DNA of 64,000 nt from Phycisphaeraceae bacterium. Lineage in GTDB: Bacteria > Planctomycetota > Phycisphaerae > Phycisphaerales > Phycisphaeraceae. Each line of letters starts with the position of its first letter. Positions within the stretch are counted from its first letter, which is position 1. The stretch covers positions 62,001 to 126,000 of the forward strand of contig JAJDCS010000043.1 in the NCBI GenBank assembly GCA_029260715.1, in the 5' to 3' direction. Below the pieces are notes generated by a model, which searched no databases, was not told the DNA's origin, and saw only the letters and a program-made list of their open reading frames with translations. The translations under genes and the position numbers were made by a program. This document shows positions 1-64,000 of the stretch, in pieces.

Positions 1-744
1 GTCGGCGTAGATCATGTGCATCATGGCCTCCCCGACGCGGTCGGGCCCGGCGGCCTTGCCCACCAGCCAGTCGAATATCAGCCGGGCCGCTTGCTTGTTG
101 GAGCGGTCGAGGGTCAGCGCTTCTTGGAGCTTGCGCAGTGAGCCTTGAGTGTTGTTCAACTCGAGCATGCCCTGGGCGATAAACGAGCACAGGCGTGATC
201 GCAGCGCGGGGCTTAGCTTGCCCGCGTCTTGGCTGTCGAGGACTTGCTGGGCCGCTTCGATGCGCTGGTCGATGGTCTGCAGGGACGCGATCGAGCCCAT
301 GATCAACGCCAACTGCGAGGCGTCGTCGTCTGGGCGGAGCTTGCAGTACCGGGCTAACGCTCGCAGCGCGTTTTCGGGGTCGCCGTCGCGGTGGGCCAGT
401 TCCGCGGCGAGCAGCCACGACTCGGCGTCGTCGGGCGTCAGTTCCAAGGCCATGTCCAGGAGGATGCGCGCGCGTTTGAACTGATCGGGCCTGGGGTCTT
501 CGCCGGCGATGAGAACCTGCCGGGTCAGGATGATCAGTTGATCGGCCAATAGCGATTCGGGCGATACCTGGAGCCGGCCGGGTTGAACCTGGGCCCAGGC
601 GCGCGGCGGCGGCAGCAGCGTCGCGGCCAACAGGCTTAGGACGCTTGCCATGATGAGCGTGCGTGGTGTCGTTTTTCCCGGGCGGTTTGGGGCCGGCTGG
701 GGGGCGTTGGTGAGAGTAAGTATCCGGAGCATAGTTACAACCAT
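1..744 (-). CDS. TPR-like secreted protein, partial (C-terminus outside window)
   Basis: The reading frame is open from an ATG at 744 to the left edge of the window, about 248 codons, with no stop seen. An AGGA Shine-Dalgarno lies about 5 bases before this ATG; a second in-frame ATG lies at 732. The N-terminus has a basic stretch followed by a hydrophobic core (SVLSLLAATLLPPPRAWAQ), which reads as a signal peptide. The mature part is rich in alternating Ala/Leu helices such as PDDAESWLLAAELAHRDGD and NALRALARYCKLRPDD, the spacing typical of tetratricopeptide repeats. It probably serves as a protein-interaction scaffold outside the cytoplasm. A TATAAT hexamer around 776-781 on the minus strand could be its -10. 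The specific function is unknown. Confidence 0.6.
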   Translation of the reverse strand, partial: MVVTMLRILTLTNAPQPAPNRPGKTTPRTLIMASVLSLLAATLLPPPRAWAQVQPGRLQVSPESLLADQLIILTRQVLIAGEDPRPDQFKRARILLDMALELTPDDAESWLLAAELAHRDGDPENALRALARYCKLRPDDDASQLALIMGSIASLQTIDQRIEAAQQVLDSQDAGKLSPALRSRLCSFIAQGMLELNNTQGSLRKLQEALTLDRSNKQAARLIFDWLVGKAAGPDRVGEAMMHMIYAD

Positions 745-804
745 ATCAATCCTGTGTTTATAAGTCGCGAGCGATTATACGGGTTCTGGTGAATTCAAGG
801 CCAA

Positions 805-1626
805 TCAGGGGGTGGGCGACGGGTCCGCGGCGGCGCCTTGGGCTAAGTCGGCGACAAATCGGCTGACCTGATCCACCACGGCGTCGGGGCCCTGGTCTCT
901 GCACTGCGCCACGCGGCGCATGATCGCGGAGCCGACAATAGCCGCGTCTGCGGTCCGGACCACCTGGCGGACTTGTTGGCGGTCGGAGACGCCGAACCCC
1001 ACGGCGATCGGTAGGCTTGTTACTTTTCGCAGCGATTCGACGCGCTGGGGCAGGTCTTGGGCGATTTCGGCCCGCTCGCCCGTAATCCCGGCGCGGGAGA
1101 GCAGGTAGATAAACCCGGTCGACGCTTTGGCGATTTGCTGGGCGCGGTCGGTGGGGGTGGTGGGCGCGATGAGCAGGCTGAAGGTGAGGTTTTGCTTGGC
1201 GGCGGCGGCCCTGGCGGGCGCGGATTCTTCCAGCGGCAGGTCGGGCAGGATCACGCCGTCGACGCCGGCTTCGCGCGATTGGGCCATGAATGAATCAACA
1301 CCCATGCGGTAGACGATCGAGTAGCTGACCATGACCACAAGGGCCATGTCCAGGCTGGGGCGCAGCTTGGCGATCATTTCTAAGACGGCCTTGGGCTGCA
1401 CACCCTGGTTCAGGGCGTGCGTCATGGATGCCTGGATGACCGGCCCGTCGGCGATCGGGTCGGAAAACGGGATGCCGATCTCACAGACGCGCACGCCCGC
1501 TTCTTGGGTCGCGGTCAGCAGGCGGGCGGTGGTTGGCAGGTCCGGGTCGCCGGCGGCTAAGAACGGGATGAGCGTCTTGGAGCCGTCTTGGCGGAGCTGG
1601 TCGAAGATTGCGTCGATCCGGTTCAT
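805..1626 (-). CDS. trpA: Tryptophan synthase alpha chain
   Basis: It cleaves indole-3-glycerol phosphate to indole and glyceraldehyde 3-phosphate, passing indole to the beta subunit in the cytoplasm. The 273-residue length is normal for the family. The TIM-barrel signature CEIGIPFSDPIADGP is intact, with catalytic Glu49 and Asp60 at the same numbers as in the classical enzyme, and the phosphate-binding GFGVSD motif is near residue 215. The ATG at 1626 has a GGAGG Shine-Dalgarno just upstream. No trpB lies beside it: the downstream neighbour is a TPR protein and the upstream one an LptG permease, so the trp pathway is dispersed here (trpE lies 18 kb away). Confidence 0.96.
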   Translation of the reverse strand: MNRIDAIFDQLRQDGSKTLIPFLAAGDPDLPTTARLLTATQEAGVRVCEIGIPFSDPIADGPVIQASMTHALNQGVQPKAVLEMIAKLRPSLDMALVVMVSYSIVYRMGVDSFMAQSREAGVDGVILPDLPLEESAPARAAAAKQNLTFSLLIAPTTPTDRAQQIAKASTGFIYLLSRAGITGERAEIAQDLPQRVESLRKVTSLPIAVGFGVSDRQQVRQVVRTADAAIVGSAIMRRVAQCRDQGPDAVVDQVSRFVADLAQGAAADPSPTP

Positions 1627-1699
1627 CCGTCCTCCGAACGGTGTGGGCCTACCCGTTTCGTGGTGTTGGTGATGTTCATAGGGAGGTACATATTAGTCG

Positions 1700-2827
1700 T
1701 CATGTCTGGATCGTTTGGAGCCACGCGGCGCTGAGCGGCAGGAAAACGACGACCGGCAGCCACGCCGACGCCACGGGGTTCATGTAGGCCGACGCGCTCT
1801 CGGGCAGGAACACCCCCGCCGCCCAAACCGCCAGGCACGCGGCGGTGGCCATGATGCCCTGGTGTAGCATATTGGCCGGCTGGCGCATGAGGAAGAAGGG
1901 CAGGCCCACGATCAAGACCAGTACGTTGAGCACGAGCAGGCTGAATCGGCTGTGCATGATCTTCCGGATGGGCCCGTCGTTGACCGCCGGGTTGGCTGCC
2001 AAGTCTCGCAGCTCTCCCAGGCTCAGCAGCCTGGGGTAGACGCCCGTGCGGAAGGCCAACAGGACTTGCGGGGACAGGTCGGTGGCGAAAAATTTTTCGG
2101 GTGTGGCTGTGTTGAACGGCAATGACGCGCCGGCGGGCCCCTGCGTTTGATCGGGGGTGATGCCGTAACCCCCGACCAGCTCCCAGCCCTTGAGCGGCTC
2201 GTTCCAGAACGCCTGCTCGGCGGTGATTCGCCGCTTGGCGCGGCCTTGGCTGTCGCGCTCGAGGATGGTCACGCCGGTGAGCATGGGCTCGTCGGTGCCC
2301 ACGTCGAACTTCGCGGCGCTGATCAGGTGGCCCTTGCTGTCCACGGCGTAGCGTACCTCGAATGCCTTGTTGGTTTCGTGGCTCAGTTGCGACTTCGACC
2401 GGGTGAGCTTGTACGCCAATTTTGGGATAACCAACTCCTGGTCGAGCAGGGTTAAGCCGTTGATCAGGCAGCCGACCACGACCAGCGGCGCGGCGATGCG
2501 GTGCATGCTGATCCCGCTGGAGACCATGGCGGTCAGCTCGCGTGTGCGCGCCAAGCTTGAGAGTGTGAAACCCACGGCAGCCACGACGATCAGCCCGGCG
2601 AAGAAAGCATATAGCAGGATCAGCATCGGGCCATAGTAGTCCACGAACGCCCAGGCGGTGGCCAGGATCACGCCGCCGTGTGTGTCGGCTTTGAGTCGGC
2701 CGGCTTTGATGAACTCGTCCATGTCCACGATGACGTCAACCAACACAAACAGCAGCGTGAAGACCGTCAACAGGATGACGAAGTTGATCAGGAACTGCTG
2801 CACGATGTAGCGGTCGAGTGTTTTCAT
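1700..2827 (-). CDS. lptG: LptF/LptG (YjgP/YjgQ) family permease, LptG-like
   Basis: Inner-membrane half of the LptB2FG ABC transporter that extracts lipopolysaccharide and drives it to the outer membrane. The 375-residue protein shows the family layout: a start of the type MKTLDRYIVQQFLINF, three N-terminal membrane helices (about 12-35, 55-80, 100-125), a periplasmic beta-rich domain (about 130-265), and three C-terminal helices (about 285-370). It lies 22 bases downstream of the second, longer family member, the usual lptF-lptG order. The ATPase LptB is not in this window. The F versus G assignment follows gene order only. Confidence 0.85.
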   Translation of the reverse strand: MKTLDRYIVQQFLINFVILLTVFTLLFVLVDVIVDMDEFIKAGRLKADTHGGVILATAWAFVDYYGPMLILLYAFFAGLIVVAAVGFTLSSLARTRELTAMVSSGISMHRIAAPLVVVGCLINGLTLLDQELVIPKLAYKLTRSKSQLSHETNKAFEVRYAVDSKGHLISAAKFDVGTDEPMLTGVTILERDSQGRAKRRITAEQAFWNEPLKGWELVGGYGITPDQTQGPAGASLPFNTATPEKFFATDLSPQVLLAFRTGVYPRLLSLGELRDLAANPAVNDGPIRKIMHSRFSLLVLNVLVLIVGLPFFLMRQPANMLHQGIMATAACLAVWAAGVFLPESASAYMNPVASAWLPVVVFLPLSAAWLQTIQT

Positions 2828-2849
2828 GGGTAGTGGGCGGGGTGCTCGC

Positions 2850-4511
2850 TCAGTTTCTTGACAGCGTCAGGTACGTGCCTCCGATCGCAGTGATCAGGAA
2901 GATATTGCCCAACCAGATGACCAGCAGCCCCACGGCCCGGCTGGTGTTGGGCTGGGTGGCGATGTTCTCGCCGCTGTGGCAGATGACCACCACGGTGATG
3001 GCTGACAAGAAGCTCCAGAAATAAATCACCAGGGGCATGCCCTGGCCCAGCTTCATGCTCAGCACGGCCCCGAGTACCAGCAGCAGCAGGCAGGCCACCG
3101 CCAGCGACGCGCGCTCGTTGAGTTGGGCCAGGATGTACCTGAACAAGTAGATGATCTGCGCCCGCAGGCTCTTGTCCGCTTTCTCGACACTGGGCGAGTT
3201 GGGGTGGGCCTGGCGGGCGTGCTTGAGTAGCTGGCTGCTGCCCAGTTCTTTGAGCGGCCCCATGACCGGGCTGGGCCAGCGGCAACGCGGAACGGTGACG
3301 GTGGCGTGCTCGGTGCTGCGGCGGTCGTTGTCCAGGTCGTATAGCTTGGCTTCGGCTAACTCGATGCGCACCCTGGGCTCGGGCTGGGGGTCGCCGGCTT
3401 CGATCCAGAGCTTGCCGCTTTGGGCTTCGATGCGTCGCGTGACTTTCCCGTCGGTGAGGTACTCGACGCGCACGGGCGCTGCTGCTTTGGCGGCCAGTTC
3501 CAGGGCTTCGCCTTGGCGGGCCACGGACGGGGCGGTGAGGCGGAACGATTCGCCGCGGTTCACACCGGGCAGGCGCACCGTCTGGTCGCTGGGGTGTGGC
3601 TCGGTCAGCAGTTTTTGGATCTGCTCAAGCACTTGCTCTTGGGCCACGGCCTCGGCGAGCTTGTACTTTTCCTCTCGGATGCTGTCGTATAGCTCGGGCT
3701 GGTCGCCCAGGGCACGCATCTCAGGCCAACTGAGGAACCGGGGGTCGTCCTTGATCGGGCTTGGCAGCAGCACCTGGGGCAGGGTCCATTTTTCGATGGA
3801 GAACATGTCGCCTTTGGACGCGTCGTAGTAGACGACGTTTTCGAGTTGGACGGTGGCCCAGGTTTGGTTCTGGACGCGGTAGAGCAGGATGTCCGCTTTC
3901 TCGGCGGTGCTGTCGCTGCGGAGGCGCTGCTGGGCGTCGAGTTGGCCAAGCGCCACGCCACGCAGGCGGATCAGCTTCATGGGTTGGACCGTGTTGCCGG
4001 GGATCACCGGCGGTGGGTGCGTGTCGTCCACCACGTCGGCGTAGAGCACCAGGTGCCCCAGCTTCACCGGGCGGGCGCGTTCCACTTGGTTCACAATCAC
4101 CTGCATGATGTCTTTTTCGAGCATGTGCGTCGCCTGCCGGTAGAACGACGGCACCACCCAATTGCTCAAATAAAACACGCCCAGCGTCAGGGCCAACCCC
4201 AGGAATACCACCGGCAGCAAAATCGATCGGTAGCTAATACCCCCCGCTCGGCAAACCAGTAGCTCGTTGTCCGCGACCATTCGGCTAAACACCAGGGTGC
4301 TGGCGAACGCGCCCGAGAAGGGGAGGATGAACCCCAGCATGGTGGGCGCGGTGTAGAACACGTACCGGGCCAGTGTTTGCGCGTCGAGCAGCCCCTCGCT
4401 TAGCGGCTTGATCGCCGCGGCGAAGCTGATCACCAAGACCAGCACCACCGACGAAGTGACCAGCAGCTTGAGCATCTCTTTGAAAATGTAGCGGTAGATC
4501 GTCCAGGGCAT
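2850..4511 (-). CDS. lptF: LptF/LptG (YjgP/YjgQ) family permease, LptF-like, enlarged
   Basis: Partner permease of the LPS export transporter. The N-terminus MPWTIYRYIFKEMLKLLV is typical of the family. Three helices follow (to about residue 125), then an unusually long periplasmic region (about 130-445), then three C-terminal helices ending near residue 550. At 553 residues it is some 190 longer than usual; the excess sits in the periplasmic part, including a charged helical stretch near 265-310 and a beta-rich segment near 320-400. It is co-directional with the lptG-like gene, probably in one transcript. No Shine-Dalgarno is evident at the ATG. Confidence 0.82.
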   Translation of the reverse strand: MPWTIYRYIFKEMLKLLVTSSVVLVLVISFAAAIKPLSEGLLDAQTLARYVFYTAPTMLGFILPFSGAFASTLVFSRMVADNELLVCRAGGISYRSILLPVVFLGLALTLGVFYLSNWVVPSFYRQATHMLEKDIMQVIVNQVERARPVKLGHLVLYADVVDDTHPPPVIPGNTVQPMKLIRLRGVALGQLDAQQRLRSDSTAEKADILLYRVQNQTWATVQLENVVYYDASKGDMFSIEKWTLPQVLLPSPIKDDPRFLSWPEMRALGDQPELYDSIREEKYKLAEAVAQEQVLEQIQKLLTEPHPSDQTVRLPGVNRGESFRLTAPSVARQGEALELAAKAAAPVRVEYLTDGKVTRRIEAQSGKLWIEAGDPQPEPRVRIELAEAKLYDLDNDRRSTEHATVTVPRCRWPSPVMGPLKELGSSQLLKHARQAHPNSPSVEKADKSLRAQIIYLFRYILAQLNERASLAVACLLLLVLGAVLSMKLGQGMPLVIYFWSFLSAITVVVICHSGENIATQPNTSRAVGLLVIWLGNIFLITAIGGTYLTLSRN

Positions 4512-4600
4512 ATCAAAGCGTTCGCTGGCTCATGGGCCGAGTTTATTGGGACGCGCGAGCACAGAAGTGTAGTTGGACCACCCCGCTATGAACAAGTGAG

Positions 4601-5305
4601 CTATTTGATCGCCTGCCGCTGGATTCGGATGAGCTTGCGGATGCCCGACGCGGCTAAATCCAGCAAATTGTCCAGTTCGTCGCGTGAGAATGACCGCTGC
4701 TCGCCGGTGCCTTGGACCTCTATAAAGTGGCCCCGGTGGTCCATCGCCACGTTCAGGTCCACCTCGGCCCGCACGTCCAGCCGGTAATCCAGGTCCAGGT
4801 GGGCTTGGCCGTCGATCAGGCCCACGCTCACGGCGGCGACGGGGCCGCGGATCGGGTTCTTGGCGATCAGCCCTTTTTTGCGGGCGTGGGCGATGGCTTG
4901 TGTCAGCGCGACATACGCGCCGGTGACGGACGCCGTGCGTGTGCCCCCGTCCGCCACGACCACGTCGCAGTCGCAGGTGATCATCACCCCCGGCATCTTG
5001 TCCAGGTCCACGCCGGCGCGCAGGCTGCGTGCGATCAGGCGCTGGATCTCGGTGCCCCGGCTGTCGGGCCCGCGTCGCTTGCGGTCGGGCGTGGACCCGG
5101 GCAGCATGGCGTACTCAGCCGTCACCCACCCGCGCTTGGGTTGCCCGTCGTCGTCGAGCAGCCACTTGGGCACGTCCTTGGCGATGCTGGCTGTACACAG
5201 CACACGCGTGTTACCGGCGGAGATCATGACGCTGCCCGGCGCGCCGCCTGGGTAGCGTTGGATTTTTACGGGACGCAGTTGGTTGGTGCGGCGTTTAGTT
5301 GGCAT
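4601..5305 (-). CDS. rph: Ribonuclease PH
   Basis: Phosphorolytic 3'-5' exoribonuclease that trims tRNA 3' ends. The start MPTKRRTNQLRPVKI, the stretch SVMISAGNTRVLCTASI, the basic segment GSTPDRKRRGPDSRGTEIQRLI, the CDCDVVVADGGTRTASV motif and the C-terminal EVQGTGEQRSFSRDEL are all family hallmarks. The chosen ATG at 5305 gives about 234 residues, a normal length; an in-frame start 21 bases upstream would add seven residues. No strong Shine-Dalgarno precedes either. Its upstream neighbour is the divergent HIT gene, with a perfect palindrome between them. Confidence 0.95.
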   Translation of the reverse strand: MPTKRRTNQLRPVKIQRYPGGAPGSVMISAGNTRVLCTASIAKDVPKWLLDDDGQPKRGWVTAEYAMLPGSTPDRKRRGPDSRGTEIQRLIARSLRAGVDLDKMPGVMITCDCDVVVADGGTRTASVTGAYVALTQAIAHARKKGLIAKNPIRGPVAAVSVGLIDGQAHLDLDYRLDVRAEVDLNVAMDHRGHFIEVQGTGEQRSFSRDELDNLLDLAASGIRKLIRIQRQAIK

Positions 5306-5367
5306 AGCGGTCGGTGGTAACAGCAAGCGGGGGCGTTGGCAAGCGGTGGGGCGCGATCAGAGCAAAG

Positions 5368-5391
5368 TATGTCCGGGCCCGCCCGGACATA
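5368..5391. repeat. Perfect 11-bp inverted repeat
   Basis: Arms TATGTCCGGGC (5368-5378) and GCCCGGACATA (5381-5391) are exact reverse complements separated by CC. The site lies between the divergent rph and HIT genes. The left-arm string GTATGTCCGGGC recurs at 5943-5954 just after the HIT gene. It could be an operator for a dimeric regulator, or a REP-like hairpin. Confidence 0.6.
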
Positions 5392-5425
5392 TCCCCGCCT
5401 TCCGCCGGTGTATCATCTTTGCCAC

Positions 5426-5917
5426 ATGGCCAAGCCACACGCTGACAAGCCCTGTCCGATCTGTCGGTTCCTCGCGGCTGACGTTCTGCCGAGCCGCTAC
5501 GTGCCGGTCCATCGCTTCCGTTGGTCGTTGGCGGTGTTGCACCCCAAGCAGGTTTACCCTGGTCACTGCGAGCTTTGGCTGCGCCGCCACGCCAGGGAGC
5601 TATTCGACCTTTCGCCGGCTGTCCGGAGCGGCTTTTTCAATGAGATGAACACGCTCGCCCAGGCGGTTTACTTGACGCAGCAGCCACGGAAGATGAACTA
5701 CGAGCTATTGGGCAACGTCGCGCCGCACCTGCACTGGCACGTCATCCCACGGTACGACGGCGACCCCCGCCCGCAAAGCGCGATCTGGTCCACCCCGCAA
5801 TACACCCGCCCCAGCAAACGAGCGGCGACGCCCCGCGCCGAACGGATAAGGCTGGCGGCGGAGATTGCGACGCGGATTAAGAAGCTGCAACGGGCCGGGT
5901 GCGGTGTTGTGAAATGA
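5426..5917 (+). CDS. HIT domain protein (histidine-triad nucleotide hydrolase/transferase)
   Basis: Predicted cytoplasmic nucleotidyl hydrolase or transferase acting on AMP-linked substrates or dinucleoside polyphosphates. The N-terminal CPIC pair resembles the zinc-binding CxxC of some HIT proteins. The catalytic triad HLHWHV (His101, His103, His105, numbering from the ATG at 5426) is intact, preceded by NYELLGNVAP as in Fhit-like enzymes. The frame is open 90 bases further upstream, but that part is proline and arginine rich and crosses the palindrome, so the internal ATG is preferred. A TATCAT hexamer ends 9 bases before this ATG, so the transcript may be almost leaderless. The exact substrate cannot be told. 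Confidence 0.85.
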   Translation: MAKPHADKPCPICRFLAADVLPSRYVPVHRFRWSLAVLHPKQVYPGHCELWLRRHARELFDLSPAVRSGFFNEMNTLAQAVYLTQQPRKMNYELLGNVAPHLHWHVIPRYDGDPRPQSAIWSTPQYTRPSKRAATPRAERIRLAAEIATRIKKLQRAGCGVVK

Positions 5918-6020
5918 GATTGATGTGGTCTGCATGAGTGAGTATGTCCGGGCGGATGTAGACCTGCCGAATTTTAGCCGGTTGATGGATCAATTGGCGA
6001 GTATGGCCGGCCCATGCGTC

Positions 6021-6051
6021 TGGCAAGATACCTGGCCTACTTACTTAAAAT
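6021..6051 (+). repeat. Short dispersed repeat, copy 1
   Basis: The string GGCAAGATACCTGGCCTACT and the following bases recur at 47944-47972 with one mismatch over about 22 bases (GGCAAGATGCCTGGCCTACT), then both copies turn AT-rich. This copy sits at the left border of the AT-rich nuclease gene. Confidence 0.45.
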
Positions 6052-6090
6052 CTATTATGCTACCAAAACGCCTTTGCAGGAGAGCTTGAT

Positions 6091-6936
6091 ATGCCAAACA
6101 TCCCCAAGAAAGTTGCAGATCGATTATCAAAACAACTTAGCAACTTCCAACGGATTTTACGGGACGCAAAGGATCGTGATGTCAACGAGTCAGACACAGT
6201 CACGATCATCACTGATATGTTGGCGGATCTCTTTGGATTTGACAAATACACAGAGGTCACCAGTGAACAGGCAATTCGCGGTACATATTGCGACTTGGCC
6301 GTAAAGCTAGAAGGCACAATCAAGTATCTCATTGAAGTCAAGGCTATTGGTCTAACACTCAAAGAAAATCACCTGCGTCAGGCAATGAATTATGGAGCAA
6401 ATCAAGGCATTTCGTGGATTATCCTCACAAACGGCATTAATTGGGAAATTTACCGAATCAAATTCGAGCGTCCAATCGATTGTGAGCATACATGCTCAAT
6501 CGATCTCCTTGAGTTGAATGCTCGAAAATCAGATGACATCAGTCGTCTGTACCTGCTATGCAAAGAAGGTCTTGCAAAAAACGCAATTGATAAATTCCAC
6601 GAACATACTCAAAACGTAAATCGCTTTGTAGTTGCCGCAATCATTCAATCCGATCCTGTGTTGAACGTTATGCGCCGTGAGATTCGCCGACTTGCGCCGG
6701 GTGCAAAAGTTGCCGCCGAAGAAATCTTCGCATTACTGCCGGATGTGCTCAAACGCGATGTCATTGAAGGGGCATCTGCAAAGCAGGCGGAAAGGCGTGT
6801 CAACAAATTACTTGGTCAGGCTCTTCGTAAACGGCAGACGAAAAAAGCTAAATCCTCAGAGTACGCTAATAAAAATTCTTCACTAGAAGCTGTTAAAGAT
6901 TCTCAAGAAACGGACAGTCCAGCGATTGTGGAATAA
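6091..6936 (+). CDS. PD-(D/E)XK nuclease-like protein, type I restriction HsdR N-terminal domain family
   Basis: A stand-alone protein of 281 residues resembling the N-terminal nuclease domain of type I restriction R subunits. The restriction-like core is visible: TYCDLAV (Asp68) then YLIEVKAIG (Glu82, Lys84), followed by LRQAMNYGANQGISWIILTN and INWEIYRI, the usual Q-containing continuation. The C-terminal half (about 150-280) is helical and ends in a charged tail. No methylase, specificity subunit or helicase is adjacent, so it is an orphan; family members are often annotated only by this domain. Base composition is clearly AT-richer than both neighbours and codon use differs (ATT, AAA, TCA common), which suggests recent acquisition. 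Role unknown: DNA defence or repair are guesses. Confidence 0.75.
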   Translation: MPNIPKKVADRLSKQLSNFQRILRDAKDRDVNESDTVTIITDMLADLFGFDKYTEVTSEQAIRGTYCDLAVKLEGTIKYLIEVKAIGLTLKENHLRQAMNYGANQGISWIILTNGINWEIYRIKFERPIDCEHTCSIDLLELNARKSDDISRLYLLCKEGLAKNAIDKFHEHTQNVNRFVVAAIIQSDPVLNVMRREIRRLAPGAKVAAEEIFALLPDVLKRDVIEGASAKQAERRVNKLLGQALRKRQTKKAKSSEYANKNSSLEAVKDSQETDSPAIVE

Positions 6937-6977
6937 CCATGTAAATAAGCCGTGGCGCGGGGCGCCGGCTCGTCATA

Positions 6978-7952
6978 TCACACAAACAGCCACAGCACCA
7001 CCGGCAGGGGAACCAGCATAAACAGCAGCATATTCCACGCCCAGAGGGTGCTGGCGAAGCGGGCGTCGAGGTGAAACATGTTGGCTAAAGCAACCATGAC
7101 GACGGCTGAGGGCATGGCGGACTCGATGCGCGCCACTTGCGAGGCCACGGGGCCCAGCGGGTGAGCGGTCAAGTGGATCGCCCACAAGATCGCGACGGCG
7201 GCTAACGGTATGGCGGTGAACTTCACTGCTGCTAAGAGGATGTGCTGCTTGAGGTAGGCAGCGGACCCGCCGATGTGTAGGCGCAGGCCGATGCCGAAGT
7301 ACCCGCCGAATGCGCCCGCGTAAGCCAGGATGTCGATCACGTACCACGTGTCGATGGCCGCTGGGAAGGGGACTTGTGCGATGGCCAGTGCCACTCCGAC
7401 GAGCGCCGCGTACATGGGCATGGCCCGCGCGTCGAGGTAGCTACGCACGAGCAGGCGTGCGAACGATTCACCCGCGGTGGTGGCCGGGCTGTAGAGACGC
7501 GCCAGGGGGTACAGCAGCGGGACCATGGCCGCGTTCGTGATGCTGGCGAACGCCAGCCCGTATGCCAAGGCCTCTTCCGGCGGGTGGAGGATGCTAAAAC
7601 AAAGGTACGCCCCCATGCCAAACCCGTTGTTGGACAAGCCCGCAGCCAGGGCTATGACAGCCAATTGTTGCCCCTTGCACCCGATCAGCTTCGCTAGCGG
7701 GATGATGCCGTACGCGCCTGCGGCCATGAGCAGCGGCTGGATCGCCACGAGCCACAGGTTCTCTGTGAGCGGCGGGATGCGCCACAAACTTAGCAGCAGC
7801 GCAGCCGACCACAGCCACACCACGGTGTAATAATGGATGGTGCGGCTGCGGTCTTCGTGCAGCCAATTCCGCCGCCGCGCGACATATCCGGCAGCAAGAG
7901 CGAACACGCCGAATAGGCCGAAGGCGAGGAACTTAGCAATGTGTGGCGGCAT
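6978..7952 (-). CDS. AEC family transporter (auxin efflux carrier-like permease)
   Basis: Inner-membrane secondary transporter of about 324 residues with roughly ten hydrophobic helices. Family hallmarks are GLSNNGFGMGAYL in the first half and the C-terminal ESAMPSAVVMVALANMFHLD, the two pseudo-repeated crossing motifs of the bile/arsenite/riboflavin-AEC fold. Substrate unknown; AEC members export organic acids or similar anions. The ATG at 7952 is preferred because the first helix begins right after it. The frame is open to a GTG at 8036, but that extension is proline rich and lies in repeat-like sequence. No Shine-Dalgarno is evident. It converges with the nuclease gene. Confidence 0.75.
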   Translation of the reverse strand: MPPHIAKFLAFGLFGVFALAAGYVARRRNWLHEDRSRTIHYYTVVWLWSAALLLSLWRIPPLTENLWLVAIQPLLMAAGAYGIIPLAKLIGCKGQQLAVIALAAGLSNNGFGMGAYLCFSILHPPEEALAYGLAFASITNAAMVPLLYPLARLYSPATTAGESFARLLVRSYLDARAMPMYAALVGVALAIAQVPFPAAIDTWYVIDILAYAGAFGGYFGIGLRLHIGGSAAYLKQHILLAAVKFTAIPLAAVAILWAIHLTAHPLGPVASQVARIESAMPSAVVMVALANMFHLDARFASTLWAWNMLLFMLVPLPVVLWLFV

Positions 7953-8116
7953 GGGGAGCGTCGGGGGTGTGCTGATGGGTTCGTACGGCAAGCTTACAGG
8001 AAATGGGTAGCGGGTAGCGCGGGCATCGCCCACCACGAACGTGCAATAGGGATACGAAGAAGGTGGACGGTGCCTACCCTACGACACTTGCCCGGACCTA
8101 CAAAATTAGCAACGTA

Positions 8117-10453
8117 TCACGACGGGAACGACAGGACCGATTCCGTCTTGCTCGCGGGGTCTTCGCCGGCGGGTTGTGGGGTGATGTTTTGGTTGAGGCT
8201 TAGCTCGGCCAGGGCGAGTTGGAAAGCGAGGGTGGCTTGGGCGGATTGGTGGTCGCTGGCGCGGTCGTTGTCCAGGGCGTCGCGCGTGCCGCCCGACGCG
8301 GAGTCGTACAGCGGCGTGCCCGAGTCGTTGCGCCCCAGGAACCACTCGAATGCCCAGGTGGCGTCGTTTTCCCAGTGCGGGTCGCCGGTGACGCGGTAGG
8401 CTTCGAGGCAGGCGGCGACCATGGCGTATGCGTCGGCGGGCTGGGGGGCGGTGTGGGTGTGTTGCGTGTGGTTGTCGCTGTCGGTGTCCGTGTTCGCCGG
8501 GTTGATCGGCGAGAAGTAGCCGTCTTCGCTGCTTTGCAGGTCGACCAGCCAGCGCAGGGAGCGAAGCCCCGCGGCAATCATCTCAGGCTGGTGCAGGCCC
8601 CGACCGCTTGCGATTAGCGCGTGTGCTAGGCGGGCGCTTCCGGGGGTGAACCGTGGGGTAAACCAGTGCCAATCGGGCGTGGTGTTGAGCTTGAGGCAGT
8701 CGAATAGCTGCCCGGCGAGGTGCGTGCGCACGGTCGTGGCGGCGCGGTCGCCGCTGAAGCGATGGGTGTATTCGTCCAAGCCGATCAGCGTGTAGGCGAT
8801 GGCGTCGAGTTCGGAGAGTGTTGCGGCTTGGGTAAGGCAAGGCTCGAACAGCTTGCCCGCCAATTGCAGCAGCCCGTCGTCATCGCAGCGGGCAAGGGCC
8901 GTGCCCGCCGCCCACCAGACACAAGCCTGTGTGATTTGCGCCGCGCCGCCGCCATTGGGCCATTGCCGGTCGTAGGGCATCCAATCGCGGTAGCGTTGGG
9001 CGTTGGCGTCCCACGCGTGGTGCAGGAACGCGAAATACCGCTTGGTGAGTTCGCTGGTGTCGATAATGATCTCTTCGGCCAGTTGCTCTAACAGCGAGGC
9101 CAGCGTCAGGCCGTGCGCGTTGTCGGTGGTGAGGTACCCGCCGCTGTAGTCGGGCACAGCGTGCTGAGCGTGGGCGAGGATGCCTGTGTCGTCGGTCAGC
9201 CACAACACGTGCTGGAGGTTGATCAGCGGCAGGTCGTCGTCTGGCAGGTGGTCGGCCATCCGGGTAGCGGTTGCGAGGCTCGATGGGTGTGCGTCTGTGG
9301 CTTTATCGAAGCAGGCCATGTAATGCCGGGCCGTTTTGTCCCAGACCATTTCCCGGCCGTGGAGGTAGGCCCGCTTGCGCATGGCGGTGTGCTCGGCTTT
9401 GTTGTCGAACAGCGTGAGCACTTTCTTGGCGATGGCGTTGTGGTCTTTAAACGGGACGAGGCAGCCCCGGCCGTCCGCGAGCAGCTCCTCGGCGTGGCCG
9501 TAGGGCGTGGAGACGATCGCCTTGCCCGCGCCGACGGCGTATGCCAGCGTGCCGGACGTGACCTGCTCGGGGTTGAGGTAAGGGGTGAGGTAGATATCGG
9601 CGGCGCCGATGAACTGGGCCAACTCGTCGGGGTTGACAAAGCGGTTGTAGATCTTGAAGTGTTGTTCAACGCCCAGCGATTCGGCCAGGCGTTCGAGTGA
9701 GAAGCGGTAGGCTTCGCCATCGCGCTGGCGCTCCTGGGGGTGGGTCGCGCCGACGACCATGTACACCACGTCGGGGCACCGCTCAAGGATTTTCGGCAGC
9801 GCGCGGATGGCTTGCTCGATCCCCTTGTCGGCTGACAGCAGCCCGAATGTCATCAGCACGCGCTTGCCCTCCGCGTCGAACTGTTCTTTGTAGAAGCTGG
9901 GGTCGACAAAGGGGACGTCGGGGATGCCGTGTGCGATCAGGTCAATTTTTTCAGGGGGCACGCCGTAGGTGTTTTGCAACAGATCACGCCCGCGTCGGCT
10001 CATCACCACCAGCCGCTTGGAAATCTGAGCCAGCTCGCGCATCACGCGCATCGCCTCTTCTTGGGGGTCCGGCGGCACGGCGTGGAGCGTGGTGACGACG
10101 GGCGCGTTGGTGTTACGCAGCAGCGAGAGCACGTGGCTGCCGCCCGGCCCGCCGAAGGTGTCGAAGTCGTGCTGGAGGCAGACCAGGTCGGTGTTATTGA
10201 GGTTCAAGTATTCGGCCGCCTGGAGGTAGGTATCGAGTTGCTTTTCGTGGATCTCGTAGCGCACGCGGGGCGGGTAGTCGTAGCCCTCTTCCCGGTCGTT
10301 GACGGGTACAGCCAAGCAGTGCGTCTGCGGGTGTGCGGCGGCGAAGGCTTCGCACAGGTCGTGTGTGAATGTGGCCAGGCCGCACTGGCGGGGCAGGTAG
10401 CTGCCTACGAATGCGACACGGTTGATCCCGCGACCTATCTTGGGGTTGGTCAC
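8117..10453 (-). CDS. GT4-type glycosyltransferase fused to an alpha-helical glycosidase-like domain
   Basis: The N-terminal part (about residues 8-400) is a GT-B glycosyltransferase of the GT4 type: RVAFVGSYLPRQCGLATFTH at the start, an acceptor Rossmann half with LVCLQHDFDTFGGPGG, then the donor half with VLMTFGLLSADKGIEQAI, VVGATHPQ and EQVTSGTLAYAVGAGKAIVS. The C-terminal part (about 430-770) is helical with repeated aromatic/alanine helices (YRDWMPYDRQWPNGGG, DLQSSEDGYFSPINP), resembling an (alpha/alpha)6 toroid of glycosidase type. It probably makes or remodels a sugar polymer or glycoside in the cytoplasm. The GTG start at 10453 has a GGGAGG Shine-Dalgarno 8 bases upstream; the frame is open to 10663 but that extension is low-complexity. 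The acceptor is unknown. Confidence 0.75.
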   Translation of the reverse strand: MTNPKIGRGINRVAFVGSYLPRQCGLATFTHDLCEAFAAAHPQTHCLAVPVNDREEGYDYPPRVRYEIHEKQLDTYLQAAEYLNLNNTDLVCLQHDFDTFGGPGGSHVLSLLRNTNAPVVTTLHAVPPDPQEEAMRVMRELAQISKRLVVMSRRGRDLLQNTYGVPPEKIDLIAHGIPDVPFVDPSFYKEQFDAEGKRVLMTFGLLSADKGIEQAIRALPKILERCPDVVYMVVGATHPQERQRDGEAYRFSLERLAESLGVEQHFKIYNRFVNPDELAQFIGAADIYLTPYLNPEQVTSGTLAYAVGAGKAIVSTPYGHAEELLADGRGCLVPFKDHNAIAKKVLTLFDNKAEHTAMRKRAYLHGREMVWDKTARHYMACFDKATDAHPSSLATATRMADHLPDDDLPLINLQHVLWLTDDTGILAHAQHAVPDYSGGYLTTDNAHGLTLASLLEQLAEEIIIDTSELTKRYFAFLHHAWDANAQRYRDWMPYDRQWPNGGGAAQITQACVWWAAGTALARCDDDGLLQLAGKLFEPCLTQAATLSELDAIAYTLIGLDEYTHRFSGDRAATTVRTHLAGQLFDCLKLNTTPDWHWFTPRFTPGSARLAHALIASGRGLHQPEMIAAGLRSLRWLVDLQSSEDGYFSPINPANTDTDSDNHTQHTHTAPQPADAYAMVAACLEAYRVTGDPHWENDATWAFEWFLGRNDSGTPLYDSASGGTRDALDNDRASDHQSAQATLAFQLALAELSLNQNITPQPAGEDPASKTESVLSFPS

Positions 10454-10710
10454 TTTCCGGCCCTCCCAGGCCTTGGCGTGTTTGTGCTCTTGTGCCGAGT
10501 CAATACCCCTATGCGGCGGAGGGTTGCACTGCTTGTTTCTTCGACCCTGTAGCGGCGGCACTTGACGGCGCGGGGGTAGGGGGAGCGGCGCTGCTGTGGA
10601 TAAAGTCTGTTCTCGGACGTGGTTTTTAGGGTCTTGTGCTGGTTTTAAGGTTTGCCGGGCCATGGGGGCAGGTTTAAGATCGGTGGCGAAATGTCTCGGA
10701 GCTTAAGCCA

Positions 10711-11163
10711 ATGAACGCCGATCCGTCCAAAACGATCACCCCCCACGACACGGGCTGCATTTTTTGCAAGATCGTGGCGGGGCAGATCCCCTGTCACAAG
10801 CTCTATGAAGACGAGCGTGTGCTGTCGTTTTTAGACATCGGCCCGTTGTCGCGCGGGCACTGCCTGGTGATCCCCAAAGCCCACTACGAAACGATCGACG
10901 CGACGCCCGGCGATTTGGCCGGGGCGTGCGCTGCGGTGATCGCGCGCGTCAGCGGCGCGGTGCGCGCGGCCACGGGCGCGACGGGGTTCAACGTGTTGCA
11001 GAACAACGGCGCGGTGTCGGGGCAGGAAGTGGCGCACATGCACTTTCACATCATCCCACGTCAAGCCAACGACGGGCTTGGGTATCGCTGGTTGCCGGGC
11101 AAGCTCGACGCGGCCGGCGCGGCGACGTTGATTAAAGCGATCGGCGCGGGGCTGGAGCGGTAG
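10711..11163 (+). CDS. HIT family hydrolase (HINT-like)
   Basis: Histidine-triad purine-nucleotide phosphoramidase-type protein. The 150-residue chain has the zinc-type pair CIFCK near residue 16, the segment FLDIGPLSRGHCLVIPKAHYE, FNVLQNNGAVSGQEVAHMHFH and the triad His109, His111, His113 followed by IIPR. This is the common bacterial HinT/HIT arrangement, distinct from the longer HIT protein at 5426. A TAAGAT hexamer lies about 35 bases upstream of the ATG. It converges with hisB across a hairpin-bearing repeat. The physiological substrate is unknown. Confidence 0.92.
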   Translation: MNADPSKTITPHDTGCIFCKIVAGQIPCHKLYEDERVLSFLDIGPLSRGHCLVIPKAHYETIDATPGDLAGACAAVIARVSGAVRAATGATGFNVLQNNGAVSGQEVAHMHFHIIPRQANDGLGYRWLPGKLDAAGAATLIKAIGAGLER

Positions 11164-11218
11164 CACGTTTTTCAGATTGTATGCGGGTGGATGTCTCCGT
11201 TATGAGCACACATGTGGA

Positions 11219-11276
11219 ACCGGACCGCTCCCTTATCCGCCTTAGGCGGACGGCTCGTAGCGGGCGGTTTTCAGAA
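11219..11276. repeat. Structured dispersed repeat (nested hairpin), copy 1; possible bidirectional terminator
   Basis: The inner stem TCCGCC/GGCGGA (11236-11241, 11245-11250) with loop TTA is enclosed by an outer pair CCGCT (11225-11229)/AGCGG (11259-11263) and followed by GGCGGTTTT. The whole unit from CCGGACCGCTCCC to the T run recurs at 51231-51286. It lies between the convergent HIT and hisB genes, so it may act as a terminator. Confidence 0.7.
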
Positions 11277-11281
11277 ATTTC

Positions 11282-11908
11282 TTACAGCGTGCCCTTGGTG
11301 CTGGGGACTTGGTCGTCTCCGGTTCGGGCTACTGCTTGACGCAGGGCGCGGCCCAGGGCTTTGAAGATCGCCTCGGCGATGTGGTGGTGGTTGTGGCCGT
11401 GGGGCACCTCGACGTGGCAGTTAAGCAGGCCGTTGTTCGTTAGCGCGTTGAGGAATTCCTTGACAAGCTGCGTGTCGAACGAGCCGATCTTGCCGGCCGC
11501 TTCGCGGAACGACGGGGGCGAGACCTCAAACACCAGCGCCGCGCGACCCGACAGGTCCACACTGACGCGCGCCAGGGCGTCTTCCATGGGCACGGAGGCG
11601 AACCCGTACCGCTCGATCCCGCGCTTGTCGCCCAGGGATTTGAGCAACGCCTGACCCAGCACGATGCCCACGTCTTCGACCGTGTGGTGGTCGTCGACGT
11701 GCGTGTCGCCCTTGGCGGATACTGTTAGGCCCAGGTGCCCGTGCCGGGCCACGTGGTCGAGCATGTGGTCGAAGAAGCCCACGCCGGTGTGGTTGGCGTA
11801 TTCACCGCCGTCGAGTGATAGCGACAGGGAGATGTCGGTCTCGTTGGTCTTGCGGTCGATTTTGGCGGTGCGTGGGGGCATGGGTGGCGTTTCTTTCTTA
11901 TGAATCAA
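11282..11908 (-). CDS. hisB: Imidazoleglycerol-phosphate dehydratase
   Basis: Sixth step of histidine biosynthesis: dehydration of imidazoleglycerol phosphate to imidazole acetol phosphate by a di-manganese enzyme. The monofunctional form (about 200 residues) is present without the phosphatase domain. Metal-binding repeats are visible: FFDHMLDHVARHG, DDHHTVEDVGIVLGQA, and C-terminal HVEVPHGHNHHHIAEAIFKA. The ATG at 11908 overlaps the hisC stop by four bases (ATGA), implying translational coupling; an internal ATG at 11881 (MPPRTAKIDR) is an equally good family start. Confidence 0.96.
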   Translation of the reverse strand: MIHKKETPPMPPRTAKIDRKTNETDISLSLSLDGGEYANHTGVGFFDHMLDHVARHGHLGLTVSAKGDTHVDDHHTVEDVGIVLGQALLKSLGDKRGIERYGFASVPMEDALARVSVDLSGRAALVFEVSPPSFREAAGKIGSFDTQLVKEFLNALTNNGLLNCHVEVPHGHNHHHIAEAIFKALGRALRQAVARTGDDQVPSTKGTL

Positions 11909-12993
11909 AGGCTATCTAGGGCGGTCAGCAGGGCGTCGTTTTGTTGGGGCGTGCCCACGGTGATCCGCAGCTTATCGCGTAGCGGATCCTGGTCAAAGTA
12001 TCGCACCAAGACGCCTTTGGACTTAAGCGATTCGTAGATTGTCTTGGCCGGTCGCGGTGCTTGCGCTAACAGGAAGTTGGCCTGGCTCGGGTAGACGCGG
12101 TAACCACGGTCGGCCAGCGCGCCGGTTAAGCGATCGCGCTCCTTGGTGACGGCTTGCCACGTTTGGGCGGCTTGTTGGCGGTTGTTTAGCGCGGCGATGG
12201 CCAGCGTCTGGGCGACGGCGTCGGTGTTGTAGCTGTCGCGTGCCTTGTCCAGCGCGGCGATCAGGTCGGGGTGGCCCAGGCCGTAGCCCAGGCGCAGGCC
12301 CGCCAGCGAGTAGCCCTTGCTGAGTGTGCGGAGCAAGAGCACATTTTTTAGCCCTTTGTCCGTAGCAAGCAGCGGCAGGGCGTCGCGCGTGGCGAAATCG
12401 ACATACGCCTCGTCGATCAGCAGCACGCCTTTGAATTGCTGGGCGATGCGCTCCAGCCGGTCGAGCGGCCCGAGTCGCCCCGACGGCGCGTGGGGGTTGA
12501 CGACCATGGCCAAGCGACAGCCCGCGTCGTTGAGCTTGCCTGCGAAGCTGTCGGGCAGTTCAAAGTTGTCTAAAAGCGGGACGGAGGTCAGCGGGGTGTC
12601 GTGGATCGCAGCCAATACTTCATAGAGCGAGTAGCTAGGCGTGGCGATGCCCAGCCCGCCCGTGGCCGCGCCCGACGGGTTGTCCGCTCGCGGTTGGCAG
12701 AAGACGGTAATCGCCAGCCGCAGCAACTCGTCGCCGCCGTTGGTGACGATCACCTGCTTGGGGTCTAGGCTGTGCGCTTGGGCGATGGTTTGGCGGCACT
12801 GGGCGGCGGTGGGTGGTGGGTATCGCCGCAGTGTTTCGCCGTCGATGCTCCGCAGCGCGTCGACCACCGCTTGGCCGGGGGGGTACGGGTTCTCGTTGGT
12901 GTTGAGCTTGACGGTTTGGCGGTCGCCCGGCTTGGGCTGCTCGCCGGGTGTGTAGGGGGCCAGGCGGCTGATGTTTTGGCGTTCGTAGGTCAT
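11905..12993 (-). CDS. hisC: Histidinol-phosphate aminotransferase
   Basis: PLP enzyme converting imidazole acetol phosphate and glutamate to histidinol phosphate, the step after HisB. The 362-residue fold-type I protein shows LNTNENPYPPG, VIVTNGGDELLRL, LLIDEAYVDF and the PLP-lysine motif LSKGYSLAGLRLGYG with Lys226. It is the first gene of a two-gene hisC-hisB operon with a four-base overlap. A TATACT hexamer about 34 bases upstream of the ATG is a possible -10. Other his genes are not adjacent, though hisG is at 36 kb. Confidence 0.96.
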   Translation of the reverse strand: MTYERQNISRLAPYTPGEQPKPGDRQTVKLNTNENPYPPGQAVVDALRSIDGETLRRYPPPTAAQCRQTIAQAHSLDPKQVIVTNGGDELLRLAITVFCQPRADNPSGAATGGLGIATPSYSLYEVLAAIHDTPLTSVPLLDNFELPDSFAGKLNDAGCRLAMVVNPHAPSGRLGPLDRLERIAQQFKGVLLIDEAYVDFATRDALPLLATDKGLKNVLLLRTLSKGYSLAGLRLGYGLGHPDLIAALDKARDSYNTDAVAQTLAIAALNNRQQAAQTWQAVTKERDRLTGALADRGYRVYPSQANFLLAQAPRPAKTIYESLKSKGVLVRYFDQDPLRDKLRITVGTPQQNDALLTALDSL

Positions 12994-13188
12994 GGGGTTT
13001 TGTCACGTCCGCGTGCAAAGGCCATAAGTATACCCGTTGTATGCGGTTGCTCCCTGCCGGGCGGGTTGTCCCATAAAAGAACCGCCAGGAAGTGTAGGCA
13101 GGGGTGCGTGGCTGGGCGTTTAAGTTTGTGGGGGGTACGTCCGAAAAAAACGGTGGTTCTATGTCATACAGAACCGCGAGGATATCCA

Positions 13189-13965
13189 TTGCCTGGAACA
13201 GATTCCTCCACAATCGATACCGCGGCGTTGGTAGAGGAAGCCTGCGCGCGCAACCGGTCGATCGAGTTGCACTACCACAACCGCAGCGGCGATTTTTTCG
13301 CCGCGCGCACGCGCCTGCTGGCCTGCAACGACACGCATATCTTCCTGGACGCGCCTCAGAGCATCGGCAAGAAGGTGGAGTTTAAGGCCAATTTACAGGT
13401 CGAGGCTTTCCTGGCGATGGGGTCGGTGATGTACTCGTTCAAGTGCAAGGTGGCTCAGACCCAGTGTCACCTCAAGCTCAACGACTACATCACCGTGGAC
13501 GGGCTGCAGATCACTCGCCCAGGGGGGGTGAACAAGAGTCAGCGCAGGCACGATATGCGGATTGCTGTGGGTAACATTTCGAACATCCCGGTCTTGCTAC
13601 ACGAGACTTCGTTGGAAAACCAAGACACCGCGCCGTTGGAAGCGAATGTTTTTCACGGGACCATGGAGAATCTTTCGGGCGGTGGGTGCGGCTTGGGTCT
13701 TGACACGACCTTGTGCTCAAAAATCATCATCGGGCGGCCGATGTTCTTGAGCTTTGAGATCCCCGGCACGCCAGAGCCGTTTATCTTTCAGGTCGAGGTA
13801 CGCAGCGTCCACCTTGTGGAGCCCGACAAGAAATCCACCAGGGTGGGCGTGCAGTTCATGAACTGGCCCAGCCGGGGCTACCTGCAACGCAACCTCCGGC
13901 CGCTGGAGAAATTGATCGCGGAAATCCAACGCAGCAACAATAACAAACGTATCGGCAAGGGCTGA
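13189..13965 (+). CDS. PilZ domain protein (probable c-di-GMP receptor)
   Basis: The frame is open far upstream across the divergent hisC gene, but a TTG at 13189 preceded by GAGGAT (13178-13183) gives a plausible start MPGTDSSTIDTAALVEEAC and about 258 residues. An N-terminal beta-rich half (about 20-115) resembles a YcgR-type flagellar brake domain. It is followed by the PilZ signature: RHDMR near residue 120 (RxxxR) and NLSGGGCGL near residue 161 (NxSxxG), the two c-di-GMP-binding elements. It is likely to link c-di-GMP to motility, adhesion or secretion; the partner is unknown. An orphan flagellar switch-like gene lies 6 kb away. Confidence 0.72.
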   Translation: MPGTDSSTIDTAALVEEACARNRSIELHYHNRSGDFFAARTRLLACNDTHIFLDAPQSIGKKVEFKANLQVEAFLAMGSVMYSFKCKVAQTQCHLKLNDYITVDGLQITRPGGVNKSQRRHDMRIAVGNISNIPVLLHETSLENQDTAPLEANVFHGTMENLSGGGCGLGLDTTLCSKIIIGRPMFLSFEIPGTPEPFIFQVEVRSVHLVEPDKKSTRVGVQFMNWPSRGYLQRNLRPLEKLIAEIQRSNNNKRIGKG

Positions 13966-14013
13966 GCAATCCGCTTCCTGCCGCCGGGTCGCGTCCGTGC
14001 TAGAATGGCTCGG

Positions 14014-15531
14014 ATGCGGACTTTTCAGAGCTTTAGGCGTAATTATTTGGCGTGGGCGGTTTGTCTGTCCGGGGTTTGGGCCGTGGCCGTTCACGCCCAG
14101 GCCATCGATCAGACCGCGCAATCGGCGGTGTACGTGTTGCGCGGGAGCATGCGGCTGCAGAGCGACAGCAGTCACCACGAGATGCTACGTGCGCTGCGCG
14201 AACTCGAAGACCCGCGGCTGGGCCCGCTGTTTGGCCAGTTGGCGGAGTCGAGCCACCCCGTCCTGCAGATCCACGGGTTGTTGGGGCTTGCGCGCTGTGG
14301 CGGGGGTAAGCAGTTGGACCTGGTACGGGTCGCGGCGATCCAAGACCCGGCGATCCAGGCTGAAACGATCAGCTTGGCGATGGACGAGGAGGTCTTGACC
14401 CTCAAGCAAGCTCAGCAGCTTGTCGAGTGGCCTCAGGTCGATGCCGGGGTGAAGGTGTTGGTAGCCACGAAGCTGATCAAGGCGGGCAAGTTCAACCAGC
14501 TTGACCTGCTGCACACCGCGCTGAAATCTGACAACCTGGCTCGGCGGGGGCTGGCGGCGATGCAACTGGTCCAGCTAGGTGAAACGGGTCGGCTGCAACT
14601 GCTTGAGCGGTTGAACGAGTCGGACGACCCCAAGCGGGACGCGGTCCGGCAGATGCTGCTAGAAACGATGGTCCGGTACGGGTTCGATCGCGCGGCGCCG
14701 TGGGCGGTGTCGGTGTGCAAGCAGCGGGGCGTGGACTGGCGTTTGGACCTGATGGCCCTGCGAGCCGCGTTGAAGCTGAATCACCCGGCGGCGGTCGGGC
14801 TTTGGCGACAGCGTTTTAACGGCTCGTCCGACACGGCGGGTCGGCTGAGGCTGGCGCTACTGGCGTTGGACCTGGCCAATCACCTAAACCCAAAATTCTT
14901 TAACACGCTCATGAACGATGACGACCCGCTGATTGAGCGCATCGGGCGCGCGGGCTACGCCGTGGCTGCCAATGACAACGTGGACATGGCGGTTATCCGG
15001 TTGATCGAGATGCACCACCCGATGGCCAACCGCTGGGTGCTGAGCTTCGCGCGCGACCACGCCACGCTCGACCAGGCCAGGGTGTTGCTGCTGGGGTTGA
15101 TTATGTCGTTTGAGGACGTGCCGCTGGCTCAGCGCGAGCGTGCGGTGCCGGAGGTTGTGGGCGCGGCGCGTGTGCTTTGTGACCGCGACCCGGTGGGTGT
15201 GTCGCTGTTGCGGCCGATCCTGGCGGACCCCGACGCCGACCCGCTGCTGCTGCGGTGCATCTTGGTCGGCCTGATCCACAGCCCCGTGCCCGATCAGCCT
15301 CAAGCCGTGGAGGGGATCGGCCCGTTCGCCAGTTCCGACGTGAGCAACCTGGCGGTTGTCTGGCTGGCCAAGTGCGGCCAACCGCTCACCGACCCGCAGC
15401 GCGAACAGTTGAAGCTGCTGGTGCGCGGCGGGGGCGGGCTCGGCGGGCCGCTGCGTTTGCAGGCCGCGTGGGCGTACTTGAATTTGACCGAGCAGACCCA
15501 GCCGGCGATGGCCAGCGCGTTGGCGCAATAG
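14014..15531 (+). CDS. Secreted HEAT-repeat-like protein
   Basis: Begins with a signal peptide (MRTFQSFRRNYLAWAVCLS then GVWAVAVHAQA). The mature chain of about 475 residues is a run of paired amphipathic helices (ALRELEDPRLGPLFGQLAES, VQLGETGRLQLLERLNESDD, ILVGLIHSPVPDQPQAVEGI) spaced like HEAT/armadillo repeats, so it is probably a solenoid scaffold in the envelope. Catalytic motifs are absent. Two ATGs compete (14005 and 14014). A TAGAAT hexamer at 14001-14006 ends seven bases before 14014 and overlaps 14005, so the downstream one is chosen as a leaderless start. Precise function unknown. Confidence 0.72.
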   Translation: MRTFQSFRRNYLAWAVCLSGVWAVAVHAQAIDQTAQSAVYVLRGSMRLQSDSSHHEMLRALRELEDPRLGPLFGQLAESSHPVLQIHGLLGLARCGGGKQLDLVRVAAIQDPAIQAETISLAMDEEVLTLKQAQQLVEWPQVDAGVKVLVATKLIKAGKFNQLDLLHTALKSDNLARRGLAAMQLVQLGETGRLQLLERLNESDDPKRDAVRQMLLETMVRYGFDRAAPWAVSVCKQRGVDWRLDLMALRAALKLNHPAAVGLWRQRFNGSSDTAGRLRLALLALDLANHLNPKFFNTLMNDDDPLIERIGRAGYAVAANDNVDMAVIRLIEMHHPMANRWVLSFARDHATLDQARVLLLGLIMSFEDVPLAQRERAVPEVVGAARVLCDRDPVGVSLLRPILADPDADPLLLRCILVGLIHSPVPDQPQAVEGIGPFASSDVSNLAVVWLAKCGQPLTDPQREQLKLLVRGGGGLGGPLRLQAAWAYLNLTEQTQPAMASALAQ

Positions 15532-15577
15532 CCGGCCAGGCGGCGTCTACAATTGAGTTACCAGAGAAATAACAGAT

Positions 15578-16759
15578 ATGAGCGTTATACCCTTAAGCCG
15601 ACCGGATATTACCGACGCCGAGATCAACGCCGTGGCCAACGTGCTGCGGTCGGGTCGGCTGAGCATCGGGCCCTGCCAGGAACAATTTGAGGACCTCGTC
15701 GCCGAGCGGTGCGGCCGGCGCCACGGCATCGCCGTCAGCAGCGGCACCGCCGGGCTGCACATGATCATGCTGGGGCTTGGCATTAAGCCCGGCGACGAGG
15801 TGATCACCACGCCGTTCAGCTTCATCGCGTCCTCGAACTGCATCTTGTACGTCGGCGCCAAGCCCGTATTTGTGGACATCGACCCGGTGAGCCTGAACAT
15901 GGAGCCCGACCGCGTGGCGGCGGCGATCACACCGCGCACCAAAGCAATCCTCGCGGTCGAAGTGTTCGGCAACCCCACGCACATGGACAAGCTGGCCAAG
16001 ATCGCCCAGGCCCACGAAATCCCACTCATCGAGGATAGCTGCGAGGCGCTGGGCGGGCGTTGGGCGGGCAAGCCGGTCGGCTCGTTCGGACGCGCCGCCG
16101 TGTTCGGGTTCTACCCCAACAAGCAGATCACCACCGGCGAAGGCGGCATGATCGTGACCGACGACGACCGCTTGGCCGAGCAGTGCCGAAGCCTGCGCAA
16201 CCAGGGGCGGAGCGAGGCGATCGACACAGCCGCCGCAGCCCAGACGTCGGCCGGCACCGGCAGTTGGCTCACGCACGCGAGGCTGGGCTACAACTACCGG
16301 CTAAGCGAGATCGCCGCCGCATTGGGCGTTGCGCAGATGCAGCGGCTCGACCAGATCCTGGACAAGCGCCGCCGCGTGGCGGGCATGTACATGAAACAAC
16401 TGATGGACTGGCAAGACCTCATCCTGCCCACCGTGCCCCCCGGCGGCGAAGCGGACATGAGCTGGTTCGTCTTTGTCGTGCGCCTGACCGACCAGTACGG
16501 GCGCGTCGAGCGCGACCGCGTGATCAAAGACATGCGTCGCCACGAGGTCGGCGTAGCCAACTACTTCCCCTGCATCCATCTTCAGCCGCCGTACCGCGAG
16601 CGCTTCGGCTACCAGCCCGGCACGTTCCCCATCGCCGAGTCCGTCAGCCAACGCACCATCGCCCTGCCGTTCTACAACCAACTCGACGAGACACACATCG
16701 ACCTGATCGTCCACACGCTCAAGGTCATGTTGCAGCGCGAGCAGTTGCTTAAGCGGTAG
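15578..16759 (+). CDS. DegT/DnrJ/EryC1/StrS family sugar aminotransferase
   Basis: PLP-dependent aminotransferase of the type that aminates nucleotide-linked keto-sugars for cell-surface glycans. Family marks: PLSRPDIT at the start, SSGTAGLHMIMLGLGIKPGD, TTPFSFIASSNCILYVGAKP, EDSCEALGG and the PLP-lysine motif GFYPNKQITTGEGGM with Lys182. It is a normal length at 393 residues. A TACAAT hexamer about 30 bases upstream may be the -10. No nucleotide-sugar genes flank it, so its substrate cannot be assigned. Confidence 0.9.
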   Translation: MSVIPLSRPDITDAEINAVANVLRSGRLSIGPCQEQFEDLVAERCGRRHGIAVSSGTAGLHMIMLGLGIKPGDEVITTPFSFIASSNCILYVGAKPVFVDIDPVSLNMEPDRVAAAITPRTKAILAVEVFGNPTHMDKLAKIAQAHEIPLIEDSCEALGGRWAGKPVGSFGRAAVFGFYPNKQITTGEGGMIVTDDDRLAEQCRSLRNQGRSEAIDTAAAAQTSAGTGSWLTHARLGYNYRLSEIAAALGVAQMQRLDQILDKRRRVAGMYMKQLMDWQDLILPTVPPGGEADMSWFVFVVRLTDQYGRVERDRVIKDMRRHEVGVANYFPCIHLQPPYRERFGYQPGTFPIAESVSQRTIALPFYNQLDETHIDLIVHTLKVMLQREQLLKR

Positions 16760-16790
16760 GGTGTATAGGAGGCACGGGGCGGTTCACAGG

Positions 16791-16846
16791 GTTACTTCGA
16801 GTTCGGCACGGCCGACTCGCTACGCTCGCTGGCCGTGGCACCCGGC
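16791..16846 (+). repeat. REP-like element, copy 1
   Basis: About 55 bases, from TTACTTCGAGTTCGGCACGG through the stem arm ACTCGC, a short loop, and CTCGCTGGCCGTGGCACC. The left half (GGCACGGCC) and right half (GGCCGTGGC) form an imperfect hairpin. It is almost identical to the reverse complement of copy 2 (17461-17514) and to copies 3 (18145) and 4 (46006). Confidence 0.85.
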
Positions 16847-16957
16847 CCGATTGGGCGTTGACCACAGTTGGCCGCGGCGCCATACTGACTTTGCGCATCC
16901 TGGAAAAGCAGATTTCTGTAAAAAAACAAGTTGGGGCATTGAAGAAAGGATGAGCAC

Positions 16958-17488
16958 ATGAACATACTCCGAGTCGCGCTAAGTGTCTTCCTCGCCTGGG
17001 TGGCGTACCGCCATGCAACCATGTGGGGACGTATGTTCATGAATCTCGAAGGCATGAAGTCACCCATCGAGGTGAGTCCTGCGTACCTCAATCCCCTCTC
17101 ACGCCTCATCTTGTTTCCAGGAGTGCAGTTGGCGTTGCTCGCCGCCACATGGGCGGTCTTTCCATACGGGCACTGGGGACTCGTGGCCGCCCTCATCTCT
17201 TGGTGGGGTCATAAGTCCGGCATGCGCTGTGAGCTACTTCGTTCCTTTGTGCGTCAGCTTCTCATGCACCTCGAAGAGGGCGTGCCACTTGATGAAGCGT
17301 GGCCAGCGGCAAACCAGACAATCACAGCACTCACAGGCATGCAGAACATCAACGTGGATCAACACGCTGGAGACCCCAGAGCCCTAGTGTCATACGTCGT
17401 CCGCACGACCCGAAGTCGCGGGGAGGCTCAAGACATCGCAAGCCGCTGGGCACAACTGGGGCCGGGTGCCACGGCCAGCGAGCGCTAG
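16958..17488 (+). CDS. Hypothetical membrane protein, C-terminus formed by a REP element
   Basis: Unrecognised 176-residue protein. An N-terminal helix (about 3-20), two adjoining hydrophobic segments around residues 50-85 (LILFPGVQLALLAATWAVF, GHWGLVAALISWWG) and a helical C-terminal half with LLRSFVRQLLMHLEEGVPLDEAW are visible. The last residues GPGATASER and the stop codon are encoded by REP copy 2, so the original 3' end has probably been replaced. A GAAGGATGAG stretch 4-13 bases before the ATG could serve as a Shine-Dalgarno. It is bracketed by REP copies 1 and 2, next to the RAYT gene. Whether it is functional is unclear. Confidence 0.5.
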   Translation: MNILRVALSVFLAWVAYRHATMWGRMFMNLEGMKSPIEVSPAYLNPLSRLILFPGVQLALLAATWAVFPYGHWGLVAALISWWGHKSGMRCELLRSFVRQLLMHLEEGVPLDEAWPAANQTITALTGMQNINVDQHAGDPRALVSYVVRTTRSRGEAQDIASRWAQLGPGATASER

Positions 17489-17514
17489 CGAGTCGGCCGT
17501 GCCGAATTCAAGGT
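17461..17514 (-). repeat. REP-like element, copy 2 (inverted)
   Basis: The reverse complement of copies 1, 3 and 4: GCCGGGTGCCACGGCCAGCG, then a short centre, then GAGTCGGCCGTGCCGAATTC. It overlaps the 3' end of the preceding reading frame and lies only 12 bases beyond the end of the RAYT gene. Confidence 0.85.
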
Positions 17515-17525
17515 GACGTCCGAGT

Positions 17526-18087
17526 TCACAAGATCACCGTCTGATCAATCACCGGCGTTGATTCATCCCGCATCCCTACGTACCACCGCGCCGAAGACCA
17601 CGGCCAGTCCGTAGCCACCCGCACCAACCCACGCGCAACCGGGTTGTTGTGGATGTAATCGACCTTCTGCTCAAACTCCTCGCTGGAAACGATATTACGG
17701 TCGTAGCCCCCGCCCGGCTGCCAGAAGCGGGCCTTGCCGTGCCGGTCAGTGATACGTGGCAGGACCGATGCGTATAAGTTTTCGCCATCGCCCAAGCACG
17801 CGGTTGGCGAATCCGCCTTTCAACCGACTCAGAACAACGGCGACGGGGAACGCGGGCAGCCGCGGCTCGATCAGCAGGTGCACATGTTCGGGCATGACCA
17901 CCCACGCCAGCAAGCGGAACCGGGTCTCCTCCCGCGTTTTGATCAGATGCGCCACGAAAGCGTTTTTGATACGGTCGTTGGCGAAAAGGGTATGCCGTTT
18001 GTAACACGAAAATGTCAGGAAGCGGGCGTGGTGGGGGATGTCAAAGCGTCGGCGTATCTTCCGATGCACAACGGGTTGGGGCGGCAT
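17526..18087 (-). pseudogene. REP-associated tyrosine transposase (RAYT, Y1_Tnp/IS200-like), frameshifted
   Basis: Two overlapping minus-strand frames together make one RAYT protein. The first (18087-17746) begins MPPQPVVHRKIRRRFDI and carries the HUH motif in VVMPEHVHLLIEP. The second (up to 17526) carries RFWQPGGGYDRNI, YIHNNPVARGLV and DWPWSSARWY, classical RAYT C-terminal blocks. The switch is needed near 17776-17790, just after RVLGRWRKL, and fits a single-base insertion (or two-base loss) in a stretch reading CGAAAACTTATACGC. So it is either inactivated or uses a frameshift. Inverted REP copies flank it on both sides, the standard context for these enzymes, which recognise REP hairpins. 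Confidence 0.85.
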
Positions 18088-18144
18088 GAATGAATCATAC
18101 CCCGATATGCCTGGCGTCGTAGACGCGGTTGGCGGTCCGCACGG

Positions 18145-18200
18145 TCACTTCGAGGTCGGCACGGCCGACTCGCTAGCGCTCGCTGGCCGTGGCACCCGAC
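18145..18200 (+). repeat. REP-like element, copy 3
   Basis: Begins TCACTTCGAGGTCGGCACGG, continues through the same ACTCGCTAGCGCTCGC centre as copy 2 and ends GGCCGTGGCACCC. It forms the upstream flank of the RAYT gene, inverted relative to copy 2. Confidence 0.85.
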
Positions 18201-18258
18201 ACACGTTCTAGCGTTGTGACGCGTGGCACTGCCCCGCCGCCGCGTTATGATCTTGGTT

Positions 18259-18699
18259 ATGGGCAAGACCAAGAAAAAACGAGTCAAGAAGGTTAAGCCG
18301 CCTGAGAGCGGCTACCCGGTGCCGCCGCACATCATCGGGATGGACTGGATCGAGTTGCCGGTACGCAGCCCGGCCGCCAGCGCCGAGCTTTACCGCCAGA
18401 TCGGCTTTTCGCCGCGTGGGTCGGTGGGCGCCACCCGCCTGATCGCCATAGGCGGGACGGTGTTTGTGCTCAAGCGAAGCGGCGTGCGCACGGCAAAGCC
18501 CGCCAACGGGGTGTTGATTCAGATGCCGGTCGATAATGTCGATTTAAAGCGAGAGCAGCTCAAGGCGATTGGGCTACGCCCCGGCCCGCTGCGCCGCCAG
18601 AAGCGGGGCGACCGGTTTTTCCAGTGGCGTGACCCCGACGGGCACACGCTGCGGTTCGTGGGGCCCGCTCGCCGCCCGGGCGAGAAGATGTTGAGCTAG
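18259..18699 (+). CDS. VOC (glyoxalase/dioxygenase fold) family protein
   Basis: Small cytoplasmic protein of about 146 residues with a lysine-rich start MGKTKKKRVKKVKPP and one vicinal-oxygen-chelate module: GMDWIELPVRSPAASAELYR, QIGFSPRG, MPVDNVDLKREQLKAIGLRP, FFQWRDPDGHTLRFVGPARR. The ending DPDGHTLRFVG is the usual VOC C-terminal strand. The ligand is unknown; a full metal triad cannot be confirmed by eye. A TATGAT hexamer (18246-18251) ends exactly seven bases before the ATG at 18259, so a leaderless transcript is likely. The frame extends to 18223, but that part precedes the predicted transcription start. Confidence 0.75.
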   Translation: MGKTKKKRVKKVKPPESGYPVPPHIIGMDWIELPVRSPAASAELYRQIGFSPRGSVGATRLIAIGGTVFVLKRSGVRTAKPANGVLIQMPVDNVDLKREQLKAIGLRPGPLRRQKRGDRFFQWRDPDGHTLRFVGPARRPGEKMLS

Positions 18700-18832
18700 T
18701 AACCACCGACCACGAGGTAGGGCTTCGTCGTCTAAGCGGGTCGGACGGGGTCATCCGGTTGCTTGAGATGGCCGTCAAGGTCTTGATCACCAACGGTTAC
18801 TACAATAGCCCGCCGACCCCGAGACCCGCACG

Positions 18833-19375
18833 ATGACCCAACTGCCAGCCCTGTTAGCCCAGTCCGCCACGCAGGCGCCCCAGCCCGATAGCTCGCTGGT
18901 GTTGTGGGCCGTGATCCTGATCGGCGTGGCGGTGGTGCTGTTTTTTTTAGAAGTGATTATCCCGTCGGGCGGGGTGATCGGGTTCTGCTCGGCGGTGTCG
19001 CTGGTGGCGGGGATTGTGATGCTGTTCCGCTTTAACACCACGCTGGGGCTGGTGGGGGCGACGCTGTCACTGATCGCTGTGCCGTTCATGTTCGCGTTCG
19101 CGCTTAAGCTGTGGAAGAACACCCCGATCGCCCAGGCGTTGCTGCTCAAGACACCGCCCCGCGACACCGGCGACGACGCTAACGGCTCGGCGTTGGCATC
19201 GCTACGCGGCGAGCAGGGCAAGGCGATGACGGACCTGCGCCCGGTGGGGACGTGCCTGATCAACGGCAGTCGACACGAATGCTTAGCGGAGACGGGGCTG
19301 ATCGAGTCGGGCAGCGAGGTGGAGGTGGTGTCCGTCGACGGCAACGAGATCAAGGTGCGCCAGGTGGGGGCATGA
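18833..19375 (+). CDS. NfeD-like membrane protein
   Basis: A 180-residue protein with three closely spaced membrane helices (about 22-45, 50-67, 72-92) followed by a cytoplasmic OB-fold-like domain ending VEVVSVDGNEIKVRQVG, the NfeD C-terminal pattern (GxALTDLRPxGxxxING is recognisable as GKAMTDLRPVGTCLING). NfeD proteins partner with SPFH/stomatin-like proteins or membrane proteases; neither is adjacent here. A TACAAT hexamer lies about 27 bases before the ATG. It converges with the fliN-like gene. Confidence 0.85.
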   Translation: MTQLPALLAQSATQAPQPDSSLVLWAVILIGVAVVLFFLEVIIPSGGVIGFCSAVSLVAGIVMLFRFNTTLGLVGATLSLIAVPFMFAFALKLWKNTPIAQALLLKTPPRDTGDDANGSALASLRGEQGKAMTDLRPVGTCLINGSRHECLAETGLIESGSEVEVVSVDGNEIKVRQVGA

Positions 19376-19398
19376 GCGGCGGGCCGGTGGTGTGCGCG

Positions 19399-19668
19399 TT
19401 ACGCCCCGCCCAAGGCCTCGACGATTTGGCGAGGCGAGTCAACGGAGCTGACACGGATCCCGAAGTTCTCCCCGACTTTTACCGCTGTGCCTTGGCCGAT
19501 CGACTTGTTGTTGATCAGCAGTTCCAGTTCGGCTTCGGCGGGCTTGTTGAGCTCAAGCAGCGCCCCCGGGGCTAGCGACAGCACGTCGTCCATGGACATA
19601 TGACGCTCGCCCAATTGGACGATCACCGGGACGGTGAGCTTCAAGATCGTTGCGAGGTCGGTAGGCAT
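19399..19668 (-). CDS. FliN/SpoA-domain protein (flagellar motor switch-like), orphan
   Basis: An 89-residue protein made almost entirely of one SpoA (surface presentation of antigens) domain: VPVIVQLGERHMSMDDVLSL, PGALLELNKPAEAELELLIN, and TAVKVGENFGIRVSSV. This matches the C-terminal domain of FliN, the C-ring protein that binds CheY and sets rotation direction; type III secretion homologues share the fold. No other flagellar gene is near. It could be the real FliN encoded apart from its operon or an auxiliary copy. Confidence 0.85.
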   Translation of the reverse strand: MPTDLATILKLTVPVIVQLGERHMSMDDVLSLAPGALLELNKPAEAELELLINNKSIGQGTAVKVGENFGIRVSSVDSPRQIVEALGGA

Positions 19669-19739
19669 GTCATTGTTATCGGTTTGATGCGGTGTGATCC
19701 TGTAACGGCGGCGTCAAGCGGCCGAGCCGATATCCCGGG

Positions 19740-21338
19740 TTAATCAGCCATAAATGCTTTCTGTGCCAGATCGACCGCTTTGGCCATGGCCGCGGCTTTG
19801 CTGACGGTTTCTTGGTGTTCGGTGTCGGGGTCGCTGTCGGCGACGATACCCGCCCCGGCTTGGATGTGCACGACCCAGCCGTCGGCGGGCGACGGGGCGG
19901 GGGTGATCACCATGGTGCGTAGGGCGATGGCCATGTCCATATTGCCTGCGAAGTCGGCGTAGCCCACGGCCCCGGCGTAGGGCCCGCGGCGAGAGGGCTC
20001 CAGTTCATCAATGATCTGCATGGCCCGGATTTTGGGTGCCCCGCTAACCGTGCCGACCGGCAGCGTGTGGCGCAGCGCGTCCCAGCAGGTGTGGTCGTTT
20101 TTGAGTCGGCCGATGACGGTGGAGCTGATGTGCATGACGTGGCTGTACCGCTCGACGGCCATGATCTCGGGCAAGCGGATCGACGCCGGCTCACAGACGC
20201 GACCCACGTCGTTGCGGCCCAGATCGACGAGCATGATGTGCTCTGCCCGTTCTTTGGGGTCGGCCAGCAGTTGGGCTTCCAGGTCGGCGTCTTCTTTTTC
20301 GGTGCGTCCGCGTCGGCGCGTGCCCGCAAGCGGGCGGCTGGTCACTTCGTTGCCGTGGACGCGGCAAAGAATCTCCGGGCTTGAGCCGACCAGCATGCCC
20401 CCGTCGATCTGAAGATAAAACATATAAGGCGACGGGTTCACCACGCGCAACGCCCGGTAGACGTCGAACGGGTCGGCCTCGGTGCGCAGCTCGAACCGCT
20501 GGCTGGGCACGACCTGGAAGATGTCGCCGGCGGTGATGTATTGCTTGGCTTTTTCGACGGCGCGTTGGTAGCCGCCTTGGCCCATGTTGCTTGGTGGCAG
20601 CGTGGGCGGCGGGGCGTGCAGATCGACTTCGCCCAGCGGCAGCTCGGCGATACGGGTGTTGCCGGTGGCGGGCGCGCACGACCGCGGGGTTTGCAGCCGC
20701 GTGACGAGTTCATCGAGCCGCTGCTCACCGGCGGTGTACGCCCCTTTGAGCGACCCGCATTCAGTCGACAAGACATTTGTGATGACGAGGATCGTCTTCT
20801 GCACGTGGTCGAACGCGACGAGGTCGCGGTACAGCCCCATGTGCATGTCGGGCAGGTTCCGGTCGTCGGGCGGTGGGGCCGAGAGCTTCTCGCCTTCTAG
20901 ATACCGCACCGTGTCATACCCCGCGAAGCCGACCCACCCGCCGGTGAAGTCGGGCAGGTGTTCCAAAGAGGTGTAGCCCCAGTTGGCGGTGAGTTTCTGT
21001 ACCTCTTGAAAGGGATCGTCACTTTGAAAACTGCGTGATTGATCGGGGTTGGCCGCGTCGGTGAAACGGATTTGTTTGCCGCGCGCAACCAGTTGATACA
21101 TGGGGCGCGCCCCGATGTAGCTGTACCGCCCGACGCGGTCGCCGCCCACGACGGATTCGAGCAGGAAGCTCGGTGCCATGCGGTCGTCGGGCGCGACGAG
21201 GCGCCGGTACGCCAGCACGGGCGTGAGCGTGTCGCTCATGAGCCTGCGGAAGATCGGGACTACCACCGCCCCGTGAGACGCCCCCGCGCCTTCGACGCGC
21301 TTCTTGAAAGACTCAAAATCGGGCTGGGTGTGTGGCAT
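19740..21338 (-). CDS. trpE: Anthranilate synthase component I
   Basis: Chorismate-dependent enzyme that forms anthranilate with ammonia supplied by TrpG. Its 532 residues include an N-terminal regulatory half with the LLESVVGGDRVGRYSYIG stretch near residue 60 (tryptophan-binding LLES element) and the chorismate-binding domain with FQVVPSQRFELRT, SPEILCRV, PLAGTRRRGRTEKED, LVDLGRNDVGRV, PVGTVSGAPKIRAMQII and IQAGAGIVADSDPDTEHQET. All are intact. TrpG is not adjacent. It could in principle be a para-aminobenzoate synthase, but the LLES element and length favour TrpE. Confidence 0.94.
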   Translation of the reverse strand: MPHTQPDFESFKKRVEGAGASHGAVVVPIFRRLMSDTLTPVLAYRRLVAPDDRMAPSFLLESVVGGDRVGRYSYIGARPMYQLVARGKQIRFTDAANPDQSRSFQSDDPFQEVQKLTANWGYTSLEHLPDFTGGWVGFAGYDTVRYLEGEKLSAPPPDDRNLPDMHMGLYRDLVAFDHVQKTILVITNVLSTECGSLKGAYTAGEQRLDELVTRLQTPRSCAPATGNTRIAELPLGEVDLHAPPPTLPPSNMGQGGYQRAVEKAKQYITAGDIFQVVPSQRFELRTEADPFDVYRALRVVNPSPYMFYLQIDGGMLVGSSPEILCRVHGNEVTSRPLAGTRRRGRTEKEDADLEAQLLADPKERAEHIMLVDLGRNDVGRVCEPASIRLPEIMAVERYSHVMHISSTVIGRLKNDHTCWDALRHTLPVGTVSGAPKIRAMQIIDELEPSRRGPYAGAVGYADFAGNMDMAIALRTMVITPAPSPADGWVVHIQAGAGIVADSDPDTEHQETVSKAAAMAKAVDLAQKAFMAD

Positions 21339-21382
21339 GACGCGTTTGTGATCTTAGGGCACGGCCCGCGCGTAAGCGTGGC

Positions 21383-21784
21383 CTAGGCTTCGCCGGGTTC
21401 GTCGAGCGGTTCGGGGTGGAGGTTGGCGGATTCGCCGCGCGCGCGTTTTTCGTTGTACTTCTTGACCCACGATTCCCAGCTCTTGCCGGCGGCGGTGTCG
21501 CGCCCGGAGAATTCAATCTTGACCAGGTCTTTGTAAAGCAGCGTGATCTGTTCGCCGCCGTTGCTGGGGACCAGCCGCAGATACGGCTGGGGCGCGTCGG
21601 CGCGGCGGTCGAAGATGTAGCCCTCGACGGTTTGGCCGTCGGCGGTGTGCAGGGTAACGTCCCCGCGGTAGTCGAAGGCTTGCTCGATGGCTTCGACCCG
21701 CAGGGCGTCGGAGGTGAACGACACGGCTATCCCCTGGGCGGTGCTGGCGTTGGGGGGCGTGGGTTGTGCTGATGATTCGGTCAT
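21383..21784 (-). CDS. Conserved hypothetical protein
   Basis: A 133-residue soluble protein, not recognised. A beta-rich centre (VEAIEQAFDYRGDVTLHTAD, TVEGYIFDRRADA, YLRLVPSNGGEQITLLYKDL, VKIEFSGRDTAAGK) looks like a small barrel or Sm-like fold, followed by a charged tail SWESWVKKYNEKRARGES. It lies 44 bases upstream of trpE on the same strand and may be co-transcribed. A TAGACT hexamer ends nine bases before the ATG. No catalytic motif is visible. Confidence 0.6.
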   Translation of the reverse strand: MTESSAQPTPPNASTAQGIAVSFTSDALRVEAIEQAFDYRGDVTLHTADGQTVEGYIFDRRADAPQPYLRLVPSNGGEQITLLYKDLVKIEFSGRDTAAGKSWESWVKKYNEKRARGESANLHPEPLDEPGEA

Positions 21785-21942
21785 ATGGCCGATAGTCTAT
21801 GCAGTCATGCGCCGCCCCGCACGCGGGTGGATTTGCCCAGCGGGCTGCGCGGCGCGGGTTTGAACGGTTAAGATGACCCGTGAGGCGGCGTCTGCCCCAT
21901 TATTAAAGCGTCTGCAGCCGGTGAAGGCGCCGGGACGAAGCA

Positions 21943-23520
21943 ATGAACGTAGAGAGTTTTTTTTCTCATCACGGCCTTGAGGAAAACCCCTTCGGCGCCG
22001 AAGAGGCGCGCCACGACACGGTCTACAGCCGGCTGATCGAGTCGACCACGTCGCACCCGGATTTCGCGAAGATCCTGGGGCAGATCGACCAGCCGCGCAC
22101 GTCGGTGGTGTTCGGCGAAAAGGGCAGCGGTAAGACAGCGATCCGTCTGCTGATCGGCAAGCGCGTGGCCCGACACAACCAGGACCACGCCGACCGACGC
22201 ACGCTGCTGGTGGCTTACGACGACCTGAACCCGTTTTTAGATCGGGTCATGCAGCGCCGTCGCGGCGAGATGGGGTTCCACCTGACGGCCAAGACCAGTC
22301 CCGACCAGATGCTCGAATCCTTCCGCTTGGAGGACCACCAAGACGCGGTCCTGTCGCTGGCGGTGACGAAAGTGGTCGACGGGTTCTTGGGCACCAGCGA
22401 GGGCTCGGGCGAGGCGATCCCGCTGCCCGACGGGTTTGCGAAGAAGATCAAAAAATTACCCAGGCAGGCGCGCGTGGACTTAGCCGTGCTGGCCATGCTC
22501 TACGACCAGCCGCGCACGGGCACGTACGCCCAGCGGTGGCGAGCGTTGCGCGCGAAGCTGCGCATGAAGCGGATGTTCCCCGTGCATTTGCTTCGTGTGT
22601 TTGGGACGGTGTCGGCTGTTATTTCGGCGGGGCTTTTTATTTCACGTCTGTTTATGTCGGACGAGCCGATTTGGCTGGTGCCTGCTGCGGGTGCGACGCT
22701 GGCTGTGGCCGTGGCGCTGTGGGCGACATGGGCTTGGCAGCACACCAAGACGTGGTGGCTGGCGAGGCGCATCCACCACGAGCTGTTAGCGGTGGAGCGC
22801 AAGACCGGTGAGCTGCGCGCCATGCTGCTTGAATTGCCCAAGCAGGACATGCTCAGCCAGCCCTGGCCCATAGCGATGAAGGGGGGCGGGGGCAGCAGAA
22901 GCGAAGCGGGGAACCAGGACAGCCGGTATCAGCTCACGTCGCGGTTGCTGGGTGTGCTTGGCGTGGTGGGTTACACGGGGGTGATGGTGCTGGTCGATCG
23001 CGTGGACGAGCCGACGCTGGTCTGCGGCCACGCGCAGCGCATGCGGTCGGTCGTCTGGCCGATGCTGGATAACAAATTTCTCCAGCAAGACGGGGTGGGC
23101 GTCAAGCTGCTGCTGCCGCTGGAACTTCGCCACCTGTTGCACAAAGAGTCTGCCGACTTTTTTCAGGAGGCCCGCCTCGACAAGCAGAACCTGGTCGACC
23201 GCCTAACCTGGTCCGGCGCGACGCTGTACGACCTGTGCACCACACGGCTGCGCGCTTGCCGCAAGGAAAACCCGGACACGGCCTACCTGACCGATCTGTT
23301 CGATCAAGACGTGACGCGCGAGATGCTCATCGACGCGCTGGAGCAGATGCACCAGCCTCGCGACGCGTTCAAATTCCTATACACCGTCATCCAAGAGCAC
23401 TGCCGGATGATGACCCAGGACCAAGCCGCCTACCGCATCCCGCGGTTGACACTTGAATCGGCGCGACGTCAGCAGTCGCAGCGCGTGCAGGAGTTGCACC
23501 GTGGGCTGGCGCCGGCGTAG
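21943..23520 (+). CDS. Membrane-spanning P-loop ATPase of unknown function
   Basis: A 525-residue protein starting MNVESFFSHHGLEENPFG, reminiscent of ExeA/AAA-type ATPases. Walker A is GEKGSGKT (residues 58-65) and a Walker-B-like VMVLVDRVDE lies near 346-356. Between them, about 215-265, are two hydrophobic helices (GTVSAVISAGLFISRLF, LVPAAGATLAVAVALWATWA), so the NTPase domain is interrupted by a membrane hairpin, a layout recalling KAP-type NTPases. The C-terminal third is helical. It seems to be transcribed alone. It may be a signalling or defence-type NTPase, but this is inference; no partner identifies its role. Confidence 0.6.
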   Translation: MNVESFFSHHGLEENPFGAEEARHDTVYSRLIESTTSHPDFAKILGQIDQPRTSVVFGEKGSGKTAIRLLIGKRVARHNQDHADRRTLLVAYDDLNPFLDRVMQRRRGEMGFHLTAKTSPDQMLESFRLEDHQDAVLSLAVTKVVDGFLGTSEGSGEAIPLPDGFAKKIKKLPRQARVDLAVLAMLYDQPRTGTYAQRWRALRAKLRMKRMFPVHLLRVFGTVSAVISAGLFISRLFMSDEPIWLVPAAGATLAVAVALWATWAWQHTKTWWLARRIHHELLAVERKTGELRAMLLELPKQDMLSQPWPIAMKGGGGSRSEAGNQDSRYQLTSRLLGVLGVVGYTGVMVLVDRVDEPTLVCGHAQRMRSVVWPMLDNKFLQQDGVGVKLLLPLELRHLLHKESADFFQEARLDKQNLVDRLTWSGATLYDLCTTRLRACRKENPDTAYLTDLFDQDVTREMLIDALEQMHQPRDAFKFLYTVIQEHCRMMTQDQAAYRIPRLTLESARRQQSQRVQELHRGLAPA

Positions 23521-23759
23521 GTGTCGGTGGGTCGAGGCGTGGCGCTGCCTTTGAGTATAAAGCCGTACGGCGTGCGCGGTGTTTTCCACACCGTGTTGCA
23601 GTTGGATCGAAAGCGATACCGCTTTGTGGTAGTGTTTTAGTGCAGTTCGTTACGGGCTTGGCCCGATAAGGCCAATGCCGCCGGGGTGACGGTTCAAGTT
23701 GCCGGACACGTCGTGTACGCGGTTACACGGAAGTAAACTTTTTTCAGGAGAGATCCATC

Positions 23760-24644
23760 ATGATCTTGCAAGGAAACAAGGCGGTGCGTCACGGGTCTTT
23801 GGTCGTGGCTGGGGCGGCTGTCGTTTGTTTGGCGTTGATGCCCGTTGCGGCGCAGGCACAGGAAGGGCCAAACCAAGGGAAGGTGTCGGCGAGCGCGGGA
23901 GTCGACGTGACCAACGCCTACTTTTATCGCGGGCTGTTTCAAGAAAACCAGGGGGTGATCGTTCAGCCGTGGATGGACCTCACGTTGGCGATCAACGACA
24001 CAACGAGCCTGACGTTCGGCATCTGGAACAGCTTCCACGACGCGCAGACGGGCGCCACCGCCAACGGCACGGGCCCGGACCCGTGGTACGAAGCGGACCT
24101 CTACATCACCCTGTCCAAGACGCTGACGGACACACTCGAAGGCAGCGTGACCTACACCAGCTACACCAGCCCCAACGACGCGTTTGCCACGATCAACGAG
24201 TTCGCGCTTGGCTTGGCGATCGACGACAGCGAAATCTGGGGCGACACCCTGCCCGGTGGGTTGCAGCCCGCGTTCACGGTCGCTTTTGAATCTGATGGCT
24301 CGGCGCTTGGGCCCGACGAGGGCATCTATTTCGAGTTCGCCATCGAGCCTAGCTGCACGCTGATTGAGAGCGCGGACTACCCGGTGACACTCTCGATACC
24401 GTTTACGCTGGGTCTGAGCCTGACCGACTACTACGGCGGTGCTACCAACGACCCCAACTTCGGTTTCTTTCAGGTCGGCGCGGTGGTGAGCATGCCGATT
24501 TCGTGCATCCCCGCCGACTACGGCGCATGGGAAGCCAGCCTGGGCGTGCACTTGTTGTACCTCAGCGAGAACACGGAACTGCTCAACGACGACCAGGACG
24601 ACACCGAAATCATCATCAACTTCGGGATCAGCATGGGGTATTGA
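23760..24644 (+). CDS. TorF-like putative outer-membrane porin
   Basis: A signal peptide (basic start, then VVAGAAVVCLALMPVAAQAQ) precedes about 260 residues of alternating beta strands ending in an aromatic C-terminal residue (FGISMGY), as in outer-membrane barrels. The first mature strand, SASAGVDVTNAYFYRGLFQE, matches the Gcw_chp/TorF opening (GVxSxYxxRG). It probably forms a channel or structural barrel. A CAGGAGAG Shine-Dalgarno lies nine bases before the ATG, and a strong terminator follows at 24687. It is likely a monocistronic gene. Confidence 0.75.
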   Translation: MILQGNKAVRHGSLVVAGAAVVCLALMPVAAQAQEGPNQGKVSASAGVDVTNAYFYRGLFQENQGVIVQPWMDLTLAINDTTSLTFGIWNSFHDAQTGATANGTGPDPWYEADLYITLSKTLTDTLEGSVTYTSYTSPNDAFATINEFALGLAIDDSEIWGDTLPGGLQPAFTVAFESDGSALGPDEGIYFEFAIEPSCTLIESADYPVTLSIPFTLGLSLTDYYGGATNDPNFGFFQVGAVVSMPISCIPADYGAWEASLGVHLLYLSENTELLNDDQDDTEIIINFGISMGY

Positions 24645-24686
24645 TCGCGACGCGATTGTCCAGCCCCGTATCACAATCGATCATTA

Positions 24687-24723
24687 AAGAAGCCCACGGC
24701 TTGCGTCCGTGGGCTTCTTGTTT
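24687..24723 (+). terminator. Rho-independent terminator after the porin gene
   Basis: A perfect 13-bp stem, AAGAAGCCCACGG (24687-24699) with CCGTGGGCTTCTT (24707-24719), has a seven-base loop and is followed by GTTTGG. It separates the porin from the convergent fabF. The A-rich left flank lets it work in both directions. Confidence 0.9.
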
Positions 24724-24767
24724 GGTGGGCTGGGTGTGGCGCGTCGGTGCGGCGGGGCGGCGGGGCG

Positions 24768-26051
24768 CTACATTTTCTTGATGATCAGCGTGTCGTTTTG
24801 CCCGCCGAAGCCGAAGCTGTTTGATAGCGCCACGTCGACTTTTGTCTTGCGCGACTGGTTGGCCACGTAGTCCATATCGCAGTGTGGGTCCGGCGATTGC
24901 AGGTTTATGGTCGGGGGTATGGTTTGGTCGCGTAGGGCCAGCACACAGGTGATCAGCTCCATGGCCCCGGCCGCGGCGATCAGGTGCCCCATCATGCTCT
25001 TGACGGAACTCATGGGCACTTTTTTTGCGTAGTCGCCGAAGACGGCTTTGACGGCCCGCGTCTCGATCGAGTCATTTTCCTTGGTGCCGGTGCCGTGGGC
25101 GGAGATGTAGTCCACATCTTGCGGCTCGACGTCGGCGCTTTCGAGTGCCTGGCGCATCGAGGCGATGGCCCCGCGCCCCTCGGGTTGGATGTCGGTAATC
25201 CGGTAGGCGTCCGCCGAGCTGCCATACCCGACGATCTCTGCCAGCACGGGCGCGTTGCGGGCCTGGGCGTGGTCGAGTGTTTCGAGGATCAGCATGCCCG
25301 CGCCCTCGCCCAATACGAACCCGTCTCGCGTCTGATCAAATGGTCGCGAGGCGGCAGTGGGGGTGTCGTTTCGCGTGGACAAGGCTGTCAAGCGGGTGAA
25401 CCCGGTAACGCCAAGCGGGTGGATCATGGTGTGTGCGCCGCCTGCGATCATGGCGTCGGCGTCGCCCCTGCTTAAGATCTGCGTCGCCTCACCGATCGCC
25501 TGGGTCGACGCGGCGCAGGCGGTGAGGCAGTTGTATGCCGGGCCCCAGGCGTCGAACTCCATGGCCAGGTGCGTCAGCGACATGTTGGGCTCTTGCTCGA
25601 TCTCGCGCATGGCGCTCATGCGCACGTTGGCCACCTTCGCCCACTTCGCCGCGTCCAGGCACCGTGTTTCTGCGTCCCACCCGCCGAGGTTGGCCGCCAC
25701 GTAATTGTCGAAATCCAAAGAGCCTTCGCCCGAACCCAGGTAGATGCCCAATCGCTCGTGGTCGAGCTTGTCAAAACGGTCCAGCCCGGCCGACCGCCAC
25801 GCCTGGCTCGCCGCGCCAAGCGCGAAAGCGGAGTTCAGCCCCACGCCTTCGTGCAGTGCCGGGTTCGAGACAAACTTTTTATAGTCGTAACCCTTCACCT
25901 GTGAGGAGAACTGCGTCGGGAACGTTGACGCGTCGAACCGGGTCGTCGGCCCGATGCCGGATTCGCCCGCGAGCAAGCGGCCCCAGACCGATTCGATGTC
26001 GTGTCCCAGCGGGGTGACCCAGCCGATTCCTGTGATAACGACGCGATTCAT
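24768..26051 (-). CDS. fabF: Beta-ketoacyl-ACP synthase II
   Basis: Condensing enzyme of fatty-acid elongation joining malonyl-ACP with acyl-ACP. At 427 residues it keeps the full catalytic set: Cys179 in LTACAAST, His319 in SAHGTGTKEND and His356 in SSVKSMMGHLIAAAGA. C-terminal NSFGFGGQNDTLIIKKM is typical. It lies two bases downstream of the second ketosynthase-like gene, so the two are co-transcribed and might form a heterodimer. A GAAGG Shine-Dalgarno sits within the end of the upstream gene. No acp, fabD or fabG is in the window. Confidence 0.94.
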   Translation of the reverse strand: MNRVVITGIGWVTPLGHDIESVWGRLLAGESGIGPTTRFDASTFPTQFSSQVKGYDYKKFVSNPALHEGVGLNSAFALGAASQAWRSAGLDRFDKLDHERLGIYLGSGEGSLDFDNYVAANLGGWDAETRCLDAAKWAKVANVRMSAMREIEQEPNMSLTHLAMEFDAWGPAYNCLTACAASTQAIGEATQILSRGDADAMIAGGAHTMIHPLGVTGFTRLTALSTRNDTPTAASRPFDQTRDGFVLGEGAGMLILETLDHAQARNAPVLAEIVGYGSSADAYRITDIQPEGRGAIASMRQALESADVEPQDVDYISAHGTGTKENDSIETRAVKAVFGDYAKKVPMSSVKSMMGHLIAAAGAMELITCVLALRDQTIPPTINLQSPDPHCDMDYVANQSRKTKVDVALSNSFGFGGQNDTLIIKKM

Positions 26052-26053
26052 GA

Positions 26054-27400
26054 TTAGCCTTCGTATTTCTTGAGTATCACCGCCGCGTTTTGGCCGCCCA
26101 GGCCGGTGCTGTACACCAGCGCGTGGTTGATCGTGGCTTGGCGCGACGGGGCGGCGGCGGCGTTGAGCCCGTCAAGCGGCTGGTCGCAGTTGATAACGGC
26201 TGGGATTGTTTGCGTGGCGACGGCCTTGGCGGCGACGCACACGTCCAGCCCACCCGTGCCGGCGCCGCAGGTGCCCGTCATTGATTTGATCGAGGCGATG
26301 GGCACCGACGCCAACCGGCCGCCGAACACCTGGCGCAGCCCGGCCGCTTCGGCTTGGTCGTAGTGGGGGGTGGCGGTACCGAACGGGACGATCAGGTCGA
26401 TCTGGTCGGGGCCGATCCCCGCCTCGCGCAGGGTTGAGCGGATCGCCAAGGCAATGCCCCTGCCCTGCGGGTCGGGTTCGAGGTTCCGGGCGTCGCGGTT
26501 GACGCTCTGCGAAGCGCCGAAGCCGATGACCTCCGCGTAAGCGGTGGGGGTCTGGTCCGCCTTCGCGGCACGCGCTTTGAACGTGTCGAGCGATTCGAGG
26601 ATGACGATCCCGCCGCCCTCGCCCACGACCGTGCCCGCCGCGGTTTTGCAGAACGGGCGCACCGCCGTTGCGGGTGAATCATTGCTCGTGGTGTTGAGCC
26701 GACCTGTCATGACCTGACGCAGGAAGGTCATCGGGTTGAGCTTGCTCTCGGCCCCGCCGCAGAAGCACAGGTCCGCGTTGCCGCGCTGGATAACGCGAAG
26801 CGACTCGCCGATGCTCAGCATGGCCGACGCCTCGCCGCAGGTGATCGTGTTCGACGGGCCTTGCGCGTCGTGGATAATCGTGACGTGGCAGGCGAGCATG
26901 TTCGGCAGGTACTTCAAAAGCCACAGCGGCGTGAGGTTGCCGATCCCCTCTTGGCCCCACTTGTGGTAGTCGAATTGGCCGTGCTCGTCGGTCGATTCAA
27001 ATAACGCAGCGGTCAGCTCGTTAAGCTCGGCGGCGATGAGTCCGGCGCCGATGTGGGCGCCGATGCGCGGCGAGGGGTAGGTGCGTGCGTCGCCGTCGCC
27101 GTTGGCGGTGCCGGGTGTTGCGAGTTTGGCGTCGCGCGCGGCCAGGTCCGCGGCGACAACGGCCAGCTCGATGTCGCGGGCCATCACCTTCGTGGCCTTG
27201 CGGTAGGACTTGGGCACGAAGTCGCGAACGGAAAAATCTTCGACCTCCGCGCCGATGTGGCAGGGGAATTCCGACGGGTCAAAGCACTTGAGCCTGCCCA
27301 CGGCGCTGCGCCCGGCCGTGGCGCTTTGCCACGTCGGTTCTATGCCAATGCCTAGGCCTCCGATCGGCCCAAGCCCACTGATGATCACTCGTCTGGGCAT
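26054..27400 (-). CDS. Ketosynthase-like protein lacking both active-site histidines
   Basis: Thiolase-fold ketosynthase homologue of 448 residues: MPRRVIISGLGPIGGLGIG start, PSNTITCGEASAMLSIGE around the nucleophile position, GTVVGEGGGIVILES, and GLGGQNAAVILKKYEG end. The nucleophile Cys188 is kept, but the first histidine of HGTGT is replaced (PFGTAT, Phe340) and the second of the KSxxGH motif too (KSMTGTCGAG, Thr377). Normal decarboxylative condensation is therefore unlikely. It may be a chain-length-factor-like or structural partner of the adjacent FabF; classical chain-length factors instead lose the Cys. The frame is full length, arguing against a pseudogene. Confidence 0.8.
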   Translation of the reverse strand: MPRRVIISGLGPIGGLGIGIEPTWQSATAGRSAVGRLKCFDPSEFPCHIGAEVEDFSVRDFVPKSYRKATKVMARDIELAVVAADLAARDAKLATPGTANGDGDARTYPSPRIGAHIGAGLIAAELNELTAALFESTDEHGQFDYHKWGQEGIGNLTPLWLLKYLPNMLACHVTIIHDAQGPSNTITCGEASAMLSIGESLRVIQRGNADLCFCGGAESKLNPMTFLRQVMTGRLNTTSNDSPATAVRPFCKTAAGTVVGEGGGIVILESLDTFKARAAKADQTPTAYAEVIGFGASQSVNRDARNLEPDPQGRGIALAIRSTLREAGIGPDQIDLIVPFGTATPHYDQAEAAGLRQVFGGRLASVPIASIKSMTGTCGAGTGGLDVCVAAKAVATQTIPAVINCDQPLDGLNAAAAPSRQATINHALVYSTGLGGQNAAVILKKYEG

Positions 27401-27520
27401 CGCTGTACTCGTTCAATCGCGCAGTTGAGCCATAGTGTATGGATTGTCCGCTCGGCTGAACAGGGCGGGTGGTGACACCGGCTGAGGCGATGAATTATTC
27501 CAAGCAGGCGTTGTGCAAAT

Positions 27521-27539
27521 GCCCCAAACCGCTTGGGGC
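27521..27539. repeat. Hairpin in the rpsA/ketosynthase divergent region
   Basis: GCCCCAA (27521-27527) and TTGGGGC (27533-27539) pair perfectly around a five-base loop. It lies upstream of the predicted rpsA promoter, between divergent genes; possible regulator site. Confidence 0.4.
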
Positions 27540-27561
27540 GTCTCATCGCCGGCTGGCCGGG

Positions 27562-27591
27562 TTCGCACACGGGGGCGGATAGGCTTATAAT
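27562..27591 (+). promoter_or_regulatory. Candidate sigma-70-type promoter of rpsA
   Basis: TTCGCA (27562-27567), an 18-base spacer and a consensus TATAAT (27586-27591). This gives a transcript starting about 90 bases before the rpsA ATG, leaving room for autoregulatory leader structure as is common for ribosomal protein S1. Confidence 0.55.
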
Positions 27592-27689
27592 ATTGGGTTT
27601 ACGATCTTTAACCGTCACCGCGTGTGTACAGCCTGCGTTGGGCCGACAGACCGGTGGCACAGAGAATTGAGTTTGCAAGGGACGTTTTG

Positions 27690-29477
27690 ATGGTTAACAG
27701 AAATCTGATCGCTGAACTGGAAATCGAGGACGATGAAGCAAGGTCTATCGTGGCCGCTGAGTTGGGCGAGACAGTCGCCGGCGGCGATATGGAGGGCTTA
27801 CTGACCGAGCAGATCAGCGATTTCAAGCCCGGCTCGATCCTAACGGGCAAGGTGATTGAAAAGGCGGGCGACGGGTTTTTGGTGGAGGTAGGCCTCAAGA
27901 GCGAGGGCGTCTTGAGCCGCCACGAGTTCGACAGCCCCGACGAAGTCGAGATCGGCGACGCTGTGGAGGTGATGCTCGAAGACATCCAAGCCGACGGGGG
28001 CAGCCTGGTGCTGTCGAAGCGCAAGGCCGACCGGATCCGCGGGTGGCAGCGCATCATCGACCACAACAAAGAGGGCGACGACGTCACCGGTCGCGTCATG
28101 CGCAAGATCAAGGGCGGCTTGTTGGTGGACATCGGCGTGCCGGTGTTCCTGCCCGCTTCGCAGGTGGACGTGCGCCGGCCGGGCGATATCGGCGAGCTGA
28201 TCGGCAAAGAGATCCGCGCCAAGATCCTCAAGATCGACGAGCAGCGGCGCAACATCGTCATCAGCCGACGCAAGCTGATCGAAGAAGAACGCACCGAGGC
28301 CCGCAGGAAGCTCTTGTCCACGATCGAAGAGGGGCAGATGGTCAAGGGGATGGTGAAGAACATCGCCGACTTCGGTGTGTTTATCGACCTGGGCGGCGTG
28401 GACGGGTTGCTCCACATCACCGACATGAGTTGGGGCCGGGTCAACCACCCGTCGGACATGGTCAAGATCGACCAAGAGATCGAGGTGAAAGTCCTCAACA
28501 TCGACCACGAAAAAGAGAAGATCGCCCTTGGGCTTAAGCAAAAAGAAGACAGCCCGTGGGAGCAGATCGAGACCAAGTACCCCCCCGGCACGCGCGTGAC
28601 CGGCACCGTGACGAACATCATGAGCTACGGCGCGTTTGTGAAGCTCGAAGAGGGCGTGGAGGGGTTGGTCCACATCTCCGAGATGAGCTGGACCCGCCGG
28701 ATCAACCACCCCAGCGAGATCGTCTCCGTCGGCGACGAGATCGAGGTGGTGGTGATGGACATCAACAAAGACAAGCAGGAGATCAGCCTGGGCATCAAGC
28801 AGACCGAGGTCAACCCATGGGAGACCGTGGCCCAGAAATACCCGCCCGGCACCGTCGTCGAGGGCACGGTGCGGAACCTGGCCTCATACGGCGCGTTCAT
28901 CGAGATCGAGCCGGGCATCGACGGGCTGCTACACGTATCTGACATGTCCTGGACCAAGAAGCTGACCCACCCCAGCGACATGATCAAGAAGAGCGAGGCG
29001 GTCAAGTGCATCGTGCTCGAGGTCGACCAGGAGAAGCAGCGGATCGCCCTGGGCCTCAAGCAGATGTACCAAGACCCGTGGGCCGAGCAGATCCCCACGC
29101 ACTACCAGCCGGGCATGATCGTCAAGGGCAAGGTGACGAAGATCACCAACTTCGGCGTGTTCGTGGAGCTGGAAGACGACCTGGAAGGCTTGCTGCACAT
29201 CTCCGAGTTGGCCGACCACAAAGTCGACGACCCGCACAACATTGTCACCGACGGCCAGGAGGTCGAAGTGAAGATCCTGCGTGTGGACCTGGACGACAGG
29301 AAGATCGGCTTGTCGCTCAAGCGGGCGCAGTGGACCAGCGACAGGGACGAATCGCCGGAAGAGCAAGCGGCCGCCTCCAACGAGCCGCTGCTGGGCGGTA
29401 TGGGCGACCAGCAGCACGGGGCCATGGGCACGGACAAGATCACGTTCGGCCCCGAAGGCACGAAGCCGGTCGAGTGA
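27690..29477 (+). CDS. rpsA: 30S ribosomal protein S1 (six S1 domains)
   Basis: Binds mRNA and helps load it on the 30S subunit. The 595-residue product has six S1 OB-fold modules. Openings are visible as SILTGKVI, DDVTGRVMRKIKGG, GQMVKGMVKNIADFGVFIDL, TRVTGTVTNIMSYGAFVKL, TVVEGTVRNLASYGAFIEI and MIVKGKVTKITNFGVFVEL; modules 3-5 end in the usual LLHITDMSW/LVHISEMSW-type RNA-binding strand. The ATG at 27690 is chosen because AAGGGA lies nine bases upstream; the frame is open to 27624. The C-terminal tail is acidic and glycine rich. Confidence 0.96.
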   Translation: MVNRNLIAELEIEDDEARSIVAAELGETVAGGDMEGLLTEQISDFKPGSILTGKVIEKAGDGFLVEVGLKSEGVLSRHEFDSPDEVEIGDAVEVMLEDIQADGGSLVLSKRKADRIRGWQRIIDHNKEGDDVTGRVMRKIKGGLLVDIGVPVFLPASQVDVRRPGDIGELIGKEIRAKILKIDEQRRNIVISRRKLIEEERTEARRKLLSTIEEGQMVKGMVKNIADFGVFIDLGGVDGLLHITDMSWGRVNHPSDMVKIDQEIEVKVLNIDHEKEKIALGLKQKEDSPWEQIETKYPPGTRVTGTVTNIMSYGAFVKLEEGVEGLVHISEMSWTRRINHPSEIVSVGDEIEVVVMDINKDKQEISLGIKQTEVNPWETVAQKYPPGTVVEGTVRNLASYGAFIEIEPGIDGLLHVSDMSWTKKLTHPSDMIKKSEAVKCIVLEVDQEKQRIALGLKQMYQDPWAEQIPTHYQPGMIVKGKVTKITNFGVFVELEDDLEGLLHISELADHKVDDPHNIVTDGQEVEVKILRVDLDDRKIGLSLKRAQWTSDRDESPEEQAAASNEPLLGGMGDQQHGAMGTDKITFGPEGTKPVE

Positions 29478-30013
29478 GCCGGCGTTAGAAAAACATGCAA
29501 CCGCTTGGAGCCGCCCAGCTTGACATTGGGTGCGGATTCCGAAATGATAGGTTGAGTCACAGGATTGATTTAGGGGCCCCCTCGTTAGCGGCCCGAAGAC
29601 ATGGATATGATGGATGTATAGTAAATTACAAGGCTTGTGGGCGCGAAGATGGTGATGGCAACGTCACCAATCTGCGGGTGTTGCCAATCGCATCACCGGG
29701 GCCTACGGAGAGAGGCGATGCCACAGGGGTCAACCCATAAGGAGGTCCCGGGCATGGCTTGACGGCCACGGTGATTTGTGGAGCGGGTTTGGCCGTAGGT
29801 CTTTTCTCGGAAAGGCCGTTTCGGGCAAGCCCTTCGCCCCCAAGCCACGAGGCGCTGTCACAGCGGTTCGTGGTTTGTGCTTTTAAGAAGGCGGCCAAAC
29901 GGTGTTGAAGGTTCATAAAATCGACGCAGGCCGGGCAGCGGGCGCTTCGTTTGATTCGGTAAAACTAAATTTGGGATCGAAAAACTTAATAGCTAAACAG
30001 TTAGGTTAATACC
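29478..30013 (+). other. Long untranslated region before nusA with mini-ORF and hairpins
   Basis: A stretch of 536 bases with no convincing gene. It holds TATAGT at about 29617 (possible -10), a perfect Shine-Dalgarno AAGGAGGT (29739-29746) followed 8 bases on by ATG GCT TGA (29754-29762), a hairpin ACGGCCA/TGGCCGT (29762-29768, 29790-29796) followed by a T-rich run, and a two-tier hairpin CCACGA..CGCTG/CAGCG..TCGTGG (29845-29873) followed by TTTGTGCTTTT. It looks like a structured leader with possible attenuation. The gene rimP, which usually precedes nusA, is not here. I saw no tmRNA, RNase P or SRP RNA signature. Confidence 0.5.
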
Positions 30014-31465
30014 ATGAATGGCCAAGAAATGATGCGCCTGATCGACTCGATTTCACGCGACCGCAACGTGGACAAGGACACGCTTTGCAAAGACATTGAG
30101 CAGGCGATGGTCTCGGCGGCGCGTAAGCACTTCAACGCAATTGACACCGAAGAATTCACCGCCGAGTTGGACCGCATGACCGGCCGGATCTCCATCTGGC
30201 GAGATTCCGAGGAAATCCCGCTTGAGGAGCTGGGGCGGATCCCGGCTCAGACAGCCAAGCAGGTGATGATCCAGCGGTTCCGTGAGGACGAGCGCGCGAG
30301 CATCTACAACGAATACGTCGGGCGCGTGGGTGAGTTGGTGACGGGTATGGCCCAGCGTTACGAGGGCGGCGCGTTGGTGGTATCGATCGGTCGGGCCGAA
30401 GGGTTCATGCCACGCAGCGAGCAGATCCCCGGCGAGCAGCACCAGCCCGGCGAGCGTGTGCGGTGCATGATCCTGGACGTGCGCGACGCGGGCAACCAAG
30501 TAAAAATTGTGCTCACACGCGCCCACCCGGACTTCATCCGCCGCCTGTTTGAGGTCGAGGTGCCCGAGGTGTCCGAGCGGATTATCGAGATCAAGGCGAT
30601 GGCCCGCGAGCCGGGACACCGCACGAAGATCGCCGTGTCGTCGATCGACTCGAAAGTCGACGCGGTGGGCGCGTGCGTGGGCGTGCGCGGCAGCAGGATC
30701 AAGAACATCGTCGACGAGCTTGGCGGCGAGAAGATCGACATCGTGCGTTGGAACGAGTCGAGCCAGATCTTGATCCAAAATTCACTGAAGCCCGCGGAGG
30801 TGGTGGAGATCAGCCTGTGCTTCGAGTTGGGCCGGGCCACGGTCGTGGTCAACGAAGACCAGCTATCCCTGGCGATCGGCAAGCGGGGTCAGAACGTTCG
30901 GTTGGCGGCCAGGCTGACCAATTGGGACGTCGACATCCTCACACCCGCCGAATACACCAAGGGCCTGGACACCATGGAAGAAACCCTCAAGTCCGTCGAG
31001 GGTATCTCGGAAGAGCAGATCGACCGGCTGGCGGCGTTGGGCGTGATCAGCGTGTTCGACATCGAGGAAGTCGGAGCCGACTACTTTGTCGAGCAGCTTG
31101 AGTGCACCGCGGAGCAGGGCCAGGCGATGGTCGAGGTCGCCGCGGAACGCGCCAAGGTCGTGGCTGTGGAGCAGGCCAAAGAGAAGGAAGAAGCCCAGAA
31201 ACGCAAGCAGGAAGAGCAGGCGGCGCTGGCGGCGATGCCCGGCGAGCAGCAGGCCGCGGCGGTGCTGGGCGACATCGGCGACGCGGCCGAGGGTCAAGAC
31301 GCCCAGCCTGCGGACGCCCAACCCGGCGAGCCTTCGTCAGACGATGGGGGCGACGACGATCAGGCGAGCATTGTGACCATGCTAGAGAACCGCCAAACCA
31401 AACAAGCGGCCCAGGCCGAGTCGGCCGGCGGCGGTGCGGATAAAGACAGCGAAGCCGACGGCTAG
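30014..31465 (+). CDS. nusA: Transcription termination/antitermination factor NusA
   Basis: Binds RNA polymerase and nascent RNA to modulate pausing, termination and antitermination. Order of parts: N-terminal polymerase-binding domain (MNGQEMMRLIDSISRDRNVD, to about 120), S1 domain (about 130-200, GELVTGMAQRYEGGALVVSI), two KH domains (VDAVGACVGVRGSRIKNIVD near 215-235; EDQLSLAIGKRGQNVRLAA near 280-300), then a helix-hairpin-helix-like segment (ISEEQIDRLAALGVISVFDI) and a charged, alanine-rich tail of about 100 residues. It is the first gene of the nusA-infB-DUF503-rbfA cluster. A weak TTAGGT precedes the ATG. Confidence 0.96.
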   Translation: MNGQEMMRLIDSISRDRNVDKDTLCKDIEQAMVSAARKHFNAIDTEEFTAELDRMTGRISIWRDSEEIPLEELGRIPAQTAKQVMIQRFREDERASIYNEYVGRVGELVTGMAQRYEGGALVVSIGRAEGFMPRSEQIPGEQHQPGERVRCMILDVRDAGNQVKIVLTRAHPDFIRRLFEVEVPEVSERIIEIKAMAREPGHRTKIAVSSIDSKVDAVGACVGVRGSRIKNIVDELGGEKIDIVRWNESSQILIQNSLKPAEVVEISLCFELGRATVVVNEDQLSLAIGKRGQNVRLAARLTNWDVDILTPAEYTKGLDTMEETLKSVEGISEEQIDRLAALGVISVFDIEEVGADYFVEQLECTAEQGQAMVEVAAERAKVVAVEQAKEKEEAQKRKQEEQAALAAMPGEQQAAAVLGDIGDAAEGQDAQPADAQPGEPSSDDGGDDDQASIVTMLENRQTKQAAQAESAGGGADKDSEADG

Positions 31466-31604
31466 GAACAGCCGCCGGAGTTGGATTAAAAAACACGCGG
31501 GTTGTGTGGCGTGTGGACACGGGCCGGGGCGCCGTGGTCGCTAGCCGGCCCGCAACGAGCCGTTTTGAATCTGAGCCGTTTGTTCGGCTGCAAAGGAGTT
31601 GACG

Positions 31605-34373
<2,769 letters not shown>

Positions 34374-34478
34374 ATCGAGGAAGGTTTGATTATCAGATAC
34401 GGCGGCTTAAAATAAGGCGTTCTCTGGCTGGTCTGGGTCGGCCTGGAGGGCCGGGACGGTCGATCGACAAACCCCTGT

Positions 34479-34769
34479 ATGGTGGTTGGCATTCTGCAAG
34501 TCGAGCTGTTGATCGAGTGGGCCGGGTCGCTCAAAGACAAGCGTCGCGTGGTTTTGAGCCTCAAAGATCGGCTGCACCGGGAGCATCAGGTGTCGGTGGC
34601 TGAAGTAGGGGCGTTGGATCAGTGGCGGACGGCGGTGTTGGGGATCACCATGGCGTCCAACAGCGTGCCGCACTGTCAGGGTGTGCTTGATGGGGTCCTG
34701 TCTAAATTGCGTTCTGGTCGGGATTTTGTGCTAAACGATCACAAGATTGAGATTATCACAGGAACATAA
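34479..34769 (+). CDS. DUF503 (YlxP-like) protein
   Basis: A 96-residue protein with the DUF503 pattern: LQVELLIEWAGSLKDKRRVV, LHREHQVSVAEVGALDQWRT, AVLGITMASNSVPHCQGVLD, and the ending FVLNDHKIEIITGT. This small alpha-beta protein lies between infB and rbfA in many bacteria and is associated with ribosome maturation or cold adaptation, without a proven reaction. The position here, 105 bases after infB and just before rbfA, supports the assignment. Confidence 0.9.
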   Translation: MVVGILQVELLIEWAGSLKDKRRVVLSLKDRLHREHQVSVAEVGALDQWRTAVLGITMASNSVPHCQGVLDGVLSKLRSGRDFVLNDHKIEIITGT

Positions 34770-34852
34770 ACACCGACCCCGCTGTGCGTGTGACGCGTCG
34801 GCCGGGGCGTGCTGAGGGTATGGGCGCCGGGCCGAATGAATCGGAAGCAGCT

Positions 34853-35263
34853 ATGAGCCATCGCAAGCAACAGATCGAGTCGACCTTGCAGCGGGCGATC
34901 AGCCAGATCCTCAGCCGCCGGCTGTCGGACCCCCGGCTGTGCGGGATGATCAGCATCACGCAGGTGGACGTTTCGCCGGACATGCACCAGGCGAAGGTGC
35001 ATGTGTCGGTGCTGCCCGAGGAGCGTCAGAAGCTGGTGCTCAACGGGCTGCGTCACGCCACGGGGCACATCCGCACGCAACTCAGAAAGATGATCACCCT
35101 GCGGGTCGTGCCACAACTAGAGTTCCGTATAGATGAGACGCTCAAGAAACAAGACGCCGTCTGGCAAGCCATCGAGCGAGGGGTCGAGCGGGAGGGGCAT
35201 TCACTGGGGGATGCCCAACCGCGGGGGCTTGCCGGGGATGAGGTAAAGGACACCACGTGGTGA
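34853..35263 (+). CDS. rbfA: Ribosome-binding factor A
   Basis: KH-type protein that binds the 30S precursor during 16S rRNA 5'-end maturation. From ATG 34853: SHRKQQIESTLQRAISQILS, RLSDPRLCGMISITQVDVSP, MHQAKVHVSVLPEERQKLVL, and RTQLRKMITLRVVPQLEFRI followed by DETLKK, all standard. About 136 residues, normal. A GGAAG lies about six bases before the ATG; the frame is open to 34784 but that part is arginine rich without family similarity. Its stop overlaps the next gene's GTG start. Confidence 0.95.
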   Translation: MSHRKQQIESTLQRAISQILSRRLSDPRLCGMISITQVDVSPDMHQAKVHVSVLPEERQKLVLNGLRHATGHIRTQLRKMITLRVVPQLEFRIDETLKKQDAVWQAIERGVEREGHSLGDAQPRGLAGDEVKDTTW

Positions 35264-35973
35264 AAAACGAGACCGCCTACGCGAAGAAACTTTCCGCATT
35301 GCTCAAGCGGATCAAGAAAACCCACAGCCCCTTGGCTGACGGGCACCCGCTTGACCCGATCGGGCAGTTGATCCTGTCGATGCTTGAGTGGGAGGCCCCC
35401 GCCCGGTCCGCGGCGCTGGCCTACAAACGGCTGATGAACGATATGGTCGACTACAACGACCTGCGGGTCAGCCACCCGGTTCACATCGAATCCGTCTTGG
35501 GGCCGAATTACCCGCGGGTCAAGGAACGCACGGAGCGCCTGCTGGGTGTGCTCAACGAGGTCTACACGCGTCAGCACGCGGTCTCGTTCGAGGGCATCGC
35601 CGGCAAGCCGAAGAAAGAAATCCGCGCGTACCTCGACAGCCTGCCGAGCATGCCGACGTATGTCTCGGCCCAGCTTGTGCTGCTGTGCTTCGGTGGGCAC
35701 GCGGTGCCTGTGGACCAGGCGTTGCTCGACAAGCTTGTGAAAGAAGGCGCTATCGACCCCGACGCGACGGTCGAGCAGGCCAATTCGATCCTGGAACGGC
35801 AGATCCGGGCAGCCGACGCGCACGAAGCGCACCTGGCCTTGCGTGCGTGGGTCGATTCGGGCAAGGCACGCTCGACGCCGCGCGCCAAAACGGTGAAGAA
35901 ACGCACCACCAAAACGACCAAGAAGAAAACAACCCGGCCGAAGAAAAAGACGACCAAGAGCAAGAAAAAATAG
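35260..35973 (+). CDS. HhH-GPD (endonuclease III-like) protein with lysine-rich tail
   Basis: About 237 residues. Residues 1-200 resemble the helix-hairpin-helix/GPD fold of base-excision glycosylases: DPIGQLILSMLEWEAPARSA, a modified hairpin LDSLPSMPTYVSAQLVLLCF, and GGHAVPVDQALLDKLVKEGA, whose Asp matches the catalytic aspartate. The hairpin's catalytic lysine and glycine pair (LPGVGxKTA) are not conserved, and the four-cysteine iron-sulfur cluster is absent, so glycosylase/lyase activity is doubtful. The last 35 residues are an AK/TK-rich basic tail (KKRTTKTTKKKTT) resembling histone H1-like tails. The GTG start overlaps the rbfA stop (GTGA), implying coupling with the translation cluster. 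Confidence 0.7.
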   Translation: MKNETAYAKKLSALLKRIKKTHSPLADGHPLDPIGQLILSMLEWEAPARSAALAYKRLMNDMVDYNDLRVSHPVHIESVLGPNYPRVKERTERLLGVLNEVYTRQHAVSFEGIAGKPKKEIRAYLDSLPSMPTYVSAQLVLLCFGGHAVPVDQALLDKLVKEGAIDPDATVEQANSILERQIRAADAHEAHLALRAWVDSGKARSTPRAKTVKKRTTKTTKKKTTRPKKKTTKSKKK

Positions 35974-36042
35974 GCAGCCTCCCGTGGGCTTGGCCGCCTC
36001 CGGGGCCGCTTCCGGGGGCCGGTGATCTGAAAGGACGTGAGG

Positions 36043-36933
36043 ATGCCCTCAGAACCAAAACCACAACCGGTGCTACGCATCGGCTTGCCCAAGGGCAGTT
36101 TGCAAGACGCGACGATTGACCTGTTCGCCAGGGCGGGGTTCAAGATCCGCCTCAACGACCGGTCGTACTTCCCCAGCATCGACGACGCCGAGCTACAGTT
36201 GATCATGTTCCGCGCCCAGGAGATGAGCCGGTACGTGGAAGACGGTGTGATCGACTTAGGCATTACCGGGCACGATTGGGTGCTGGAGAACCAGTCGGAC
36301 GTGCACGAGGTCTGCGAGCTGTCGTACTCAAAATCGACCAGCAAGCCGGCGCGGTGGGTCTTGGCGGTGCCCGACGAATCGCCGGTGACCAAGCCCGAGG
36401 AGTTGGCGGGCGGGATCATCGCCACCGAGTTGGTCAACGTGACCAAGGGCTACTTCGCCAAGCGGCAGGTTCCGGTGAAGAAGGTCGAGTTCAGTTGGGG
36501 CGCCACCGAGGTCAAGGCCAGGCTGGTCAGCGCGATCGTGGACATCACCGAGACGGGTTCGAGCCTGCGTGCGAACAACCTGCGCGTCATTGATACGATT
36601 TTGACGAGCACCACGCGGCTGGTGGTCAACCACGGCGCGTGGCAGGAGCCCGCCAAGCGCCAGAAGATCGAAGACTTGGTGCTGCTGCTGACCGGCGCGA
36701 TCGAGGGCAAGGCCAAGGTGGGCCTGAAAATGAACGTTCCGCGTGGCCGGCTAGACGCGGTGCTGAAGCTGCTGCCCGCGGAGCAGTCGCCGACGGTCAG
36801 CCCGTTGGCCGACGAAAAGTGGGTCGCGGTCGAGGTCGTTGTGGAAGGGCACACGGAGCGGGAGCTGCTGCCGCAACTGGTGCGGGGCGGCGCGACGGGC
36901 ATCATTACCTACAGCCTGAACAAGGTGATCTAG
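36043..36933 (+). CDS. hisG: ATP phosphoribosyltransferase, long form
   Basis: First step of histidine biosynthesis, condensing ATP with PRPP. Key parts: RIGLPKGSLQDATIDLFARA, the stretch DLGITGHDWVLENQ, FSWGATEVKARLVSAIVDIT with ETGSSLRANNL (PRPP loop), and a C-terminal ACT-like regulatory domain (about 225-296: AEQSPTVSPLADEKWVAVEV and GGATGIITYSLNKVI), which marks the hexameric HisG-long form inhibited by histidine. The ATG at 36043 is preferred, with AAAGGA 7-12 bases upstream. It sits alone, away from hisBC. Confidence 0.95.
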   Translation: MPSEPKPQPVLRIGLPKGSLQDATIDLFARAGFKIRLNDRSYFPSIDDAELQLIMFRAQEMSRYVEDGVIDLGITGHDWVLENQSDVHEVCELSYSKSTSKPARWVLAVPDESPVTKPEELAGGIIATELVNVTKGYFAKRQVPVKKVEFSWGATEVKARLVSAIVDITETGSSLRANNLRVIDTILTSTTRLVVNHGAWQEPAKRQKIEDLVLLLTGAIEGKAKVGLKMNVPRGRLDAVLKLLPAEQSPTVSPLADEKWVAVEVVVEGHTERELLPQLVRGGATGIITYSLNKVI

Positions 36934-37016
36934 GGCGTGAGTGACCGCCGCCAACACTGTTTGCCACTAGCGATCTAAAATACGGTACGTTGTGTGTCCA
37001 CGTTTGAGGCAGCCCG

Positions 37017-40000
37017 ATGCGAACAAGGCTGACAAGTTACTTAGCGGCTCTGCTGGTTGCGGTGGTTTGGTGGGGCGGCTGCGCGTCCGACCCCGGGCGG
37101 CGCGAGCCTGTGACCATCGAGCCCAGCACCCATACCCCGGGCGTGGCGTCCGGCCGGATTGGCGGCGGTGTGCCGGTCCCCAGCGGGCTTGAGCCCAAAG
37201 ACGTCCAGCCATACAAGGCGGCCGATCTGAAAAAAGCGGCGATGCACCTGGAGCAGGTTGTGGCGGCGTTGCCTCGTCCCGGATACCTGCCCGCGCAGGC
37301 CGATGACGCCCAAGACGAGCGCCAGCCGGATTTTTTGTCGCCGTCTGCTGAAGCGGAGCCGCCCCTCGCCGCGCAGCACGCGTATTTGATAGGCCGCCAG
37401 GCTTGGCTCGAACGTCAAAACTTTGAAGCGATCAGACACCTTCAAGCCGCTCAACGCCTGGCGCCGCGGTCGGCGCAGGTGCTGCGTCTGCTTGGCAGGA
37501 TTTATATGGGCACGGGCAACCGCGTCCGTGCCGGGACGTACCTTGAAAAAGCCGTCGAGGCCGACGCGCGGGACGTGGAGAGCCTGTTTTGGCTGGGCCG
37601 CTTGGCCAGCGAACAAGGGCGGTGGGACGAGACGATTGTAACGCTGGCGTACGCGGCGGGGCTGAAGGGCCAGGGCGAAACCGATTCCGCGATGGGCCCG
37701 CTGATCGAACATTTCCTGGGGCAGGCGCTGGCGCACGAAGGCTATGACCAAGCGGCGGTGGAGCGGCTCGGCGCGTTTCTGACTCAAAGCGAAGAGGTTT
37801 TTGACCGGACAACCGGCATGGCCCGTTTGATGGCGCTACTTGACCGCCAGCGCGACGCGACGTGGCAGACCGTCGGCGACGCGTACAACCGGCTCAACCG
37901 CGCCGCCGAAGCGTTGGAGGCCTACCGCCAGGCCGCGCGCTTGCAGCAGCCGCAAGGGCTGTCCAGTGCGCTGGCGCGTCGGCTGGTCTACACGGCGGTA
38001 CGCCTCGGCAGGGACCAAGACGCCACGGACGCGGCGTTGGATTACGTGAGGGACGCGGGGGCGGACGGCGTAGCGCTTGGGCTGATCCGGTACCTGTCCG
38101 ACCGCGGTGTTGACCGGACGGGGCTGGTCGGGGCGATGCGAGCGATCTACGAACAGAGCGACCGGGTGGGCGCATTGGCGATCGCGATCGCGGAACTGTC
38201 CGACCCGGCTTCAGCGGGCGGTATTCTGTCTGACCACCTTTTAACCAACCCCAGTGACCGTGTGGTATTTGAGCACTTGGCTCGGCTGCACGCCCCGGGC
38301 AAGGCCCTGGCCGATCGCGGCTTGGGCGGGTTGCTCGAGACGACGATCAAGATTATCGAGTCGCTGCCAAGCGCCGCCCAGGAGTATGCCGCGATCTTTT
38401 TGGACGCCATCGACGACCCGTCTAGCGTGCTCAGCGCGTTGGGGTCATTGCCCGAAGCGACCCGTCAGCGACCGATGGCGCGTTTTGTGGCTGCCAAGAC
38501 GCGGATCCGTTTGGGGCAGACGGATCAAGCCTTGGAGCAATTGCGGCTGGCCGTGGCCGATGACGCCGACCTTGCCCCGCCCCGGATCGAGTTGGCCCGG
38601 CTGCTCGTCGAGCAAGGCGACGTGGACCAAGCGGACCAACTGCTTGAGGCGCTTTCTGATCACGGCGACATGGACGTGGTCCGGCTGAAGCTGAGCATCA
38701 TGCTGCGACGCGGGCAGGTCGCCGACGCCGCCAAGTTCATCGACGGTCTGATGGCTCAGCACCCGTCCAATACGGTGGAGCTTGTCGTTGAAAAAGCCAA
38801 GCTATACCTGACCACGGGCGACGCCCAGCAGGCCCACACCACGCTGCGCGAGGCCTTGAAGAACTACCCATCGACGCCGCTGCTGTACGAATGGCTGATC
38901 CGCTTGTACCGCTCGAACCAGTTGCCCGACGCCCAGGGCGATTACAAGCAAGTTGTTGAGCAGATGCTCGCGACGATCCCCCACACGAAAGTCGCCCGCA
39001 CCGAGCGGGCCAGGCTGCTGTTGGCGTCGAAGCGGTACGACCAAGCCGAGCCGCTGCTACGCGGCATGATCGAGCAAGACCCCGACGACCTGAACCTGCT
39101 CGACCCGTTGCTGTTGCTGTTGACACAAACCGACCGCGCCGCCCAGGCCGATGAGATGATCGAATCCCGCTTGGCGAAGATGCCCAACGACCGACAACTG
39201 CTCACCGTGGCGCTTCAGCACTACCGCCGCCAGGAAAACCAAAAAAAGCAGGCACAGATCGCGCTGCGGCTGTTTACCGATCTGCTCTCGGATCAGCCGC
39301 GAAACCTGAACGACCTTAATTTGTTGATCAATATCCTGGCTGAAACCGGTCAGCGCCGGCAGGCGGAGTCATTGCTTCATGAGCAGCTAGACGCCCAGCC
39401 TGAAGACCCGGGCTTGCTCGCGCTGGCCCAACAGCACTACACCCGGGTCAACGACCCCGACAAATTATTCGAGGTGACGGAACGCTTGCTGTTTTTGCGT
39501 GACCCGGGTCCGGTGCGTGCCTACACGCTGGCGAAGCTCTACCGCCAGCACAAGAAGCCGGGTAAAGCCGTCGAGGTGCTCACCGGCGCGCTGGAAGACC
39601 CCGGCGAATACGCGGACGTGCTGGTGAACGCGTTGGGGCAGGCGTTGATCGATATCGGCAGGCCCGGCGACGCGGACGGGCAATACCGCGACCTCATCAA
39701 GCGGTTCCCGCAGCACGCGGTGGCGTTTAAGTTCGGCTGGGCGATGCAGTGCGACCGTCGCGGCGATAAGCAGCGGGCTGAGGGGTTGCTGCTGGACGTG
39801 CTTAAAGACACCCCCGATCACGCCCTGGCCAACAACGCACTGGGGTACTCGTGGGCGGACAAGGGCCAGAACCTGCAGCGCGCCAAAGAGATGATCAGCC
39901 TCGCGCTCGAGGCAGACCCGGACAGCGCTGCTTATTTAGACTCCATGGGCTGGGTCTTGTACAAGCTGGGGCGGTTCAACGAGGCGGTGACGTGGCTGCA

Positions 40001-40466
40001 ACGGGCCACCGCGGCGCCGGGCGGGGAATACCCCGTGATCCTCGACCACCTGGGCGACGGGCTCTACCGCGTGGGCCGCCACGACATGGCTGCGTCCATG
40101 TGGCGCCAGGCGCAGACGGTGTTATCCAAAGAAGACGCGCGTGAAGACCCCGAGCTTGTGGGCATGGCCGACCGGTTGGGGCAAAAGCTCCAGGCGGTTA
40201 AAGACAAGCAACCCGTCGGCGTCGCCGACGCGCCGGGCGCGCCGCAAGAGGAGCTATCCCAAGAAGACCCCGACGAAGAGCAGCCGTCAAATCTGCCGGC
40301 CGCGGCCGTTGATCAGCCGGGCGACAGGGCCGGCCAAATGGAAGAGCCCAACCACAACCAGCCTCCGCCCAAGCCGCTTGATCCCACCGCACCACCCCAT
40401 ACTGAGCCGACGCAGATACAGCCCTCAGCCACACCCGTGGACAAACCTCAACCGGTTTCGCCATAA
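37017..40466 (+). CDS. Large TPR-repeat lipoprotein
   Basis: An 1149-residue protein with a lipoprotein signal: MRTRLTSYLAALLVAVVWWG then a lipobox cysteine (GGC, Cys23). Most of the chain is tetratricopeptide repeats, e.g. RQNFEAIRHLQAAQRLAPRS, QVLRLLGRIYMGTGNRVRAG, AARLQQPQ, QARIALRLF-type helices and the strong C-terminal pair ALANNALGYSWADKGQNLQR and YLDSMGWVLYKLGRFNEAVT. The last 100 residues are proline and glutamine rich, probably disordered. It is likely an outer- or inner-membrane-anchored scaffold; TPR lipoproteins of this kind occur with exopolysaccharide/PEP-CTERM systems, but no exosortase gene is here to confirm this. Confidence 0.85.
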   Translation: MRTRLTSYLAALLVAVVWWGGCASDPGRREPVTIEPSTHTPGVASGRIGGGVPVPSGLEPKDVQPYKAADLKKAAMHLEQVVAALPRPGYLPAQADDAQDERQPDFLSPSAEAEPPLAAQHAYLIGRQAWLERQNFEAIRHLQAAQRLAPRSAQVLRLLGRIYMGTGNRVRAGTYLEKAVEADARDVESLFWLGRLASEQGRWDETIVTLAYAAGLKGQGETDSAMGPLIEHFLGQALAHEGYDQAAVERLGAFLTQSEEVFDRTTGMARLMALLDRQRDATWQTVGDAYNRLNRAAEALEAYRQAARLQQPQGLSSALARRLVYTAVRLGRDQDATDAALDYVRDAGADGVALGLIRYLSDRGVDRTGLVGAMRAIYEQSDRVGALAIAIAELSDPASAGGILSDHLLTNPSDRVVFEHLARLHAPGKALADRGLGGLLETTIKIIESLPSAAQEYAAIFLDAIDDPSSVLSALGSLPEATRQRPMARFVAAKTRIRLGQTDQALEQLRLAVADDADLAPPRIELARLLVEQGDVDQADQLLEALSDHGDMDVVRLKLSIMLRRGQVADAAKFIDGLMAQHPSNTVELVVEKAKLYLTTGDAQQAHTTLREALKNYPSTPLLYEWLIRLYRSNQLPDAQGDYKQVVEQMLATIPHTKVARTERARLLLASKRYDQAEPLLRGMIEQDPDDLNLLDPLLLLLTQTDRAAQADEMIESRLAKMPNDRQLLTVALQHYRRQENQKKQAQIALRLFTDLLSDQPRNLNDLNLLINILAETGQRRQAESLLHEQLDAQPEDPGLLALAQQHYTRVNDPDKLFEVTERLLFLRDPGPVRAYTLAKLYRQHKKPGKAVEVLTGALEDPGEYADVLVNALGQALIDIGRPGDADGQYRDLIKRFPQHAVAFKFGWAMQCDRRGDKQRAEGLLLDVLKDTPDHALANNALGYSWADKGQNLQRAKEMISLALEADPDSAAYLDSMGWVLYKLGRFNEAVTWLQRATAAPGGEYPVILDHLGDGLYRVGRHDMAASMWRQAQTVLSKEDAREDPELVGMADRLGQKLQAVKDKQPVGVADAPGAPQEELSQEDPDEEQPSNLPAAAVDQPGDRAGQMEEPNHNQPPPKPLDPTAPPHTEPTQIQPSATPVDKPQPVSP

Positions 40467-40555
40467 CTCTAAACCCCGGTGAAGAACCGGCTGTGGCCGC
40501 CGCGACGAGACCCGGGTTTTCACGCGTCCGCCGGCTCCATATAGCCCTTGGCGCA

Positions 40556-40585
40556 TTGGTGAATCACCCCGGATCGTGCTAAAAT
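40556..40585 (+). promoter_or_regulatory. Candidate gyrB promoter
   Basis: TTGGTG (40556-40561), an 18-base spacer and TAAAAT (40580-40585). It would start a transcript about 115 bases before the gyrB ATG. Confidence 0.5.
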
Positions 40586-40684
40586 AACAGTTCAAATATA
40601 ACCCGGCGGGGCGGTGCCCAAGCCGGTGTAAAAAAGCCCATGATGTAGAGCCGCCGGAGCCCTTTGAGTGACCGGCAGGCCTGA

Positions 40685-43288
<2,604 letters not shown>

Positions 43289-43385
43289 GAGGGGCGTGAT
43301 TATGGGACACATTTGCCTTGGGCGGACTTCGCTACAGTCACGCGGTTAAAGATGCCCCCAATCGATTGGAGTCGGTGAACGACAA

Positions 43386-44492
43386 ATGAAAAAAACCGGG
43401 ACTAACAAAACTCGTATCACGTGGATGTGGCTGATTGGGGTGATCGTGGATTCGGTATGCCTCAGCCCATTTGCTAGTGCGGCTAGTTTTACGCCGTTGG
43501 GTGATCTTTCAGGGGGAGATTTCTATAGTCAAGCGTATGCGGTGTCAGCTGATGGGAAAGTCGTCGTTGGAACAAGCAATTCCAGTCGAGGGTATGAGCC
43601 TTTTCGATGGAGCGTTGAAACCGAAATGATTGGTTTGAACGGTCTGCCGACTGGTTCTGCTCAAGCCGTGTCAGCAGATGGGTCTGTTATTGTCGGCTCT
43701 GCTCGTAGCACCATGATTTCTACAAGTGCTTTCAGATGGACGGAGGAGACGGGGATGGTATTTTTACAGACATTTCCAGTATACAGTACAGCCTCGGCGG
43801 TGACAGCAGACGGATCGATCATATTCGGTTTATCCGGGGTTAACGACACTGCCGCCCGTTGGCCTGCTACCGAGGGTGTCGAGAACTTCAATCTCCCTTT
43901 TTCCGATGTCGCTGGTACCTCTGCAGACGGTTCTGTAGTCGTGGGGGCAAGGCCTACAGGAGCCGCACGTTGGACCCAAGCCACAGGGTGGCAATCGTTG
44001 GGAAGCGGTCGCCGTGCCTACGCTGTGTCCGCCGATGGTTCGGTTATCGTGGGGCACCGCTATACAATTATAGAGGATGAGCTATTTACTGACGGGTTCA
44101 GATGGACACAAGAGGATGGGATAATTATTTTGGGGCCGGGTAGTGCCTACGGCGTGTCAGCCAACGGCTCAATTACGGTCGGAACTACGGATGATCTTTC
44201 CGGGTACGCCTTTATTTGGGATGAGATTGATGGAACACGTAGCATCAAGGAAATGCTCTCCGGAGTGGGCATTGATCTAACCGGTTGGACTCTACGCCAG
44301 GCAACCGGTGTATCAGCCAACGGTAAGATCATCGTCGGTACCGGCCTAAACCCTGATGGAAATATGGAAGCATGGCTTGCAGACTTGACGGGTGTGATCC
44401 CCGAGCCGAGTACAGCTGCAATAGTGATGGGCTTGGCGGGGTTGTCCCTGAAGCAACGTCGTCGCAGGATGTCTGTGACTAAGCCCGTCTGA
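43386..44492 (+). CDS. HAF-repeat PEP-CTERM protein
   Basis: Exported protein of 368 residues. The N-terminal signal (KTRITWMWLIGVIVDSVCLS) is followed by at least six HAF-type repeats of the form AYAVSADGKVVVG, AQAVSADGSVIVGSA, ASAVTADGSIIFG, VAGTSADGSVVVGARP, AYAVSADGSVIVGH and AYGVSANGSITVG, probably a beta-propeller-like or solenoid surface protein. The C-terminus is a PEP-CTERM sorting tag: IPEPSTAAIVMGLAGLSL then basic KQRRRR. Such tags are cut by exosortase during export to the surface or extracellular matrix. Base composition is lower in GC than gyrB upstream. Confidence 0.88.
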   Translation: MKKTGTNKTRITWMWLIGVIVDSVCLSPFASAASFTPLGDLSGGDFYSQAYAVSADGKVVVGTSNSSRGYEPFRWSVETEMIGLNGLPTGSAQAVSADGSVIVGSARSTMISTSAFRWTEETGMVFLQTFPVYSTASAVTADGSIIFGLSGVNDTAARWPATEGVENFNLPFSDVAGTSADGSVVVGARPTGAARWTQATGWQSLGSGRRAYAVSADGSVIVGHRYTIIEDELFTDGFRWTQEDGIIILGPGSAYGVSANGSITVGTTDDLSGYAFIWDEIDGTRSIKEMLSGVGIDLTGWTLRQATGVSANGKIIVGTGLNPDGNMEAWLADLTGVIPEPSTAAIVMGLAGLSLKQRRRRMSVTKPV

Positions 44493-44524
44493 GGTGGGTG
44501 TGTTGCAGGCAATGGCCGCTACCA

Positions 44525-44558
44525 CTGGGGCATCCGCCTTAGGCGGACTTAGCCCCAG
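44525..44558. repeat. Structured dispersed repeat (nested hairpin), copy 2
   Basis: Outer stem CTGGGGC (44525-44531)/GCCCCAG (44552-44558) encloses the core TCCGCC/GGCGGA (44533-44538, 44542-44547) with loop TTA. Same core as 11219 and 51231, but a different, still perfectly paired outer stem. It lies between two PEP-CTERM genes. Confidence 0.7.
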
Positions 44559-44653
44559 CCGCACATATTTGACCTTCCTGCCGGGCACCGTTGCGGGTAC
44601 AATAACAGCCCCCCAGAGAGTTCCCGCTACGAAAACCAAACAGGAGATTACAG

Positions 44654-45430
44654 ATGGGTGTGAAGATAATAACCGGGTGGGCTGTGGCGTTGTTGTTTTT
44701 CTCGTTGGCGACGGCTGGACACGCGGAGATGATTGTCATCGCCAACCCGGGGTTCGAGAACAGGACCGGGCAGACGGTGTTTAACGAGTTCACGTTTGAC
44801 GATCCCATTGGCTGGTCGCGTCACGACCCGAACAACATCATCCCGCTGTCGGGCGTTTTTATTGGCACGCTTGAGCCTAGCGGCGTAGATTTTTTCAACT
44901 CCACCCCGCCGGAGGGGAGCCTTGTCGGCCTTTTATTCGTGAGGGACAACGAGCTTGGGCAGGGCGAGTTCGGTTATGTCCAGACGCTGTCGGCTTTGCT
45001 TGAAGCCAACACGCGGTACGACCTAAGCGTGGCGGTGGGCAACATCGCGTCGGGCACAGCCCAGTCGGGCGAGTTTTTCAATCTCGACGAGTTCCCTGGG
45101 TATCGTGTGGAGTTGCTAGCTGGCGGGCAGGTCATCGCCCAAGACAACAACACCCTCGCCGGGTCGATCCCCGAAGCCGAGTTTAGGACCAGCCTCGTTT
45201 CGGTCGACATCGGCCAAACCCACGCCCTGCTCGGTCAGCCGCTGGCGATCCGGCTGGTTAATCTGAACGTGATACCGGATGGGTATGACGCGACGGACTC
45301 ACCGGACCTTGAAGTTGATTTCGACGACGTGCAACTCGAAGCGACGCTGATCCCCGAGCCGGGGGCGTGTCTGCTGCTTGCGGTTGGTTGGTGCGGGTTG
45401 TTGGTGAGCGGCGGGCGGGGCCGAGCGTAG
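44654..45430 (+). CDS. PEP-CTERM sorting-domain protein
   Basis: Exported protein of 258 residues with a signal peptide (IITGWAVALLFFSLATAGHA) and a jelly-roll-like beta domain: VIANPGFENRTGQ at the start and LEVDFDDVQLEATL at the end, a pattern common in PEP-CTERM cargo that resembles carbohydrate-binding modules. The C-terminal tag is IPEPGACLLLAVGWCGLLVS then GGRGRA. The ATG follows a CAGGAG Shine-Dalgarno. Ligand unknown. Confidence 0.85.
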   Translation: MGVKIITGWAVALLFFSLATAGHAEMIVIANPGFENRTGQTVFNEFTFDDPIGWSRHDPNNIIPLSGVFIGTLEPSGVDFFNSTPPEGSLVGLLFVRDNELGQGEFGYVQTLSALLEANTRYDLSVAVGNIASGTAQSGEFFNLDEFPGYRVELLAGGQVIAQDNNTLAGSIPEAEFRTSLVSVDIGQTHALLGQPLAIRLVNLNVIPDGYDATDSPDLEVDFDDVQLEATLIPEPGACLLLAVGWCGLLVSGGRGRA

Positions 45431-45589
45431 CACAGGCATCGGGCACGCGGTTGTGGGTCGCTCCGCGATCGGCATTGAGCCCGTCGGGCTCGTTTGAGTG
45501 TACAATTGGGGTCGCGTCATACGGACGATTCTCCGCACTCCATTGTGGGTGGCAGCGAGGGCGTATTCCTTGCAACACAACACCGCGTC

Positions 45590-45955
45590 ATGGGCATCAT
45601 TCTTATTTTCATCGCCGGGGCCGGTATGGGGCTGGGGCTGCTGGTGAGCGGGGGCCTTATCGCGGTCAGTGTGCTGGCGGTCTACCCGATCGGCAAGCAC
45701 CGCCGCAACGCCCGGGTGGTGATGCCCGTGGTTTCGTTGGTGACCGGTGCGGTGTTTGTTCTGCTCGTGCAGTTCTACCCATACGGGCCTGTCAATCCGG
45801 GCAGTGACTACGGTGTCTTAGCGAAGAACTGGTTTATCGCCGCGTGCGGGTACGCGATGGCGCCCGGGTGGGGCGTGCTGGCGGGCACGCTGTCGATGCT
45901 AGCGTGTCCGCGCGAGCAGCCATCCTACAAAATTGATGACGTTGGTTTATCGTGA
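45590..45955 (+). CDS. Small hypothetical membrane protein
   Basis: About 121 residues with three hydrophobic helices (GIILIFIAGAGMGLGLLVS continuing into GGLIAVSVLAVYPI; VVMPVVSLVTGAVFVLLVQF; a third near AMAPGWGVLAGTLSMLAC). The ATG at 45590 is preferred since it directly precedes the first helix; the frame is open to 45494. Family not recognised. It lies after the PEP-CTERM gene and before repeat elements. Confidence 0.5.
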   Translation: MGIILIFIAGAGMGLGLLVSGGLIAVSVLAVYPIGKHRRNARVVMPVVSLVTGAVFVLLVQFYPYGPVNPGSDYGVLAKNWFIAACGYAMAPGWGVLAGTLSMLACPREQPSYKIDDVGLS

Positions 45956-45959
45956 ATTC

Positions 45960-45990
45960 GCACATAGCAGCCTGCGGCGTGCTGTGTGGC
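45960..45990. repeat. CACACAGCA-type hairpin repeat, copy 1
   Basis: CACATAGCA (45961-45969) faces TGCTGTGTG (45980-45988) with one wobble; the loop contains GCCTGCGGC. The same unit with perfect arms is at 51110-51139, each continuing as GGCACC. Confidence 0.6.
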
Positions 45991-46005
45991 ACCATGGCGC
46001 ATGAT

Positions 46006-46066
46006 GGTGACGCATCTCGGTTCGGCACGGCCGACTCGCTAACGCTCGCTGGCCGTGGCACCCGGC
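46006..46066 (+). repeat. REP-like element, copy 4 (remote)
   Basis: TTCGGCACGGCCGACTCGCT followed by AACGCTCGCTGGCCGTGGCA then CCCGGC matches REP copies 1-3 around the RAYT gene 28 kb away. It lies just downstream of a hairpin repeat and between convergent genes. Confidence 0.8.
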
Positions 46067-46119
46067 TGGCTGTGGCACCCCGGCTACGAAACTGGGGCAC
46101 CCGGCGGTGGTCATTGGAT

Positions 46120-47721
46120 TTAATCAGATCGACGACGATAGATGAAACTCGCACTGAACAAGCTCAGGATGGCAGCGGTAGACGGTTCAGGGACAGACCA
46201 GATTGCGAAACCTTGACGATCGTCTGCTAATTCGAAAAAGTAGGCCACCTGGCCGAGATTGTTAAAACTATCGTTTTTCTGCGTCGTTCTAGGAATGCTA
46301 AAGGAGGTGAGAGTACTGCCGAGCAGTGCATCACCCTGACGCACGACTGGCAGCAGACCAAATCTTTCATCGTAAAAAAAGATACCGGAACGAACGCTAT
46401 CTCCGTTAGGGGTGTCGGCAAGAGATGCCCTAAAGACGATTTGTCCTTGATCGTTGAGATGAGCGAATAATCCAAAATCCACAAAAATGTCAGTGCTATG
46501 AGGTGCGGATTGCCCAGTACGGGCAATCTGCAGCAAGACATTTGTCCCATCACCAAGGTATACGCCCTTGTCGTCGTTGTCTCCTCCACTAGTACCGGTT
46601 AAAGATGCAAGAAAAGCAGCTTGTCCTGCCTCATCGATTGTTGGAAGTCCCAGCCCCGCAATCGTGCCGTTGCCGTCGGGAGCGGTATATCCCGTCCGGA
46701 TTATTTCTATGAGGTCAGTCGCACCGTTCCCCATATAGATACCGTCGTTAAAGTAAATACCATCAGGACTAGTGCCGCCAGTTATAGAAGCACGGAATGT
46801 GGCCTGACCGGCGTTGTTAAGGTCTGGCGATTCAAAACGTAAAAACTGTCCGTTGCCATCGGGAACAGTCTGGCCCTCTCTTGCGATCTGCACAGGGGCT
46901 GCTTCCCCATCACCTCGGTAAATACCAAAGTTGTCGGTGGAGCCACCTATCGTATCGCTCAGTGAAGCTGTAAACGCAGCTTGTCCAGCTTCGTTGAGGG
47001 CAGGTATCTCCAAAAAGGAGAATATGCCATTACCATCTGTAGCGTTCTGCCCCCTACGCGCGATCTCTACCAGGCTGTTACCACCGTCGTTACGGAAGAT
47101 GCCCTCGTCGCCGGTAAAGTCGTCATCGGAGTCCCTAAGTTCGGAAAAAAACAATGTCTGGTTCGCGTTGTTGAGTTTGGAGGCGGGGAAATTCCAGATC
47201 ACGCCGTTGCCATCAGGGGGGGATTGTCCCTTACGTATGATTGGTGTTGTTGTCCCATCCCAAGCAAAGAGGCCTTCGTTGTCATTGTCACCGTCTTGCG
47301 TGTTGTTGAGTGAGGCCTTAAAGCCAATCTGACCTGCTTTATTGAGGCCGGTAAGGAATAGATCAGAAAAGCTTCCATTCCCGTCAGGCGACACTTGGCC
47401 TTTGCGGATGATTTGTGTTGTTTTTCCACTGTCCCAGAGAAAGATGCCTTGGTTGTCACTATCCCCGCCACTGGTGTTGCTAAGAGAACTATGGAAAGCA
47501 AGCTGTCCTTTGTCGTTCAGAATAGGATTATTATTAAAAAGAAAATCCAAATCCGACAAAAGTCCGTTGCCGTCTGGAGCTAATTGGCCCTCAAAAACGA
47601 CGACTTGTGTCGTACCTGTCGCGGCGTGGGAAAGAGTTGGGCATAGAGCAGTGGCCACAAAAACTACAAAGCTACAATTTGCTATGTGCCAAGCTGAGTA
47701 CATCTGGTATTTCCCTCTCAC
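46120..47721 (-). CDS. NxxGxxAF tandem-repeat PEP-CTERM protein
   Basis: Exported 533-residue protein. A signal peptide (ANCSFVVFVATALCPTLSHA) is followed by about eight to nine repeats of roughly 55 residues, each with PDGNG, LNxAGQxAFxASL (for instance ALNEAGQAAFTASLSD, TIDEAGQAAFLASLTG, DLNNAGQATFRASITG) and an IxRxGQ ending. This is the choice-of-anchor NxxGxxAF family. The C-terminal tag VPEPSTAAILSLFSASFIYR plus RRSD is a PEP-CTERM signal. GC content is clearly lower than in flanking housekeeping genes. Starts at 47721 or 47703 are both possible. Role presumably at the cell surface or matrix. Confidence 0.88.
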   Translation of the reverse strand: MRGKYQMYSAWHIANCSFVVFVATALCPTLSHAATGTTQVVVFEGQLAPDGNGLLSDLDFLFNNNPILNDKGQLAFHSSLSNTSGGDSDNQGIFLWDSGKTTQIIRKGQVSPDGNGSFSDLFLTGLNKAGQIGFKASLNNTQDGDNDNEGLFAWDGTTTPIIRKGQSPPDGNGVIWNFPASKLNNANQTLFFSELRDSDDDFTGDEGIFRNDGGNSLVEIARRGQNATDGNGIFSFLEIPALNEAGQAAFTASLSDTIGGSTDNFGIYRGDGEAAPVQIAREGQTVPDGNGQFLRFESPDLNNAGQATFRASITGGTSPDGIYFNDGIYMGNGATDLIEIIRTGYTAPDGNGTIAGLGLPTIDEAGQAAFLASLTGTSGGDNDDKGVYLGDGTNVLLQIARTGQSAPHSTDIFVDFGLFAHLNDQGQIVFRASLADTPNGDSVRSGIFFYDERFGLLPVVRQGDALLGSTLTSFSIPRTTQKNDSFNNLGQVAYFFELADDRQGFAIWSVPEPSTAAILSLFSASFIYRRRSD

Positions 47722-47999
47722 TAACTTCCTCGTCAGAAATGGCGGTGAAGTGGAAACATTTCAGTTAATGTAACAATACTTCTGATTGTGAATTGAATTG
47801 AATTAAATGAATAGTCCGAAAAGTATACCCTATATGAGGGCAATTGTAAATACATTATAAAAAATTATCGTGTGTTTGTGTCGAGCCGGGTAGGATCGGC
47901 ACTCATGCAGGGCAATTTGTGGAGATAGGGTATTTGTAATGCCGGGCAAGATGCCTGGCCTACTTATTGAAATTACCTGTGGACGGTGCCCATCCTGTG
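47722..47999. other. AT-rich intergenic region
   Basis: No gene seen in about 280 bases. It contains tandem GAATT units (about 47790-47805), an AT-rich stretch at 47820-47870 likely to hold the promoter of the minus-strand repeat protein, and a short dispersed repeat at 47944-47972 shared with 6021-6051. Confidence 0.5.
47944..47972 (+). repeat. Short dispersed repeat, copy 2
   Basis: GGCAAGATGCCTGGCCTACT and following bases; one mismatch to the copy at 6021-6051 over about 22 bases. CCGGGC and GCCTGG around AAGAT can form a small hairpin with one G-T pair. Confidence 0.45.
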
Positions 48000-49595
48000 T
48001 CATTTCACCTGGTGGCGTGGGAACAGCGGGTCGCCCTGCAGGATCGGCGTGCCGGGTTGGAGTTGGCCCCATTGGGTCCAGGCGTTTAGGTCGCCGGGGC
48101 CATTGTTGGCTAGGGCTTGGGTGTAGTGGTCGCAGCCGATGCGGTGCCAGAGTTGTTCGATCTTGGTGGGCATGATGGGCCAGAGGAGGATTGAGGCGAT
48201 GCGCATGGCTTCGGCGCAGTTGTAGAGGATGGTGCCGACTTCGGGGAGGTTGGCGGGGTCTTTGGCGAGCTTGAAGGGCTGGGTTTTCTCGATGTACTGA
48301 TCGATCGCTCTAATCGAAGCAAATACTTCGTTCGTGTGTCCAACAATATTTAATGCTTTAATTTTCGCATTCCTCTCGTCTGACAACATTGGTGTCAGTG
48401 AGAATCCATGTTCTTGTAACAGGATCAAGCCTCTATCATTGTCTGGAGTTTTAGGCAGTTTTCCGCCGAAATAGCGGTTTGTCATGTTAGAGATGCGGCT
48501 AAAGCAGTTGCCCAGGGTGTTGGCAAGGTCGCTGTTGTAGACGTCGATAAATTTGGCTTCGGCGAAATCGCTGTCGGTGGTGCCCATGGGGCCCGCGGTG
48601 GCCAGGAAGTACCGCAGCGCGTCTAGGCTGAACGTGGCGACGTAGTGGTCGATCTTCTCCAGGTCGATGAAGTTGCCCAGCGACTTGCTCATTTTCTGGC
48701 CTTCGCTGATCCAGAAGCTGTGCGCGTAGACCAGGGCGGGCAAGGGCTTGTCCAGTGCCATGAGCATGGCGGGCCAGATGACGGCGTGGAACCAGAGGAT
48801 GTCTTTGGCGATGAGGTGGACCTGTGCGGGCCAGTAGCCGCGGCGGCTGTCGGTGTCGACGGTGGAGAGGTAGTTGAACAGCGCGTCGATCCAGACGTAG
48901 ATGGTCTGGTCGGGGTCGTTGGGGATGGGGATGCCCCAGCCACGCGAGCCGGTGCGGGAGATGGGCACGTCGTTTAGGCCTTCTTTGATGCGGGCGATGA
49001 CCTCGTTCTTGCGTGCTTCGGGTTGGACGTCGAAGCGTCGGCCGTCAACCTCTTGGCCTTGGAGGAGGGCGAGGAGCTTGTCTTGGTATTTGCTTAGTCT
49101 GAAGAAGTCGTTTTTCTCGGCTTTGCGGACGAGTGGTTTGCCGTTGATGGGGGATTTGAACTCGTACTCATTGGCTTTGTTTTCGGGGACGTACTCTTCT
49201 TGTCCTGTGTCGTACCAGCCTTCATATTGGCCGACGTAGACGTCCTGCGACTCGATCAGGCCACGGATGTATTGGAGGACTTTCTCTTTGTGGCGGTCCT
49301 GGCTGGTGCGGATGAAGTCGTTGTTGGTGATGCCCAGGCGTGCGAAGGTGTCTTGGAAGGCTTTTGCGTTTTGGTCTGCCCACTCTAGTGGGGTGATGCC
49401 GCGTTCGGCGGCGGCGTCGGCGACTTTAGCGGCGTGCTCATCCGTGCCGGTAAGGAAGAAGACGTCATCACCACGCAGGCGGTGGTAGCGCGCGACGATG
49501 TCAGCAATGGTGGTGCTGTAAAGATGCCCGATGTGGGGGCGGTCGTTGACGTAGTAGATCGGGGTCGTGATGTAAAACTTCTGTGGTGTTGACAC
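48000..49595 (-). CDS. metG: Methionyl-tRNA synthetase
   Basis: Class Ia synthetase charging tRNA-Met. The 531-residue form has the Rossmann start FYITTPIYYVNDRPHIGHLY (HIGH motif), DDVFFLTGTDEHAAKVADAA, the WIDALFNYLSTV stretch and the KMSKS loop in SEGQKMSKSLGNF, then the anticodon-binding helical domain. No C-terminal tRNA-binding EMAP-like domain is present. The CxxC zinc knuckles expected in the connective peptide of many MetRS are not visible, as in the shorter zinc-free type. The GTG start at 49595 has TATAAT ending eight bases upstream. Codons in 48300-48500 are markedly AT-richer than the rest. Confidence 0.95.
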   Translation of the reverse strand: MSTPQKFYITTPIYYVNDRPHIGHLYSTTIADIVARYHRLRGDDVFFLTGTDEHAAKVADAAAERGITPLEWADQNAKAFQDTFARLGITNNDFIRTSQDRHKEKVLQYIRGLIESQDVYVGQYEGWYDTGQEEYVPENKANEYEFKSPINGKPLVRKAEKNDFFRLSKYQDKLLALLQGQEVDGRRFDVQPEARKNEVIARIKEGLNDVPISRTGSRGWGIPIPNDPDQTIYVWIDALFNYLSTVDTDSRRGYWPAQVHLIAKDILWFHAVIWPAMLMALDKPLPALVYAHSFWISEGQKMSKSLGNFIDLEKIDHYVATFSLDALRYFLATAGPMGTTDSDFAEAKFIDVYNSDLANTLGNCFSRISNMTNRYFGGKLPKTPDNDRGLILLQEHGFSLTPMLSDERNAKIKALNIVGHTNEVFASIRAIDQYIEKTQPFKLAKDPANLPEVGTILYNCAEAMRIASILLWPIMPTKIEQLWHRIGCDHYTQALANNGPGDLNAWTQWGQLQPGTPILQGDPLFPRHQVK

Positions 49596-49603
49596 GGGAG
49601 GGG

Positions 49604-49609
49604 ATTATA
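49604..49609 (-). promoter_or_regulatory. -10 element of a probable leaderless metG transcript
   Basis: Consensus TATAAT on the minus strand ends eight bases before the GTG start of metG, so transcription should begin at or within a base or two of the start codon. No good -35 is visible. Confidence 0.5.
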
Positions 49610-49657
49610 CGGGCAGATGGGCGGTGGTGGGGGCGTTGTCTTTGGTGCGTTGGGTGG

Positions 49658-49734
49658 CTGGGGCTGAGCGTAGCGTGCCCCAGGGTCGGTGAGCGTCGCT
49701 GTGGCACGCCCGCTTGCCGCGGGCTTAGCCACAG
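49658..49734. repeat. Pair of hairpin repeats upstream of waaA
   Basis: First hairpin: CTGGGGC (49658-49664)/GCCCCAG (49677-49683). Second: outer CTGTGGC (49699-49705)/GCCACAG (49728-49734) with inner GCCCGC/GCGGGC (49708-49713, 49719-49724). The nested layout, including TTA before the closing arm, matches that of 44525-44558. Confidence 0.6.
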
Positions 49735-49778
49735 GCACCCAATCATCGCAGTTGATGCACGTTATTGTTGAAGCTTCA

Positions 49779-49784
49779 TACAAT
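49779..49784 (+). promoter_or_regulatory. -10 element of a probable leaderless waaA transcript
   Basis: TACAAT ends exactly seven bases before the ATG at 49792; no Shine-Dalgarno lies between. Confidence 0.45.
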
Positions 49785-49791
49785 GTTAGCT

Positions 49792-51060
49792 ATGGGGTTG
49801 GCGTACGACATGATTTACACGGCGATTGGGCTGGCGACGAGCCCGGTGTGGGTGTACCGGCTGGCGAGCACGGGCAAGTGGCGTACGGACTGGCCGGGGC
49901 GGTTCGGGCGGTGCGAGGCTGTGCGGCGCGACGGGCGTGCGATACTGCTGGTCCACGCGGTGAGTGTGGGTGAGGTGAACGCGATTGCCAAGCTGGTGGA
50001 GGCAATGGATAGTCGCAGCGGCGGGGCGGTGCGCGTGGTGGTGAGTGTGACGACGGACATGGGCACGGCTAGGGCGCGGCAACTCTTTGAGCCGAGGCAT
50101 CGTGTGGTGCGGTTCCCGCTTGACTTTGGTGTGTGCGTGAAGCGGTTCCTTGACGCGGTCCGGCCTGACGTGGTGGCGCTGACGGAGTTGGAGGTTTGGC
50201 CGAATTTTGTGCAAGAGTGTGAGGGGCGGGGCGTGCCGGTGTGTGTGATTAACGGGCGGTTGAGCGAGCGGAGCGGGCGGTGGTACAAGTTGATCGCGCC
50301 GTTTGTGCGGCCGACGTTTAGCAAGCTATCAGCGGTGGCGGCGCAGACGCGGGGCTACGCGGATCGGTTTGTGGGGTTGGGTGTGCCGGCTGACAAGGTG
50401 CAAGTGCTGGACTCGATGAAGTGGGACACTGCGGCGGTTGAGGCGGACGCGGGGCTAGCGGCGGGCGCGGAGGCGCTTGCGAAGGCGATGGGGATTGACC
50501 GGGATCGGCCTGTGATTGTGGCGGGGTCGACGGGGCCGGGCGAGGAGCGGCTGCTTATTGATCAGTGCCCGAAGGATGCACAGCTTGTGCTGGTGCCGCG
50601 TAAGCCGGAGCGGTTTGACGAGGTGGCGGCGTTGGCGGGGGGAATGGTGCGGCGGAGCGGTCACCCCGACGGGAGCGATCCGCCTGGGGGTTCGCCACGG
50701 TTGTTTTTGCTGGACACGATGGGGGAGTTGGCGAAGGCTTATGCGCTTGCCGATGTGGCGATTGTGGGGCGTAGCTTTTTGGGGTTGTATGGGTCGAACC
50801 CGATGGAGCCGGTGGCGCTGGGGAGGGCTACGATCATCGGGCCTTGTTACAGTGATTTTGCGGATACGGTTGAGGCGTTACGCGAGGGGGGCGGGATTGT
50901 TGTGACGGACGAGCCTGGGCGGGTGGCGGGGGAGTTGTTGGCTGACCGGGACCGGGCGTGCAAGCTTGGCGAGCGGGGGTTGGCGGTGATCCGCGAGCGG
51001 CAGGGCGCGACTGAGCGGCACGCGGAGATGCTTTTTGAGATGCTGACTACGGTCCGTTAA
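49792..51060 (+). CDS. waaA: 3-deoxy-D-manno-octulosonic acid (Kdo) transferase
   Basis: GT-B glycosyltransferase (GT30) that attaches Kdo to lipid A precursor at the inner membrane's cytoplasmic face. Marks: a membrane-anchoring N-terminus MGLAYDMIYTAIGLATSPVW, the acceptor-site motif LLVHAVSVGEVNA, VSVTTDMGTARARQLF, ALTELEVWPNFV, VINGRLSERS, VIVAGSTGPGEERLLID, VPRKPERFDEV, and VGRSFLGLYGSNPMEPVALG. About 422 residues, normal. ATG 49792 is chosen because TACAAT ends seven bases earlier; upstream in-frame starts exist at 49783 and 49765. Its presence shows that the organism makes LPS. Confidence 0.93.
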   Translation: MGLAYDMIYTAIGLATSPVWVYRLASTGKWRTDWPGRFGRCEAVRRDGRAILLVHAVSVGEVNAIAKLVEAMDSRSGGAVRVVVSVTTDMGTARARQLFEPRHRVVRFPLDFGVCVKRFLDAVRPDVVALTELEVWPNFVQECEGRGVPVCVINGRLSERSGRWYKLIAPFVRPTFSKLSAVAAQTRGYADRFVGLGVPADKVQVLDSMKWDTAAVEADAGLAAGAEALAKAMGIDRDRPVIVAGSTGPGEERLLIDQCPKDAQLVLVPRKPERFDEVAALAGGMVRRSGHPDGSDPPGGSPRLFLLDTMGELAKAYALADVAIVGRSFLGLYGSNPMEPVALGRATIIGPCYSDFADTVEALREGGGIVVTDEPGRVAGELLADRDRACKLGERGLAVIRERQGATERHAEMLFEMLTTVR

Positions 51061-51078
51061 CAAAAAGGAGGTTCGTCA

Positions 51079-51153
51079 GTGCGCTGGGTTCGTTGGCTGG
51101 TTGCTTTTCGCACACAGCAGCCTTCGGCATGCTGTGTGGCACCCATTTTGTAG
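51079..51153 (+). CDS. Possible mini-gene or truncated gene remnant after waaA
   Basis: A perfect AAGGAGG (51065-51071) lies seven bases before a GTG at 51079 that opens 24 codons (MRWVRWLVAFRTQQPSACCV, then APIL and stop). The last half of the frame is made of the hairpin repeat at 51110, so this may be the start of a former gene cut by insertion of the repeat. It follows the waaA stop by 18 bases. Confidence 0.3.
   Translation: MRWVRWLVAFRTQQPSACCVAPIL
51110..51139. repeat. CACACAGCA-type hairpin repeat, copy 2
   Basis: Perfect nine-base arms CACACAGCA (51111-51119) and TGCTGTGTG (51130-51138); loop GCCTTCGGCA itself closes on a TTCG tetraloop. Same unit as 45960. Confidence 0.7.
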
Positions 51154-51230
51154 GGGCTCTATGTAGGCGGAGGCAGCACATTGGCCTGCTAGCAACCATC
51201 AGTCAGCCCAAGATCCGGCTATGATGTCAT

Positions 51231-51286
51231 CCGGACCGCTCCCTGATCCGCCTAAGGCGGACGGCTCGTTGTGGTCGGTTTTCCGG
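51231..51286. repeat. Structured dispersed repeat (nested hairpin), copy 3
   Basis: Core TCCGCC/GGCGGA (51247-51252, 51256-51261) with loop TAA, outer GACCGC (51234-51239)/GTGGTC (51271-51276) followed by GGTTTTCC. It is nearly the same as 11219-11276; where the outer arms differ, pairing is kept through a G-T pair. It lies directly before proB. Confidence 0.7.
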
Positions 51287-51293
51287 CCACAAG

Positions 51294-52463
51294 ATGTTTA
51301 ACCAAACACGACCTGAATACCTTGCCATGTCATCGCAATCCGCTGATATCCGTCGAGAGATTTTCGCCAAGGCTCGCCACGTGGTGGTGAAGCTCGGCAC
51401 GCAGGTGCTCACGAAGCGTGACCCTGACAAGCGGGGGCTGGACACGGCGTACATCCGGCGGGTGGCGCGGCAGGTGACGGATTTGCACGACAAGGGGTTG
51501 CGGGTGACGGTGGTGTCCAGCGGCGCGATCGGTGCGGGTTGCATGGAGCTTGGGCTGGACGTGCGCCCGACGGACGTGGCGGACCAGCAGGCGGTGGCCG
51601 CGGTGGGCCAACGCAGGCTCATGACCCACATGCACGACGCGTTCGCGCGGTACGGGCTTGGCGTGGGGCAGGTGCTGCTGACGCGGAGCGATTTTGACGA
51701 TCGGGTGCGGTATCTGAACATCCGCAATTGCATCACACGGCTGCACGAGCTTGGGTGTGTGCCGATCCTTAATGAAAACGACGCGGTGGCGGTGGAAGAG
51801 TTGCGGTTTGGCGACAACGACCTGCTGGCTGCGCTGACGTGCAACGCGCTGCGCGCTGACTTGTTGGTGCTGTTGACGGTGGTGGACGGTCTGCATGACG
51901 AATCGGGGGAAACGATCGGGCTTGTTCAGAGTGTGCGCGACGTGCGGCGGTTTGTCCGGGGCGACACGACCACGCTTGGCAGCGGGGGCATGGCTAGCAA
52001 ACTCGAAGCGGCTCGCCTGGTGACGGACGCGGGCGAGGCGGCGGTGATCGCCGACGGGCGGGCGCCCAACGTGTTGGTCAAGCTGATCGACGGCAAGCCG
52101 CTGGGCACGCTATTTGTTCCGGTGCGGGGCAAGCTGAGCAGTCGGCTGCGGTGGATCGGTTTAACCAAGCGTCCCGCGGGGTGGGTGGTGGTGGATGATG
52201 GCGCTGCCCGTGCGTTGTGCAAGCGGGGTAAGAGCCTGCTGGCTAGCGGGATTACCGGTGTGTCAGGCCGGTTCGACCGTGGGGCGGTGATCGAGGTGCG
52301 CGACTCGCAAGGCAGTCAGATCGCGCGCGGCCTAATAAACTACGACGCCGCCGAGGTGCGCAAGATTATGGGCTACCGGTCCAACCAGTTTGAGAAGCTA
52401 CTTGGCAGGGCCGCTTTTGCGGAGGTGGTGCACCGGGATAATCTTGTGTTGATTGGGGCGTGA
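51294..52463 (+). CDS. proB: Glutamate 5-kinase
   Basis: First step of proline biosynthesis, phosphorylating glutamate. Amino-acid-kinase domain: HVVVKLGTQVLTKRDPDKRG, VTVVSSGAIGAGCMELGL, QQAVAAVGQRRLM, CVPILNENDAVAVEELRFGD, LLTVVDGLHDE and TTLGSGGMASKLEAARLVTD. A C-terminal PUA domain follows (about 290-389, including GRFDRGAVIEVRDSQGSQIA and IMGYRSNQFEKLLG). An alternative ATG at 51327 would shorten it by 11 residues; neither start has a Shine-Dalgarno. proA is not adjacent. Confidence 0.94.
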   Translation: MFNQTRPEYLAMSSQSADIRREIFAKARHVVVKLGTQVLTKRDPDKRGLDTAYIRRVARQVTDLHDKGLRVTVVSSGAIGAGCMELGLDVRPTDVADQQAVAAVGQRRLMTHMHDAFARYGLGVGQVLLTRSDFDDRVRYLNIRNCITRLHELGCVPILNENDAVAVEELRFGDNDLLAALTCNALRADLLVLLTVVDGLHDESGETIGLVQSVRDVRRFVRGDTTTLGSGGMASKLEAARLVTDAGEAAVIADGRAPNVLVKLIDGKPLGTLFVPVRGKLSSRLRWIGLTKRPAGWVVVDDGAARALCKRGKSLLASGITGVSGRFDRGAVIEVRDSQGSQIARGLINYDAAEVRKIMGYRSNQFEKLLGRAAFAEVVHRDNLVLIGA

Positions 52464-52493
52464 GTATTGCATGGGTCGACAGGATTAGGCGGG

Positions 52494-53489
52494 TCAGTCC
52501 CTAACCAATAGCAGCTTCACCCTAAACTCAAACGGCCGTCCTAACTCACCCAGCCGAGGGCCCGTCGCGCGCCATTTGTAGAGGCTGGCGATGATCGGGC
52601 CGTCCCAGTCGTCGTAGCCGGTGGAATTGAGTAGTTTCGCTTTGATTACGCTGCCGTTGTGTTGATCGAAGATCAGCAGGGCCACCGGGTTATTGGGTAA
52701 TGCAAACCCTGTTGCGGCGATGCCCGGTTTTAGCCGGGCGGTCTTGATCTCGATGCCATTGCCGACGAGCACACCGCCGGGCTGCACGCTGTCGGCGTTG
52801 AGACGCAGCGTGGCTGGGGAGGACTCCCTGTCCGACCGTGGCGCGGCGGTCGGGTTGGCGGAACGGGTGTGCGGCTTGGTGGTGTGGTTCTGCGTAGGCG
52901 ATTCTGTTTGGGTATCCGTCTCGGATTGTACTTGATCTTCCCGCGTCGGTTGGGGGTGTTCCGCCTGCTGGGGCATGTCGGCCAACAGGTTGCGGTGGGT
53001 GAGCACTGAGGTTTTGCCGCCGATGATCAGGTCGGTGACTTCCAGCGGTGATTGGGGCTGCGGGGGCGGTTCGACCACATGTCTTGGAGTTTGGTTTGCT
53101 TGTATGGCTTCTTGCGGCGTGGGGGGTGTGGGGTCCAGCGGTATGGCGGCGGCGTTGGGGTCGGCGTCTGTCTGATCTTGCAACGCGGGCTGCTCGGTTT
53201 GGCTTTGCGGGGCGATCAGTTGACGGAAATCGTCGTGAGGGATCCACGCCACGGATGAGACACGCGGCGAATCGCGGCCGGGCTTGGGTTGGTCGGGTGT
53301 GGGCAGGATCGGGTCTAAGTCACTGGTGGCGAGGCGGGCCGATGACGACCCCGTCAGCCATTGCGTAAAAGACGGCAGCATGATCAGGTGCACCGCTATC
53401 GCGATGGCCAACCCGACCAGCAGCGGCTGGGCCGGCTCGCGGTTGACCCGGTATGTGATTGTTTCGGCGCGCATCGGTCTACGGATCAA
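52494..53489 (-). CDS. TonB/TolA-like energy-transducing protein
   Basis: A 331-residue protein with one N-terminal membrane helix (PLLVGLAIAIAVHLIMLPSF), a long proline/glutamine/threonine-rich periplasmic linker (about 60-225) and a C-terminal domain of about 85 residues ending GRPFEFRVKLLLVRD, a TonB-C-like arrangement in which energy from an ExbB/ExbD motor is passed to outer-membrane proteins. Its start overlaps the stop of the exbD-like gene by 11 bases, which supports a shared function. The TonB-C domain is divergent, so a TolA-like or other role is possible. Confidence 0.65.
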   Translation of the reverse strand: MIRRPMRAETITYRVNREPAQPLLVGLAIAIAVHLIMLPSFTQWLTGSSSARLATSDLDPILPTPDQPKPGRDSPRVSSVAWIPHDDFRQLIAPQSQTEQPALQDQTDADPNAAAIPLDPTPPTPQEAIQANQTPRHVVEPPPQPQSPLEVTDLIIGGKTSVLTHRNLLADMPQQAEHPQPTREDQVQSETDTQTESPTQNHTTKPHTRSANPTAAPRSDRESSPATLRLNADSVQPGGVLVGNGIEIKTARLKPGIAATGFALPNNPVALLIFDQHNGSVIKAKLLNSTGYDDWDGPIIASLYKWRATGPRLGELGRPFEFRVKLLLVRD

Positions 53490-53910
53490 GCGGAACGGGT
53501 TGAGGCTGACCGACGATGACGAAGTTTTCGATCCCCGCCGCGCGCACCCGGTCGATCAGCCGGATTAGCGCCGGGCCGCGGTCGGTCGTGCCTTGGGCTT
53601 CCATGGCCAAGTAAAGGGAGATGCCGTCACCGAGGCCAGCTAGTTCCTGCAGCTTGGTATCGAGGTCGGCGTCGGTGATGGGTTGGCGGTTGTAGAAAAG
53701 GTCTCCGTTGCGGTCGAGCGTGATGGCCTGGAGTTGGGCCTCGGTCGCGGGCTTGCCGGTGTTCAACTGCATGAGCTTCACGGGCAGCACCTCCGCGCGC
53801 ACGGTCACGATCAGGCTGTAGATGAAGAACGTCAGCAACAGGAAGATGACGTCGATCAGGGGCATCATCTCCACGCGGGGCGACAGGTCGTTGCGGCGGA
53901 TTTCTCTCAT
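53479..53910 (-). CDS. ExbD/TolR biopolymer transport protein
   Basis: About 143 residues with the ExbD layout: a short cytoplasmic start MREIRRNDLSPRVEM, one membrane helix MPLIDVIFLLLTFFIYSLIV that carries the conserved proton-pathway Asp, and a periplasmic domain ending IENFVIVGQPQP. It works with ExbB/TolQ to convert proton-motive force; no ExbB is adjacent. The ATG at 53910 is favoured over a GTG one codon upstream because TATTAT ends seven bases before it. First gene of the exbD-tonB pair. Confidence 0.88.
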   Translation of the reverse strand: MREIRRNDLSPRVEMMPLIDVIFLLLTFFIYSLIVTVRAEVLPVKLMQLNTGKPATEAQLQAITLDRNGDLFYNRQPITDADLDTKLQELAGLGDGISLYLAMEAQGTTDRGPALIRLIDRVRAAGIENFVIVGQPQPVPLDP

Positions 53911-53917
53911 CACATTA

Positions 53918-53923
53918 ATAATA
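53918..53923 (-). promoter_or_regulatory. -10 element of a probable leaderless exbD transcript
   Basis: TATTAT on the minus strand ends exactly seven bases before ATG 53910; there is no Shine-Dalgarno. Confidence 0.45.
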
Positions 53924-53952
53924 CGTGTCTTGCGGTGATGAAGTTGGGCGCG

Positions 53953-55053
53953 TTATGCCTGGCGCACGGTTCCCCAGGCGCGGGCGATCTGTTCATGGGA
54001 CGCGCCGCTGACGATCGAGACCTCCCCCAGCCGATCTGGCAGGACCAGGCGCAGCCGGCCGTCGGCGACTTTCTTGTCTATAAGCATACTGTCAATCAAC
54101 TGTTGCGTCGGGGGCAGGTTGTCGGCCCGCGTGGGTAGGCCGATGCGGTCGAGCAGCTGTTTCAGCCGGTCCAGCACCGTAGCGTCGCACCGGCCCACTT
54201 CGACCGCTAGGCTCGTCGCCGCGACCATGCCCAGCGATACGGCCTCGCCGTGGTGGTAGCTTTCGCCTGTGCCGTAGCCGGTGGTGGCTTCGATGGCGTG
54301 GGCGAAGGTGTGGCCGAAGTTCAGGTGGGCGCGTTCGCCGGCTTCTTTTTCGTCGGCTACGACGACCGCCGCTTTAATCGCGACGTTGCGGCTGACCAGT
54401 TCAACGAGGGTTTGCGCGTCCTGGTCGGTGATGGCTGCGGTGTGCTGTTCGATCCAATCAAACAGGTCCGCGTCTCGGATCACCGCGTGTTTGACGCACT
54501 CCGCCAAGCCACACTTAAGCTCACGGGGAGGGAGTGTGTTGAGGGTGTTCGTATCAGCCACGACCAGGTTCGGCTGGTAGAAGCTGCCGATGAGGTTCTT
54601 GCCTTGGGGTAGGTTCACGCCGACCTTGCCGCCTACCGACGCGTCGACCATAGCTAGCAGCGTGGTGGGGCACTGAATAAACGGCACGCCCCGCAGGTAG
54701 GTCGATGCGGCGAAGCCCACGGTGTCGCCCACCACGCCGCCGCCCACGGCGATCACTGGGCTCTTGCGCTCGAAGCGCGCCCCGACCAGCAGGTCGTACA
54801 AAGCGCGGACGGTGTCTAGGTTTTTGTGGCTTTCGCCGCTGGGGATTGTGTGGGTCAGCACGTCGTAGCCCGCTTGTGCCAGGGATTGGGCTGCTGCTGT
54901 GGCGTGTGTGTCGGCCACCGCTTGATCGGATATAAGGGCAGCGCGTTTGTGGGGCGCTGCGTCCTTGGCCCAGTTGCCCAGGGAGGCGATCGCGCCCGGT
55001 TCGATCCGGACCTCGTAGCGGTGGTGGGGTAGTTTGATCTCGATAACAGCCAT
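53953..55053 (-). CDS. aroB: 3-dehydroquinate synthase
   Basis: Second step of the shikimate pathway, NAD- and metal-dependent cyclisation of DAHP. About 366 residues from the ATG at 55053: PSGESHKNLDTVRALYD, VIAVGGGVVGDTVGFAASTY, RGVPFIQCPTTLLAMVDASV, GGKVGVNLPQGKNLIGSFYQ, LAECVKHAVIRD and metal-ligand HLNFGHTFAHAIEATTGYG with SYHHGEAVSLGM. All key residues are present. The frame extends to 55260 but that part overlaps the upstream gene in another frame and is low-complexity. It starts 10 bases after the upstream gene's stop, so probable co-transcription. Confidence 0.95.
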   Translation of the reverse strand: MAVIEIKLPHHRYEVRIEPGAIASLGNWAKDAAPHKRAALISDQAVADTHATAAAQSLAQAGYDVLTHTIPSGESHKNLDTVRALYDLLVGARFERKSPVIAVGGGVVGDTVGFAASTYLRGVPFIQCPTTLLAMVDASVGGKVGVNLPQGKNLIGSFYQPNLVVADTNTLNTLPPRELKCGLAECVKHAVIRDADLFDWIEQHTAAITDQDAQTLVELVSRNVAIKAAVVVADEKEAGERAHLNFGHTFAHAIEATTGYGTGESYHHGEAVSLGMVAATSLAVEVGRCDATVLDRLKQLLDRIGLPTRADNLPPTQQLIDSMLIDKKVADGRLRLVLPDRLGEVSIVSGASHEQIARAWGTVRQA

Positions 55054-55063
55054 GGCTGATAGG

Positions 55064-55834
55064 TTACTCGGTTTCTTGGTGGTGTCGCTCCAGCAAGTCC
55101 AACGCTTGGGCGGGGTCTTCGGGCAGGTCGATGGCTTCGTCGTCGTCCGGCGCGTCTGAATGGCTTTGTAGCAGCCTCTGTGTGTGAGCCTTCGACCGCA
55201 GGGGCTTGGCTTGCAACGACCGACGCAGCACGTACCACCCGCCGCCCAGCAAGGCGACAACGAGGAACGCCGCGGTCATGCCATTGGTGGTTGCGCTGGG
55301 TGGGTTGGCGCCTGCTTGCGTGGCGGCTGTGCGGCCGACGAACAGCAGGTAATCGGTCGGCTTGCCGTTGAGGTCTTTGTCGGCGAGCACTTTGTAGAAC
55401 CGGCCGGGCAGGCGCACCTTGGCGCTGGTGGGCGGCGTCGGCGGCGGGTCTACGAGGTAGACGACCACCACGTCATCCTTGGCTGGGTTGACCACCACGA
55501 CCCACTCCGTGAGCTTGCCGTCCCACGGGCCGGGGCGGGTTAGCCCGTCGATATCGCGGGCACGGCCGGCGAATAGCCCCTCGATCAGAAACAACTGCCC
55601 GCGGTGTGTGGCGGGCTCTTTGAGGATCGCTTGGTAGTCGGGGACAGCGGCGCCCGACTCGTCGCCGGGCTGCCACAGCAACGCGTTTTGCAGCAGCGGG
55701 TAGAGGGCGCCGTCGTCGAAACGCGCATCAAAATCACTAGCCGTATCAATTTGCGTGCGTTGGGCATCGGTCAACGGCTGCACAGCCTGGACACACAGCC
55801 CCAGCACCCCGGCGAATAGAACGCTCGCGCACAT
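55064..55834 (-). CDS. Hypothetical envelope protein with C-terminal membrane helix
   Basis: About 256 residues: an N-terminal signal peptide (MCASVLFAGVLGLCVQAVQP), a beta-rich domain (RGQLFLIEGLFAGRARDIDG, LTEWVVVVNPAKDDVVVVYL, KVRLPGRFYKVLADKDLNGK, YLLFVGRT), a membrane helix (GMTAAFLVVALLGGGWYVLR) and an acidic cytoplasmic tail with LPEDPAQALDLLERHH. Family not recognised. The ATG at 55834 is chosen because TACAAT ends seven bases earlier. It is directly upstream of aroB, but no link to shikimate synthesis is evident. Confidence 0.6.
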   Translation of the reverse strand: MCASVLFAGVLGLCVQAVQPLTDAQRTQIDTASDFDARFDDGALYPLLQNALLWQPGDESGAAVPDYQAILKEPATHRGQLFLIEGLFAGRARDIDGLTRPGPWDGKLTEWVVVVNPAKDDVVVVYLVDPPPTPPTSAKVRLPGRFYKVLADKDLNGKPTDYLLFVGRTAATQAGANPPSATTNGMTAAFLVVALLGGGWYVLRRSLQAKPLRSKAHTQRLLQSHSDAPDDDEAIDLPEDPAQALDLLERHHQETE

Positions 55835-55841
55835 GGTTGAG

Positions 55842-55847
55842 ATTGTA
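55842..55847 (-). promoter_or_regulatory. -10 element of a probable leaderless transcript for the gene at 55834
   Basis: TACAAT on the minus strand, seven bases before ATG 55834. Confidence 0.45.
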
Positions 55848-55928
55848 GCATCCGGGCTGTATCGGACGACCGCAAAACCTGCGGGCCAGGCGACCGCGCA
55901 CGCTAAGCCGGTTGCGTACACTTTAGCT

Positions 55929-56534
55929 GTGTCAGACCGATTGAACCGTTCTTTTTACCGCCGTGATGCGGTGCGGGTTGCCAGGTCGTTGCTTGGCCAG
56001 CGCCTGGTGCGCGTGCTCGACGGGCGTCGCTTGGCGGGGGCCATTGTCGAAGTCGAGGCATATCTAGGGCAGCGTGACCAGGCGGCGCATACCTACAACG
56101 GCCGTCGCACCGCGCGGAACGGGTCGATGTGGGGCGACGGCGGGCACGCGTATGTCTACTTCACCTACGGCATGCACCACTGCATGAACGCGGTGGCGGG
56201 GCGTGCGGACGAACCGATCGCGGTGCTGCTGCGGGCGATTGAGCCGTTAGAGGGGCTTGAGGTGATGCGGTCTTTGCGGAAGAAAGCACGGAAAGACACC
56301 GACCTGTGTTCCGGCCCGGCCAAGCTCTGCCAGGCGCTTGGGATCGATCGGGGGTTGGACGGCTGTGATTTAGTGGAAGGCTCAGAGCTGTTTATTGAGA
56401 AAGCCCGCGCCCGTGCCTATCCCGGTCGGGGTATTGTCACGGGCCCGCGCGTGGGTGTGGCTTACGCAGGCGCGTGGGCAGCCAAGCCGCTGCGATTTTA
56501 TGTCAAGGGCAACCATCACGTCAGTAGGCTCTAA
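55929..56534 (+). CDS. 3-methyladenine DNA glycosylase (AAG/MPG family)
   Basis: Base-excision enzyme that removes alkylated and deaminated purines from DNA. From the GTG at 55929, about 201 residues, the normal size of bacterial AAG proteins: LNRSFYRRDAVRVARSLLGQ, the catalytic region AGAIVEVEAYLGQRDQAAHT, RNGSMWGDGGHAYVYFTYGM, NAVAGRADEPIAVLLRAIEP, LCSGPAKLCQALGID and GPRVGV. The first Glu of VEVEAY corresponds to the water-activating glutamate. The frame is open upstream to 55755 but that part is antisense to the neighbour. Confidence 0.92.
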   Translation: MSDRLNRSFYRRDAVRVARSLLGQRLVRVLDGRRLAGAIVEVEAYLGQRDQAAHTYNGRRTARNGSMWGDGGHAYVYFTYGMHHCMNAVAGRADEPIAVLLRAIEPLEGLEVMRSLRKKARKDTDLCSGPAKLCQALGIDRGLDGCDLVEGSELFIEKARARAYPGRGIVTGPRVGVAYAGAWAAKPLRFYVKGNHHVSRL

Positions 56535-56547
56535 AGGGGCGTTGCCA

Positions 56548-57201
56548 TTAAAAGGGAACCATCATTCCTAGGTAGGGCATCACCCCGTCAAACCCGGGGT
56601 TTCTTAATGACCCGTCCTTGTTCGCGTTCGAGATGTGCAGCCAGCGGACACCGCCCAACAGCTTCACATCGGGTGACATGCTGTAAGTAAAGCCGATGCC
56701 CCACTGGGGGCGGAAGTTGAAGTGCGACCCCACGGCTGGGAACGGGTGGGAGCTTTTGTGCATGCCGGCGCCGACTTCAAGGTAGGCTGTCCAATCCCGG
56801 CTTTTATCAAAATACCATCGCAGCAGCAGGTCGCTGCCGTAGACGCTGGCCGATTTGTGCGTCCCTTCTTTGAGGTCGATGCGGCCTGTGATCAGTTCCA
56901 CGTTCAGCGAGAGGTTCTCGCAGATGAAATAACCGACGCCTGTGTGGGCGGCGTATACCCTGCCGGCGCCCTCACCCAGCGCCGCCGACCCGTAAGTTTG
57001 GAACGTCCACGAGCCTTCTCTGCCGAGGCCGATGAGCCGACGGGGTTGCTGGTTGTCCAGACGCTGCGCACCGGTGTCGGCGGCGAGCAGGTTGACTTGT
57101 CGGGCGGCTTCGTCGGTGCTTGCCAGAGCGTGCGTGCGCGCCGCCACGATCAGGATGAGTGGTAAACCGATCCGCCACAGCCTTGTTGTGTGAAGTCTCA
57201 A
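56548..57201 (-). CDS. PagL-like lipid A 3-O-deacylase (acyloxyacyl hydrolase family)
   Basis: Predicted outer-membrane beta-barrel that removes an acyl chain from lipid A. A hydrophobic N-terminus (RIGLPLILIVAARTHALAS) serves as signal peptide, followed by strands such as VYAAHTGVGYFICENLSLNV, LRWYFDKSRDWTAYLEVGAG and FRPQWGIGFTYSM. The family signature GGVRWLHISNANKDGS contains the catalytic His-x-Ser (about His189, Ser191), and the chain ends in Phe (PYLGMMVPF) as barrels do. The third catalytic acid is not certain. A TTG at 57201 is the assumed start because no ATG fits the signal peptide; the frame is open to 57357. Confidence 0.72.
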   Translation of the reverse strand: MRLHTTRLWRIGLPLILIVAARTHALASTDEAARQVNLLAADTGAQRLDNQQPRRLIGLGREGSWTFQTYGSAALGEGAGRVYAAHTGVGYFICENLSLNVELITGRIDLKEGTHKSASVYGSDLLLRWYFDKSRDWTAYLEVGAGMHKSSHPFPAVGSHFNFRPQWGIGFTYSMSPDVKLLGGVRWLHISNANKDGSLRNPGFDGVMPYLGMMVPF

Positions 57202-57416
57202 ACAGCAGTCCAGAGAAATGAGGACACCATAAATTCGATGGGCGATCTTACCGCCTACATCGCGTATGGCAAAACCGGCGACGCCGGGCCGACCGCGCGT
57301 TGTAAAACCATTGCGAGGGGGTCGCCTCTGAGCGTCCATTTCCACTATAATCCCCAACCCGGCTGTTGTAGACAGCGGCGATAGCCGTTACGGTAAGCTT
57401 TTAGCAAGAAGACGCG

Positions 57417-58979
57417 ATGACACCGCAAAACAACGCTTCTCAGACACGGCCCAACCCCGGCGGGGTGAATCTGATCGACTGCTCGCTGCGAGACGGCCAC
57501 CAGTCGCTGCTGGCCACGCGCATGAGCACCGAGCAGACGCTGCGCGTGCTGCCGATGCTGCGCGACAGCGGGTACAGCATCCTCGAGTTGTGGGGTGGCG
57601 CCACACTCGATTCGGCGTTGCGGTTTACCAACGACGACCCGTTCGAGCGGCTCGACCGCTTCTGCGAAGTTTTGGGGAACCCGACAAAGGGGCAGGGGGG
57701 CGTGTCGATCCGTTCGCTGTGTCGCGGGCAGAATCTTTTCGGCTACTCGCCGTACCCCGACAACGTGGTGGTGGAGTTCTTGAAAGAAGCCGTGCGGTCG
57801 GGTTCGAACCGGGTGCGGATTTTCGACGCGTTGAACGACCCGCGCAACCTCATGACGGCCATCATGGCCACGAAGACCTTCAACGGCCACGCCGAAGCGG
57901 CGCTGTCTTACACCACCAGCCCCGTGCACGACACCGATCACTTCCTCAACTTCGCACGCAGCGCCGTCGACAGCGGCGCCGACTCGTTAGCCATCAAGGA
58001 CATGGCCGGGCTGCTGCACCCTGCGGACGCTTTTACGCTGATCGAGGCGATCAAGGAGGCGTTCCCCGATGTTGAGTTGACGTTGCACTCGCACTGCACC
58101 AACGGCCTGGCCACCACGACGTATATCGTGGGCATGCTGTGCGGGGTGGACCATCTGGACGTTTGCTACGGCCCGATGGCGGGAGCGACGTCGCAGCCGT
58201 CGGCGGAGCTGATCGCTTTCTTCGCCAAAGAGATGGGTATTGAACTCAACGTGGATATGGCGCTCGCGCCGCTGATCGACACAGAGCTTCGGCAGATCCG
58301 CAAAGAGCTAGCCGACACCGACAAAGACCCGACCCACATCGCCCGCCCCTGGCCGACCGAGCCCGACTCGCAGACGCGACAGCTCATCAAAGAAGCGGTC
58401 AATCTGATCAAGCGGCGTGACCGCCAGAGCCTCGACGAAGCCATCGCTCTCATTGAAGACCAGATCATGGTCCCGCAGGGCTACCCGCCGATCGACCGGA
58501 AGCAGCTCGAGGCGCAGGTGCCCGGGGGCATGCTGTCGAACCTGCACAACCAGCTCAAAGAACAGGGCAAGCTCGACCTGCTGCCACAGATTCTCGACGA
58601 GGTGCCACGTGTGCGCAAGGCGGCTGGGTACGTGCCTTTGGTGACGCCCACCAGCCAGATCGTTGGGACGCAGGCCGCTTTCAATGTTATCCAGGGCTCG
58701 CCGTATTCGTTTGTCAGTGAGCCGTTTAGAGAGCTTTTGATGGGCAAGTACGGGCGTCTGCCCGGCCCGCCGGACCCGGACGTGCTTGAGAAAGTTTCGA
58801 GAGGCGAGCCCCCGGCGTTTAAGCGCCCGGCGGACTATATTGACGACATCGACCTAGCGAAGGTCCACGAGAACAACGCCGGGCTAATCCGGTCGCACCG
58901 GGATTTGCTGCTGCTGCTATTGTTCCCCGTGCCGGCCAAGCAGTTTTTGACCGGGCTCCAGGAGCCCGTTGCTTCGTAA
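57417..58979 (+). CDS. Carboxyltransferase subunit (pyruvate carboxylase B / oxaloacetate decarboxylase alpha type), no biotinyl domain
   Basis: TIM-barrel carboxyltransferase of the HMGL-like family: LIDCSLRDGHQSLLATRM (metal and substrate motif), ILELWGGATLDSALRF, NRVRIFDALNDPRN, the lysine motif SLAIKDMAGLLHPADAF, metal-binding LTLHSHCTNG, then the conserved carboxylase region (LIKEAVNLIKRRDRQSLDEA and PGGMLSNLHNQLKEQG, PLVTPTSQIVGTQAAFNV). It moves a carboxyl group between biotin and pyruvate/oxaloacetate or a related keto acid. At 520 residues it ends before the usual C-terminal biotin-carrier domain (no MKM motif), so a separate carrier protein is needed. It may instead belong to a methylmalonyl-CoA-type complex. 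Confidence 0.85.
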   Translation: MTPQNNASQTRPNPGGVNLIDCSLRDGHQSLLATRMSTEQTLRVLPMLRDSGYSILELWGGATLDSALRFTNDDPFERLDRFCEVLGNPTKGQGGVSIRSLCRGQNLFGYSPYPDNVVVEFLKEAVRSGSNRVRIFDALNDPRNLMTAIMATKTFNGHAEAALSYTTSPVHDTDHFLNFARSAVDSGADSLAIKDMAGLLHPADAFTLIEAIKEAFPDVELTLHSHCTNGLATTTYIVGMLCGVDHLDVCYGPMAGATSQPSAELIAFFAKEMGIELNVDMALAPLIDTELRQIRKELADTDKDPTHIARPWPTEPDSQTRQLIKEAVNLIKRRDRQSLDEAIALIEDQIMVPQGYPPIDRKQLEAQVPGGMLSNLHNQLKEQGKLDLLPQILDEVPRVRKAAGYVPLVTPTSQIVGTQAAFNVIQGSPYSFVSEPFRELLMGKYGRLPGPPDPDVLEKVSRGEPPAFKRPADYIDDIDLAKVHENNAGLIRSHRDLLLLLLFPVPAKQFLTGLQEPVAS

Positions 58980-59049
58980 CACCGTGGCGAGTATTGAGTA
59001 AGATGGTGGCCATCCGGCCCGATGTTGGGCCGGGCCAGGAGCTATATAG

Positions 59050-60507
59050 ATGCCAGACGTAGAGCAAGCCGAATCAACCAAATCGCAGCCGTTGGACGTG
59101 TCGTTGAAAGACATCGGCCCGGCGCGCAAGAGCCTGACGATCAAGGTCCCGCCCGAGCGGATCGCTGAGAAGATCGAGTCGAACTTCTCTCAGCTCAACA
59201 CCTCCGCGGTGGTGCCGGGCTTCCGCAAGGGGCGCGTGCCCAGGAAGCTGCTTGAGAAGCGGTTCGGTAAGACGCTTCAAGAGGACGCGCGTAACCAGTT
59301 GCTGAGCGAGTGCTACAGCCAGGCGGTGGAGGACAACAAGCTCGACGTGATCGGCGAGCCCGACATCAAGGACATGGACGAGATCAAGCTGCCCGAGAGC
59401 GGGCCGCTGGAGTTCAGCGTCGAGGTCGAGGTGTCGCCGCAGGTCAAGCTGCCCGACTTGAAGGGCATCAAGGTCAATAAGCCCAAGATGGCGGTCTCCG
59501 ACAGCAACGTTGATGAAGAGATCAACCGCCTGCGTGAGCGGTTCGGCAAGCCGTCCGAAGCCACGGACGCAGCCGTGCAAGAAAAAGACTACGTCAAAGC
59601 CGACGTGAAAATCCTGCCGGGCAAAGACGCGGCGGACGACGCCGAGCCGATCAGCCACCACCCCGAGTCGTGGATCATGGCTCACGGGAAAGACCAGGAT
59701 TACAAGGGCCACGTGGCGGGCATTGTGGTCGAGCAGTTGGGCAAGAAGCTGATCGGCAAAAAAAGCGGCCACACGGCGAAGATTTCAATGACCGGCCCGT
59801 CCGGCCACGAAAACGAGAAGATCAAGGACCAACCCATCACGATCGTGATCGCAATCCAGAGCGTCGACCGCGTGGAGCCAGCCAGCGAGCAAGAGGTTGT
59901 GGAGATGTGGGGGCTCGAATCGGTCGAGAAGCTGCGCGAGCGGCTCACAGAGTTGCTCAAAGAACGGCAGGAGCGCCAGCAGCAGGTCGCCATGCACCAG
60001 CAGTTGTCCGATTACCTGATGGACAAAGTGGACCTGGAACTGCCCCAGGGGCTGACCAGCCGCCAGTCGGCGCGCACGCTGCACCGCCGTGCCATGGAGA
60101 TGGCCTACGCGGGCGTGGACACCCAAGAGATCGAGCAGAAGATCGCGGAGATGCGCCAGGAGAGCGAGGCCGATGCGGTCAAGCAGCTCAAGCAGTTCTT
60201 TATTATGGATCAGGCCGCCAAGGACCTGAACGTCGAGGTGACCGAGGGCGAGGTCAACGGCCGGATCGCGATGATGGCCACGCAGCAGGGCCGTCGCCCC
60301 GAGAAGGTCCGCCACGACATGCAACGCAAGGGCGAGATCGAGCACCTGTTTTTACAGATCCGCGAGCAGAAGACGCTCGACAAAATCCTCGAAAGCGCCG
60401 CGATCAGCGAGGTTGACGAAGTGGGCGACACCGAGAAGAAAAAGCCCAAGAAGACAACGAAGAAAAAATCAGCCGCCAAGCCCAAGAAGAAAACGAAGAA
60501 AGAATGA
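59050..60507 (+). CDS. tig: Trigger factor with lysine-rich tail
   Basis: Ribosome-associated chaperone. N-terminal ribosome-binding domain: IGPARKSLTIKVPPERIAEK, VVPGFRKGRVPRKLLEKRFG (the GFRxGxxP loop that docks at the exit tunnel), then a divergent PPIase-like domain (about 165-275, YVKADVKILPGKDA and AKISMTGPSGH) and the helical C-terminal domain (about 280-455). The last 25 residues are mainly lysine (KKKPKKTTKKKSAAKPKKK), unusual for trigger factor. CAGGAG lies 10 bases before the ATG. Its stop overlaps the next ATG (ATGA). clpX follows; tig-clpP-clpX is the common order, but clpP is missing here. Confidence 0.92.
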   Translation: MPDVEQAESTKSQPLDVSLKDIGPARKSLTIKVPPERIAEKIESNFSQLNTSAVVPGFRKGRVPRKLLEKRFGKTLQEDARNQLLSECYSQAVEDNKLDVIGEPDIKDMDEIKLPESGPLEFSVEVEVSPQVKLPDLKGIKVNKPKMAVSDSNVDEEINRLRERFGKPSEATDAAVQEKDYVKADVKILPGKDAADDAEPISHHPESWIMAHGKDQDYKGHVAGIVVEQLGKKLIGKKSGHTAKISMTGPSGHENEKIKDQPITIVIAIQSVDRVEPASEQEVVEMWGLESVEKLRERLTELLKERQERQQQVAMHQQLSDYLMDKVDLELPQGLTSRQSARTLHRRAMEMAYAGVDTQEIEQKIAEMRQESEADAVKQLKQFFIMDQAAKDLNVEVTEGEVNGRIAMMATQQGRRPEKVRHDMQRKGEIEHLFLQIREQKTLDKILESAAISEVDEVGDTEKKKPKKTTKKKSAAKPKKKTKKE

Positions 60508-60824
60508 CCGCGGCGTTGGCGTCAGGCGCGGCCGTGCTGCTGGGGGCTCCTGGGTACAACGCGGGCCGGGTTTTCATTGTGCTGGGCGTGCTGGCGGGTT
60601 TGTCTTTGGTTGTGATCATCGCCGGCGCACTGATCCACAAGAAACTCAGCAAAGACCCGGCCGTGCCCCTGGGCGGGTATACGCTTGATCAGTTGCAGCG
60701 GATGCGTGATCAGGGCCAACTCACGCAAGAGGAATACGACATGGCCAGGGGCATGATTATCGCCGGCGAGTCGCGTGCGGGCGGGGTTGTGAAAGACGCC
60801 GTCGAAGATTCAGGTCATTCCTAA
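60504..60824 (+). CDS. Small membrane protein with SHOCT-like C-terminus
   Basis: A 106-residue protein with one long hydrophobic region (VFIVLGVLAGLSLVVIIAGA, about 23-45) and a C-terminal helix pair YTLDQLQRMRDQGQLTQEEY followed by DMARGMI, matching the short SHOCT-type motif (L..L...G.IT.EEF...K). The ATG overlaps the tig stop codon by four bases, so it is translationally coupled. Function unknown; SHOCT segments are thought to mediate oligomerisation. Confidence 0.65.
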   Translation: MTAALASGAAVLLGAPGYNAGRVFIVLGVLAGLSLVVIIAGALIHKKLSKDPAVPLGGYTLDQLQRMRDQGQLTQEEYDMARGMIIAGESRAGGVVKDAVEDSGHS

Positions 60825-61227
60825 ATCCGATAACCTGTTGCCGTTAGAATTTTATTACCCAAGTCAGCCTCTTACGCAATTTTCTTCGGCCATTTTTGGT
60901 TATCGGCCGACCCCGCTTCAAATTCGGTGCTATAATTGCGGTAATCGCCCGACACAGAAAAACGCTTCGTAGCATGGTGTTGGCTGTGTGAATCGGGCGG
61001 GTGTCAGTGGGGTTATCTGAGCATTACTATTATTAGACTTCGTGGGTTAATACACGGTGATAACATTAGGAAAGACAAATCCCTAGCGGCGTGAGGAATC
61101 CGACGGGTGATTAAGCCCGTATGATAGATGGACGATCAAGCCAAGGGTTTGATCTGATTGGCAGGTGCCACTATCTGCTGCCGGGGGAGGGCTGGCTGTG
61201 GTACGCAACCAAGTGGGTTAAGAGCTT
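60825..61227 (+). other. Intergenic region upstream of clpX
   Basis: About 400 bases without a convincing gene. A consensus TATAAT lies at 60931-60936 with no clear -35. The rest is moderately AT-rich with no strong hairpin, tRNA or riboswitch signature that I can recognise. clpP, expected before clpX, is not here. Confidence 0.4.
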
Positions 61228-62562
61228 ATGTCAAACGATCGAAGCGGTGGCAAAGGAGGCCGGGGCGGCGCCAAGGGCGGCGGTGGTGGCGACGATGGTG
61301 GCAGCGGCTTTAAAGGGCGGCGCGTCACCACCTGTTCGTTCTGCGGCAAGAGTTCGCGCGAAGTGGGCCCCATGGTGGAGGGCCCCAGCGACGTCTATAT
61401 CTGCGCCAACTGCACCGAGCTGTGCCAGAATATATTCAAGCAGGAGCGCCGCCGCGTTCAGTCCGGTCGCCCCATGGTCGGGTCGATCCCCACGCCCCGC
61501 CAACTCAAAGAATATCTCGATCAGTACGTCATCGGCCAGGAAAAAGCCAAGCGCGATCTGGCGGTGAGTGTGCACACGCACTACAAGCGGCTGGCCGCTT
61601 CGGAAAAAGAAAGCGGCGGGATTGAGCTGGACAAGTCCAACATCTTGACGATCGGCCCGACCGGTTCGGGCAAGACGCTTTTGGCGCGCACGCTGGCCAA
61701 GACGCTGCACGTGCCTTTTGCTATCGGCGATGCCACCACGCTCACCGAAGCGGGCTACGTCGGCGAGGACGTCGAGAACCTGCTGCTCAAACTGCTTCAA
61801 GCCGCGGACTACGACATCGAGGCTGCACAGCGCGGCATTATCTACATCGACGAGATCGACAAGATCGGCAAGACCAGCAACAACGTGTCGATCACGCGCG
61901 ACGTGTCGGGCGAGGGCGTGCAGCAGGCGCTACTGAAAATGCTCGAAGGCACGGTGGCGAACGTCCCACCCCAGGGCGGCCGCAAGCACCCCGAGCAGCA
62001 GTACATCCAGATCGACACGACGAACATTTTGTTCATCTGCGCCGGGACGTTCGTGGGATTAGAGGACATCATCCGCAAGCGTTTGGGCCAAAAGTCGATC
62101 GGGTTCGTGTCCGAGCGGACCGCCGACGAGCGCATCGAAGACCGGGAATTCCTCATGTCGCGGGTCACGCCCGAAGACATCATCGAGTTCGGCATGATCC
62201 CCGAATTGATCGGCCGGTTGCCCATCGTCACCCCGCTGGCGCCGCTGACCGAGGATATCATGGTCCAGATCCTTACCGAGCCCAAGAACGCCTTGGTCCG
62301 CCAGTACCAGCACTTCTTCACGATGGAGAACGCCGAGCTGGAATTCACGCCTGGAGCGCTGTCGCTGATCGCCAAGCGGGCCATGGCCCGAAACACCGGC
62401 GCCAGGGCGCTGCGGTCGGTGATCGATGACGTCATGCTCGATCTGCTGTACGATCTGCCCGAGATGAACAACGAGGGCACGCGGTACATGATCGACGCCG
62501 CCGCGATCGAAAAACGCTTGCCACTGAACGAGCTGCGTGAATCCAGGAAAGAGTCGGCGTAA
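61228..62562 (+). CDS. clpX: ATP-dependent Clp protease ATP-binding subunit ClpX
   Basis: AAA+ unfoldase that feeds substrates to ClpP. Order: a glycine-rich N-terminal extension of about 28 residues ([19 protein letters not shown]), the four-cysteine zinc domain (Cys36, Cys39, Cys59, Cys62, TCSFCGK and ICANCTE), Walker [19 protein letters not shown], pore-loop [11 protein letters not shown], Walker [11 protein letters not shown], sensor and C-terminal domain [16 protein letters not shown]. 444 residues. A weak AAGAG lies before the ATG at 61228. Follows the tig pair; clpP must lie elsewhere. Confidence 0.96.
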
Positions 62563-62666
62563 ACTTCATGTGGCTGATCCGATCCGCCCGTATCGGTCGG
62601 CTGTCTTGGGGCGAATTGAGCCTACGCAACCGTCTGTGGCCCGAACGGGGCGGAGATCGTTCAAGC

Positions 62667-64000
62667 ATGTACAAAAACCGACTCGCCGATCCAGTTAAAG
62701 CATGGCTTGTGTGCGTGGCGGTTGTTTTTGCCGCGTGTATGGCGGCCTCGCCGCTTGCCGCCGAGTTGGTTTCGCCCGATCAGCTGGCGGAGCTGCCGCA
62801 GCTTGCCGATACCGGGCGGTTCGACCAAGTCTTGACCCTGCTCAAATCCAACGGCCACGGCGACGCCCAGGCCGCGTCGCTGATCACTGACTTGGAGCGG
62901 TACGAGCAAAACCAACTCAAACGCAGCGACCAGTGGCACGAGTCATACGAGAAAGCGATCGAGGAACTTGAGTCTCGCCTGGCTGAGGGGAAGCTTGAGG
63001 AGGCGTTGGCGAGCGCCGTGACGGCCCACAACCTCGCGGTTGATCCGCAGGCGATGATCGCGTCGCCGCTGGTTAAGAAGCTCGTTGCACAGACCCGTGT
63101 GCAAGCTCAGGCCGCAGAGGACGCCCAAGACTGGGTTGAAGCGCTTAGCCTCTACCGGGCCCTGACGCTTTTGTTCGACGACCCCAGCCTGTACCGCGAC
63201 AAGATCACGCGCACGGGCCGGCACCTTCGCGCCTTGCGGCTGTACGCGCCGAAGCAACTCCGCAAGCTGTACGCGGCCCGGGCCCAGCGCCTGGGCGAAG
63301 AACTACCCGATCCTCCGCAAGGGGAGGAAGAGCCTTGGGAAGAGCGGCTAAGCGACATCAAGGTTTCGATGCTCCGCCAGACTCTGGCCCAGGCGGCCAG
63401 GCGGCATGTATCGAGCGTCGGGTACACGCAGATGCTCCACAGCGCTTTGGAGAGCCTGTTGGCGTTGGTTGAAACGGACGGGCTGACGGGCGTGTTCCCG
63501 ATGCTGTCGGACGCGCCCAAAGCCAAGCGATTCCACGACGGCTTGCTGGAAATGCTCGACGGCATCGACGCCCGCAAGAACCCGCTGAATTTTCTGGACG
63601 CGGCCACGGTGATCGACCGGATCACCTCGCTAAACGACAAGACCGCCCAATTGCCCGACCGCGTGTTGGTCTACGAGCTTAGCGAGGGGGCGACCGACGC
63701 GCTGGATGATTTTTCGGCGGTGATCTGGCCCAACGAGGTGGAGACGTTCAGCCGCAACACCCAGGGCAAGTTTTACGGCGTGGGTATTCAGATCTCCATC
63801 CGCGACGATCAATTGATTGTTGTCAGCCCGCTTGAGGATACACCCGCCCAGCGTGCGGGCATCAAGGCGGGTGACATCATCGCCACCGTGGACGGCAACG
63901 ACACGGCTATGTGGTCGCTGGACCGTGCGGTGCGTGAGATCACCGGCCCTGAGGGCACGAAGGTGAAGCTGGGCATCAAGCGGGTCGGCGAGGCGGAGTT
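62667..64000 (+). CDS. S41-type carboxyl-terminal processing protease with PDZ domain, partial (3' end outside window)
   Basis: Open to the right edge, 444 complete codons seen. A signal peptide (VKAWLVCVAVVFAACMAASP, cleavage near PLAA) precedes a long helical N-terminal region (about 40-360) of unknown type with TPR-like helices (SALESLLALVETDGLTGVF). This leads into a PDZ domain: KFYGVGIQISIRDDQLIVVS, TPAQRAGIKAGDIIATVDGN, REITGPEGTKVKLGIKR. The sequence YGVGI...PAQRAGIKAGD is typical of CtpA/S41A peptidases, whose catalytic Ser-Lys would lie beyond the window. Predicted periplasmic endopeptidase; the catalytic part is unseen. Confidence 0.75.
   Translation, partial: MYKNRLADPVKAWLVCVAVVFAACMAASPLAAELVSPDQLAELPQLADTGRFDQVLTLLKSNGHGDAQAASLITDLERYEQNQLKRSDQWHESYEKAIEELESRLAEGKLEEALASAVTAHNLAVDPQAMIASPLVKKLVAQTRVQAQAAEDAQDWVEALSLYRALTLLFDDPSLYRDKITRTGRHLRALRLYAPKQLRKLYAARAQRLGEELPDPPQGEEEPWEERLSDIKVSMLRQTLAQAARRHVSSVGYTQMLHSALESLLALVETDGLTGVFPMLSDAPKAKRFHDGLLEMLDGIDARKNPLNFLDAATVIDRITSLNDKTAQLPDRVLVYELSEGATDALDDFSAVIWPNEVETFSRNTQGKFYGVGIQISIRDDQLIVVSPLEDTPAQRAGIKAGDIIATVDGNDTAMWSLDRAVREITGPEGTKVKLGIKRVGEAE

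Follow-up and report, generated by a model that had tools for sequence, protein, structure and literature searches.

Start-adjacent −10 hexamers and probable leaderless genes in a Phycisphaeraceae genome and in part of the Planctomycetota

In a genome of the family Phycisphaeraceae, a hexamer of the form TANNNT recurs a few nucleotides before start codons, at a near-fixed spacing; it keeps this place in the orthologs of most of the genes considered, is rare before genes lying close behind a same-strand neighbour and recurs, at the same distance from ATG, in a number of families of the phylum Planctomycetota. On comparative grounds, these boxes are very likely sigma70-type −10 elements giving rise to leaderless mRNAs, beside a Shine-Dalgarno (SD) system, and many genes, here and in related genomes, would probably have an mRNA starting at the start codon itself, i.e., devoid of a ribosome-binding leader. 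The term “leaderless” is used here as deduced from the position of the promoter only. Start-adjacent −10 promoters, established by experiment in Deinococcus-Thermus, are extended to a part of this phylum by comparisons made gene by gene.

Start-adjacent hexamers in the window and their enrichment before leading genes

The window, i.e., the whole stretch of 64,000 nucleotides that was analysed (G000:C38:62001-126000), comes from a source genome of 3.32 Mb in 44 contigs; judged by WaaA, the nearest named relatives are for the most part MAGs labelled Planctomycetota, Phycisphaeraceae or Phycisphaerales. A first-pass annotation had listed eight starts, each preceded by a −10-like hexamer and lacking an SD; on recheck, all eight hexamers and their spacings proved exact, at 7–9 nt before the start, and the absence of an SD was borne out at every one of them (GGAG, GAGG and AGGA, from −20 to −4). 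A ninth start-adjacent box, besides those already listed, is found before GTG 55929, and none of the nine starts has an SD 4-mer at −20 to −4 (Table 1). The exbD/tolR gene lies 42 nt behind aroB (TIGR01357) on the same strand, and waaA and metG are divergent with 196 bp between them. Of note, the starts at 55834 (minus strand, TACAAT) and 55929 (plus strand, TACACT) are 94 bp apart and correspond to back-to-back predicted leaderless promoters, metG/waaA (49595/49792) forming a similar divergent pair.

Table 1. Putative −10 boxes and predicted leaderless genes in the window (positions are those of the window).
Feature	Coordinates	Strand	Evidence
Putative −10 box TATTAT, 7 nt before ATG 53910 (exbD/tolR)	53918..53923	−	
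ExbD/TolR gene, predicted leaderless, ATG 53910-53908	53482..53910	−	PF02472, E 1.1e-16, from residue 7; ortholog starts
Putative −10 box TATAAT, 8 nt before GTG 49595 (metG)	49604..49609	−	
metG, methionyl-tRNA synthetase, predicted leaderless, GTG start	48003..49595	−	TIGR00398 from residue 7
Putative −10 box TACAAT, 7 nt before ATG 49792 (waaA)	49779..49784	+	
waaA, 3-deoxy-D-manno-octulosonic acid transferase, predicted leaderless	49792..51057	+	PF04413; NF004388 below its cut-off
Putative −10 box TACAAT, 7 nt before ATG 55834	55842..55847	−	
u55834, function unknown, predicted leaderless	55067..55834	−	No Pfam match; orthologs; directly upstream of aroB (TIGR01357)
Putative −10 box TACACT, 6 nt before GTG 55929	55917..55922	+	
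Methylpurine-DNA glycosylase gene, predicted leaderless	55929..56531	+	PF02245 from residue 8, E 7.2e-68
Putative −10 box TAGAAT, 7 nt before ATG 14014, overlapping in-frame ATG 14005	14001..14006	+	
HEAT-like gene (label weak), predicted leaderless	14014..15528	+	HEAT_2 21.3 bits, cut-off 27.7 not reached; orthologs
Putative −10 box TAGACT, 9 nt before ATG 21784	21794..21799	−	
u21784, function unknown, predicted leaderless	21386..21784	−	No Pfam match; orthologs
−10-like TATCAT, 9 nt before ATG 5426 (HIT-domain gene)	5411..5416	+	Weak
−10-like TATGAT, 7 nt before ATG 18259 (glyoxalase-like gene)	18246..18251	+	No ortholog support

An enrichment of −10 hexamers about 13 bases before starts, the lack of which had been named in the first-pass annotation as grounds for giving up its reading, is strong and position-specific, respective to both other spacing windows and shuffled sequences. 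The counts were made on 814,936 bases of the source genome, i.e., about a quarter, where 596 genes were called by codon usage; a gene was taken as leading when its upstream neighbour was on the opposite strand or 60 nt or more away, and as a close operon gene when the gap was below 20 nt. This caller of our own is simple and incomplete (596 genes in 815 kb), with many GTG and TTG starts among its calls, so that every ATG or GTG candidate near the coding start was used in the gene-based counts. TANNNT at spacing 6–9 precedes 77 of the 446 leading genes, whereas six control spacing windows give 40.8 on average; for the narrower TANAMT the figures are 34 and 6.7. With 200 dinucleotide shuffles on 511 genes (opposite-strand neighbour or gap of 20 nt or more), TANNNT reached 84 genes versus 38.7 ± 5.6 (57 in the highest shuffle), and TANAMT 6–9 nt before a candidate start reached 36 versus 4.7 ± 2.2 (12 in the highest shuffle). 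The same peak was present in a smaller sample of 415 kb of the source genome, superseded by the 815 kb sample.

The gene-based count was also applied to other genomes. A genome of the same family (G009, 400 kb) gave 37/202 leading genes versus 12.3, and a genome of the same order belonging to family f2 (G034, 400 kb) gave 25/181 versus 7.3. In the same pipeline, Deinococcus plasmids (250 kb), from a lineage known for leaderless genes, gave 20/110 versus 6.8, i.e., a TANNNT excess per leading gene of similar size, and Escherichia coli (200 kb) was without excess, at 7/93 versus 15.5. The first-pass annotation had called such genes widespread; the excess is real, but by the TANNNT count it amounts to only about 8–12% of leading genes in the three genomes, a figure which is probably a lower bound for the leaderless share. 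TANNNT by itself is a loose pattern, met by chance before about 39 of the 446 leading genes in a control spacing window, and little is hence proved by one isolated match without ortholog support, as at 18259.

Close operon genes are poor in the box. TANAAT was found before none of them in three genomes (0/52, 0/34, and 0/60), and the source genome has one with TANAMT and three with TANNNT out of 52. From the rate in leading genes, 8.6 occurrences of TANAMT and 23.5 of TANNNT would be expected before the 146 close operon genes of the three genomes; 2 and 5 were found, respectively, these being small counts in a setting where the chance background is lower too.

Conservation of the box in orthologs and its fifth base

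For each gene, only the best-scoring ortholog loci were considered (e.g., 30 of 38 matching genomes for exbD and 80 of 329 for waaA), with the query genome excluded, and scoring was done on in-frame ATG or GTG candidates around the expected start. Loci with duplicate flanks were dropped, as were those lacking a match at E 1e-4 or a usable candidate and those whose match began beyond residue 45 of the query. Six spacing windows served as controls, the 1–5 nt window being left aside because it shares spacing 5. Among these best-scoring loci, TANNNT stands 5–9 nt before the start in 24/29 for exbD (control mean 1.8), 20/29 for metG (0.8), 46/76 for waaA (2.7), 18/20 for u55834 (2.7), 22/26 for the HEAT-like gene (3.7), and 13/19 for u21784 (0.7). 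For the HIT gene at 5426, 12 of 22 distant HIT relatives have it, with mixed hexamers (control mean 1.8), and for the glyoxalase-like gene at 18259 the box is present in none of the four scored relatives. By these counts, the box is conserved in place strongly for six of the eight genes, weakly for the HIT gene and not for the glyoxalase-like gene.

While columns 1, 2, and 6 of the box were fixed by the search, columns 4 and 5 were free and have a pairwise identity of 0.49–1.0 within the six well-supported genes, the HIT set being weaker (0.38 and 0.45). Column 3 is variable (0.26–0.47), the spacer shows some conservation in the metG and u21784 sets, and the upstream flanks have a mean pairwise identity of 0.27–0.30, i.e., near random. 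These flanks are GC-rich, which argues against the hexamer being a general A/T-rich signal. A promoter made of a single hexamer in a constant position can be followed for a given gene over dozens of genera, and its evolution becomes directly readable. In metG of one genus (L076, L078, and L080), TACAAT is found 26–27 nt before ATG instead of 6–9 (by eye; 27 confirmed for L078), which looks like the gain of a leader, turning a leaderless gene into a leadered one. Among the waaA loci labelled Gemmatimonad- (L086, L124, L130, L131, and L136), four out of five are without the site, and in L131 a GTG is preceded at 7 nt by TAACAT. A waaA locus labelled Vicinamibacteraceae (L128) has TAGAAT 7 nt before ATG; either the trait is present in another phylum too, or this bin is mislabelled.

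The position of the box also bears on start codons, several of which were to be revised according to the first-pass annotation. This holds for ATG 14014, since the other in-frame ATG, upstream at 14005, shares bases with the −10 box, and 15 of 155 ortholog sites likewise have an in-frame ATG overlapping the box. A gene caller retaining the longest ORF would then settle on a start necessarily lying outside the transcript, and the start-adjacent box could serve as a rule for correcting start codons in such genomes. Two single examples anchor the reading at individual loci. One is L166 (G009), where the 20 nt upstream of an ATG contain TACAAT and are directly preceded by a hairpin of −25.8 kcal/mol with its T run; at such an intrinsic terminator read-through should stop, and no long leader fits. 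In L204 (source genome), TACAAT stands 8 nt before the ATG of a mutM-like formamidopyrimidine-DNA glycosylase gene, the start of which is fixed by an Fpg Pfam domain beginning at residue 1 and by the catalytic proline at position 2 of this family.

Genes differ in the fifth base of their box. The HEAT-like gene and u21784 have C there in 30 of 35 sites (TANACT), versus C in 5, A in 56, and G in 1 of 62 sites for exbD, metG, and u55834 (TANAAT); Fisher's test on C and A gives P 1e-14, a value that overstates the independence of related sequences, although their flanks are randomised. When the first two genes are compared with the other three within a genome, the pair is C/A in 53 comparisons, A/C in none, A/A in 11, and C/C in 1, with several comparisons sharing one genome and five genes only being involved. 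The counter-cases are the HEAT-like gene of the window itself, which has A (TAGAAT), and those of G029, G033, and G037 (family f6), which also have A. Tentatively, and at somewhat less than even chances, this base may be a conserved, gene-specific setting in leaderless promoters; if true, selection would hold promoters at a set strength, or sort them between sigma factors, via one base. A functional theme was sought by Pfam in the TANACT class (20/24 candidates of G000 and G009) and none was found; these are varied metabolic and tRNA-synthetase genes, several being without match.

Initiation modes and competing readings

In the proposed mechanism, a housekeeping sigma70-type RNA polymerase would take the hexamer as its −10 element and transcription would begin at the start codon or 1–3 nt before it. 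By promoter geometry, a −10 box at this distance of 6–8 nt allows a leader of 0–3 nt only. Translation would then proceed without SD pairing, presumably by 70S or initiator-tRNA-charged ribosomes on a 5′-terminal AUG or GUG, as in known systems. No signal for a −35 element was found in 155 pooled ortholog sites, where the relative entropy upstream of the hexamer is at most 0.11 bits, so that the promoter would in effect consist of a 6-bp box and a 6–8 bp spacer before the ORF. In the source genome, 26 of 30 sites have G or T at position −2 respective to the box, a hint of an extended −10 in this genome which is not repeated in the pooled orthologs.

The 16S rRNA 3′ end is GGATCACCTCCTTT, with an intact anti-SD. 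SD 4-mers precede 16/52 close operon genes and 95/446 leading genes, versus 355/5001 internal ATGs, and genes close behind a same-strand neighbour use SD somewhat more often. The intact anti-SD together with SD use before close operon genes indicates that both initiation modes coexist. Many leading genes have neither signal, only 95 of the 446 having an SD, and the leaderless model does not explain them.

The hexamer could instead be a translation signal in leadered mRNA, namely an A/U-rich S1 site or a non-canonical RBS resembling that of Bacteroidota. Its location close to the start is indeed reminiscent of an RBS, and in one planctomycete few genes have an SD and a base bias before starts is possibly linked to leaderless mRNA or to S1 (PMC5397173). 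Such a signal is nonetheless hard to reconcile with a sharp TANNNT at near-fixed spacing, with the terminator immediately upstream in L166, or with the metG box having moved in one genus as a movable promoter would; besides, an RBS could not replace the matching motif of Deinococcus (PMC12340547). The A/T-rich pre-start stretch independent of operon position that characterises a Bacteroidota-type RBS was not found here, where the surroundings are GC-rich, the hexamer is rare before close operon genes and the anti-SD is intact. A translation signal is therefore improbable.

Two further accounts are less probable still, each very remote. One is chance, i.e., matches to a loose pattern picked from the about 46 genes of the window, an account to which the control-window background, the lack of ortholog support for 18259 and the weak support for 5426 lend something; it is countered by the shuffle and spacing controls and by conservation in genomes outside the sequence seen in the first-pass annotation, and it is refuted for exbD, metG, waaA, 14014, 21784, and 55834, remaining for 18259 and less so for 5426. 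The other takes the −10 as real but would keep a short functional leader (4–8 nt) or place the main promoter further upstream. The spread of spacings from 5 to 9 speaks for some leader, but a box 6–8 nt before the start leaves 0–3 nt only, and neither a −35 nor a second conserved block is seen up to 45 nt upstream in the 155 pooled sites. The sigma70-type −10 element giving a leaderless mRNA remains the preferred reading. Separately, an enrichment of stop codons (TAA or TAG inside TANNNT) was discarded by reasoning, the common TACAAT and TATAAT not being stop-led and spacing 7 being out of frame.

Relation to known systems and spread over Planctomycetota

The closest known system is the “-10-motif” of Deinococcus-Thermus, adjacent to the ORF and backed by reporter and RNA evidence, start misannotation included, and the layout is thus already known from other phyla (PMC12340547). 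The two have in common (i) a TANNNT that hardly varies at bases 1, 2, and 6, (ii) a location about 6–7 bp before the ORF, (iii) its maintenance across homologs, (iv) RBS genes as a second class, and (v) misannotated starts (PMC12340547). In Deinococcus-Thermus, the motif needs no −35 (PMC12340547). They differ in phylum and in that the system is known here by comparison alone and there by reporters and RNA; in addition, exbD, metG, and u55834 have mainly TANAAT forms, whereas the commonest form in D. radiodurans is TACACT (PMC12340547). For leaderless genes in Deinococcus-Thermus, the figure given for D. deserti is about 60% (PMC9031893). The same placement of TANNNT was described for TA-led genes, about 12 bp before the TIS, in more than 20% of the genes in Actinobacteria and Deinococcus-Thermus (PMC3160421). 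The words “Planctomyc” and “Rhodopirellula” are absent from the main text of that study (PMC3160421), as is “planctomyc” from the main text of a cross-bacterial scan of complete genomes, the supplement of which may include Planctomycetota (PMC12340547). Leaderless promoters in planctomycetes were not the subject of any report recognisable by its title or the start of its abstract in the open-licence literature on leaderless or TSS work.

The genes considered here resemble those with non-SD initiation in Bacteroidota (AT-rich RBS) in having no SD before them, but differ in that the 16S anti-SD is complete and the spaced hexamer is set in GC-rich sequence. With Actinobacteria (Mycobacterium, Streptomyces), the source genome shares a high GC content and a mixed set of SD and leaderless genes, but no stand-alone CarD was found here. 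CarD is a promoter helper in Actinobacteria (mycobacteria) and Thermus. PF02559 gave 41 matches, spread over 40 of 41 genomes, and each falls in an open frame of at least 742 aa; the sole match in the source genome lies in a 1159-aa frame, Mfd-like.

At the scale of whole genomes, the source genome has 114 occurrences of TANAAT-N6-8-ATG versus 50 of TANAAT-N15-17-ATG. Out of 199 Planctomycetota genomes, 48, from 27 of 80 families, have a significant spacing excess (P < 0.05/199), and the reverse excess (N15-17 above N6-8) occurs in 0/199 at P < 0.001 and 3/199 at P < 0.05. The 35 genomes with the highest pattern background (at least 60 per Mb), taken as AT-rich from pattern density and not from GC, show no excess (24,925 versus 25,089). 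The TANAAT excess is not significant in four genomes of the same class outside the order (f7–f9) nor in four f2 genomes of the same order, and the trait is thus patchy, although G034 of f2 has the TANNNT excess in the gene-based count. Its largest start-adjacent excesses are those of TANCCT, TANCAT, and TANACT rather than TANAAT, a hexamer set which suggests that its sigma factor prefers a somewhat different −10.
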